From assembly GCA_012519885.1 (NCBI GenBank), contig JAAYPI010000062.1, forward strand, positions 1-41,132: a stretch of 41,132 bases of DNA, read 5' to 3'. How positions within the stretch are numbered: the first letter of the stretch is position 1; the number at the start of each line of letters is the position of its first letter. The notes below the pieces were generated by a model that was given only the letters and a program-made list of their open reading frames with translations, was not told the DNA's origin and made no database searches. This stretch comes from Bacteroidales bacterium. GTDB taxonomy: Bacteria > Bacteroidota > Bacteroidia > Bacteroidales > Paludibacteraceae. This document shows positions 1 through 41,132 of the stretch, piece by piece. Position numbers and translations under genes: made by a program.

Positions 1-950
1 CTTAAAGCTAATGATTTCGGATTTTTTGGGTTGAATTGTTTTACAATTTTAGCCCATAACATTCTCGCCGCACGCATTTTAGCAATTTCCATAAAGTGAT
101 TCATGCCTATTGCCCAGAAAAATGATAAACGAGGAGCAAACGAATCGATATCCATACCTGCATTTACACCCGCACGTAAGTACTCCAATCCATCTGCCAA
201 GGTATATGCTAACTCAATATCAGCAGTAGCACCAGCTTCTTGCATGTGGTATCCCGAAATAGAAATTGAGTTGAATTTCGGCATATTTTTTGACGTATAT
301 TCAAAAATATCAGCAATAATCTTCATCGAAAATTTAGGTGGATAAATATACGTATTACGCACCATAAATTCTTTCAAAATATCATTTTGGATAGTACCTG
401 ACAATTCTTCAAGTTTAGCACCTTGCTCTAATCCTGCATTGATATAAAAAGCTAACACAGGCAATACAGCACCATTCATCGTCATTGATACAGACATTTT
501 ATTCAATGGAATACCATCAAACAACACTTTCATATCTTCGATTGAACAGATAGATACACCAGCTTTACCCACATCACCTACTACCCTCTCGTGGTCGGCA
601 TCGTATCCACGGTGAGTAGCTAAGTCAAAAGCAACAGACAATCCTTTTTGACCAGCAGCTAAATTTCTACGGTAAAACGCATTTGATTCTTCTGCAGTAG
701 AAAATCCTGCATACTGACGAATAGTCCAAGGTTGCATAGCATACATTACACTATAAGGTCCACGTAAATAAGGAGGTAAACCCGCAGCATATTGTAAATG
801 TTGCATACCATTTAGGTCTTGTTTTGTGTAAAACGGTTTCACAGGAATTTGCTCAGGTGTTACCCAAGTACTTTCCGCTTGTGTACCAACGCCTGATGAA
901 ACAGCGATGTTTGTAATGTCAATACTTTTAAAATCAGGTTTCATGTTCAT
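1..950 (-). CDS. mutB: Methylmalonyl-CoA mutase large (catalytic) subunit, 3' part outside window
   Basis: This is the catalytic subunit of adenosylcobalamin-dependent methylmalonyl-CoA mutase, which interconverts succinyl-CoA and methylmalonyl-CoA in the propionate pathway. About the first 316 codons lie in the window and the C-terminal B12-binding domain lies outside it. On the minus strand the translation contains the family motifs [15 protein letters not shown] near residue 75 and [16 protein letters not shown] near residue 245, including the active-site Tyr and His regions. Two in-frame ATGs occur (948-950 and 942-944); I chose the first. The partner mutA lies upstream on the same strand, but a prenyltransferase and a CPBP protease gene stand between them. 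A 70-bp gap precedes this gene, with no clear promoter in it. Family identity is certain from the motifs. Confidence 0.95.
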
Positions 951-1020
951 TTTTTTTAATTTATGAGCCATTCAGGAATGTACTCAATTTTATTATTCAT
1001 TTTTATTATTTCTCAATTAT

Positions 1021-1641
1021 TTATGCAATTGGAATTAGGATAAATACCGCTACATCCCAAACAGCATGCGACACAATGAGTGTTACAATATTTTTGTGGT
1101 ATTTGTACAATATGCCCCAAAACAATCCACACACCATGGCTGCCATAATTAACATAAAATTAAACGACCAGATATGTACTAAGGTATAAATTAACACAGT
1201 AATCAATACAGCAAACCAATCGCCATATCTTGCACCAAGTTGTTTTTGCACATATCCACGCCAAAATATTTCTTCAGCAGGACCAATCAGCACAGTAAGT
1301 AATACGCCTACTAATACCAAATTTTGTTCTTCTTTCATTCCATAAATGCCTTGTATTTGAGTGCCAGCAAAATCAAACCATTGGGTAGATAAATAATTAC
1401 CTACTACAAACACCCCATACAAAACAGCAGCAGACATAAGTCCTATTACAAGATCTTTAACATTGAAAGAGAATTGTTTGCTAAAATTTTTATCAAAAAA
1501 AGCACTCATAGCCCACAAAAATGCAGCTGAACAAGCCATTGCTATCCAAAAATTAATATGGATAGATGTCCATGGCGAAAACATAATAAACCACAGAACA
1601 GCAGCAAGCAATGACGCTAATAATACTTTTTTCATATCCAA
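1021..1641 (-). CDS. CPBP family intramembrane metalloprotease
   Basis: This 206-residue, strongly hydrophobic protein belongs to the CPBP (CAAX protease and bacteriocin-processing, Abi) family of membrane-embedded proteases. All three family motifs are visible: EExxxR (E123, E124, R128 in AEEIFWRG), a conserved His in LVHIWSF (H156), and a final SHAVWD (H192). Several membrane segments span the length. Substrates in bacteria are mostly unknown; roles range from prenyl-protein processing to bacteriocin immunity. The start overlaps the end of the upstream prenyltransferase gene by 10 bases, so the two are probably translationally coupled. A second ATG two codons in is also possible. Lying next to a prenyl-chain enzyme is suggestive, but no functional link can be read from the sequence. 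Confidence 0.88.
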   Translation of the reverse strand: MDMKKVLLASLLAAVLWFIMFSPWTSIHINFWIAMACSAAFLWAMSAFFDKNFSKQFSFNVKDLVIGLMSAAVLYGVFVVGNYLSTQWFDFAGTQIQGIYGMKEEQNLVLVGVLLTVLIGPAEEIFWRGYVQKQLGARYGDWFAVLITVLIYTLVHIWSFNFMLIMAAMVCGLFWGILYKYHKNIVTLIVSHAVWDVAVFILIPIA

Positions 1642-2531
1642 TATCCATTAAAAATTCCAAGAGCATACATCAATGTAAATGCCATCACCAATTGAGCTGA
1701 CATAGCATCTAAATCTTTGATAATCTCAGGTTTATCAATCTTAGCTTGTTTTATTAAATTGATATTCTTTTTTGCAAGGGGCAAGGTTACTATTACCAAC
1801 AATGCCAAAGGCGATATCATATTTAATAATACAAATATTGCCACAGCCACATACGCTCCAATAGCTAAAAAGGTATATTGAATGCGCGAACCTTTTTCGC
1901 CAAGCAACAAGGCTTGTGTTTTGATATTTGCCAATTTATCATCTCTCATATCACGTGTGTTGTTTGCATGTAAAATATTCACAACCAAAAAAGCAATCGG
2001 AATACTTAACACTACAACCTCCCAATATAATTGATTCGTCATTACAAAGGCTGTTCCTAAAGCAATGAGCGGTCCGTAAATAACAAAAATCAAGACATCG
2101 CCCAAAGCCATATACTTTAGTTTGTAATAAAAAAATGTACCCAAAGCACCAACGATACCAATCCATAGCAAATCGTTGCCTGTTTGCGACCATAAAAACA
2201 AACCAAGCAAAATACCCATACATAATACGATTAATCCAAACCAGAATATTGTTTTGGGCGTAAATACACCATCTACCAACATACGGCTCGAACCGAACGA
2301 TTCCTTTCTATCTACTTTATACATGTAATCGAAATAATCGCCAATAAGATTTCCGCTTGCTTGAAACAACACAGCACCCAATAAAGCAGCTACTCCATAC
2401 CCCCAATGGATGGACTCTATGCTATCTTGCATGTAAAAAACATACGCCATAGCAAACAAAGCGGGCATTGCCGATGCCGGAAACGACCATGGGCGTGTAG
2501 CTATTATCCAATTTTTTGTAGTTGGACTCAT
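1632..2531 (-). CDS. menA: UbiA-family prenyltransferase, probably MenA (1,4-dihydroxy-2-naphthoate prenyltransferase)
   Basis: This 299-residue polytopic membrane protein is of the UbiA superfamily. It carries both Asp-rich prenyl-diphosphate sites: NLIGDYFDY (N61, D65, D68) and NNTRDMRDDKLANIKT (N190 to D198). The second motif and the overall length fit MenA, which attaches the polyprenyl chain to dihydroxynaphthoate in menaquinone synthesis. A menaquinone methyltransferase gene (menG/ubiE) lies about 3 kb away on the other strand. The ATG lies 2 bp after the mutA stop codon, so the gene is probably co-transcribed with mutA. Other UbiA enzymes (chlorophyll-, haem O- or sugar-linked) are possible, so the family is certain and the substrate is inferred. 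Confidence 0.75.
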   Translation of the reverse strand: MSPTTKNWIIATRPWSFPASAMPALFAMAYVFYMQDSIESIHWGYGVAALLGAVLFQASGNLIGDYFDYMYKVDRKESFGSSRMLVDGVFTPKTIFWFGLIVLCMGILLGLFLWSQTGNDLLWIGIVGALGTFFYYKLKYMALGDVLIFVIYGPLIALGTAFVMTNQLYWEVVVLSIPIAFLVVNILHANNTRDMRDDKLANIKTQALLLGEKGSRIQYTFLAIGAYVAVAIFVLLNMISPLALLVIVTLPLAKKNINLIKQAKIDKPEIIKDLDAMSAQLVMAFTLMYALGIFNGYWI

Positions 2532-2533
2532 CT

Positions 2534-4435
2534 CTATTGATTCATAGTTAATAAACCGTTAAACGTACGTAAAGTATCCAACACATTGGATTTAACATTG
2601 ATAAAATGCTCAATACCATAGGCTTTTAACTCATCAGTACAAGCTGGAGCTCCTGCTATCACTAAAATAGCGTTTCCTTTTGCTAAATCAAAAGCTTGAG
2701 GGGCTAATTCAGCATATTCATCATCACTTGAGCATAATACCACTATATCAGCATTGGCTTTTTTAGCTGCTGCTATACCTTCTTCGATGGTTTTAAATCC
2801 TAAATTATCTACTACATCATACCCTGCACAAGCAAAGAAATTGCACGAAAACTGAGCCCTTGCCAAACGCATAGCCAAGTTACCAATGGTTAGCATAAAT
2901 GCTTTTGGACGCTTAGTCGCTTTTTCGGTAGCAAAACGTAAGGATTCAAATTCATCAGCTGCACGTACTGCACATAACTGTTCGATAGATGTATTATGTG
3001 TACAACAAGATGATGCATTATTTTCTTTTTGAACTTTAGTAATTGCTTGCTCGTTGAAATTAGGGAATTGATTGGTTCCAAGTAACACTTCACGGCGAGA
3101 TGAAACATTTTTTAAACGCGTACTTGCAGTTTTTTTAATTGCTTTTTGTACATTACCTGCTACAATAGCTGCATAAAAACCACCATTTTCTTCTACTTCT
3201 AAAAATAATTTCCAAGCTTGTTGAGCTATTTCATTGGTTAATGTTTCGATATAGTACGAACCAGAAGCTGGGTCAGCCACCTTATCAAAATTTGATTCTT
3301 CTTTCAACAATAATTGTTGGTTACGAGCAATACGCTCCGAAAAATCATCTGATTTTTTGTACACAGAATCATAAGGCAATACGGTTAGTGAATCTACCCC
3401 ACCCAACGAAGCACTCATGGCTTCCGTTTGTGTGCGAAGCATATTTACATTGGCATCATATACTGTTTTGTTAAATTCCGATGTTTGTGCATGAATGCGT
3501 ATTCTGGCAGCACATTTGCAAATACCATTTTCAGTATTATCACAATTAGGACGACGACATATTGGTTGGTATGCATCTACAATCAATGCCCACAACAATT
3601 TGGCAGCACGGAATTTGGCAATTTCCATAAAATAATTGCCACCTACACCAAAATTAAATTTAATTTTTTTAGCAGCCAAGGATGTATCTACACCTGCCTC
3701 TACCAATAATGAAAGATATTGATTTCCCCAAGCCAATGCATATCCTAACTCTTGAGCTATATAAGCTCCAGCATTGCTTAAGGTTGTAGCATTAACACCC
3801 ATAACACGGTAAAAAGGAAGAGGAGCAATTGCATCAATAATTGCTTTTGCCATCGATACGATACTTGCTTTATCATATTCTTTACCACGCAATAACATAG
3901 CATTCATAGCATCAAAGTTGATGGAGCCATGCAATTTAACTAAGTCATATCCTTTTGACTGAAAATAAGCAACTAATATCCCAGCCAATTCAGCAGCGTG
4001 ATCGGTGCAAATACTAAAATTTAATTCTACACAATCAGCAGCAATACCTTTTAAAAGTGATTGGATATAGCTACTTGACAAATCTTGATAGCTAATTTTA
4101 AAACCAAGCGAAGTAATTCCCTTGTTAAGAACATCCAATGCTTTTTTGTTCGCCTCATCCACATTTTCTACTACAATATCCTGACGAACATACCAATCAT
4201 TGTTAGCCTTTGTACCCCTTACAAACGGAAACTTTCCTGGAATAGCCTCTGTGTTTTTCAAAGTCTCAATATCCTCTGCACGATAAAACGGCATTACATC
4301 AAAACCCTCATTGGTTTTCCAAACTAATTTTTTACTAAAATCAGCACCTTTCAAGTCAGCCGTAATTTTCTCCATCCACTTTTCGGTTGTTACCGGTGGA
4401 AATTCAGCCAATAAATTCAATTTTTTTTCTGCCAT
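2534..4435 (-). CDS. mutA: Methylmalonyl-CoA mutase small (non-catalytic) subunit
   Basis: This is the 633-residue small subunit of the heterodimeric methylmalonyl-CoA mutase. It has the TIM-barrel region (for example ELNFSICTDHAAELAGI and GVGGNYFMEIAKFRAAKLLW) and a C-terminal flavodoxin-like domain. That domain lacks the cobalamin-ligating DxHxxG motif, as expected for the non-catalytic chain. The ATG at 4433-4435 (MAEKKLNLL) is preferred over a longer frame starting at 4474, because that region overlaps the promoter -7 element at 4472-4479. It heads a minus-strand run with the prenyltransferase and CPBP genes, and mutB follows them. Cysteine-rich patches (CRRPNCDNTENGICKC, near residue 300) are visible in the middle of the protein. 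Confidence 0.95.
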   Translation of the reverse strand: MAEKKLNLLAEFPPVTTEKWMEKITADLKGADFSKKLVWKTNEGFDVMPFYRAEDIETLKNTEAIPGKFPFVRGTKANNDWYVRQDIVVENVDEANKKALDVLNKGITSLGFKISYQDLSSSYIQSLLKGIAADCVELNFSICTDHAAELAGILVAYFQSKGYDLVKLHGSINFDAMNAMLLRGKEYDKASIVSMAKAIIDAIAPLPFYRVMGVNATTLSNAGAYIAQELGYALAWGNQYLSLLVEAGVDTSLAAKKIKFNFGVGGNYFMEIAKFRAAKLLWALIVDAYQPICRRPNCDNTENGICKCAARIRIHAQTSEFNKTVYDANVNMLRTQTEAMSASLGGVDSLTVLPYDSVYKKSDDFSERIARNQQLLLKEESNFDKVADPASGSYYIETLTNEIAQQAWKLFLEVEENGGFYAAIVAGNVQKAIKKTASTRLKNVSSRREVLLGTNQFPNFNEQAITKVQKENNASSCCTHNTSIEQLCAVRAADEFESLRFATEKATKRPKAFMLTIGNLAMRLARAQFSCNFFACAGYDVVDNLGFKTIEEGIAAAKKANADIVVLCSSDDEYAELAPQAFDLAKGNAILVIAGAPACTDELKAYGIEHFINVKSNVLDTLRTFNGLLTMNQ

Positions 4436-4471
4436 AATAATATAATAATTGTATAATTTTCTAAAACTCAG

Positions 4472-4479
4472 CAAAATTA
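4472..4479 (-). promoter_or_regulatory. Bacteroidota-type promoter -7 element for mutA
   Basis: On the minus strand this reads TAATTTTG, matching the TAnnTTTG -7 consensus, 36 bases before the mutA ATG. No clean TTG -33 box is seen at the usual spacing. It sets the mutA start downstream of the longest possible frame. Confidence 0.55.
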
Positions 4480-4511
4480 GTTGTTTTAATTAATATAATG
4501 AATTTTTAGGC

Positions 4512-4541
4512 TTGTAAATTTTAATAAAATAAGTACTTTTG
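4512..4541 (+). promoter_or_regulatory. Bacteroidota-type promoter for the ttcA-like gene
   Basis: TTG at 4512-4514, a 19-nt spacer, then TACTTTTG at 4534-4541 give a full match to the phylum promoter. Transcription would begin near 4548, so the GTG at 4544 cannot be the start and the ATG at 4562 is supported. Confidence 0.7.
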
Positions 4542-4561
4542 TTGTGAAAATAGCATTCAAA

Positions 4562-5329
4562 ATGACTGAATTAAGCAAAGAAGAAGAAAAATTTATCGTT
4601 TCGTTAAAACGGAAGTTCAATAAAGCTATCTATCAGTACGGTTTAATTTCAGATGGAGATGTTATTTTAGTGGGGCTTTCGGGAGGGAAAGATTCATTGG
4701 CATTGGTGGAATTATTAGGTGAGCGAAAAAAAATATTTAAGCCTTCTTTTAGTGTTGTTGCTGCACATATTACGTTGGATAATATACCATATACGTCAGA
4801 CTTAGCTTATTTAAAAGCATTTTGCGAACAATATGATGTGCCTTTTGTTCATCGCAATAGTAGTTTTGATGCCAGTACTGACACCCGAAAATCACCTTGC
4901 TTTTTGTGTTCGTGGACACGCAGAAAACAGCTTTTTGATATTGCCAAAGAGTTGGGTTGCAACAAAATTGCATTGGGGCATCACCAAGACGATATATTAG
5001 AAACATTGTTGATGAATATGAGTTTTCAAGGAGCATTCTCGACCATGCCTCCTATATTGAAAATGAACAAGTTTGAAATGACGATTATACGACCCATGTG
5101 TTTGCTACGAGAAAATGAATTGATACAACTTGAAAAAATCAGAAACTATCAAAAGCAAGTAAAAAATTGTCCCTATGAAAAAGACTCATTTAGAAAAAAT
5201 ATGAAACAGCTTATCCAACAAATAGAAAAAATGAACCCAGAAGCTCATTTTTCGATGTGGAAAGCTATGACGAATATACAAGCTGATTATTTACCAAAAG
5301 AAATGAAAGAAAATGAATACAGAAACTAA
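4562..5329 (+). CDS. ttcA: TtcA-family PP-loop ATPase, probable tRNA 2-thiocytidine synthetase
   Basis: This 255-residue protein has the N-type PP-loop SGGKDS at residues 40-45, a CFLC motif (C113, C116) and the block LGHHQDDILETLLMNM. Together these are typical of TtcA, which adenylates C32 of certain tRNAs and thiolates it through a 4Fe-4S cluster bound by such cysteines. TtcA-like proteins include several tRNA thiolases, so the exact target nucleoside is inferred. The ATG at 4562 is chosen because the promoter at 4512-4541 makes the upstream GTG untenable. The 3' end overlaps the DUF59 Fe-S assembly gene by 17 bases. That overlap fits the need for an iron-sulfur cluster. Confidence 0.85.
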   Translation: MTELSKEEEKFIVSLKRKFNKAIYQYGLISDGDVILVGLSGGKDSLALVELLGERKKIFKPSFSVVAAHITLDNIPYTSDLAYLKAFCEQYDVPFVHRNSSFDASTDTRKSPCFLCSWTRRKQLFDIAKELGCNKIALGHHQDDILETLLMNMSFQGAFSTMPPILKMNKFEMTIIRPMCLLRENELIQLEKIRNYQKQVKNCPYEKDSFRKNMKQLIQQIEKMNPEAHFSMWKAMTNIQADYLPKEMKENEYRN

Positions 5330-5642
5330 CACTCCGCTATTGGAATTAGAAAACCAAATTGTACGCATGTTGCGTACCGTATTTGACCCAGAGATTCCAG
5401 TAAATATTTACGATTTAGGTTTAATTTACAAGATAGAAGTAAGTGATGACAACATCGTAGATATTGAAATGACCTTAACAGCACCAAGTTGCCCTATGGC
5501 TGATTTTATTTTAGAAGATGTAAAAATGAAAGTAGAAGGCATTGAAGGTGTTAAAGGATTGAATATCAACCTTGTTTTTGATCCACCTTGGGACAGAAAC
5601 ATGATGTCGGAAGAAGCACAATTAGAACTAGGATTTTTGTAA
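5313..5642 (+). CDS. DUF59/MIP18-family metal-sulfur cluster assembly factor (SufT-like)
   Basis: This 109-residue protein of the DUF59 family has the signature DPEIPVNIYDLGLIYKIEV near residues 25-43 and the conserved cysteine in TAPSCPMADF (C60). It ends in the typical DPPWDRNMMSEEAQLELGF. In many bacteria such single-domain proteins (SufT, or the SUF-associated DUF59 protein) help mature Fe-S proteins; they are related to PaaD, but no phenylacetate genes are nearby. It begins inside the end of the TtcA-like gene and is followed after 3 bases by menG. The three genes therefore form a tight operon. Confidence 0.88.
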   Translation: MNTETNTPLLELENQIVRMLRTVFDPEIPVNIYDLGLIYKIEVSDDNIVDIEMTLTAPSCPMADFILEDVKMKVEGIEGVKGLNINLVFDPPWDRNMMSEEAQLELGFL

Positions 5643-5645
5643 GGT

Positions 5646-6338
5646 ATGGCAAAAAAAACGTATATTTCGGGTTTATTCAATGGGATTGCCTCAAGCTACG
5701 ATACGCTTAACCATATTTTATCATTATCGGTAGATAAACGTTGGAGAAAAACGGCTGTCAAAAAAGTAATGCAGGAACAACCACAAAAAGTATTGGATGT
5801 GGCGTGTGGAACAGGAGATTTTTCGATAGCACTAGCCAAAGCAGGTGTTGAAAAAATTATTGGCATCGACATTGCTGAGGGTATGATAGCTGTAGGCAAC
5901 AAAAAAGTTTCGCAGCTACAATTATCCGATAAAATAGAGCTTTTGTATGGTGACAGTGAGCATATTGCATACGAAAACAACACCTTTGATGCTGTAACTG
6001 TAGCCTTTGGAGTTCGCAATTTTGAAAACCTAGAAATTGGCTTAAAAGAAATGCGAAGGGTTATTAATGATAATGGATTATTGGTTATTCTCGAATTATC
6101 TGTGCCTACCAATAAAGTTCTGTTCTTTTTTTACAACCTCTATTTTAAACATATTATGCCTTTTATAGGTGGACTGATATCCAAAGATAAATCTGCCTAT
6201 AAATACTTATATTCGTCGGTTATACAGTTTCCTAAACCACACGAATTTATCCAGCATTTACAAAATGTTGGCTTTTCGAGTATTGAGCATACTGCCTTTT
6301 CGGGCGGATTAGCTCGTATGTATGTGGCAAAAAAATAA
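5646..6338 (+). CDS. menG: Demethylmenaquinone methyltransferase (UbiE/MenG)
   Basis: This 230-residue class I SAM methyltransferase has motif I as LDVACGTGDFSIALAKAG (about residues 49-66), the acidic end of strand 2 in GIDIAEGM, and the UbiE/MenG signature AVTVAFGVRNFENLE. It catalyses the last step of menaquinone synthesis, C-methylation of the demethyl precursor, at the membrane. Length and motifs match the family fully. It follows the DUF59 gene by 3 bases and ends the operon. No ubiquinone genes are present, and Bacteroidota use menaquinone, so MenG fits better than UbiE. Confidence 0.93.
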   Translation: MAKKTYISGLFNGIASSYDTLNHILSLSVDKRWRKTAVKKVMQEQPQKVLDVACGTGDFSIALAKAGVEKIIGIDIAEGMIAVGNKKVSQLQLSDKIELLYGDSEHIAYENNTFDAVTVAFGVRNFENLEIGLKEMRRVINDNGLLVILELSVPTNKVLFFFYNLYFKHIMPFIGGLISKDKSAYKYLYSSVIQFPKPHEFIQHLQNVGFSSIEHTAFSGGLARMYVAKK

Positions 6339-6393
6339 TCAGTTTATTTTAGTTTTTTAGGAAATAAGAAAGCTCCATTCTCAAACTTAGTTG

Positions 6394-6401
6394 TATTTTT
6401 G
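6394..6401 (+). promoter_or_regulatory. Promoter -7 element for the ArsG/CcdA-like gene
   Basis: TATTTTTG matches TAnnTTTG, with no obvious TTG box upstream. It overlaps a possible TTG start at 6391 and so favours the GTG at 6421 as the translation start. Confidence 0.45.
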
Positions 6402-6420
6402 CGTAAAAATAAACACAACC

Positions 6421-7191
6421 GTGAACTACACTGAACTACTACATACATTTTCTGAGTTTCCTATTGTATTAGCCTTGCTACTTGGGTTGCTTGTAGCCAT
6501 AGACCCCTGCCCTTTGGCAATGAATATTGGTGCTATTGCCTTTTTGGGGAAAGACATTCAAGATAAACGAAAAGTATTTATCAACGGCTTACTATATACC
6601 CTTGGTAGGGTGTTGAGCTATACAGTATTAGGCATTGTATTATTATTTGTGCTACAAACCACCACCAATTTACACACCTTGCAAACCTTTTTCACATCGT
6701 ATGGTGAATTGCTCATTGGTGCCATATTTTTAGTTGTAGGTATTTTTATGTTAGACTTGTTAAAACCGCACAAACACGAACATTGTGATGCTAATCACGA
6801 AGTAAAAACATTTACAAATAAACGAAATTTAAGTCCTTTTGCATTAGGCATTGTATTAGCATTGGCATTTTGTCCGTATGGTGCTGCCCTCTTTTTTGGG
6901 GTGTTAATTCCTGTTTCAGTCGAATCAAACGTTGGCTACTTACTCCCCATTTTGTTTGCTATAAGCACCAGCATTCCTGTTGCTTTAATGGCTTGGTTAT
7001 TGGCATTTAGCGTTTCTAATTTGCACACAATTAATTCAAAAATACACACATACGATAAATGGATTAAACGTAGTGTTTCCATTATTTTAATTGTTGTAGG
7101 AATTTATTATGTATCAAGCCATTTTATAGGTCATACTCACGATCACCACCTCCATCACACCGAAGAATGTACGCATGACCACGAGCATTGA
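6421..7191 (+). CDS. DsbD/CcdA-like six-helix transporter of the ArsG type with His-rich tail
   Basis: This 256-residue membrane protein has about six helices. It shows paired Cys-Pro sites, DPCPLAMN near residue 30 and LAFCPYGAALFFG near residue 150, in two related halves. That is the layout of the DsbD/CcdA (LysE-like) superfamily. The closest family I recall in Bacteroidota is the permease annotated as ArsG-type (aromatic arsenical efflux). Function is unproven; it could move electrons, thiols or a metal(loid). The C-terminus is very rich in His (HTHDHHLHH, then THDHEH), and the middle loop has HKHEHCD, which suggests metal binding. I start it at GTG 6421 because the TTG at 6391 sits in the promoter. 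No ars genes are adjacent. Confidence 0.7.
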   Translation: MNYTELLHTFSEFPIVLALLLGLLVAIDPCPLAMNIGAIAFLGKDIQDKRKVFINGLLYTLGRVLSYTVLGIVLLFVLQTTTNLHTLQTFFTSYGELLIGAIFLVVGIFMLDLLKPHKHEHCDANHEVKTFTNKRNLSPFALGIVLALAFCPYGAALFFGVLIPVSVESNVGYLLPILFAISTSIPVALMAWLLAFSVSNLHTINSKIHTYDKWIKRSVSIILIVVGIYYVSSHFIGHTHDHHLHHTEECTHDHEH

Positions 7192-7254
7192 GCTATTATC
7201 TCTATTTGATTTTCCGACAGCTACACTTTTCTTTTAAATCTAAAGAAAATTGCC

Positions 7255-7262
7255 TATCTTTG
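7255..7262 (+). promoter_or_regulatory. Promoter -7 element for the ABC-F gene
   Basis: TATCTTTG matches TAnnTTTG and lies 33 bases before the ATG at 7296. No clear -33 TTG is seen at 19-nt spacing. Confidence 0.5.
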
Positions 7263-7277
7263 CGGTCGCAAGAATAA

Positions 7278-8909
<1,632 letters not shown>

Positions 8910-8936
8910 ATTTTTTATAACAAACAATAAAACCTC

Positions 8937-9096
8937 GTCCGGCGAAGCGTCTCGCTTCGTTGAGTTAAGTAACAGAGCTGTTTAGTGTTTAGCGTAGTTC
9001 GTACGGTAGCAGTGGCTATGGCAAGCTTGTTTGGTTCGAATATGGAAAGCAGGAGCTTTCCTTTTAACTTCGACATAGCGAGACGCTATGCCGAAC
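8937..9096. repeat. BIME-like element: two inverted hairpin units around a third hairpin
   Basis: The unit at 8937-8964 and the reverse complement of 9068-9096 match at about three quarters of positions and share the core AGCGTCTCGCT. Each unit is itself a hairpin: CGAAGCG-TCT-CGCTTCG at 8943-8959, and CATAGCG-AGA-CGCTATG at 9074-9090. The bases that differ between units change on both sides of the stem, so pairing is kept. A third hairpin, GGAAAGC-AGGA-GCTTTCC, lies at 9044-9061. The stretch is richer in GC than its surroundings and has no coding frame of note. The layout resembles REP/BIME repeats or a small non-autonomous transposable element. It fills most of the gap between the ABC-F gene and the lipoprotein. 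Confidence 0.6.
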
Positions 9097-9161
9097 ACCC
9101 AGATTGTCAAAATTCACACTACGGCGAACAAAGGAAAATTAATTTTTTTGGAACAAAATAA

Positions 9162-9584
9162 TTAATTTGTATTAAAAATATCGTTGTTAATATCTAATGT
9201 AATTTTTGAAGAATAATCACTAATTATTTCTATTGTGCTATTATTTACAATTTGTTCAATATCACCTTTAAAGATCAAATTATTATTATTGTCAAACACC
9301 TTGATACTATCTATTTCATAACCACCAACCCCTATCAATGCTTTATATACTTCAGTTGTAGTTGAAGGATTAATTTCTGATTCTACAGTATACCCTAACT
9401 GTAATGCCCTCTCTGAAGTTATTCCAATAAGTTTATATGAAATTTTTGTTGATAATGAATTTTTTATGTAATATGATTCTATTTTATCATTCCCATCAAA
9501 AATTCTTTCTTCACAACCTATCAATGCACAAGCAATAAGCATTATATTAATAATTTTATTCATAATTTTCATAATTTTATTCAT
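9162..9584 (-). CDS. Small hypothetical lipoprotein next to the astacin gene
   Basis: I do not recognise this 140-residue protein. It begins with a short basic and hydrophobic leader ending in the lipobox LIGC followed by EE, so it is probably a lipoprotein. The rest is soluble, Asn/Ile/Ser-rich and beta-like (for example EVYKALIGVGGYEIDSIKVF). I start it at the ATG at 9582-9584, one base after the stop of the astacin frame, so the two were probably one transcript. The first 14 codons are built from near-repeats (ATGAATAAAATT, ATGAAAATT, ATGAATAAAATT), which offer three possible starts. The base composition is more A/T-rich than the neighbouring core genes. It could be a partner or inhibitor of the protease; nothing shows which. 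Confidence 0.6.
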   Translation of the reverse strand: MNKIMKIMNKIINIMLIACALIGCEERIFDGNDKIESYYIKNSLSTKISYKLIGITSERALQLGYTVESEINPSTTTEVYKALIGVGGYEIDSIKVFDNNNNLIFKGDIEQIVNNSTIEIISDYSSKITLDINNDIFNTN

Positions 9585-9585
9585 A

Positions 9586-9912
9586 TTAATACATTGATTT
9601 AACGAATTCTGCATCTGTATTACTAATAGAAGTACCCCCTGTATTTATGCGATTTCCATTAAAATTTGTAAACCAAGGATTAGCCCGTGGGTTCTCATAA
9701 TGCATAATCGACATAAAATCATAATTACTTGTGTAAGTTACACTTCTAGTTTTAGTAGTCCACCAAAGGAATTTGCTGTATTTTTCTTCTATCTTATCAA
9801 ACTGACTTCCAGTCATATTCACCCTTAAAAATTTATCCCTATCTGGTCGTTGGTGTTCATGTTTTAAACCAATAATATGTCCCATTTCATGAACAACTGT
9901 GCGGTAATTCAT
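9586..9912 (-). CDS. Astacin catalytic-core fragment (3' part of the broken protease gene)
   Basis: This open frame of 108 codons from an internal ATG carries HEMGHIIGLKHEHQRPDRD and SIMHYENPRA. It lacks the N-terminal lobe of the astacin fold, which is encoded just upstream beyond an in-frame stop. It has no signal peptide and is unlikely to be an active enzyme by itself. An automated annotation may list it as a separate M12 peptidase. Confidence 0.5.
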   Translation of the reverse strand: MNYRTVVHEMGHIIGLKHEHQRPDRDKFLRVNMTGSQFDKIEEKYSKFLWWTTKTRSVTYTSNYDFMSIMHYENPRANPWFTNFNGNRINTGGTSISNTDAEFVKSMY

Positions 9913-10210
9913 AATCCAATTAGGATCATACTTAATCCATGCTCCTGTTGATTTACCACATGTATTTGCAGCACCCGCTGCATTTACTCCAGAAACTACT
10001 CCTAAGGTTTCTTTTTAAATTTTCACAAAAACAAATAATCCAATATCATACCTAAAATTATTCCACCAACTATCTGAAACCTCTTGAAACTTGATTTTCC
10101 TATCTGTTCGTATTGTCCAATCATTATAACAATTTCTTATAAATGTTTTTTCTTCCTCTGTAATGTTTGTTGCAAATTGATAAGGAATAACTCCATTATC
10201 CCAACGTTTA

Positions 10211-10762
10211 TCATCTGAAGTAGTAAATCCTCTTTTTGACCTTTATTGTCTGTTCACCAAAATCATCTATATTTCCAATTGGTTCCATCCCTTTATATAC
10301 CCTTATGATATTGCTAAGCATCAGAGCATTATCTGGGTTAGATTTATCAATCATTACATCACCACCAACAATTAGGTATTGATCATCCTCTGTCATTCCA
10401 GATGGAATACTATATTCATCAAATATTCTTTTTACTGCCTTAGGTCTTAACTCATTAAACACACTTATTAAACTATCTAATTTCACTATCAATAACGTAC
10501 TATCTATAGTATTAGATAATTTTAAACGCTTTAATGAAGTAATATCAGCTTCTTCTACATTCATTCCCTCAAGAAGAATCTCTGCCTGTGTCAATATTTC
10601 ACTTTGCAACTGTAATGTTTGTTCAGCATTAATTAACAATAGATTTTCTGCATTAGGTGTCGCTTTCATTGTTTCAGAAATTGTATCAAGATAACTTTCT
10701 TTTTTTTCGCAAGAAATCATTGCTATTGTCACAAACACAAAGATAATTAGTTGTTTTCTCAT
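10211..10762 (-). CDS. Lipoprotein signal and propeptide fragment (5' part of the broken astacin gene)
   Basis: This open frame of 183 codons starts with a lipoprotein signal peptide (MRKQLIIFVFVTIAMISC). It continues through a helical region to YLIVGGDVMIDK, a pattern seen before the catalytic domain of Bacteroidota astacins. The last residues after TIKVKK (RIYYFR) are out of frame relative to the protease that follows. They arise from one extra base in the A5 run at 10233-10237. If expressed, it would give a lipoprotein without a catalytic domain. Confidence 0.55.
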   Translation of the reverse strand: MRKQLIIFVFVTIAMISCEKKESYLDTISETMKATPNAENLLLINAEQTLQLQSEILTQAEILLEGMNVEEADITSLKRLKLSNTIDSTLLIVKLDSLISVFNELRPKAVKRIFDEYSIPSGMTEDDQYLIVGGDVMIDKSNPDNALMLSNIIRVYKGMEPIGNIDDFGEQTIKVKKRIYYFR

Positions 10763-10798
10763 TTTCTACCTTTTAATGATGTTTTTTTATTTCAGCGA

Positions 10799-10829
10799 CA
10801 AAAGTAGATAGAATAAACACAACAAACAA
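10799..10829 (-). promoter_or_regulatory. Promoter of the astacin/lipoprotein transcript
   Basis: On the minus strand TTG (10827-10829), about 20 nt, then TACTTTTG (10799-10806) match the phylum promoter. The -7 box ends 36 bases before the ATG at 10762. A C9/G9 tract lies just upstream of the -33 box. Confidence 0.6.
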
Positions 10830-10843
10830 GAAGATAAGAGCTA

Positions 10844-10852
10844 CCCCCCCCC
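10844..10852. repeat. Homopolymer of nine C (G9 on the minus strand)
   Basis: Nine consecutive C bases lie in an AT-rich intergenic region, about 15 bases upstream of the -33 box of the astacin promoter. This is the longest G/C homopolymer I noticed in the window. Such tracts can slip and change expression, but one sequence cannot show variation. Confidence 0.85.
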
Positions 10853-10942
10853 GATGTTTAACTTTTACTAACTATCTCGTTAGCGAGTTTGAAACATTCC
10901 CTGTAATAAAGCCTAATCATAGTATATATTAATGGTAAACTA

Positions 10943-12088
10943 TCAATCAAAAACCAATCTAAACACAGCAATTTCGGGTCTGTTGCCTATGCGTACAGGA
11001 GGACCCCAAGTGCCGTATCCTGGCGAAACATACAAATGGGTATTGTTTTTTTGTACTAACCCATCTTCAATTTTATAAATAAGTTTAGTCAAGATTTTAA
11101 AGGGCCAAAGTTGCCCCTGATGGGTATGTCCTGAAACCATCAAATCAGCCCCCAAAGCCACTACTCTATCCTGCTCTAAGGGTTGGTGGTCAATTACAAT
11201 GATGGGTAACTTGCTATCTACTTGTTCAAAGATGGTTTCTAGCGATTTTCTGTTGATTTGCGTAAAATTAATCTTCTGTGCATCATCTCTTCCTACTAAT
11301 TGAATACCCTGCACATTGACTACAGTGTCGCGTACAAACTGAATGCCATAACGAGATAAATAATCTACCGCACTCTCTGCATTGCCAATATATTCGTGAT
11401 TGCCTGTAACAGCCCATACGCCCAAAGGAGCTTGTAGTTGGCTCAATATCTCTCCCATATTGTGGTATGTAACAGGCACCATATTATGGTCAATCAAATC
11501 TCCTCCAAAAATAATTACATCGGCTTCAATTGCATTTAGTGATGATACTAAATCACTAAGTCTCTTGTTACCAATAATATAGCCCATATGAATATCTGTA
11601 GCCAAAGCAACAGTAAGTTGTTTTTTTCCTGCTACTTGTTTGTTGATACGCACCTCATATTCATTAACGGTGGGATAACGAGCATTGATATACCCTGCGG
11701 TTACTAAAGAAATGGTGCTTACGGCAACTACCACAAACAACCGAAATGGTGTGGCTATTTCTAAAAACGATACAGGCAATAGCGATGTAAGCCTGTGTAG
11801 CAAGGCAAATATATCAATCACAAGTACGAACAAAAAGGCATAAAAAAACAAAGCAAGCCACACAGAGCCTATGCCACTAATCACCGTAGTGAGATTGACC
11901 CAAGGTGTACGTTCTAAAAACTGACCTACTAAAAACGATACGCTACACAACCAAAATAACACCGCAAAAGTATTTCTCGCCATTTTATTGGGTAAAGCTA
12001 CATTAGCCCTGTGATACACGTAAGCATTTAGTAATAAATAAATTACACTAATTACCGATATGATAATGACAAAATAGATATTTTTCAT
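10943..12088 (-). CDS. Membrane-anchored calcineurin-like metallophosphoesterase (YkuE/YaeI type)
   Basis: This 381-residue protein has several membrane segments in residues 1-150, then a cytoplasmic or periplasmic metallophosphoesterase domain. The metal-binding blocks are complete: ATDIHMG, FGGDLIDH, VTGNHEYIG, a later VIDHQPLE, and SGHTHQGQLWP. It ends in the typical YVSPGYGTWGPPVRIG. Relatives such as YkuE hydrolyse phosphoesters, often on lipids, but the substrate here is not known. It follows the LytTR gene on the same strand by 104 bp. That gap holds a perfect 9-bp inverted repeat, so separate regulation is possible. Confidence 0.88.
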   Translation of the reverse strand: MKNIYFVIIISVISVIYLLLNAYVYHRANVALPNKMARNTFAVLFWLCSVSFLVGQFLERTPWVNLTTVISGIGSVWLALFFYAFLFVLVIDIFALLHRLTSLLPVSFLEIATPFRLFVVVAVSTISLVTAGYINARYPTVNEYEVRINKQVAGKKQLTVALATDIHMGYIIGNKRLSDLVSSLNAIEADVIIFGGDLIDHNMVPVTYHNMGEILSQLQAPLGVWAVTGNHEYIGNAESAVDYLSRYGIQFVRDTVVNVQGIQLVGRDDAQKINFTQINRKSLETIFEQVDSKLPIIVIDHQPLEQDRVVALGADLMVSGHTHQGQLWPFKILTKLIYKIEDGLVQKNNTHLYVSPGYGTWGPPVRIGNRPEIAVFRLVFD

Positions 12089-12125
12089 CCGTAAATAATT
12101 TTTAGTTTAAGGTTGGATGGAACTC

Positions 12126-12170
12126 CATGTTTGCTATTTTCATTGGTATTTGTGTTTTTTCGCAAACATG
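12126..12170. promoter_or_regulatory. Perfect 9-bp inverted repeat between LytTR and phosphoesterase genes
   Basis: CATGTTTGC at 12126-12134 and GCAAACATG at 12162-12170 are exact inverted copies 27 bases apart. They could form a long-loop hairpin in the transcript or be an operator for the phosphoesterase gene. No -7 element is obvious nearby, so the role is open. Confidence 0.35.
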
Positions 12171-12192
12171 TTCGTTTCATAATTGTTACTTA

Positions 12193-13008
12193 TTAGAGTG
12201 CAAGTTGCTGTTTTACTAATTTGTATCCATTGATACTCATTTTAATTTTCTCTCCATTTTTTAGATGCAGCAAATATTGTTGTTTTTCATACAATTCAAC
12301 CCCTTTTAAAGCTGCCACAGCTACTATATACGAACGATGTACACGCACAAATTGTTGTGGGGGTAATTCTTGTTCAAAAGATTTCATGGTTTGCTCTTTG
12401 ATAAAACTCCCATCAAGAGTTCTTATCATTACATAATCGCCTTCAGCTTGCAAATAAACAATATCTTGAAGCGGAATAACACGAATTGTGCTACCTTCTT
12501 TTATCACAACTTTTTCAAGCATAGGTTTTGGGCTATTGTCAATGGGAGTTTCGGGTGCTTTTTCGATAATCGAATCTTCGTTGTTTACCCCAAAAAGTAA
12601 GCTTTTATACAATTGCCATACACAGATATATAGTAATACTCCCACCACAATACGCACAAAAATAGCGTTTACCAATACATCAAATATATCTATTGGAACC
12701 AATAAATACAAAAGAACATACGAAATAGCAAGCCATACAAATAGGGTGAACAAACACAACGAAACCATATAGATAACTTGCTGAATAACTGTATATTTTG
12801 AGAAATCTACAAACTGAATAACCATCCAAAGAGGTATGCCAATTACAGCATAGATTGCAGCAAACACAAGGGCATCAAGCAACAACCATCCTAGCGAAAT
12901 ATGTAAATAAAAGGGATATAGGGATAATGCCATAGCACTCGTTACTACGATAAATAGTAACACATACACTATGGCATAACCGTAATTTCTGATTGCTGGA
13001 TGAAGCAT
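12193..13008 (-). CDS. Membrane-anchored LytTR-family transcription regulator
   Basis: This 271-residue protein has about four membrane segments in residues 1-140 and a C-terminal LytTR DNA-binding domain (about 165-268). Recognisable LytTR blocks include RVIPLQDIVYLQAEGDYVMI, QEL-PPQQFVRVHRSYIV and KIKMSINGYKLVKQQL. It has no receiver domain and no kinase domain. Any signal must therefore reach the DNA-binding part directly from the membrane domain or from a partner. It lies 12 bp after a LiaF-like gene and is surely co-transcribed with it. A one-component membrane regulator responding to envelope stress is my inference; the DNA targets are unknown. Confidence 0.87.
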   Translation of the reverse strand: MLHPAIRNYGYAIVYVLLFIVVTSAMALSLYPFYLHISLGWLLLDALVFAAIYAVIGIPLWMVIQFVDFSKYTVIQQVIYMVSLCLFTLFVWLAISYVLLYLLVPIDIFDVLVNAIFVRIVVGVLLYICVWQLYKSLLFGVNNEDSIIEKAPETPIDNSPKPMLEKVVIKEGSTIRVIPLQDIVYLQAEGDYVMIRTLDGSFIKEQTMKSFEQELPPQQFVRVHRSYIVAVAALKGVELYEKQQYLLHLKNGEKIKMSINGYKLVKQQLAL

Positions 13009-13020
13009 ACGTATAAATTA

Positions 13021-13803
13021 TTAGTTTTTAAGTTCAGCTCCGCCAAACATTACCGAGCCTAAAATCACCAATGTACTTGCACTATCTGTTCCCTTACTAA
13101 TGCGTTTATCTTCAAAAGCTCCAAACATTGCATTGGTTTTAATTTTTACTTGCCAATGCTCTGGTACATAAATAACTACCGCACCAAACATACATTGAAT
13201 ATCTAATAAGGTTTCGCCTTCTTTTAAGGTAGTTTTACGCAAATCAATGATCGTTTCACCAAAAGCATTATTAATTTTTCCTCCCTTAAATTCGGGTTCC
13301 AACACAATATGTTCAATACTACCAAACGCACAATTTTTTTCCATATAATCAGGATTTCCTGCCGAAGAAGAGCTTGTTTGCGAAAAGGTTTTAAACTCTG
13401 TGTGAAAATTGGCTTTTTGTTTGTGAGAACAACAACTAGTGCCAAACAAACGATGAAACATGAATAATATACCACCAAGAATTAAGAGAACAGGCCAATA
13501 CACCGAGGTAAAGTTTGCTGGCACAGCTCCTATAAAACTATTGGGTACAGCTCCTATGATGGGGATAATAAAGAAACCGCCCACAATCCATAGTACCAAT
13601 CCAGTTGTAATATGTTTTTTTACAAAAGCAATAATACCTAAAACAAGCAATAACATGGGCCATTTAAAGAGCACATCGTTATATGCCGCAGGAATTATTT
13701 GCAATTTAGATAATAGTAGAACAGCTCCTATTGCAATTAATAATAGAGCAAAGCCAAAACCATTGCTTGACATCTTGTTTGTTTGTTTTTCTGTTGTTTT
13801 CAT
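13021..13803 (-). CDS. LiaF-like membrane protein (DUF5668 and DUF2154-type domains)
   Basis: This 260-residue protein has an N-terminal block of about four short membrane helices (FGFALLLIAIGAVLLLSKLQ and others, residues 12-112). A hydrophilic linker containing CCSH follows, then a C-terminal beta-rich domain with the repeated pattern MFGAVVIYVP and AMFGAFED. These match the LiaF family of envelope-stress sensors, in which LiaF holds back a signalling partner. Here the partner in the operon is a membrane LytTR protein, not a LiaSR two-component system. A promoter -7 box lies at 13850-13857, 47 bases before the ATG. Confidence 0.83.
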   Translation of the reverse strand: MKTTEKQTNKMSSNGFGFALLLIAIGAVLLLSKLQIIPAAYNDVLFKWPMLLLVLGIIAFVKKHITTGLVLWIVGGFFIIPIIGAVPNSFIGAVPANFTSVYWPVLLILGGILFMFHRLFGTSCCSHKQKANFHTEFKTFSQTSSSSAGNPDYMEKNCAFGSIEHIVLEPEFKGGKINNAFGETIIDLRKTTLKEGETLLDIQCMFGAVVIYVPEHWQVKIKTNAMFGAFEDKRISKGTDSASTLVILGSVMFGGAELKN

Positions 13804-13849
13804 GTTACCTTGTTTTTAATGAATAATGTGTTGTGTATTTTGTACGATA

Positions 13850-13857
13850 CAAAAGTA
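13850..13857 (-). promoter_or_regulatory. Promoter -7 element of the LiaF-like/LytTR operon
   Basis: On the minus strand this reads TACTTTTG, a match to TAnnTTTG. The -33 box is poor (a T-rich stretch only). Confidence 0.5.
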
Positions 13858-13989
13858 GATGTATCTACAAGTGTTAAAAACACAAAACCGATTAACAGCA
13901 CAAAATTCCCGATAAAAATACCGATTTTTTCGACAAAGGAGTAAAATATAAAAGAAATTAATGTTTTTTATGGCGAAAATTCAAAAATT

Positions 13990-14022
13990 AAAGGGATTGT
14001 TTTCTATCAAAACAATCCCTTT
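13990..14022 (-). terminator. Rho-independent terminator after speB
   Basis: A perfect 14-bp stem (AAAGGGATTGTTTT with its complement) closes a 5-base loop. On the minus strand it is followed by a T-rich run. It lies 23 bases after the speB stop. Confidence 0.85.
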
Positions 14023-14044
14023 TGTAACAATTACTTTATTTCGC

Positions 14045-14887
14045 TTATAAAAACTTATACGTCATCAATTGATACATTAAACGTGCAGCCAAAAAATCAG
14101 AAGCTCTTTCATTCGGATTTGGGCATAATTCTACCACATCAAAACCTACTACATTGTATTGAGCAAATACACTTCGCAAAAAATGCAATACTTCATAATA
14201 GCGAAGTCCTCCTGGTTCGGGAGTTCCTGTTGAAGGCAATACTGACGGATCAAAAACATCTAAATCTATCGTAAGATACACATTCTTACTGAGTGTTTGA
14301 AGGGCTTTTTGTTGCCAATCTGTTTGTCCAGCTATGGCGTGAGCATAAAAAATTCTATCCTCTTTAAATAGTCCTAACTCTTCTTCGCACATACTGCGAA
14401 TACCTACTTGCGTAATCGGACACAATTGCGATGCTTGGTACATCACACAGGCATGGTTAAGTTGAGAACCCTCGTAGCTTGGACGCAAATCGGAATGAGC
14501 ATCCATTTGTAAAATAGTTAAGTCAGCATATTGCGATGCTGCCGCTCGAATAGCTCCAATACTTACGGTATGATTACCTCCAATAGTAACAGGGAATTTT
14601 CCATCTTTTAAATAGGTGGTTACGCGTTCTTGTACTGCATTGCAAAGCAACTCGGGTGATGATTTTTCAGTAATTGGCAAGGCGGTAAAAATTCCCTTTT
14701 TGTATACCTGAGTTTGTGTTTCTATATCATACCATTCTAATGCAACCGACGCATCTAACAAGGCTTCAGGTCCTTTGTCAGAGCCTTTTATCCACGAACT
14801 GGTTTCGTCATACGGTACTGGTAAAACTACCATTTTTGCTGTTTCATACACAGCATATTGATCGGGTACTCCGGCAAATCTTTCCAT
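14045..14887 (-). CDS. speB: Agmatinase (agmatine ureohydrolase)
   Basis: This 280-residue enzyme of the arginase/ureohydrolase fold hydrolyses agmatine to putrescine and urea. The binuclear Mn sites are visible: TIGGNHTVSIGA, QMDAHSDLRPSYEG and TIDLDVFDPSVLP, followed by TGTPEPGGL. The ATG lies 4 bases after the stop of the arginine decarboxylase gene, so the pair makes putrescine from arginine via agmatine. Arginase or formimidoglutamase are weaker alternatives given this neighbour. A strong terminator follows the gene. Confidence 0.92.
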   Translation of the reverse strand: MERFAGVPDQYAVYETAKMVVLPVPYDETSSWIKGSDKGPEALLDASVALEWYDIETQTQVYKKGIFTALPITEKSSPELLCNAVQERVTTYLKDGKFPVTIGGNHTVSIGAIRAAASQYADLTILQMDAHSDLRPSYEGSQLNHACVMYQASQLCPITQVGIRSMCEEELGLFKEDRIFYAHAIAGQTDWQQKALQTLSKNVYLTIDLDVFDPSVLPSTGTPEPGGLRYYEVLHFLRSVFAQYNVVGFDVVELCPNPNERASDFLAARLMYQLMTYKFL

Positions 14888-14891
14888 CTTC

Positions 14892-16283
14892 TTAGTATCC
14901 TAAAATTTTCAACATCGATTTATAACTCTGTTCTTTTGCAAAAAGTTTTGTATAGTATTCACCGTTTTCATCTAAGTCAATTACCACATGTTTAGGAGCA
15001 GGAATCAAACAATGTTGTATGCCACCAAACCCAGCCAACGACTCCTGATAAGCTCCCGTATGAAACAATCCTATGTATTGTTCACCTTTGGTAGGGTCAA
15101 CTTTGGGCAAGAATATAGCATTTGAATGTCCTGCACTATAAAAATCTTCACTATCGCACGTCAAACCTCCCAAGTGTACACGTTGGTATTCTTTATCCCA
15201 ATTGTTGATAGCTAACAATATATACCGCTGACTAATTGCCCATGTGTCAGGCAATGTAGTAATAAAAGAACTATCAATCATATTCCATGATTCTCTATCA
15301 TTTTGTTGCTTTTGATTGACAATAGAATATAAGATTGCACCACTTTCACCTACTGTAAACGCTCCAAATTCGGTAAATATATCTGGTTCAGGCACATTAT
15401 TCTGTGTACAAATATTCTTGATTTGAGCTACTATTTCCTCTGCCATATACTCATAATCGTAATTAAAATCAAGATGAGTACTTATTGGAAATCCACCACC
15501 TATATCCAAACTGTCGAGCTCTGGGCATATCTTTTTTAATTCGCAATACAACTCTACGGCTTTGCTCAATTCGCTCCAATAGTAAGCAGTATCCTTTATT
15601 CCTGTGTTGATAAAAAAATGCAACATCTTTAAATCAACCATCGGATTATCTTTAATTTTTTCGTAATAATATGGTAAAATATCATTATAGCGAATTCCCA
15701 AACGAGAAGTATAAAAATCAAACTTTGGTTCCTCTTCCGATGCAATACGAATACCTACTTTGAAGTTTTTTTCCATCCCATCCAATAATAAATCTAATTC
15801 AAACTTATTATCTAATATGGCAATAGTGTTATCAAAACCCTGATTGATAAAGCTTTGTATATTTTCCACATACAATGGACGCTTAAATCCATTACATATA
15901 ATAAAGGTATCTTTTTTGAGATGACCAGTTTCTGCTAAATTTTCCAATATATTCATATCGAAAGCAGAAGATGTTTCTACATGTACCCCATTCTTCAACA
16001 CCTCTTCTAATACAAATGAAAAATGCGAACTTTTTGTACAATAACAATAATGGTAATCGGCATTGTAATCCACTTTTGCCATTGCCACATTAAACATACG
16101 CCTAACTTTTTGAATTTGCTGTGTAATACGTGGCAAATAGGTTATCCTCAGCGGTGTTCCATACTGCTTGATAATATCCATCAATGGAATATCATTGAAA
16201 GACAGTTCATTATCAACAACTTGAAATTCTTCTGTTGGAAATTCAGAAGTTTGTTCTATCAAATCAATATACTTATTTTTCAT
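14892..16283 (-). CDS. speA: Arginine decarboxylase, PLP fold type III (short Bacteroidota form)
   Basis: This 463-residue PLP enzyme is of the alanine-racemase/ODC fold. It has the PLP lysine in YCYCTKSSHFSF, a phosphate-binding glycine loop (LDIGGGFPIST) and the C-terminal active-site cysteine in GLTCDSEDFYSAG. It is much shorter than the classical SpeA (about 630 residues), but this short form paired with agmatinase is common in Bacteroidota. Together with speB it makes putrescine. The ATG at 16281-16283 is preferred to an upstream TTG. A -7 element at 16401-16408 leaves a leader of about 110 nt that contains a dyad. Confidence 0.85.
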   Translation of the reverse strand: MKNKYIDLIEQTSEFPTEEFQVVDNELSFNDIPLMDIIKQYGTPLRITYLPRITQQIQKVRRMFNVAMAKVDYNADYHYCYCTKSSHFSFVLEEVLKNGVHVETSSAFDMNILENLAETGHLKKDTFIICNGFKRPLYVENIQSFINQGFDNTIAILDNKFELDLLLDGMEKNFKVGIRIASEEEPKFDFYTSRLGIRYNDILPYYYEKIKDNPMVDLKMLHFFINTGIKDTAYYWSELSKAVELYCELKKICPELDSLDIGGGFPISTHLDFNYDYEYMAEEIVAQIKNICTQNNVPEPDIFTEFGAFTVGESGAILYSIVNQKQQNDRESWNMIDSSFITTLPDTWAISQRYILLAINNWDKEYQRVHLGGLTCDSEDFYSAGHSNAIFLPKVDPTKGEQYIGLFHTGAYQESLAGFGGIQHCLIPAPKHVVIDLDENGEYYTKLFAKEQSYKSMLKILGY

Positions 16284-16356
16284 TTTACAAGTATTAATTA
16301 TATTTACACTCAATCAACAAAACAATCTAACTTATTTACATTCATTATTTTTTACC

Positions 16357-16375
16357 AATGTAACTCACTTACATT
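16357..16375. promoter_or_regulatory. Dyad AATGTAA-N5-TTACATT in the speA leader
   Basis: A perfect 7-bp inverted repeat with 5-base spacing lies between the candidate promoter -7 box (16401-16408) and the speA ATG. It could be a repressor operator or a small hairpin. Confidence 0.35.
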
Positions 16376-16400
16376 TTTAAAATTGCTCAAGAAAGGACGG

Positions 16401-16408
16401 CAAATATA
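16401..16408 (-). promoter_or_regulatory. Promoter -7 element of the speA-speB operon
   Basis: On the minus strand this reads TATATTTG, a match to TAnnTTTG. A TTG at 16431-16433 is 22 nt away, slightly longer than usual. Confidence 0.45.
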
Positions 16409-16442
16409 CACATAATTATAGTTTAACATACAAGATAATGCA

Positions 16443-16472
16443 AAAAAGTACTCATTCTTTGAGTACTTTTCA
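16443..16472 (-). terminator. Rho-independent terminator after the COG2509 flavoprotein gene
   Basis: AAAAGTACTCA and its complement form an 11-bp stem with a 5-base loop. A run of six T follows on the minus strand. It lies about 40 bases after the stop at 16510. Confidence 0.85.
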
Positions 16473-16509
16473 TTAAATAAGTGAAAAAGAAACAAAACAA
16501 ACGGTTTAA

Positions 16510-18066
16510 TTAAAATTGCATAAGCACAGATTCAGCACATTTTTCTCCATCAATAGCAGCAGACACAATTCCTCCTGCATACCCAGCACCTTCACCACAT
16601 GGATAAAGTCCTTTGATGGAAACATGCTCACACGTTTCTCTATCTCTTAATATTCGTATAGGCGATGACGTTCTTGTTTCCACACCTAACAAAATGGCAT
16701 CAGGTGTTAGGAAACCATTCGACCAACGACCGAAAGTTTTAAATCCCTCTCGTAATCGTTCGTTAATTTGTTCGGGAAGCCAAAAATGCAACGGAGAAGA
16801 TACAATACCTGGTGTATACGAAGAGGCTGGCAAATCGTACGATACTTTTTTTCGCACATAATCAGTCATCCGTTGAGCAGGTGCAGTCTGCTTACTTCCT
16901 CCGTTTACATAGGCTAAGTTCTCCATATCTTCTTGAAACCTCATTACACTAAACTCTTTATATTCAGCATACTGAGGCAAATCTTCGGGTCTTATTTCTA
17001 CAACCATACCAGCATTTGCCCAAACAGATCCTCTTGAAGAAGGAGACATGCCATTAACTACAACTTGATTAGGAGCACTAGCAGAGGGCACAACAAAACC
17101 ACCAGGACACATACAAAACGAATATACTCCCCTATCTGCTACTTGAGTAACATAACTGTATTCTGCTGCTGGTAGGTACTCGCCTCTACCATCTTTGCTA
17201 TGATATTGTAATTGGTCTATCAATGCTTGTGGATGCTCTAAACGAACACCAACAGCAATTCCTTTGGCTTCTATAGCAACTTCTTTGTGTTGTAGCAACC
17301 GATACACATCTCGAGCAGAATGCCCTGTCGCTAATAGTACATTTCCTAAAAATGTTTGACCTGTATTCGTTACAACTCCTTTTACTTGATTGTGTTGTAT
17401 AAGCAAATCATCCATACGCGTTTCAAAATAAACTTCTCCTCCGTACGAAAGAATTGTTTCTCTCATATTTTTTATAACACTAGGCAATTTATCTGTACCA
17501 ATATGGGGATGGGCATCAATCAAAATAGAGTGTGATGCTCCATGATAACATAACACCTGCAATATTTTATCTACATTCCCCCTTTTTTTACTCCTAGTAT
17601 ACAGTTTTCCGTCTGAAAAAGCTCCTGCTCCACCTTCTCCAAAACAGTAATTAGAATCAGCATCTACTTTGTGGGATGTAGAAATTAATGCTATATCCTT
17701 CTTGCGTTCAGATATATCTTTGCCTCTTTCCACCACAATCGGTTTAATTCCTAATTCAATTAATCGCAAAGCGGCAAACAACCCACCAGGTCCAGCTCCA
17801 ACTACAATGACTTGCTTTTTTGCTTGGGATACATCTTTATAAGTAGGCAAAAATACACGCTCTTCTTTGGGTTTTTCATCTATAAAGATACGTATCTGCA
17901 AATTAACAAAAACCATCCGCTGACGAGCATCAATAGAACGTTTTAGGATATGTATTGCATGTATACTCTTTGGCGTAATATCTAGTTCTTTTGCTAGGTA
18001 TTCTTTTAATAAATTCTCAGTAGCAGCTATTTTGGGTAATACCCTACAGTTTTTTTCTAGTACCAT
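16510..18066 (-). CDS. FAD-dependent dehydrogenase of the COG2509 type
   Basis: This 518-residue flavoprotein has an N-terminal domain of about 80 residues, then the dinucleotide-binding motif VIVVGAGPGGLFAALRLIE with the acidic residue in VVERGK. The COG2509 signature CFGEGGAGAFSDGKLYTRSKKRG comes next. A C-terminal second FAD contact reads GLYPCGEGAGYAGGIVSAA. The reaction of this widespread family is not established. It stands between rpsP and speA and is flanked by terminators on both sides (18081-18116 and 16443-16472), so it is probably a single-gene unit. No promoter box is clear in the 66-bp gap upstream. Confidence 0.88.
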   Translation of the reverse strand: MVLEKNCRVLPKIAATENLLKEYLAKELDITPKSIHAIHILKRSIDARQRMVFVNLQIRIFIDEKPKEERVFLPTYKDVSQAKKQVIVVGAGPGGLFAALRLIELGIKPIVVERGKDISERKKDIALISTSHKVDADSNYCFGEGGAGAFSDGKLYTRSKKRGNVDKILQVLCYHGASHSILIDAHPHIGTDKLPSVIKNMRETILSYGGEVYFETRMDDLLIQHNQVKGVVTNTGQTFLGNVLLATGHSARDVYRLLQHKEVAIEAKGIAVGVRLEHPQALIDQLQYHSKDGRGEYLPAAEYSYVTQVADRGVYSFCMCPGGFVVPSASAPNQVVVNGMSPSSRGSVWANAGMVVEIRPEDLPQYAEYKEFSVMRFQEDMENLAYVNGGSKQTAPAQRMTDYVRKKVSYDLPASSYTPGIVSSPLHFWLPEQINERLREGFKTFGRWSNGFLTPDAILLGVETRTSSPIRILRDRETCEHVSIKGLYPCGEGAGYAGGIVSAAIDGEKCAESVLMQF

Positions 18067-18080
18067 ACTTATTTAGATAA

Positions 18081-18116
18081 AAAAAGAGCTGCCATACAAT
18101 ACGGGCAGCTCTTTTT
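18081..18116 (-). terminator. Rho-independent terminator after rpsP
   Basis: AAAAAGAGCTGCC (18081-18093) pairs with GGCAGCTCTTTTT (18104-18116) around a 10-base loop. On the minus strand it ends in a T run. It lies 17 bases after the rpsP stop. Confidence 0.88.
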
Positions 18117-18132
18117 CATATTATTACTTTAA

Positions 18133-18663
18133 TTACTCTGCAACAGAGGTTTCTGTTTCTGTAGTTGCTACTTCTTCGGCTACAGGCTCAGCTACAGCCA
18201 ATTTTTCTGCTTGTTTTTTTGCTACTTCAGCTGCTTTTGCTTTATTTGCTGCCTTTTCTGCATCCAAACGTTGTTTTGCTGTCATTGAAGCATCACTAGC
18301 TAATTTTTCTTTCACTTTTGCTACAGCTACTTGTTTATTTTTCATCCAAGCATCAAACTTCTTATCTGCTTCTTCTGCTGTAAATGCACCTTTTTTTACA
18401 CCACCCAATAAGTGTTTTTTCATCATTACACCTTCTCTGGATAAAATATTTCTTACAGTGTCTGTTGGTTGAGCACCAGTTTCAATCCATTTTAAGGCTT
18501 TTTCGAAGTTTACATTTACTGTAGCAGGATTTGTGTTCGGGTTATACGAACCTATCCTTTCAATAAACTTACCATCACGTGGTGCCCTGCTGTCTGCGAC
18601 TACAATGTGGTAATAAGCATACCCTTTGCGTCCATGTCTTTGCAATCTAATTTTAGTTGCCAT
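18133..18663 (-). CDS. rpsP: 30S ribosomal protein S16 with long C-terminal extension
   Basis: Residues 1-80 are canonical S16 ([20 protein letters not shown], then [18 protein letters not shown]), a protein needed for 30S assembly. The remaining 95 or so residues form a low-complexity Ala/Lys/Glu-rich tail that ends in acidic repeats. Such tails are usual in Bacteroidota S16 (about 180 residues, against about 82 in E. coli). The gene stands alone, without the rimM-trmD neighbours seen elsewhere. It has a textbook promoter at 18721-18751 and its own terminator. Confidence 0.97.
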
Positions 18664-18720
18664 ACTTTTTTGTTTTTTTTATTAGTTAATAAACTTCTGT
18701 GCATTTCCCGAATGCGGATG

Positions 18721-18751
18721 CAAAGATACTACTAATTATTAAGCTGACAAA
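18721..18751 (-). promoter_or_regulatory. Bacteroidota-type promoter of rpsP
   Basis: On the minus strand TTTG (18748-18751), 19 nt, then TATCTTTG (18721-18728) match the consensus fully. The leader before the ATG is roughly 50 nt. Confidence 0.75.
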
Positions 18752-18780
18752 TACTTATCGGCAGTTTTTTTAGGGAAAAT

Positions 18781-19752
18781 TTATTTTTTAAGCAACCAAG
18801 CATCTTTAAATCGCGGATGATTTTGCTGAAAAGTGTGAAGAAAATATTCTCCCTCTTGCTCTGTTTCAAAACTTGCTGTGGTTATACGATATCGGTTTTC
18901 AGAAAACACAATAGTAGCAGAACTGAATATGGCAGGCAATTCTGACACAAATCGTTGAGCCATTCGTTCTGTTTGAAAACTCCCTATAACGATATAAAAA
19001 CGTTCTGGTAGTTGTTGTACACCATTCAAAGTAGTCAGCGTATTCACTTTTTGAATACAACTGTCTTTATATTGCTGATTATCAACAACTTCAAATCTCT
19101 CATTTTCATCCACAGACAAATTTCCAGACACTGCTGAGGTAAACCGGTATCCACATACACCAGCCTGAGAATCAATAGGAATATTGGTTAATTGAACGGG
19201 GAAAAACAGAAAAAATAAAATTACAGCGGCACTTGCTACTATATATCTAACCGTATTCGACCAAGAAATGGGTTCTGGAGTAAATGCACGAACAGTATCA
19301 ACAAAAACTGGTGCTTGATTATAAACTAATTCCTGAGATAGCTGTGGTAAATATAAAGGGTAAAAACCAAAAGAAGAACACAAAAAATCATTGGTAAAGG
19401 CTGGGGTAAAAGAGATAACGTTCGTGTTTGTTAGTGTAAAACTGCCTATGTTTCCAAAATGCAAGTTTTTTTCTCTATACAACTCTTTTTTCCATTCTTC
19501 AATATGTACATGAAGTAAAGCACTAGCTTGAGAAAAACTGATACCTTGCTTTTCCATCATTGTTTGCACCAGCAACCCATCATTATATTGTACATTTGTA
19601 TTAAAACCTATTTCTTTTTGAGGAGGATAAATATTTCCCTCTGGAGTTATCCTAGAAGACTGATAACCAGCTACAAAACCTCCAAATGTGGGTATAACCA
19701 CAAAATCGTGTTCGTACAATAATTCTTCTATATAACATATAATCGTATTCAT
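18781..19752 (-). CDS. HU-domain/SPOR-domain envelope protein
   Basis: This 323-residue protein has an N-terminal region like the HU-related (CCDC81-type) domains of Bacteroidota (residues 1-110; MNTIICYIEELLYEHDFVVI, then FGNIGSFTL). A membrane segment follows near residues 165-185 (YIVASAAVILFFLFFPV). A C-terminal SPOR domain (about 250-320; RFYIVIGSFQTERMAQRFV) binds denuded peptidoglycan at the division site in known cases. A cytoplasmic DNA-binding-like part joined to a periplasmic septal-wall part is the expected topology. The ATG at 19750-19752 is chosen over a frame starting 75 bases upstream, because the family begins with this MNTII-like sequence. Confidence 0.82.
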   Translation of the reverse strand: MNTIICYIEELLYEHDFVVIPTFGGFVAGYQSSRITPEGNIYPPQKEIGFNTNVQYNDGLLVQTMMEKQGISFSQASALLHVHIEEWKKELYREKNLHFGNIGSFTLTNTNVISFTPAFTNDFLCSSFGFYPLYLPQLSQELVYNQAPVFVDTVRAFTPEPISWSNTVRYIVASAAVILFFLFFPVQLTNIPIDSQAGVCGYRFTSAVSGNLSVDENERFEVVDNQQYKDSCIQKVNTLTTLNGVQQLPERFYIVIGSFQTERMAQRFVSELPAIFSSATIVFSENRYRITTASFETEQEGEYFLHTFQQNHPRFKDAWLLKK

Positions 19753-19848
19753 AGCCGACAAAGTACGTAATAATAATGCTACTATGCAATATAGATAAAT
19801 TAAAAGTTTTGAACAACTTATAAACAATAAAATATTCTGTACAATTTG

Positions 19849-19878
19849 TTGTAATATACGTCTTTTTATGTAATTTTG
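19849..19878 (+). promoter_or_regulatory. Bacteroidota-type promoter of rfbB
   Basis: TTG (19849-19851), 19 nt, then TAATTTTG (19871-19878) match the consensus fully. It excludes the upstream TTG at 19876 as a start and supports the ATG at 19909. Confidence 0.75.
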
Positions 19879-19908
19879 TACCCCTTAAATCCTAATACAT
19901 TTTTTAAA

Positions 19909-20967
19909 ATGAAAAAAAGAACAATTTTGATTACAGGAGGTGCTGGTTTTATTGGGTCTCACGTAACACGCTTATTTGTAAACAAGTATCCAAATTACAC
20001 ACTGTATAATTTAGATGCTCTTACGTATGCTGGTAATTTGGAAAACTTAACTGACATAGCCAATAAACCAAATTACAATTTTATAAAAGGGGATATTACC
20101 GACGAAATATTTATCCAAGAATTATTCCAAAAATACCAATTTGATGGTGTATTGCACCTTGCTGCTGAATCTCACGTTGACCGTTCAATTACCGACCCAT
20201 TAGCTTTTATTAAAACCAATGTATTGGGTACTGCTAATCTATTAACAGCTGCTAAAAATTTGTGGAAAAACAACATGGAGGGGAAACGTTTTTACCATAT
20301 TTCAACCGATGAAGTGTATGGCTCACTAGGTAAAGAAGGTTTTTTCACAGAAGAAACTCCTTACGACCCTCGCAGCCCCTATTCTGCTTCTAAAGCTAGT
20401 TCTGACCACTTTGTTCGTGCCTATTATCACACCTATGGGTTACCTGTAGTAATTTCCAATTGCTCAAATAACTATGGAGCGAATCACTTCCCAGAAAAAT
20501 TAATTCCACTAGCTATCAATAATATAAAACATAGCAAACCAATTCCCATTTACGGAAAAGGAGAAAACATCCGTGATTGGTTGTGGGTAAACGATCATGC
20601 ACGTGCGATAGATGTTATTTTTCATACTGCTAAAATTGGTGAAACATATAACATTGGTGGACACAATGAGTGGACAAACATTGATTTGATTAAAAAGTTG
20701 TGCGAAATCATGGATACAAAACTTGGTCGTCCAAAAGGAACATCAGCCCAACTAATTACGTACGTTTCAGATAGAGCTGGTCATGATATGCGTTATGCTA
20801 TTGATGCAAGCAAATTAGAACGTGAATTAGGATGGACTCCTTCTTTGCAGTTTGATGAAGGATTAGAAAAAACAGTAGATTGGTACTTAGCAAACGAAGA
20901 ATGGCTTGATAATGTAACGAGTGGAAATTACCAAAGCTATTACGAAAAACAATATACAGATAGATAA
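19909..20967 (+). CDS. rfbB: dTDP-glucose 4,6-dehydratase
   Basis: This 352-residue extended short-chain dehydrogenase makes dTDP-4-keto-6-deoxyglucose, a step to dTDP-rhamnose and other deoxysugars. It has the NAD loop TGGAGFIGSH (residues 9-18), the catalytic pattern ISTDEVYGSLG (Thr, Asp, Glu) and YSASKASSDHFV. Further hallmarks are SNCSNNYGANHFPEK and GKGENIRDWLWV. Other rml genes are not in the window, so it may serve a distant polysaccharide cluster. It has its own promoter and a strong terminator at 20987-21014. Confidence 0.95.
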   Translation: MKKRTILITGGAGFIGSHVTRLFVNKYPNYTLYNLDALTYAGNLENLTDIANKPNYNFIKGDITDEIFIQELFQKYQFDGVLHLAAESHVDRSITDPLAFIKTNVLGTANLLTAAKNLWKNNMEGKRFYHISTDEVYGSLGKEGFFTEETPYDPRSPYSASKASSDHFVRAYYHTYGLPVVISNCSNNYGANHFPEKLIPLAINNIKHSKPIPIYGKGENIRDWLWVNDHARAIDVIFHTAKIGETYNIGGHNEWTNIDLIKKLCEIMDTKLGRPKGTSAQLITYVSDRAGHDMRYAIDASKLERELGWTPSLQFDEGLEKTVDWYLANEEWLDNVTSGNYQSYYEKQYTDR

Positions 20968-20986
20968 CATACAAATTTCAATCATC

Positions 20987-21016
20987 AAAGAGGAGTGTGT
21001 GCACACTCCTCTTTTT
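20987..21016 (+). terminator. Rho-independent terminator after rfbB
   Basis: AAAGAGGAGTGT and its complement form a 12-bp stem with a GTGC loop (20999-21002), followed by T5. It overlaps a possible GTG start of pepT at 20997 and so argues against that start. Confidence 0.88.
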
Positions 21017-21029
21017 AGTATACCACAAA

Positions 21030-22247
21030 ATGAAAAGCATCACTGAACGTTTTTTATCTTATATTGAGATTGATACACAAGCTAATGAAACATCAAACTC
21101 AACCCCTAGTTCCATGGGTCAAGTACTATTTGCTGAAATGCTTGAAAAAGAATTAGTATCATTGGGATTAGACGTAATACGAACAGATAAATCATATGTG
21201 TATGCTACCCTCAAAAGTAACTTGACCGAGAAAAAAATTCCTACTATAGCTTTTATTGCACATATGGATACAAGTCCAGCAATGAGTGGGAAAAACATAC
21301 GACCCAACATTGTAAAAGCGTATGATGGAAAAGATATCATACTACAAAAAGAAGGAATCTTATCCCCTCAACAATTTCCTGAGCTCCTGCACTATATTGG
21401 ACAAGACATAATAGTAACCGATGGCACCACCTTGCTAGGAAGCGATGATAAAGCAGGTATTGCAGCTATTGTTAGTGCTATAGAAAAAATTTGCGAAGAC
21501 AACAACTTCAAACATGGAGATATATTATTCGCATTTACTGTTGATGAAGAAATTGGAAAAGGGGCAGATCATTTTGACTTAAATTTATGTCGAGCAGATT
21601 GGGCATACACAATTGACGGTGGGGAGATTGGCGAATTAGAATATGAAAATTTTAATGCTGCAATGGCTACAATTACCATTCAAGGAAACAGCGTACATCC
21701 GGGTTATGCGAAAAATAAAATGATTAACTCTATGCTCATTGCACAAGAAGTTATTTCATTGCTCAAACAATTTGGATTACCTGAAAACACAAGTGGTTAT
21801 GAGGGATTTTTCCATTTAGATAAAATTGAAGGAAATGTGGAAAAAACTATTTTACAGTATATTATTCGTGATTTTGATATACAAGCTTTTACAAATAGAA
21901 AAGCAAATTTATCCACTATAGTAAGACAAATGAATGAAAAATATCCCTTAGCTTGCATAAACGTTTTAATTGAAGATCAGTATTACAATATGAAATCCAC
22001 TATTGAACCTATTATGCATATAGTAAGCTTAGCGGAACAAGCAATGATAGAAGTAGGTGTAACACCAAAAATAAAACCAATACGTGGCGGGACGGATGGT
22101 GCTCGTCTTTCGTACATGGGGCTACCCTGTCCCAACATTTTTGCTGGCGGACACAATTTTCATAGTAAATTTGAGTATTTACCTATATCTTCTTTAGAAA
22201 AATCGATGCAGACTATACTTAAAATTATTCAAATTGTAAGTCGTTAA
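21030..22247 (+). CDS. pepT: Peptidase T (tripeptide aminopeptidase)
   Basis: This 405-residue M20-family zinc peptidase removes N-terminal residues from tripeptides in the cytoplasm. Metal and catalytic residues are in place: IAHMDTSPA (H78, D80), LLGSDDKAGIA near residue 140, VDEEIGKGA near 173 and GGTDGARLSYMGLPCPNIFAGG near the C-terminus. These positions match the E. coli enzyme closely. The ATG at 21030 is chosen because the GTG at 20997 lies inside the rfbB terminator hairpin. No TAnnTTTG box is seen between that terminator and the ATG, so the gene may rely on read-through or an atypical promoter. Confidence 0.94.
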   Translation: MKSITERFLSYIEIDTQANETSNSTPSSMGQVLFAEMLEKELVSLGLDVIRTDKSYVYATLKSNLTEKKIPTIAFIAHMDTSPAMSGKNIRPNIVKAYDGKDIILQKEGILSPQQFPELLHYIGQDIIVTDGTTLLGSDDKAGIAAIVSAIEKICEDNNFKHGDILFAFTVDEEIGKGADHFDLNLCRADWAYTIDGGEIGELEYENFNAAMATITIQGNSVHPGYAKNKMINSMLIAQEVISLLKQFGLPENTSGYEGFFHLDKIEGNVEKTILQYIIRDFDIQAFTNRKANLSTIVRQMNEKYPLACINVLIEDQYYNMKSTIEPIMHIVSLAEQAMIEVGVTPKIKPIRGGTDGARLSYMGLPCPNIFAGGHNFHSKFEYLPISSLEKSMQTILKIIQIVSR

Positions 22248-22300
22248 TATCTTGTGTAAAAATACCTTCTCTTTTTGATACAAGATAGGAAAAAAAACAA

Positions 22301-22308
22301 TAATTTTG
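22301..22308 (+). promoter_or_regulatory. Promoter -7 element for the serC operon
   Basis: TAATTTTG matches TAnnTTTG; a TTG at 22275-22277 is 23 nt away, longer than usual. It leaves a leader of about 110 nt before serC, which contains a small hairpin ACCTA-TATG-TAGGT but no riboswitch I recognise. Confidence 0.5.
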
Positions 22309-22427
22309 TGCTTTCTAAAAAGTCTGAGCTAACAGGAAGATTTTAAACGCAAATTTTTACAATCCAATTAATTATAAAAACCTATATGTAGGTATTATTT
22401 ACAAACTAATTTAATTTATTTTTTCGA

Positions 22428-23495
22428 ATGAAAAAGCATAATTTTAACGCAGGACCATCTATCTTACCAAGAGAAGTGATTGAAAAGACAGCACAGGCTG
22501 TATTAGATTTTGAGAATGACGGGTTGTCTATTTTGGAAATTAGCCATAGAGCTAAGAACTTTCAACCCATTGTAGACGAAGCCGTTGCATTGTTCAAAGA
22601 ATTATTAAATATACCTGAAGGCTATTCGGTATTATTTTTGGGAGGCGGTGCTAGTTTGCAATTTTGTATGCTTCCATTCAATTTATTAGAGAAAAAAGCA
22701 GCTTATTTGAATACAGGTGTATGGGCTAAAAAAGCACTAAAAGAAGCAAAAGCCTTTGGAGAAGTAGTAGAAGTTGCAAGTTCTGCTGATGCTAATTATA
22801 CATTTATTCCTAAAGGATATAGCATTCCAACAGATGCTGATTACTTTCACATTACTACAAACAACACAATTTATGGTACTGAATTATTAGAAGATATTAC
22901 TTCTCCAGTACCCCTCATAGCAGACATGTCTTCTGATATTTTTTCTCGTCCAGTAGATGTATCAAAATATGGTATGATATACGGTGGTGCACAAAAAAAT
23001 CTAGCCCCAGCTGGTGTTACTTTCGTTATTGTAAAAGACGAACTTCTTGGCAAAGTAAGCCGTTATATCCCTACCATGCTAGATTATAGAACACATATAA
23101 AAGAGGGATCAATGTTCAATACTCCTCCAGTATTACCTATATATGCGGCTTTGCAAACATTAAAATGGTTAAAATCGCAAGGAGGTTTAGTACAAGTAGA
23201 AAAAAATAACATTGCAAAAGCTACTTTGTTATACAATGCTATTGACAACAGTAAAATGTTTGTAGGCACAGCAAACAAAGAAGATAGATCTCGTATGAAT
23301 ATTTGTTTTGTTATGAAACCAGAGTTCCAACATTTAGAGGCAGACTTCTTAAAATTTGCTACCTCAAAGGGTATGGTTGGATTAAAAGGTCATCGTTCGG
23401 TAGGTGGTTTCCGTGCATCATGTTACAATGCATTGCCAATAGAAAGTGTACAAGCTTTAGTTGACTGCATGAATGAATTTGAAACCAATAACTAA
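22428..23495 (+). CDS. serC: Phosphoserine aminotransferase
   Basis: This 355-residue class V PLP aminotransferase converts 3-phosphohydroxypyruvate to phosphoserine, the second step of serine synthesis; it can also act in PLP synthesis. Family hallmarks are [14 protein letters not shown] at the start, [11 protein letters not shown], the PLP lysine in [12 protein letters not shown] (K190) and the ending [18 protein letters not shown]. serA begins 22 bases after its stop. The serC-serA-DUF1015 order is a familiar Bacteroidales arrangement. Confidence 0.96.
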
Positions 23496-23517
23496 ACATA
23501 CATAATTTTATCGAAAC

Positions 23518-24438
23518 ATGAAGGTATTAGTAGCGACAGATAAACCGTTTGCCAAAGTAGCAATTGACGGTATTAAAAAAGTAGTGGTAGCAGCAGGATT
23601 TGAGCTAGCCTTGTTAGAAAAATACACAGAAAAACAACAATTATTAGATGCAGTAGCAGATGCTAACGCAATTATCATTCGTAGTGATATTGTAGATGCG
23701 GAAGTAATTGCTGCAGCCAAACAACTAAAAATAGTTGTAAGAGCTGGTGCTGGATACGACAATGTTGATTTGGAAGCAGCCACAGCACATAATATTTGTG
23801 TAATGAATACGCCTGGTCAAAATGCCAATGCCGTAGCCGAATTAGCTCTTGGAATGATGGTATACGGAGTACGTAATTTTTACAATGGATCTTCGGGTAC
23901 TGAATTATTAGGAAAAAAATTAGGCATACATGCATATGGAAATGTTGGTAGAAATGTAGCACGTATTGCCAAAGGATTTGGCATGGAAATTTTTGCTTAC
24001 GATGCATTTTGTCCTGCACACGTTATTGAGCAAGACGGGGTAACTGCTGTACAGTCTGCGGAAGAACTATACAAAACATGTCAGTTTATTTCCTTACACA
24101 TACCTGCTACTGCTGAGACAAAAAACTCTATCAATTATGAATTACTTTCTACAATGCCTAAAGGTGGTATGCTAATCAATACAGCAAGAAAAGAAGTTAT
24201 CAACGAGGCAGAATTGATAAAATTAATGGAAGACAGGACTGATTTTAAATATCTTACCGATATTTCGCCGTCGCATCACGATGAATTTACGACCCATTTT
24301 CCAGGTAGATATTTTTCTACTCCCAAAAAAATGGGTGCTCAAACAGCCGAAGCAAACATCAATGCTGGTATAGCTGCTGCAGAACAAATAGTCAATTATA
24401 TTTTACATGGAAATGATAAATTTCGTGTAAATAAATAA
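23518..24438 (+). CDS. serA: D-3-phosphoglycerate dehydrogenase, short lysine-type form
   Basis: This 306-residue D-2-hydroxyacid dehydrogenase makes 3-phosphohydroxypyruvate, the entry step of serine synthesis. It shows VRAGAGYDNVD, a nucleotide loop GIHAYGNVGRNVA, and the catalytic Arg in INTARKEVINEAEL. The usual catalytic His of the PHxG motif is absent: the site reads STPKKMGAQTAEAN, with Lys in its place. This lysine type is known from Bacteroides and Entamoeba enzymes, so it is a family trait and not a defect. It lacks the C-terminal ACT and ASB domains, so serine feedback through ACT is not expected. A terminator follows. Confidence 0.94.
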   Translation: MKVLVATDKPFAKVAIDGIKKVVVAAGFELALLEKYTEKQQLLDAVADANAIIIRSDIVDAEVIAAAKQLKIVVRAGAGYDNVDLEAATAHNICVMNTPGQNANAVAELALGMMVYGVRNFYNGSSGTELLGKKLGIHAYGNVGRNVARIAKGFGMEIFAYDAFCPAHVIEQDGVTAVQSAEELYKTCQFISLHIPATAETKNSINYELLSTMPKGGMLINTARKEVINEAELIKLMEDRTDFKYLTDISPSHHDEFTTHFPGRYFSTPKKMGAQTAEANINAGIAAAEQIVNYILHGNDKFRVNK

Positions 24439-24444
24439 CGATAA

Positions 24445-24474
24445 AAAAAGCATCTACGAATAGGTGCTTTTTCT
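24445..24474 (+). terminator. Terminator between serA and the DUF1015 gene
   Basis: AAAAAGCATCTA (24445-24456) pairs with TAGGTGCTTTTT (24461-24472) around a CGAA loop, with one wobble pair. It may partly separate serC-serA from the DUF1015 gene. Confidence 0.8.
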
Positions 24475-24527
24475 TTATATATATCATTGAATTAGATTAA
24501 TTTATCAAACAAATAGTAAAAAAGATT

Positions 24528-25772
24528 ATGGCAATCATTAAACCATTTAAAGGCATACGTCCACCCCAGTCTATTGTAGAACAAGTGGCTTCTCGCCCGT
24601 ATGATGTACTTAATTCCGAAGAAGCACGTAAAGAAGCAGAAGGAAACGAAAAATCATTGTATCGCATTATTAAACCAGAAATTGACTTTCCAATAGGAAA
24701 AGATGAACACGATGCAGATGTATACGAAAAGGCAGCTGAGAACTTTCAACTTTTTCAAGATAAAGGATGGCTAGTGCAAGATGATTCGGAGAAATATTAC
24801 ATATATGCTCAAACAATGAATGGAAGAACACAATACGGACTCGTTGTGTGTGCATCAGTTGATGACTATATGCAAGAAAAAATAAAAAAACATGAATTGA
24901 CTCGAAGGGATAAAGAGGAAGATCGCATGAAACACGTTCGTATTAACAATGCCAATATTGAACCTGTTTTTTTAGCATACCCAAACAATAAAGAAATAGA
25001 TGCGATTGTTAGTAAAACTATTATGCAAAAAGCAACATATGATTTTGTTGCTCCTGATGGTTTCGGACACCATTTTTGGGTAATCAATGACACAAACGAT
25101 ATTCATCGTATTACCAAATTATTTGCTAACATACCGTCTTTATACATTGCTGATGGTCATCATCGAAGTGCAGCAGCTGCTTTAGTAGGCAACGAAAAAA
25201 AACTCCAAAATCCCCATCATAAAGGAGACGAGGAATACAACTATTTCTTAGCCGTTTGTTTCCCTGATAACCAACTGAATATTATGGATTACAACCGTGT
25301 AGTAAAAGACTTGAATGGATTAAGTGATAGTGATTTTTTGAAAGCATTAGAAAAAAACTTTGTAGTAGAAGATAAGGGTACAGCAATTTATCATCCCAAT
25401 ACATTACATAATTTCTCTCTTTATTTAAGTGGGAAATGGTACTCTCTTACAGCCAAACCTGGCACGTATAACGACAATGATCCGATAGGTGTGTTGGATG
25501 TAACTATTTCCTCTAACCTTATACTAGATGAACTACTAGGGCTCAAAGACCTTAGAAGCGATAAACGTATTGATTTTGTAGGAGGAATACGTGGTTTAGA
25601 AGAATTAAAGAAACGTGTTGATAGTGGCGAAATGAAAGTAGCATTAGCGTTGTATCCCGTTTCCATGAAACAACTGATTGATATTGCTGACACAGGAAAT
25701 ATCATGCCACCTAAAACAACTTGGTTTGAACCAAAATTACGTTCTGGATTGGTAATTCATAAATTAGTTTAA
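24528..25772 (+). CDS. DUF1015 family protein
   Basis: This 414-residue protein has the DUF1015 hallmarks: IKPFKGIRPP at the start, VASRPYDVLN, ELTRRDKEEDRMKH near residue 125 and the conserved IADGHHRSAAAA near residue 207. It is predicted to be cytoplasmic. The molecular activity is not established as far as I know; it is repeatedly found beside serC and serA, and a role linked to serine or phosphoserine metabolism has been suggested on that basis. A terminator separates it from serA here. Confidence 0.92.
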   Translation: MAIIKPFKGIRPPQSIVEQVASRPYDVLNSEEARKEAEGNEKSLYRIIKPEIDFPIGKDEHDADVYEKAAENFQLFQDKGWLVQDDSEKYYIYAQTMNGRTQYGLVVCASVDDYMQEKIKKHELTRRDKEEDRMKHVRINNANIEPVFLAYPNNKEIDAIVSKTIMQKATYDFVAPDGFGHHFWVINDTNDIHRITKLFANIPSLYIADGHHRSAAAALVGNEKKLQNPHHKGDEEYNYFLAVCFPDNQLNIMDYNRVVKDLNGLSDSDFLKALEKNFVVEDKGTAIYHPNTLHNFSLYLSGKWYSLTAKPGTYNDNDPIGVLDVTISSNLILDELLGLKDLRSDKRIDFVGGIRGLEELKKRVDSGEMKVALALYPVSMKQLIDIADTGNIMPPKTTWFEPKLRSGLVIHKLV

Positions 25773-25801
25773 CAAACAGATGAAATATCAACGATATTTT
25801 A

Positions 25802-25809
25802 TACATTTG
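25802..25809 (+). promoter_or_regulatory. Promoter -7 element ahead of the pyr leader
   Basis: TACATTTG matches TAnnTTTG; no clear -33 TTG is present. It sits upstream of a short ORF and a terminator, and no second -7 box is seen between that terminator and pyrB. Confidence 0.5.
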
Positions 25810-25830
25810 TAGTGTGATATTAGCAAAGAA

Positions 25831-25896
25831 ATGGATGAATCTTTTTGTATATCTACTTTAGAAAATTTATGTATGAAAACATGTAATCTATCATAA
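25831..25896 (+). CDS. Possible 21-residue leader peptide upstream of pyrB
   Basis: ATG at 25831 opens a frame of 21 codons (MDESFCISTLENLCMKTCNLS) ending in TAA at 25894-25896. It starts about 20 bases after a -7 box, and a strong terminator hairpin starts one base after its stop. A ribosome finishing the peptide would cover the left arm of that hairpin. The arrangement resembles the translation-coupled attenuator of enterobacterial pyrBI, including a T-rich stretch in the frame (25841-25860). No homologue is known to me; it could be a chance frame. Confidence 0.35.
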   Translation: MDESFCISTLENLCMKTCNLS

Positions 25897-25897
25897 C

Positions 25898-25938
25898 AAT
25901 AAAGCCAGTATAACGAAAGTTGTAGTGGCTTTATTTTA
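25898..25938 (+). terminator. Terminator in the pyrB leader (possible attenuator)
   Basis: AATAAAGCCA (25898-25907) pairs with TGGCTTTATT (25926-25935). The stem extends inward through TATAAC/GTTGTA around a GAAA loop, with one G-G mismatch, and a T-rich run follows. It lies between the only visible promoter box and pyrB. Confidence 0.78.
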
Positions 25939-25971
25939 TTTGGATTTTAGTTTATTTATTACACAAAAAAA

Positions 25972-26889
25972 ATGGTTTCGATGAAAAACAAAAGCCTCGT
26001 GTCTATTTCAGACTTCTCCAAAGAAGACATATTGCGTATTCTTGTAGAAGCAGAAAAATTTGAGAACAATCCGAATACCCGCATTTTGGAAGGTAAAGTA
26101 ATAGCAATGTTGTTTTTTGAACCATCTACGCGTACAAGATTAAGTTTTGAAACAGCGGTAAACAGACTTGGAGGGCGTGTTATTGGCATTTCAGATGCAG
26201 CCACTTCAAGCTCTACGAAAGGCGAAACGCTAAACGACACCATCAAAATGGTAAGTGGCTACGCAGATTTAATAATTATGCGACATCATATAGACGGTGC
26301 TGCACGATACGCTTCAGAAGTATCTGCCGTACCGATTATCAATGCAGGAGATGGATCTAATCAGCATCCAACACAAACAATGCTTGATTTGTACTCCATC
26401 AAAAAAACGCAAGCCACATTGGAAAACCTTCAAATAAGTTTGGTTGGCGACCTAAAATATGGTAGGGCTGTACATTCTTTAGTAATAGCTATGAGCCATT
26501 TTAACCCTTCCTTTCACTTTGTTTCACCTCCAGAGTTACAAATACCAGATTCGTATAAACTGCTATGTAATAAACAAGGAATTTCTTACAAACAGTATGT
26601 GGAAATATCGGAAGCAATAAACAAGGCTGATATTTTATATATGACGAGAGTGCAACGCGAACGTTTTACAGACCCTGTAGAATACGAGAAAGTAAAAAAC
26701 ACATATGTACTAAAAAATGCTATGTTAGAAAACAGTAAACAAAACTTACGGATTTTACACCCGCTACCTCGTGTAAACGAAATTGATATGGATGTGGATA
26801 CAAATCCGAAAGCGTATTATTTTGAGCAAGCACGCAACGGAGTATATGTTCGTCAGGCAATTATCTGTTCAATATTAGGACTTCTTTAG
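25972..26889 (+). CDS. pyrB: Aspartate carbamoyltransferase catalytic chain
   Basis: This 305-residue enzyme forms carbamoyl-aspartate from carbamoyl phosphate and aspartate, the first committed step of pyrimidine synthesis. The carbamoyl-phosphate loop [13 protein letters not shown] (PSTRTR at 51-56) is present, followed by [31 protein letters not shown] and [13 protein letters not shown] second in-frame ATG three codons in is an alternative start. The regulatory chain gene pyrI follows after 22 bases. A promoter box, a short ORF and a terminator lie upstream, suggesting attenuation. Confidence 0.96.
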
Positions 26890-26911
26890 GTAAATCAATA
26901 AAATTATCCGT

Positions 26912-27376
26912 ATGAAAACAAATATCAATCACGAATTGGTGGTACAGGCTCTAAAAAATGGGACAGTTATTGATCATATACCATCTGATAAATTATTTCA
27001 AGTTGTATCTATACTCGCCCTACATACAATGCCTAACCAAATAACGATTGGAAATAATTTGGAAAGTAAAAAACTTGGTATTAAGGGTATCATTAAAATA
27101 TCTGATGTATTTTTTACCCCCAAGGAAGTAAATAAAATTGCACTAATTGCACCAAATGCAAAAATTAATATCATTAAAAATTACGAAGTTATCAAAAAAG
27201 TAGAACTTGTTATTCCTGATGAAATTAAAGATACCTTGCAATGTATCAACCCCATGTGTATAACCAACAAAGAGCATGTGCCCACACATTTTTATTTTAT
27301 TGACAAGAAAAAAAGATTAGCAAAATGTCATTATTGCGAACGAATTTGTAAAGATGAAGATTTAATGTTGAAATAA
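26912..27376 (+). CDS. pyrI: Aspartate carbamoyltransferase regulatory chain
   Basis: This 154-residue protein is the nucleotide-binding regulatory subunit that joins PyrB trimers and carries allosteric control by CTP and ATP. The C-terminal zinc domain has all four cysteines (C111, C116, C139, C142), in CINPMC and CHYC. The N-terminal allosteric domain begins with GTVIDHIPSDKLFQV. The gene lies between pyrB and a flavin reductase gene that starts 1 base after its stop. PyrI is widespread in Bacteroidales and rarer in other classes of the phylum, which helps place the organism. Confidence 0.95.
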   Translation: MKTNINHELVVQALKNGTVIDHIPSDKLFQVVSILALHTMPNQITIGNNLESKKLGIKGIIKISDVFFTPKEVNKIALIAPNAKINIIKNYEVIKKVELVIPDEIKDTLQCINPMCITNKEHVPTHFYFIDKKKRLAKCHYCERICKDEDLMLK

Positions 27377-27377
27377 G

Positions 27378-27941
27378 ATGAAACAAAATTGGAAACCAGG
27401 TACACTTATCTATCCACTACCTGCTGTACTAGTTAGTTGTGGCAGTACAGAGGATGAATATAACCTTTTAACTATTAGTTGGACAGGCACCATCTGTAGC
27501 AATCCTCCGATGTGCTACATTTCTGTGCGAAAAGAACGACATTCGTATCCTATATTGGTAAAAAATAAGGCTTTTGTTATTAACCTAACTACCGAAAGTA
27601 TGGCTCGTGCTACTGACTGGTGTGGTGTAAGATCAGGAGCAAAATATGATAAGTGGAAAGAAATGAATCTAACACCAGAGAAAGCCCAATTAGTAAACGC
27701 ACCTATAATAAAAGAATCTCCTTTGAATATAGAATGTAAAGTGCTAGAAATAAAAGAGCTAGGATCCCATGATATGTTTATAGCTAAAGTGGTAAATGTG
27801 CAAGCTGATGAACAATTTATGGACACTAAAACAGGAGAATTTAAGCTATCCGAATCAAAACTAATTGCTTATTCACATGGTAATTACTACAAATTAGGCG
27901 AAAAAATAGGAAAATTTGGTTGGACAGTTCAAAAAAAATAA
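27378..27941 (+). CDS. Flavin reductase-like FMN-binding protein
   Basis: This 187-residue split-barrel protein is of the flavin reductase-like family. It has the region LLTISWTGTICSNPPMCYIS that builds the FMN site and the conserved RKERHSYPIL and VINLTTESMARATDWCG. Members reduce flavins with NAD(P)H or simply bind FMN; the partner here is unknown. It lies directly after pyrI, an arrangement I recall in Bacteroidales, and 6 bases before a LolA-like gene. No signal peptide is seen, so it is cytoplasmic. Confidence 0.88.
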   Translation: MKQNWKPGTLIYPLPAVLVSCGSTEDEYNLLTISWTGTICSNPPMCYISVRKERHSYPILVKNKAFVINLTTESMARATDWCGVRSGAKYDKWKEMNLTPEKAQLVNAPIIKESPLNIECKVLEIKELGSHDMFIAKVVNVQADEQFMDTKTGEFKLSESKLIAYSHGNYYKLGEKIGKFGWTVQKK

Positions 27942-27947
27942 TACACA

Positions 27948-28595
27948 ATGAAAAAAACACTTTTTCTACTCATTACATTATTAAGTGCATCACTGTATTT
28001 ATCAGCACAAGTAGATGCCAAAGCAATAGAGATACTAGATAAGGCAACAAAAGATATAAAATCTGCAACATTTACAAATACAGATTTTACCATGCATATC
28101 AATAATGCTCAAAACAAAGCATCTCAAAAGATGCAAGGAAATATACGCACACATAAAGAGAAAATGATGATTAATACAGCATTTGCAGAAATTCTGTACG
28201 ATGGTAAATTTCAGTATGTTTATTTAAAAGAGGCAAACGAACTCACAATTAGTGAAGCCAATGCAGAAGAACTAAAGCAATTCAATCCAACATATGTGCT
28301 AAATACATACAAAAAAAATTATCGTATACCACAACCAGCCATTGTGGTGGAAAATAATCAACAAGTATATTCAATTGATTTGTATCCTGAAAATAAAAAT
28401 GAAACATACTTTAGAATTAATATAAAAATACGTATTGATAAAAATCAAATAGTGAATATAAGCACATTTGAAAAATCTGGCATAACTACCAGTATCGAAC
28501 TAACCAAAATGAATGTAAATGCTTCGCTTTTAGCATCCGATTTTATTTTCGATGCAAAAAAATACCCAAAAGCAGAAATAATAGATTTAAGATAA
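27948..28595 (+). CDS. LolA-like outer-membrane lipoprotein carrier
   Basis: This 215-residue protein starts with a signal peptide (MKKTLFLLITLLSASLYLSAQ, cleaved near residue 21). It continues with a LolA-type pattern: repeated beta strands such as FTMHINNAQNKASQKMQGNI, a lipid-pocket-like middle and the ending ELTKMNVNASLLASDFIFD. LolA carries lipoproteins across the periplasm from LolCDE. Bacteroidota carry several LolA-like proteins, so this may be a paralogue. It is co-transcribed with the pyr genes and trxB. Confidence 0.82.
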   Translation: MKKTLFLLITLLSASLYLSAQVDAKAIEILDKATKDIKSATFTNTDFTMHINNAQNKASQKMQGNIRTHKEKMMINTAFAEILYDGKFQYVYLKEANELTISEANAEELKQFNPTYVLNTYKKNYRIPQPAIVVENNQQVYSIDLYPENKNETYFRINIKIRIDKNQIVNISTFEKSGITTSIELTKMNVNASLLASDFIFDAKKYPKAEIIDLR

Positions 28596-28602
28596 TACAG
28601 AT

Positions 28603-29550
28603 ATGAAAACGACAGAAACGACTCGTTGCCTAATTATTGGGTCAGGTCCAGCAGGATTTACTGCTGCCATTTATGCTTCAAGAGCAAATTTATCACCTAT
28701 TTTATATGAGGGAATGCAACCTGGTGGACAATTGACAACAACCACCGAAGTAGAAAATTTTCCAGGTTATCCAGAAGGAATTACTGGAGTAGAAATGATG
28801 GAAGACCTTAAAAAACAAGCCATACGATTTGGAACAGATGTACGGTGGGGCTCTGCTACCGAAGTTGATTTTTCAATACGTCCATTTGTAGTTACCATTG
28901 ATGGAGAAAAAACAATTACAGCAGATTCTGTCATTATCGCAACAGGGGCATCAGCAAAATATTTGGGCATCCCTGATGAACAAAAATATGCTGGTTCTGG
29001 TGTATCTGCATGTGCTACATGCGATGGATTCTTTTATAGAAAAAAAAATGTAGCAGTAGTTGGTGGAGGAGATACTGCCTGCGAAGAAGCTATATACCTA
29101 TCATCTATCTGTAATAAAGTATATTTGATTGTTCGTAGAAATGAACTAAGAGCATCAAAGGTAATGCAAAAACGCGTTATCGAAACGGCAAACATCGAAG
29201 TGTTATTCGAACATCAAACAAAATCACTTTTTGGTGAGAAAGTGGTAGAAGGGGCTATATTATGGCACAAAAAAGGAACTCCAGAAGAAAAAGAAGTGAG
29301 CATTAACATTGATGGATTCTTTTTAGCCATAGGTCACACACCAAATACAAGAATCTTCAAAAACTTTATAGAAATGGACGAAGTAGGCTATATTAAAACT
29401 AAAAACGGTAGTACTAAAACCAATATTGAAGGAATATTTGCCGCTGGGGATGTAGCCGACCCAGTATACAGACAAGCTATCACTTCTGCTGGTAGTGGGT
29501 GTAAAGCAGCCATAGATGCTGAAAAATATCTACACGAAAACGGATTATAA
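28603..29550 (+). CDS. trxB: Thioredoxin reductase
   Basis: This 315-residue flavoprotein passes electrons from NADPH via FAD to thioredoxin. The FAD loop GSGPAGFTAAIYA (from residue 13), the redox pair in CATCDGFF (C137, C140), the NADPH loop VGGGDTACEEA and the C-terminal GDVADPVYRQAITSAGSG are complete. It starts 7 bases after the LolA-like gene and ends the pyr operon. A hairpin at 29569-29596 separates it from the convergent glycosyltransferase gene. Confidence 0.96.
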   Translation: MKTTETTRCLIIGSGPAGFTAAIYASRANLSPILYEGMQPGGQLTTTTEVENFPGYPEGITGVEMMEDLKKQAIRFGTDVRWGSATEVDFSIRPFVVTIDGEKTITADSVIIATGASAKYLGIPDEQKYAGSGVSACATCDGFFYRKKNVAVVGGGDTACEEAIYLSSICNKVYLIVRRNELRASKVMQKRVIETANIEVLFEHQTKSLFGEKVVEGAILWHKKGTPEEKEVSINIDGFFLAIGHTPNTRIFKNFIEMDEVGYIKTKNGSTKTNIEGIFAAGDVADPVYRQAITSAGSGCKAAIDAEKYLHENGL

Positions 29551-29568
29551 TAGCTAAATATGTATCAT

Positions 29569-29596
29569 ACAACCTTATCAAAAATGGTGAGGTTGT
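29569..29596. terminator. Hairpin between convergent trxB and glycosyltransferase genes
   Basis: ACAACCTTATCA pairs with TGGTGAGGTTGT around an AAAA loop, with two wobble pairs. It is symmetric enough to serve both strands, but lacks a long T run. Confidence 0.6.
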
Positions 29597-29599
29597 AGA

Positions 29600-30709
29600 T
29601 TAATTCAATAAACCGCTCTTTTTAAGTGCTTCGAATAATATACATTGCTCTTTTTCCCAACATAAGTCCTCTTTTGCCTTGTCAAATGAACTCAAAGTGT
29701 ATTGGTGCTGTTGGTTATATATATCTTGTATAGTTTTAGCAATAAGTGATGGAGTGTTAGCATCTATGGTTATTCCAACACCATATCTATTAATAATTCG
29801 TGCCATTTCTGGAAAATTACGTGCTAAAATAGGTACATCAGCTTGAATAAAATCAAATATTCGATTTGGAAGGGCATAATAATAACTCAAACCTCTATGC
29901 TCCAGTAAGGCTAACCCAACATGTGCTACTTTCGTGTAGCGAGGTAAATCTTCAAAAGGAATTTTGCCTGTAAAAACAACTTGTTGTTGTACATTCAAAT
30001 GTTGAACTTGTTTTTTTAACTGATCTAACACATCGCCATCTCCTACTATATACAGCATAGCATTCGGCAATAAAGTCATTGCCTCGATAGATTGCTCTAA
30101 ACCCCTACCTACATTTACCGCTCCCTGATAAAGAACAATTATCTTATCCTTTGGTATCGATATGGGTTGGTAAGAACGTATATCTTTTTTATAAGGAACA
30201 TTTCTAATCACTTGCATTTCAATACCATACAATTCTTTATAATAATCTGCTATGGATTGGCAAACCGTAAAACTATTTTGTATATGAGGAAAAATACAAT
30301 CTTCAATTTTCTTCCAAATCATTTTAATTTTCGGTCGATGTGCCAACTCAGGCAACTCGGGAAACAATTCGTGAGCATCAAAAAACAAGACCCTTTTGTA
30401 CAACTTAGAGATAATAAAATTAGGGATAATAGTATCGGTATCATTCGACCATAAAACAGATTTTCGAGAAAAAAGTAAAAAAACAAATAATCGAATAGTA
30501 TATTCAGTGTAAAATAAAACACTCTTATTGAAAAATAGATTGAATCTTTTTGTACGATATAAGCGGGATAAATTTTGGCTATTTTTAAGTTTACGACCAA
30601 TTACTAAAACATCAAAACCCTTATCATAAAAAAAAGTAGCTACCTTATGTACACGTTGGTCTGTTTCCAAATCGTTGGTAACTGAAAGTATGATTTGCTT
30701 TTTTCTCAT
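29600..30709 (-). CDS. Glycosyltransferase family 4 protein
   Basis: This 369-residue GT-B type glycosyltransferase has the C-terminal donor-binding blocks VLYQGAVNVGRGLEQSIEA and LYIVGDGDVLDQLK. A pattern with the acidic pair in GLALLEHRGLSYYYALPNRI then binds the nucleotide sugar. The N-terminal half contains VLWSNDTDTIIPNF and DAHELFPELPELAH, typical of bacterial GT4 enzymes of surface polysaccharide synthesis. Donor and acceptor are unknown. It is a single gene convergent with trxB, not part of a visible polysaccharide cluster. Confidence 0.87.
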   Translation of the reverse strand: MRKKQIILSVTNDLETDQRVHKVATFFYDKGFDVLVIGRKLKNSQNLSRLYRTKRFNLFFNKSVLFYTEYTIRLFVFLLFSRKSVLWSNDTDTIIPNFIISKLYKRVLFFDAHELFPELPELAHRPKIKMIWKKIEDCIFPHIQNSFTVCQSIADYYKELYGIEMQVIRNVPYKKDIRSYQPISIPKDKIIVLYQGAVNVGRGLEQSIEAMTLLPNAMLYIVGDGDVLDQLKKQVQHLNVQQQVVFTGKIPFEDLPRYTKVAHVGLALLEHRGLSYYYALPNRIFDFIQADVPILARNFPEMARIINRYGVGITIDANTPSLIAKTIQDIYNQQHQYTLSSFDKAKEDLCWEKEQCILFEALKKSGLLN

Positions 30710-30763
30710 GTTACAAAAGTACGTTTTTTTTACTATTTGTAGCTCTTAGAAGTATAAATTTTA

Positions 30764-30771
30764 TATCTTTG
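30764..30771 (+). promoter_or_regulatory. Promoter -7 element upstream of murB
   Basis: TATCTTTG matches TAnnTTTG. A TTTG at 30736-30739 is 24 nt away, longer than usual. It lies 14 bases before a 25-codon ORF that overlaps murB. Confidence 0.5.
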
Positions 30772-30785
30772 TACAACAAACAAAG

Positions 30786-30863
30786 ATGGACAATTATTAT
30801 AAAAAACCGAAAATTGATTTATACAATTTTAGTAATACTAATACAATATCCACTATTATATGA
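30786..30863 (+). CDS. Possible 25-residue ORF overlapping the murB start
   Basis: ATG at 30786 opens 25 codons (start MDNYYKKPKIDLYNF) ending in TGA at 30861-30863. That stop overlaps the murB ATG in the form ATGA. The spacing from the -7 box is right for a first ORF on the transcript. The overlap would couple translation of murB to this peptide. The peptide itself is Asn/Thr/Ile-rich with no known motif, and it may be a chance frame. Confidence 0.35.
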   Translation: MDNYYKKPKIDLYNFSNTNTISTII

Positions 30864-31876
30864 GAACATTGGAAAATTTTTCACTACTTAATCATAATAC
30901 ATTTGGAGTCGATGTTACGGCAAATTATTTTGTGGAGTATGATAACATTACTGAACTGCAACAATTATTAGGAAGTGATTTGTTAAAAGAGAACAAATTT
31001 TTTCATATTGGAGGTGGCAGTAATCTGCTCTTTATCAACGACTATGAAGGGGTTATTTTACATTCGCAAATAAAGGGAAAAGAGATAAGCAAGGAATCAG
31101 CTGACCACGTATGGATACGTGTAGGTGCAGGAGAAAATTGGGATGATTTTGTAGATTATTGCGTAGAAAATCAATTAGGAGGTGCTGAAAATTTATCTTT
31201 AATTCCAGGCGAGGTAGGTGCTACTCCAATTCAAAATATTGGGGCTTATGGTGTTGAAGTAAAAGATATTATTCAATCAGTAGACTGTATCGAAATTAGC
31301 ACTGGGAAACAAAAAACCTTTTCAAATAAAGAGTGTGCTTTTGGATACAGGGATAGTATATTCAAACAGGGTTTCCGTAATAAATATGTTGTTTGCTATG
31401 TTACGTACAAATTAGCTAAACATTATACCCCCAATGTAAGTTATGGAAGTTTATCTACTGAAATCTTGAATTATAAAGAAGTGAACATACAAACGGTTAG
31501 ACAAGCCGTAATTGCCATCCGAAAACGAAAACTCCCTGAACCTAAGGTACTTGGTAATGCTGGTAGTTTTTTTATGAATCCCATCATAGCAATGGAACAT
31601 TTTCTTCAATTACAACAGTTGTATCCAGATATCCCAAGTTTTCATGTATCTGATAAGCATATTAAAGTTCCTGCAGGTTGGTTAATTGAACAATGTGGAT
31701 GGAAAGGAAAATCAATTGGCAAAGTAGCAGTACACGGTAGCCAAGCATTGGTACTAATCAACAAAGGTGGAGCAAATGGATTAGACATTATTTATCTTTC
31801 GGATAAAATAAGAGAATCTGTAAAAGAGAAATTTAATATCGACATTATACCTGAAGTAAACATTATTTTTGGTTAA
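30860..31876 (+). CDS. murB: UDP-N-acetylenolpyruvoylglucosamine reductase
   Basis: This 338-residue FAD enzyme reduces UDP-GlcNAc-enolpyruvate to UDP-MurNAc with NADPH, the second committed step of peptidoglycan synthesis. The FAD-binding GGGSNLL (51-57), IPGEVGATPIQNIGAYGVEV, the type I marker FGYRDSIFK and the catalytic serine in NAGSFFMNP are present. The C-terminal glutamate in IPEVNII is also there. The length is that of the E. coli-like type I. Its 3' end overlaps the convergent methyltransferase gene by 14 bases. Confidence 0.95.
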   Translation: MRTLENFSLLNHNTFGVDVTANYFVEYDNITELQQLLGSDLLKENKFFHIGGGSNLLFINDYEGVILHSQIKGKEISKESADHVWIRVGAGENWDDFVDYCVENQLGGAENLSLIPGEVGATPIQNIGAYGVEVKDIIQSVDCIEISTGKQKTFSNKECAFGYRDSIFKQGFRNKYVVCYVTYKLAKHYTPNVSYGSLSTEILNYKEVNIQTVRQAVIAIRKRKLPEPKVLGNAGSFFMNPIIAMEHFLQLQQLYPDIPSFHVSDKHIKVPAGWLIEQCGWKGKSIGKVAVHGSQALVLINKGGANGLDIIYLSDKIRESVKEKFNIDIIPEVNIIFG

Positions 31877-33053
31877 TTTTTCGACAGATAATACATACTT
31901 TTTTATTATTTGCTACCGTTGTAGCAAATATATATGTATCACCACCCTCTTTTAATTGTGTTTTTTTACGAAATTCATCCACTCGTAAAGGAAAATTTCG
32001 CACCGTTACGTTTGCTTTTTTAATGGGTGTTAGTAGTGTTTTGATAGCCTTTTTATTAAATTCTACCACTTCTATTACCTCAAATATTCTACCCGGAAAA
32101 TCAATATGCAATTGATTTGAAGTAAATAAATGACTATTGGGATGAAGCTTTTCTACACAAAATGCAGTTGCAATACTACTAAAACAACCTGCTTTTAAAA
32201 TGGTAACATTTGGTTCGTATACATAGGTCGAAAGTTGAGATGTATAATGAATGTGTACGCATTGTACAAGCTCATTTGTATAACTATGTTGTTGATTTTG
32301 GTTGTTTTTAGCAATATTGATACAGTGATACGTACAACTAGGTAACGAATGAAGAACATCAAGCACAACAAGCAATTCTTTACAATCATTATCAACTGCT
32401 ACTATGTGTATTTCCTTTATATTTGGCAAACTTCTCACCGCCATTTCTATATCAAACATAGGTGATAATTTGAGTAATACATACCTTGTTTTTGTAAGTA
32501 TGTGAGGTAATATAGCCTCCACATTAGGACTACAATCTTCTAACAATACGACTTTAGCTCCCGTAATATTCCTGCGTGCAGGGTCGATATACACACAATC
32601 AACCATTGGCATAGTGTTACTATATACTTCAGCTTGTGTATTTATAACATCAATATTCTGTGCACCCAATACGTTAAAATTATGAGATGCTATGCTACAT
32701 AAGTTACTTTGTTGTTCAATATACACTAATTTTTTCACTCGTTGCGAAAAGAAATAACTATCTATGCCCATCCCACCTGTTAAATCAACAAGAGATTCTA
32801 TTTGTAGCAAAGAGGCTTTGTAGCGTGCTGTTTGCTCAGAAGATGCTTGTTGAAAAGCCAAATGCGAAGGAAATACGAGCTCATCGATGAATGTATTCCA
32901 AGAAGGCATTTTATTAGCAATAAATCTACGACCTTCTAATTGTTGCAGTAACAATGGGACATCTACACTCTCTGGAAATTTTTTAAAAACAACAGATTCT
33001 AGAGGTTTATCTTTGTAATGTTGAATAAGATGCTTAATTTCTTGTGGTAGCAT
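31863..33053 (-). CDS. Class I SAM-dependent methyltransferase with THUMP-like domain
   Basis: This 396-residue protein has a Rossmann methyltransferase core: motif I as VDLTGGMGIDSYFFSQ (about residues 90-105), an acidic end of strand 2 in VYIEQQ and motif IV as CVYIDPARR. The C-terminal region (KANVTVRNFPLRVDEFRKK) resembles the THUMP-like domain of the Bacteroidota family typified by PG_1098. An RNA substrate is likely from that domain but unproven. It begins on the last base of the trkH stop and is the last gene of the dxs-trkA-trkH run. Its 3' end overlaps murB head to tail. Confidence 0.85.
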   Translation of the reverse strand: MLPQEIKHLIQHYKDKPLESVVFKKFPESVDVPLLLQQLEGRRFIANKMPSWNTFIDELVFPSHLAFQQASSEQTARYKASLLQIESLVDLTGGMGIDSYFFSQRVKKLVYIEQQSNLCSIASHNFNVLGAQNIDVINTQAEVYSNTMPMVDCVYIDPARRNITGAKVVLLEDCSPNVEAILPHILTKTRYVLLKLSPMFDIEMAVRSLPNIKEIHIVAVDNDCKELLVVLDVLHSLPSCTYHCINIAKNNQNQQHSYTNELVQCVHIHYTSQLSTYVYEPNVTILKAGCFSSIATAFCVEKLHPNSHLFTSNQLHIDFPGRIFEVIEVVEFNKKAIKTLLTPIKKANVTVRNFPLRVDEFRKKTQLKEGGDTYIFATTVANNKKVCIICRKINQK

Positions 33054-34519
33054 TATTTACTCCAAAATGTGGGTGTAAGAATAACCAAAACTGTAAATAA
33101 TTCTAAACGACCAATTAACATTAAAAAAGACATAACCCATTTGGCAGGGAGAGAAATAGCGGCAAAATTAGATGATGGTCCGAGACTACCTAAACTGGGT
33201 CCTACGTTGCTTAATGCAGTAACAGCCGAACCTACCGCCTCATCAAAATTCATTCCAAAAGCTCCAAGCATAATCATTCCAATTACTAATATGGTAATAT
33301 AAAGAGCAACAAAAGCCAACACGTTTGTCATCATTTGAGGCATAACTACTTTTTCATTATAACGTACTGGAATAATTGCATTTGGGTGCAACAAACGTTT
33401 AAACTCATAATAACTATTTTTGAGTAATAACACAATGCGAACCAACTTTATTCCACCACTAGTTGATCCAGCTGATGCCCCAAATAACATCGTAACAATC
33501 AACAACATCCATGTAAATTGAGACCAAAGTAAATAATCATAGGTAGCAAAACCTGTTGTTGTGAACAAAGAAACCACTTGAAATAAACTATGTCGAATAA
33601 TCTGTTCAACACTTATTACTAACTCAGGAGTATAAAATACGACGCTACAAACTACTAATAGAGTAAATACAAGAACAAATGAAAGATAGTACTTTAATTC
33701 TTCATTTTTAAAAATCTTTGAAAAATTTCCCTGTAAAAAAGAAAAATAGAGCGAAAAATTAACTCCTCCCAAAAACATATACACAATGATTATATACTCA
33801 ATCAAAGGAGAATTCCAATAAGCAATACTGGCATTTTTAGTAGAAAAACCTCCCGTTGCCATTGTCGTAAATGAATGACAAATACCATCAAATAAATCCA
33901 TCCCCCCAAGCCATAAAAACAAGGCTTGCGATGCTGTTAAAACTACATAAATACCCCACAATGCTTTAGCTGTAAAACTAACTTTAGCATGCAATTTATC
34001 TTTGGTAGGTCCTGGTACTTCTGCAACAAAAAGCTGCATTCCACCCATGCCCAATAGAGGCAAAATAGCCAATGAAAGCACTATAATACCCATACCTCCC
34101 AGCCATTGGATAATACTCCGCCAAAACAATAATCCATGAGAAAGACTTTCTACATTGGTTAAGATAGATGCTCCCGTAGTGGTAAAACCAGACATTGTTT
34201 CAAAAAAAGCATCCGTGAAAGAAGGAATGGAACCACTAAATAAAAAAGGAAGCAGCCCAAACAATGAAAAAACAACCCAAACTAATGCTACTACTAAATA
34301 AGCATCTCGTTTTCCAATAGGTTCTGTTGGTTTGGAAATAGATAAGGTAGCAATAAGGGCAACGGTCAAAGTAATGCCTGCAGACAATAAAATAGGCTGT
34401 ACATCTGATTCGTTATACAAAAAAGAAACGAAAGATGCCAACAACATAAAAAAGCTTTGAAACAATAACAAAAAGCCTAATGTTCGAATAATTATTTTGA
34501 TATTTAAAATTTTTTTCAT
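33053..34519 (-). CDS. trkH: TrkH-type potassium uptake protein
   Basis: This 488-residue membrane protein of the Trk/Ktr/HKT superfamily has repeated helix-pore-helix units. Selectivity-filter regions are recognisable at TMSGFTTTGASI, TMATGGFSTKNAS, SLFTTTGFATYD and a fourth at ALSNVGPSLGSLGP. It mediates K+ uptake together with the TrkA ring, whose gene lies just upstream with 8 bp between. It overlaps the following methyltransferase gene by one base. Confidence 0.94.
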   Translation of the reverse strand: MKKILNIKIIIRTLGFLLLFQSFFMLLASFVSFLYNESDVQPILLSAGITLTVALIATLSISKPTEPIGKRDAYLVVALVWVVFSLFGLLPFLFSGSIPSFTDAFFETMSGFTTTGASILTNVESLSHGLLFWRSIIQWLGGMGIIVLSLAILPLLGMGGMQLFVAEVPGPTKDKLHAKVSFTAKALWGIYVVLTASQALFLWLGGMDLFDGICHSFTTMATGGFSTKNASIAYWNSPLIEYIIIVYMFLGGVNFSLYFSFLQGNFSKIFKNEELKYYLSFVLVFTLLVVCSVVFYTPELVISVEQIIRHSLFQVVSLFTTTGFATYDYLLWSQFTWMLLIVTMLFGASAGSTSGGIKLVRIVLLLKNSYYEFKRLLHPNAIIPVRYNEKVVMPQMMTNVLAFVALYITILVIGMIMLGAFGMNFDEAVGSAVTALSNVGPSLGSLGPSSNFAAISLPAKWVMSFLMLIGRLELFTVLVILTPTFWSK

Positions 34520-34527
34520 TAATTGAG

Positions 34528-35868
34528 CTACTTAAATAACTTCTCTACTTTTCTAATTGTATCTTCAGCACAAAAAACGAGCACATTATCACCAGGTTGA
34601 ATATGAGAAGTTCCCATGGCAACAAAGCCTACTCCATCTCTAATTATACCTCCGATATTTACATTCTCAGGCAAACGAATATCTTTAATTGGGGTTTTAA
34701 CTATAGCCGATTTTTCTCCTGCTACAAACTCTACAATTTCTACATCAGCAAGGGTTAAGCAACGTACATTAGACACGTTGCCACCAAGAATTAGTTTATA
34801 TATATGACTGGCAGCTAATGATTTTTTATTTATAATTGACCCTATATTTAGATTTTCTGCCAAAGGTACATAATCTAAGTTTTCGACTTCAGCAACCGTA
34901 CGTTTGACCCCAAAATTTTTGGCTGTTAAACATGCTAATATATTTGTTTCTGCATTACCCGTGAGGGCGACAAAAGCATCATAAGACTCAATGTCTTCGT
35001 TTTTCAACAATTCTAAATCACGTCCATCTCCGTTAATAACCAATACATTATCGGTATTTTCAATGACACGTATACTTTTTTCTTTATTTTGTTCAATAAC
35101 CTTTATATTTTTATTCCTTGGCAATTCTTGTATCGCACGTACACCAATACGACTTCCTCCTCCCAAAATCATAATATTATTAATCTCAAAGTCTTCTTTT
35201 CCTGCCTGAATACGTACTTGTTCGATATTGTCTTTTGTTGTGATAAAATATACAATATCTCCAGCCAATATTTTATCTTTTCCTTTGGCAATAATATCCA
35301 TTCCTAATCGCTTAATCATAATGATACGCACGGTAGAATTCTCTTTATCAAAAGCCTCTTCAATAGTTTTATTTACAATAGGGGCATTTTCTCTTAATTT
35401 GGTAGCTAACAATACTAAAGCTCCATCAGAAAATTCGACATATTGACGTACCCACCCTCTTTTGAGTGCATTTACAATTTCTTTGGCTGCCAACATCTCA
35501 GGATAGATAAGAGAATCTACTCCCAAACGTTGAAAAAACTCCAAATTTTTAGGTAATAGATATTCATAGTTATCTATACGAGCGAGGGTCTTTTTAGCTC
35601 CTAAATTGGTTGCCAAAAGACAAGCCGTAATATTAGTACTTTCGTATGGAGTAACAGCAACAAATAAATCTGCATTTTCTACCTGAGCTTCTTTCAAATC
35701 TTTTAATGAGGTTGGCAAACCTTCAATACCGAGTATATCATAATTTGCCTCTAAGGCTTTTACTTTTTCACCATTTTCATCAAGCAAAATAATCGTGTGA
35801 TTTTCTTTTGAAAGTAATTTAGCAAGATGAGTACCTACTTCTCCTGCACCAGCAATAATAATTCTCAT
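34528..35868 (-). CDS. trkA: Trk system potassium uptake regulator TrkA
   Basis: This 446-residue cytoplasmic protein has two RCK (TrkA-N plus TrkA-C) units. The first NAD-binding loop is IIAGAGEVGTHLAKLLS and the second is IMILGGGSRIGVRAIQEL; in each a conserved Asp or Glu follows (LLDENGEK, VIEQNKEK). It gates TrkH in response to NAD(H) and nucleotides. It is followed by trkH and preceded at 21 bp by dxs, an order conserved in Bacteroidales. Confidence 0.94.
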   Translation of the reverse strand: MRIIIAGAGEVGTHLAKLLSKENHTIILLDENGEKVKALEANYDILGIEGLPTSLKDLKEAQVENADLFVAVTPYESTNITACLLATNLGAKKTLARIDNYEYLLPKNLEFFQRLGVDSLIYPEMLAAKEIVNALKRGWVRQYVEFSDGALVLLATKLRENAPIVNKTIEEAFDKENSTVRIIMIKRLGMDIIAKGKDKILAGDIVYFITTKDNIEQVRIQAGKEDFEINNIMILGGGSRIGVRAIQELPRNKNIKVIEQNKEKSIRVIENTDNVLVINGDGRDLELLKNEDIESYDAFVALTGNAETNILACLTAKNFGVKRTVAEVENLDYVPLAENLNIGSIINKKSLAASHIYKLILGGNVSNVRCLTLADVEIVEFVAGEKSAIVKTPIKDIRLPENVNIGGIIRDGVGFVAMGTSHIQPGDNVLVFCAEDTIRKVEKLFK

Positions 35869-35889
35869 AATTGTATTGGATGAAATACT

Positions 35890-37791
35890 TTATACTAATA
35901 AACGTAAACTTTGTGCTATTCCTTGATCATCCAAACGTAGCATTTTAAATAATTCATCATTGGAACCATGTTGAATAAATTCATCAGGTAAACCCAAGCG
36001 AGTAACTGACAGTAAATAATTATTATCAGCAAAAAATTCTAAAACAGCTGACCCTAATCCTCCTTTAATAGTACCATTTTCAACTGTAATCACTTTTTTA
36101 AATTTGCTAGCAATATCATGTAGCATTTCTTCATCTATTGGCTTAAGGAATCGCATATCATAGTGTGCCACCTTTTTGCTATCACTTCCAAGCAGTTCAA
36201 TTGCTTTTGCTACGGTATTTCCAATATTTCCAATGCTCAATACAGCAATGTCTTTGCCTTCTTTCAAACAAACACCTTTTCCAATAGGTAATTCTTTCAT
36301 CGGGGTTTGCCAATCAACTAATACCCCATTGCCACGTGGATAACGAATAACAAATGGACCTTTATTTGGCAATTGTGCTGTATACATCATATTGCGTAAT
36401 TCTTCTTCGTTTATGGGAGATGCAATAGTTAAATTAGGAACCACCCGAAAGTATGCTAAATCAAAATTTCCATGATGAGTGGGTCCATCAGCCCCAACCA
36501 ATCCAGCCCTATCCAAACAAAATACCACATTCAGGTTTTGCAATGCCACATCGTGGATAACTTGGTCGTATGCTCGTTGCATAAAAGAGGAATACACATT
36601 ACAGAATGGTAGCAATCCCTCTTTAGCTAAACCAGCAGAGAAGGTAACAGCGTGCCCTTCGGCAATACCTACATCAAAAGCTCTATCAGGCATTTCTTTC
36701 ATCAAAATATTCATAGAGCAACCTGTAGGCATAGCAGGTGTAACTCCTACAATCTTATCATTTACCTTGGCTAATTCGAGTAAAGTTTCACCAAAAACAT
36801 CTTGATATAAAGGAGGTTCTTTGGTTCCTTTAGTAGTATTAACAATGCGTTCTCCAGTTTCTTTGTTAAATAATCCTGGTGCATGCCATTCGGTTGCTGC
36901 GTTTTCAGCTGGGGCAAATCCTTTCCCTTTTTTTGTTTTAATATGTAAAACTTTTGGTCCTTTAAAATCTTTAATATCATTCAAAATTTTTACTAACTGC
37001 AACACGTCATGTCCATCTACTTGCCCAAAATAGCGTATACTCAAACTTTCAAAAATATTTTGATTTCCTCCGATAAGTAAATTTTTGATACTATTCGAAA
37101 ATCGAAGTAACGACTTTCTCTTTGACTCGTTCATCAAGCCAATTTTTTCAAAAGCTCGATATACTTTGTAACGAATACGATTGTATGTACGAGAAGTAGT
37201 AATCTCCATTAAATATTGGCTTAATCCACCTACATTTTTATCTATAGACATGTTATTGTCATTAAGCACTATCAATAAATTATTGGGAGAAACAGATGCA
37301 TTATTCAGTCCTTCAAAAGCCAATCCTCCAGTCAAAGAGCCATCTCCAATTACAGCTATTACCTGCCTTTTTTCGCCAAGCATAGCATCGGCAATAGACA
37401 TGCCTAACCCTGCTGAAATAGAGGTAGAAGCATGCCCAGCAACAAACGAGTCGTATTGACTCTCTTTGGGAGATGGAAAACCACTAATGCCGTTGAATTT
37501 TCTATTTGTTTTAAAAACATTTCGTCTACCAGTTAATATTTTGTGTCCATATGCTTGATGACCTACGTCCCATACTATCCGATCGTGCGGAGTTTCAAAC
37601 ACATAGTGCAAAGCAACGGTTAATTCGACAACGCCTAAACTTGAGCCAAAATGACCTGGATTACACGATAACTCATCAATTAAAAACTGTCTTAATTCAA
37701 CACAAAGTTGTTCCAATTGGCATTCTTTCAATTTACGCAAATCAGAAGGATAATTAATGGTATTTAATAATGGATATGTTGATTGCATCAT
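35890..37791 (-). CDS. dxs: 1-Deoxy-D-xylulose-5-phosphate synthase
   Basis: This 633-residue thiamine-diphosphate enzyme condenses pyruvate and glyceraldehyde 3-phosphate, opening the MEP isoprenoid pathway. The N-terminal half shows [16 protein letters not shown], the ThDP/metal motif [16 protein letters not shown] and [14 protein letters not shown]. The C-terminal half has [16 protein letters not shown] and [19 protein letters not shown]. Two adjacent ATGs give a start that is uncertain by one codon. A -7 element lies at 37812-37819. It leads the run dxs-trkA-trkH-methyltransferase. Confidence 0.96.
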
Positions 37792-37811
37792 CTTTACTTA
37801 AATTTTAAATG

Positions 37812-37819
37812 CAAAAGTA
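37812..37819 (-). promoter_or_regulatory. Promoter -7 element of the dxs operon
   Basis: On the minus strand this reads TACTTTTG, 20 bases before the ATG. The -33 region is AT-rich without a clear TTG. Confidence 0.5.
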
Positions 37820-37884
37820 CAAATTATATTATTGTTTTAATATTTTTAAACCTTAAATTATCAGTTAGAATGATGTTAAATGTG

Positions 37885-37892
37885 TACATTTG
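37885..37892 (+). promoter_or_regulatory. Promoter -7 element of the OmpA-like lipoprotein gene
   Basis: TACATTTG matches TAnnTTTG. It lies 77 bases before the ATG at 37970 and rules out the longer upstream frame. No clear -33 TTG. Confidence 0.45.
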
Positions 37893-37969
37893 CGAAAATT
37901 TACGATATTGTGCATGCATTTTGTGCATACTTATTTGTTAAGTTAGTTATAATCAAAAACTTTTACTGT

Positions 37970-38935
37970 ATGAAACATTTCTTATTCCTTATTGGTTTCT
38001 CCATTTTATTTGGCTCATGTGTTACACAACAAAAATACAATGAATTGAAAGAAAGTGAAGAACGCTATTATGATGAAGCTCGCTTATATGAACAAGAACT
38101 TTATGAATTGCGTAATAAACACAAAGATGTAAGCAGTGAACTTGCCAAAATGAAGATATTGAAAGAAAAAGCGGAAGCTGATACCGCAAAACTTTCGCAA
38201 GAGTTAGAACGCTTACGCTTTGATTGCTTAAATTTACAAGAACAAAGCAAAGAATTAGTAGAAAAACTCCGTAACTCTAAAAGTGAAGAAGAATTTAAAT
38301 CATTAATGGCTGAAGTACATAGCCTACAAGATGAATTAATGCGTAGAGAAGATGTACTATTCAAAGCAGAAAGATTACTATTAGAGAAACAAAAAGAATT
38401 GGATTTGCAGAATAACAAAATGAATGAGTTAAATGCAATGATTGCACAAAAAGAACAAAAATTAAATGAAATTAAACTTCTTGTTACCAATGCTTTGCAT
38501 GGATTAAATGGCAATGGATTAAGTATAGAGATGAAAAATGGTAGAATCTATGTTTCTCTTGACGAAGATCTATTATTTCAATCAGGCAGATGGGAGGTAG
38601 ATAACAGAGGAGTGCAAGCTCTTAATCGTTTGGCAAACGTATTGGCTCAAAACAAAGATATCCATATCATGGTAGAGGGTCATACAGACGATGTACCTTA
38701 CAAAGGAACAGGTAACATTACTGACAATTGGGATTTAAGCGTAAAAAGAGCCACATCTATAGTTCGTATATTGCTTAATAACAGAGATATAGCACCAGCT
38801 AGAATAACGGCTGCAGGTAGAGGGGAATATATGCCAGTAGCTACTGGACGAACAGCTGATGCTCGCAGAAAAAACAGACGCACCGAAATAATACTTTCGC
38901 CAAATTTGGACGAATTAATGAAAATATTTGAATAA
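37970..38935 (+). CDS. OmpA-family peptidoglycan-binding lipoprotein with coiled coil
   Basis: This 321-residue protein starts with a lipoprotein signal peptide (lipobox FGSC near residue 15). A long Glu/Lys/Leu-rich coiled coil follows (about residues 25-175). An OmpA/MotB C-terminal domain begins near residue 205 (DLLFQSGRWEVDNRG) and contains VEGHTDDVPY, a late NWDLSVKRA and AAGRGEYMPV, all typical of peptidoglycan binding. It is probably anchored in the outer membrane and reaches the cell wall. The ATG at 37970 is the first that gives a proper signal peptide. It is followed 2 bases later by the GSCFA gene. Confidence 0.9.
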   Translation: MKHFLFLIGFSILFGSCVTQQKYNELKESEERYYDEARLYEQELYELRNKHKDVSSELAKMKILKEKAEADTAKLSQELERLRFDCLNLQEQSKELVEKLRNSKSEEEFKSLMAEVHSLQDELMRREDVLFKAERLLLEKQKELDLQNNKMNELNAMIAQKEQKLNEIKLLVTNALHGLNGNGLSIEMKNGRIYVSLDEDLLFQSGRWEVDNRGVQALNRLANVLAQNKDIHIMVEGHTDDVPYKGTGNITDNWDLSVKRATSIVRILLNNRDIAPARITAAGRGEYMPVATGRTADARRKNRRTEIILSPNLDELMKIFE

Positions 38936-38937
38936 TA

Positions 38938-39882
38938 GTGGAATTTAGAACGCTTATACAAACATCCAAATCGGACTACTCTATTTCGCATACAGGGTCT
39001 ACGATGTTGCTTGGTTCTTGTTTTGCACAACATATTGCCAATAAATTACGACAGCACAAATTTAATGTAGCAACTCCATTTGGCGTTTTGTATAACCCTC
39101 TTTCGATAGCAAATAGCTTGTACTTTTTGTTAAACAAGACTCAATTGACAGACAAAGACATTTTCTTGCAACACGATGTTTGGAAAAGCTATGCATTTCA
39201 TAGTGCATATAACAACACGTCAGCACAAGGTTTGCTACACACTTTACAAGAAGAAATAAATCAATCACATACATTTCTACAACAATGTAATACCTTGATT
39301 ATAACACTTGGAACTGCGTATGTATATTACCTAAACGAAACTAATCAGGTAGTAGCAAATTGCCACAAAACAGACGCTAAAGCATTTACAAGAAAGAGAG
39401 TTTCCCTCAATGAGATTGTACACACATACACTCATTTATTAACTACATTAAAAGCATTCAATCCATCATTACAGGTTATCTGTACAGTTAGTCCTATCCG
39501 TCATTGGAAAGATGGGGCTCATAGCAACCAACTAAGTAAAAGCATTTTATTACTGGCAATAGAAAGTTTACAAGAGCAATTTGATTTTTTAAACTATTTT
39601 CCAGCATACGAACTTGTATTAGATGACTTACGCGATTATCGTTTTTACGAACAAGATATGCTACATCCAAATACAACTGCGATTGACTATGTATGGCAGC
39701 ATTTTAGCAACACCTATTTTTCGGAAGAAACAAAAGAAATTAATAGCAAAGTATATGCCCTAACAAAAAACGAGATACATAAACCGATATCACCAGAAAG
39801 TGAACGATACAAAGAATTTATGGAACAACATGCAAAAAAGGTACATGCTTTGCGTACTCAATATCCATTTCTTAAACTATAA
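38938..39882 (+). CDS. GSCFA domain protein
   Basis: This 314-residue protein carries the name-giving motif LGSCFAQHI near residue 25 of the GSCFA family, a group related to SGNH/GDSL hydrolases. TPFGVLYNPLSI and the late DMLHPNTTAIDYVW (Asp-x-x-His of the catalytic pattern) support this. The start is a GTG two bases after the previous stop; no ATG is close. Its enzymatic substrate is not known. From memory, in Bacteroidales such genes often stand near the murF-alr fusion, as here, which hints at cell-wall sugar or acyl chemistry. Confidence 0.9.
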   Translation: MEFRTLIQTSKSDYSISHTGSTMLLGSCFAQHIANKLRQHKFNVATPFGVLYNPLSIANSLYFLLNKTQLTDKDIFLQHDVWKSYAFHSAYNNTSAQGLLHTLQEEINQSHTFLQQCNTLIITLGTAYVYYLNETNQVVANCHKTDAKAFTRKRVSLNEIVHTYTHLLTTLKAFNPSLQVICTVSPIRHWKDGAHSNQLSKSILLLAIESLQEQFDFLNYFPAYELVLDDLRDYRFYEQDMLHPNTTAIDYVWQHFSNTYFSEETKEINSKVYALTKNEIHKPISPESERYKEFMEQHAKKVHALRTQYPFLKL

Positions 39883-39885
39883 TAC

Positions 39886-40587
39886 ATGAAAACAAACGAA
39901 AAAGAAAATCCATTTATTAGCTTACTAGTGGGTATAGTTATTCCAGCTATCATTTTATCAAAATTTAGTTCCCCCGAACAACTGGGCGTTTTATTGGGTT
40001 TTATTTTGGCTTTATCCTTCCCTTTAATATTAGCATTGTACAACCTAATTGTAAGAAAAAAAGCTGGCTTTATTGCTATTCTTGGGTTTATTAGTATTTT
40101 TGTTACTGGCATCATTGGTGTGTTCGAGTTTCCATCAGAATGGATAGCCTATAAAGAAGCCTCTGTTCCACTAATTATTGGTATCATGGTGCTTATTTCA
40201 TTAAAAACGCCCTTCCCTTTGGTAAAAAAATTTTTATACAATGAAGAAATCCTCAACGTAGAAAAGATTGATATGATTTTAGTAGAAACAAACAATAAAC
40301 AAGCATTTGAAAAAACCTTGGTTAGAGGAACATATTTATTAGCTGCTTCGTTTTTAGTATCAGCAATCTTAAACTTTGCATTGGCTAAAATATTGATTCA
40401 AAGTCCATCCGGAACGGCTGAATTCAATGCAGAATTAGGAAAAATGACAGCTCTTAGTTTTCCAGTAATTGCATTACCCTCTACTATTATTATGTTAGTA
40501 GCCTTATTTTATATTATGGCTAGATTAAAAAAATTGACACATTTGGAAGTAGAAGAGTTATTGTCGGAAAAAATGCACAATAAATAG
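39886..40587 (+). CDS. VC0807-like multi-pass membrane protein
   Basis: This 233-residue membrane protein has about six helices (for example LVGIVIPAIILSKF, GFIAILGFISIFVTGIIGVF and a C-terminal PSTIIMLVALFYIMA). The pattern, including a middle helix with VPLIIGIMVLISLKTPFPLV, recalls the VC0807 family, whose role is unknown. It lies 3 bases after the GSCFA gene and about 37 bases before murF. It is likely co-transcribed with the envelope genes around it. Family assignment is from memory of the pattern and is moderate. Confidence 0.65.
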   Translation: MKTNEKENPFISLLVGIVIPAIILSKFSSPEQLGVLLGFILALSFPLILALYNLIVRKKAGFIAILGFISIFVTGIIGVFEFPSEWIAYKEASVPLIIGIMVLISLKTPFPLVKKFLYNEEILNVEKIDMILVETNNKQAFEKTLVRGTYLLAASFLVSAILNFALAKILIQSPSGTAEFNAELGKMTALSFPVIALPSTIIMLVALFYIMARLKKLTHLEVEELLSEKMHNK

Positions 40588-40624
40588 AAATTCTTTCTTC
40601 CTTTTTATTTAATAACATACAACG

Positions 40625-41132
40625 ATGAACTATACGATTGAAGTAATAGCAAACATTATCCAAGCTAACTATGACAAAGTAGATAGCAAACACATTCGCT
40701 ATATTTTAACCGACAGTCGAACGGTGTATTATCCAAGTGAAAGTTTATTTTTCGCCTTAGAAACAAGTACCAACGATGGACACAAATACATTGAAGAATT
40801 AGTGCAAAAAGGCGTTCAATATTTTGTTGTACATAAAGAAAATCCATCGTGGAAACATCTACATGCCACATTTTTAGTTGTTAAAAATACACTAGATGCC
40901 TTACAACAATTAGCTGCTTTTCATCGTGTAGTATACAATATTCCAATCGTAGGTATTACTGGTAGCAATGGGAAAACAATTGTAAAAGAATGGCTCCATC
41001 AACTCTTGCAATCAGATTACCACCTAACACGCTCTCCTAAAAGCTATAATTCGCAAGTAGGAGTACCTTTATCTATCTGTTTACTTGATGAAACAACGGA
41101 AATAGGTATTTTTGAAGCGGGCATTTCTCAAC
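40625..41132 (+). CDS. murF: UDP-MurNAc-tripeptide:D-Ala-D-Ala ligase, 5' part (probably MurF-Alr fusion)
   Basis: The first 169 codons of a MurF-type ligase lie in the window; the rest lies outside. A Mur-ligase N-terminal domain contains ILTDSRTV near residue 30. The ATP loop TGSNGKT starts near residue 112, and RSPKSYNSQVGVPLS matches the central domain. MurF adds D-Ala-D-Ala to UDP-MurNAc-tripeptide. In Bacteroidota this gene often continues into an alanine racemase domain; that part cannot be checked here. The ATG at 40625-40627 is the start; no promoter box is clear. Confidence 0.9.
   Translation, partial: MNYTIEVIANIIQANYDKVDSKHIRYILTDSRTVYYPSESLFFALETSTNDGHKYIEELVQKGVQYFVVHKENPSWKHLHATFLVVKNTLDALQQLAAFHRVVYNIPIVGITGSNGKTIVKEWLHQLLQSDYHLTRSPKSYNSQVGVPLSICLLDETTEIGIFEAGISQ

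Follow-up and report, generated by a model that had tools for sequence, protein, structure and literature searches.

Attenuation in front of pyrimidine genes is familiar from the PyrR-controlled attenuators of the Bacillus subtilis pyr operon, in which a pyrimidine-responsive terminator precedes the pyr genes. An ORF that stays open up to the hairpin is not known to belong to the PyrR system, and the PyrR-binding RNA element constitutes an Rfam family. Attenuation of the pyrBI type, on the other hand, is to our knowledge described only from enterobacteria. In E. coli, tight coupling across pyrL prevents the terminator (PMC5021804), and a stop codon located near a terminator represses it, termination being near its maximum beyond about 27-30 nt (PMC4824070). 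In the Bacteroidota, strong clues of leader-peptide attenuation before amino-acid operons were presented for Flavobacterium psychrophilum (PMC9723704), and small ORFs resembling leader peptides were described in B. thetaiotaomicron, in a paper whose main text contains neither the word pyrB nor the word pyrimidine (PMC7366714). The first-pass annotation of the DNA studied here placed a possible translation-coupled attenuator in front of pyrB and knew of no description of such a mechanism in this phylum. In searches of the open-licence PMC literature, we found no report of pyrBI-type attenuation in Bacteroidota.

The stretch that we analysed (41,132 nt of a Paludibacteraceae genome, hereafter the window) carries, in this order, serC, a PGDH-like serA, a 414-codon ORF, pyrB, pyrI, a flavin-reductase-like gene, a LolA-type gene and trxB. 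The 414-codon ORF upstream of pyrB, for which NCBIfam gave no match, is presumably a DUF1015 gene; it stops at 25772, on the same strand as pyrB and 126 nt upstream of the hairpin described below. The window PyrB is 88% identical to that of the closest named relative found, a Paludibacteraceae MAG, and 52% identical to E. coli PyrB. Within the genus, the comparison relies on one genome, that of a sister species (L002, whose stretch is identical to that of L031). The relevant features are as follows:

25802..25809, + strand: -7 box TACATTTG, presumed to belong to the pyrB promoter, an exact TANNTTTG, with an identical box aligned in the sister species
25814..25897, + strand: presumed transcribed leader up to the hairpin, with a predicted start of transcription
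25831..25896, + strand: candidate leader ORF of 21 codons from the ORF listing, MDESFCISTLENLCMKTCNLS and stop (ATG at 25831, TAA ending at 25896)
25873..25896, + strand: internal in-frame ORF, MKTCNLS-stop, ending at a TCATAA also present in the sister (there MKHASS-stop)
25898..25936, + strand: terminator-like hairpin, dG -20.3 kcal/mol, z -7.6, aligning with the sister hairpin
25935..25945, + strand: interrupted U-tract, also containing TTTATTTG
25972..26889, + strand: pyrB, aspartate carbamoyltransferase catalytic subunit (TIGR00670, 385 bits, cut-off 237), with an alternative ATG at 25981
26912..27376, + strand: pyrI, aspartate carbamoyltransferase regulatory subunit (TIGR00240, 158.6 bits, cut-off 148.6)

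We propose that the stretch preceding pyrB probably, though by no means certainly, attenuates transcription in the manner of E. coli pyrBI, that this arrangement is common to many Bacteroidales, and that the window holds a diverged copy of it. The succession of box, 21-codon ORF and hairpin reported in the first-pass annotation is found exactly where it was placed, the hairpin arm starting at 25898, one base past the ORF stop. Its statements that the box is the only visible one and that no second promoter is visible past the terminator hold for exact matches: from the DUF1015 stop to pyrB, the + strand has no exact TANNTTTG other than TACATTTG. The chance expectation for the 126 nt ahead of the hairpin is about 0.10, scaled from 68.2 for 41 kb with both strands counted. 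They have to be qualified for near matches, as TTTATTTG, one mismatch from the -7 box, lies at 25935-25942 on the 3' edge of the hairpin. A search for sigma-70-type promoters between 24500 and 28500 found 16, with 19.2 expected and thus no excess. In a Flavobacterium, the sigma-A -7 box is TAnnTTTG and occupies positions -12 to -5 (PMC9723704); with this placing, the window +1 would be near 25814. The window leader ATG sits 21 nt past the box.

To compare loci, we took the pyrB upstream regions of 30 loci of relatives (window included), of 80 named GTDB species and of 80 genomes across the order, the latter being 80 of 189 matching genomes, mostly from the top of the list. The strict layout was defined as a TANNTTTG followed at 40-230 nt by a hairpin of -9 kcal/mol or lower and then at least 5 T in 8, at most 160 nt from pyrB; loci with a near-box, among them several of the Dysgonomonas type, were scored as misses. 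Locus L052, with 2 nt of upstream sequence, was left out of the hairpin-only, layout and control counts, and the window (L001) was excluded from the hairpin-only count and as a pyrB locus in the control comparison, and included in the layout and composition counts. With this definition, the box-leader-hairpin-pyrB layout is present in 88/189 Bacteroidales pyrB loci and missing in 101, about half. Because the locus sets partly overlap (L002-L030 with L031-L110), only the 56 representatives that remain after removing leaders more than 80% identical are non-redundant; these are still related by descent, and a few may be chance matches.

The layout is specific to pyrB among the genes tested. Indeed, it was found in 52/79, 14/29 and 21/80 loci of three pyrB sets (the first two overlapping) versus 2 of the 123 control genes, and together with an open ORF in 49, 11 and 18 loci versus a single control gene. 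These controls were the other genes at the 80 named loci with at least 100 nt of upstream space or with no neighbouring ORF found. The hairpin alone is unspecific, being present before 6/35 control genes with a divergent neighbour and before 28/71 with a tandem neighbour. The layout also occurs where the upstream gene is divergent (15/28 and 2/9 pyrB loci), and the hairpin is therefore not simply the terminator of the previous gene. The window hairpin resembles pre-pyrB hairpins of relatives both in place and in stem sequence (CCARTATAA).

Frames open up to or through the hairpin are found in excess in the longer leaders. Of the 44 representatives whose leaders are at least 80 nt long, 41 have an ATG ORF with no stop until at most 20 nt ahead of the hairpin (shuffles 11.0, sd 2.6, maximum 22), and when only the first ATG is considered this is still true of 37/44 (shuffles 7.6, sd 2.4, maximum 16). 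When start triplets were ranked by openness, ATG came first of 58 (37/44); CGT (8/10) and TTG (16/23) come near it, since triplets lying in one frame share openness. Among the 41 open ORFs, the stop falls no more than 20 nt ahead of the hairpin in eight, within its first 16 nt in 12 and beyond these in 21, positions which would agree with the stop-terminator distance rule of E. coli. The stop of the window ORF would fit this rule too, though chance would do equally. Moreover, the ATG is located 5-10 nt past the -7 box in 23/44 long leaders (shuffles 4.6, sd 2.0, maximum 11), and with the box at -12 to -5, as in PMC9723704, such start codons would lie only about 1-6 nt from the 5' end.

The form of the leader ORF varies between clades. 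The Marinifilaceae have ORFs of 78-85 codons that run through the whole hairpin; in 12/13 aligned loci their end is 3-10 nt short of pyrB, the exception being L079, with an overlap of 8 nt between ORF and pyrB. Dysgonomonas-type loci have ORFs of about 26 codons, whose end is commonly found 5-8 nt ahead of the hairpin. We also scanned a related genus of the window's family, g2 (20 of 32 listed matching genomes), and further loci of this family with wider limits (hairpin at most 200 nt from pyrB, leader of 30-230 nt). Box and hairpin are present in 19/20 g2 loci, and in 15/20 the ORF that begins at the first ATG extends 11-22 nt into the hairpin before its stop, the typical peptide being M.TRNFKYFFEQSNS...KPI-stop. 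Among the further family loci, of which 17/23 were covered (L193-L209, with L210-L215 left out), the layout was found in 5/17 and missing in 12/17.

In g2, codon substitution patterns show the predicted leader peptide to be under purifying selection. Of the 20 leaders, 15 passed a length filter of 80-112 nt, and 12 formed a core set for which the in-frame pN/pS of 0.53 compares with 1.05 and 0.91 in the other frames; with all 15 leaders the values are 0.58 versus 0.92 and 0.89, and for the first 16 columns 0.36 versus 1.42 and 0.62. The difference is modest in Ancylomarina (0.55 versus 0.69 and 0.78) and in Dysgonomonas-type leaders (0.69 versus 0.91 and 0.81), and in Marinifilum there is no in-frame signal (0.72 versus 0.74 and 0.69). 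Little or no signal in these clades would be expected if the act of translation outweighs the peptide produced.

The long leaders are also enriched in U, with a fraction of 0.40 in the 40 nt ahead of the hairpin versus 0.28 in pyrB or in upstream DNA. They fold only mildly more strongly than shuffles (mean z -0.74 for 44 leaders). For 13 Marinifilaceae leaders, three helices are predicted, around the start codon, before the U-rich stretch and at the terminator; compensatory changes were seen at 7/34 predicted pairs of the pause-type hairpin and terminator, the middle helix accounting for three, and the changes represent few events because most separate two subgroups. By inspection, the predicted order of hairpin, U-rich stretch and terminator in the Marinifilaceae is that of E. 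coli pyrBI. A consensus start-codon hairpin in Dysgonomonas-type leaders was considered and dropped, as RNAalifold applied to 17 leaders returned only the terminator. In six leaders of this type (L039, L046, L051, L055, L073, L107), the start-codon region, e.g. AGATTGTC, is complementary to a stretch such as GACAATCT directly preceding the U-rich part, a pairing that RNAalifold did not recover. The start-codon hairpin of the window is likewise weak, with a z of -1.05.

Set beside the E. coli pyrBI leader, with its 44-codon PyrL, the Bacteroidales leaders share the position ahead of a pyrB-pyrI operon and a predicted leader ORF that extends as far as the terminator hairpin; the gap between the end of PyrL and pyrB is 3 nt, close to what is seen in the Marinifilaceae. 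The window has a predicted terminator hairpin between promoter and pyrB, with a weak U-tract, and a U-rich leader (U 0.417 in the 60 nt ahead of the hairpin as folded in the layout scan, versus 0.312 window-wide), a property shared with the long leaders and lacking in the sister and in short leaders. The differences from E. coli lie in the ATG placed so near the -7 box in many long leaders, in a stop codon that in many cases immediately precedes the hairpin or falls within it, in different peptide sequences and in a Bacteroidota-type promoter, and, for the window copy, in the weak U-tract and in an ORF that is missing in the sister.

PyrR attenuators share with these leaders a terminator before pyr genes; here, however, an Rfam search of the window gave no match at gathering score, and in the window's genome (99.16% complete) a search with one model, NF003549 (PRK05205), which we take to be the PyrR model, gave a best score of 23.8 bits for a cut-off of 138. 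PyrR control is therefore unsupported. Attenuation of the trp/his type, of which there are strong clues in Flavobacterium psychrophilum (PMC9723704), has in common with our loci a short translated leader before a terminator, translation being here predicted, but the gene under study is pyrimidine-biosynthetic. The window peptide MDESFCISTLENLCMKTCNLS contains no codon run for the pathway's amino acid of the trp/his type, and inspection revealed no codon run for one amino acid shared among the leaders of relatives.

On these grounds, we infer the following course of events. RNA polymerase would start near 25814 and transcribe a leader containing the short ORF. If polymerase is slowed in the U-rich leader, presumably by low UTP, the leading ribosome would close the gap, its footprint at the end of the ORF would cover the 5' arm of the hairpin, and polymerase would continue into pyrBI. 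If polymerase runs ahead of the ribosome, as expected at high UTP, the hairpin would fold and transcription would end. UTP is the presumed signal, given the U-richness of the leader and the identity of the gene. In many relatives, a leader ATG 5-10 nt past the -7 box would let the ribosome load at an almost bare 5' end. The 21-codon ORF would be the working leader of the window, although it is uncertain whether this diverged copy acts through its ORF.

More tentatively, many Bacteroidales might sense UTP at pyrBI by ribosome-polymerase coupling on nearly leaderless leader peptides: with an AUG about 1-6 nt from the 5' end, the ribosome would need no Shine-Dalgarno sequence and could join the RNA at once on its emergence, and read-through would be set by how fast polymerase moves through the U-rich codons. 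The same logic would then accompany PyrBI in two distant phyla, through common transfer with the operon or through convergence. In a phylum-wide search (80 genomes, the window's own included), 31 genomes had a PyrB match at E 1e-40, and the 30 matches outside Bacteroidales are only 33-40% identical to the window PyrB, below the 52% of the E. coli protein, a pattern hinting that the pyrBI operon may have been transferred. If our proposal is correct, pyrBI-type attenuation extends beyond enterobacteria to another phylum, one in which the usual ribosome-binding sequence has little part in translation initiation, and transcription-translation coupling in Bacteroidales is tight enough to control a central biosynthetic operon. 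The leader and terminator of a Marinifilum, Dysgonomonas or g2-type pyrB would in that case provide a ready reporter of coupling.

Short leaders raise a different explanation. Leaders of less than 80 nt are A-rich rather than U-rich and give no ORF signal (open ORF in 7/12 versus 4.3 expected, first ATG in 3/12 versus 3.7). In the same family, a subclass with short (about 50 nt) A-rich leaders (L010, L061, L070, L076, L085, L090, L093-L095, L097) has the box and a conserved hairpin without ORF signal, and may be controlled differently. Such leaders, an A-rich sister lacking the window ORF and the recurrence of the stem sequence CCAAT in many relatives would suit a hairpin that is a regulatory, terminator-type element but whose read-through depends here not on translation but on some protein, small RNA or RNA structure. 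We consider this unlikely: neither an Rfam element in the window nor a PyrR-type protein over cut-off was found, the window leader is U-rich with an ORF ending at the hairpin, and the g2 stem also encodes the end of the selected peptide, in most cases KPI-stop or KPM-stop, so that coding could account for the sequence of the stem.

With translational attenuation as the preferred reading for the relatives, the window copy itself must be judged by its own hairpin and ORF. The terminator had been called strong, and this is correct for the stability of the hairpin, which none of 200 shuffles equalled and which is far beyond chance. However, the U-tract is interrupted (TTTTATTTGG), the hairpin contains a G.G mismatch, and the site is absent from the output of a generic terminator scan. 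The d'Aubenton-Carafa score is 10.5 for the window and -4.6 for the sister, versus 18-38 for six relatives picked by hand and 49.7 for E. coli pyrBI. As to the ORF, 31% of shuffled window leaders yield an ATG ORF of at least 15 codons reaching to within 20 nt of the hairpin, and in 22% the stop of such an ORF falls in the range from -20 to +16 relative to the hairpin. We therefore rejected the window ORF as stand-alone evidence.

The alignment with the sister species shows the box, the hairpin and the TCATAA ahead of it in both species, while the leader between these ends has diverged. The sister leader is A-rich (U 0.217 in its final 60 nt) and has other short ORFs, MKHASS-stop ending 4 nt ahead of the hairpin and MLHHNNIKPI-stop ending inside it. 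The window start codon lies opposite ATA and the 21-codon frame is missing there; conservation of the ORF-terminator spacing, on which the first-pass annotation had made its proposal depend, is thus lost for the exact ORF within the genus, although the architecture is kept across the order. The translation-coupled, pyrBI-like logic that it proposed for Bacteroidota is well supported by the comparison across the order; the part that relies on the window's own ORF is weak, this ORF being within chance expectation and unconserved in the sister. Within the hairpin, 25899-25913 reads ATA AAG CCA GTA TAA (IKPV-stop), resembling the KPI-stop and KPM-stop leader ends of relatives; this frame is interrupted by a stop shortly before the hairpin, with no usable start following that stop.

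The window copy could be in decay, the remnant of an attenuator still working in relatives, with pyrB expressed by unregulated read-through of a weak terminator. The low terminator scores of both species, the leader ORF that differs between them and the IKPV-stop frame left without a usable start would all be in line with such a decay, yet box and hairpin have been retained in both species despite the divergence of the intervening leader, and we regard a relic as quite unlikely.

It is very unlikely that the hairpin merely ends a serC-serA-DUF1015 transcript and that pyrB has a promoter downstream, e.g. at TTTATTTG: DUF1015, encoded on the same strand, does end 126 nt upstream, tandem genes often have a hairpin alone between them, and the sister (L031) carries by inspection TATATTTA, also one mismatch off the box, aligned to TTTATTTG, but the two near-boxes deviate from the consensus at different positions, the exact box lies before the hairpin with none past it, the layout recurs behind divergent genes, and hairpins end as near as 16-23 nt to pyrB (e.g. 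L065, L050, L010, L005), a gap that leaves little room for a promoter.

The gene upstream of pyrB deserves a last remark. In six loci without the box-hairpin layout (L042, L044, L047, L060, L098, L110), pyrB lies 14-110 nt behind a gene on the same strand, and this gene is DUF1015-like by its 3' end. L193-L195 and L201 perhaps belong to the same class, as they have the PyrB start type in common. In the window's genus, the putative attenuator sits between the DUF1015-like gene and pyrB.
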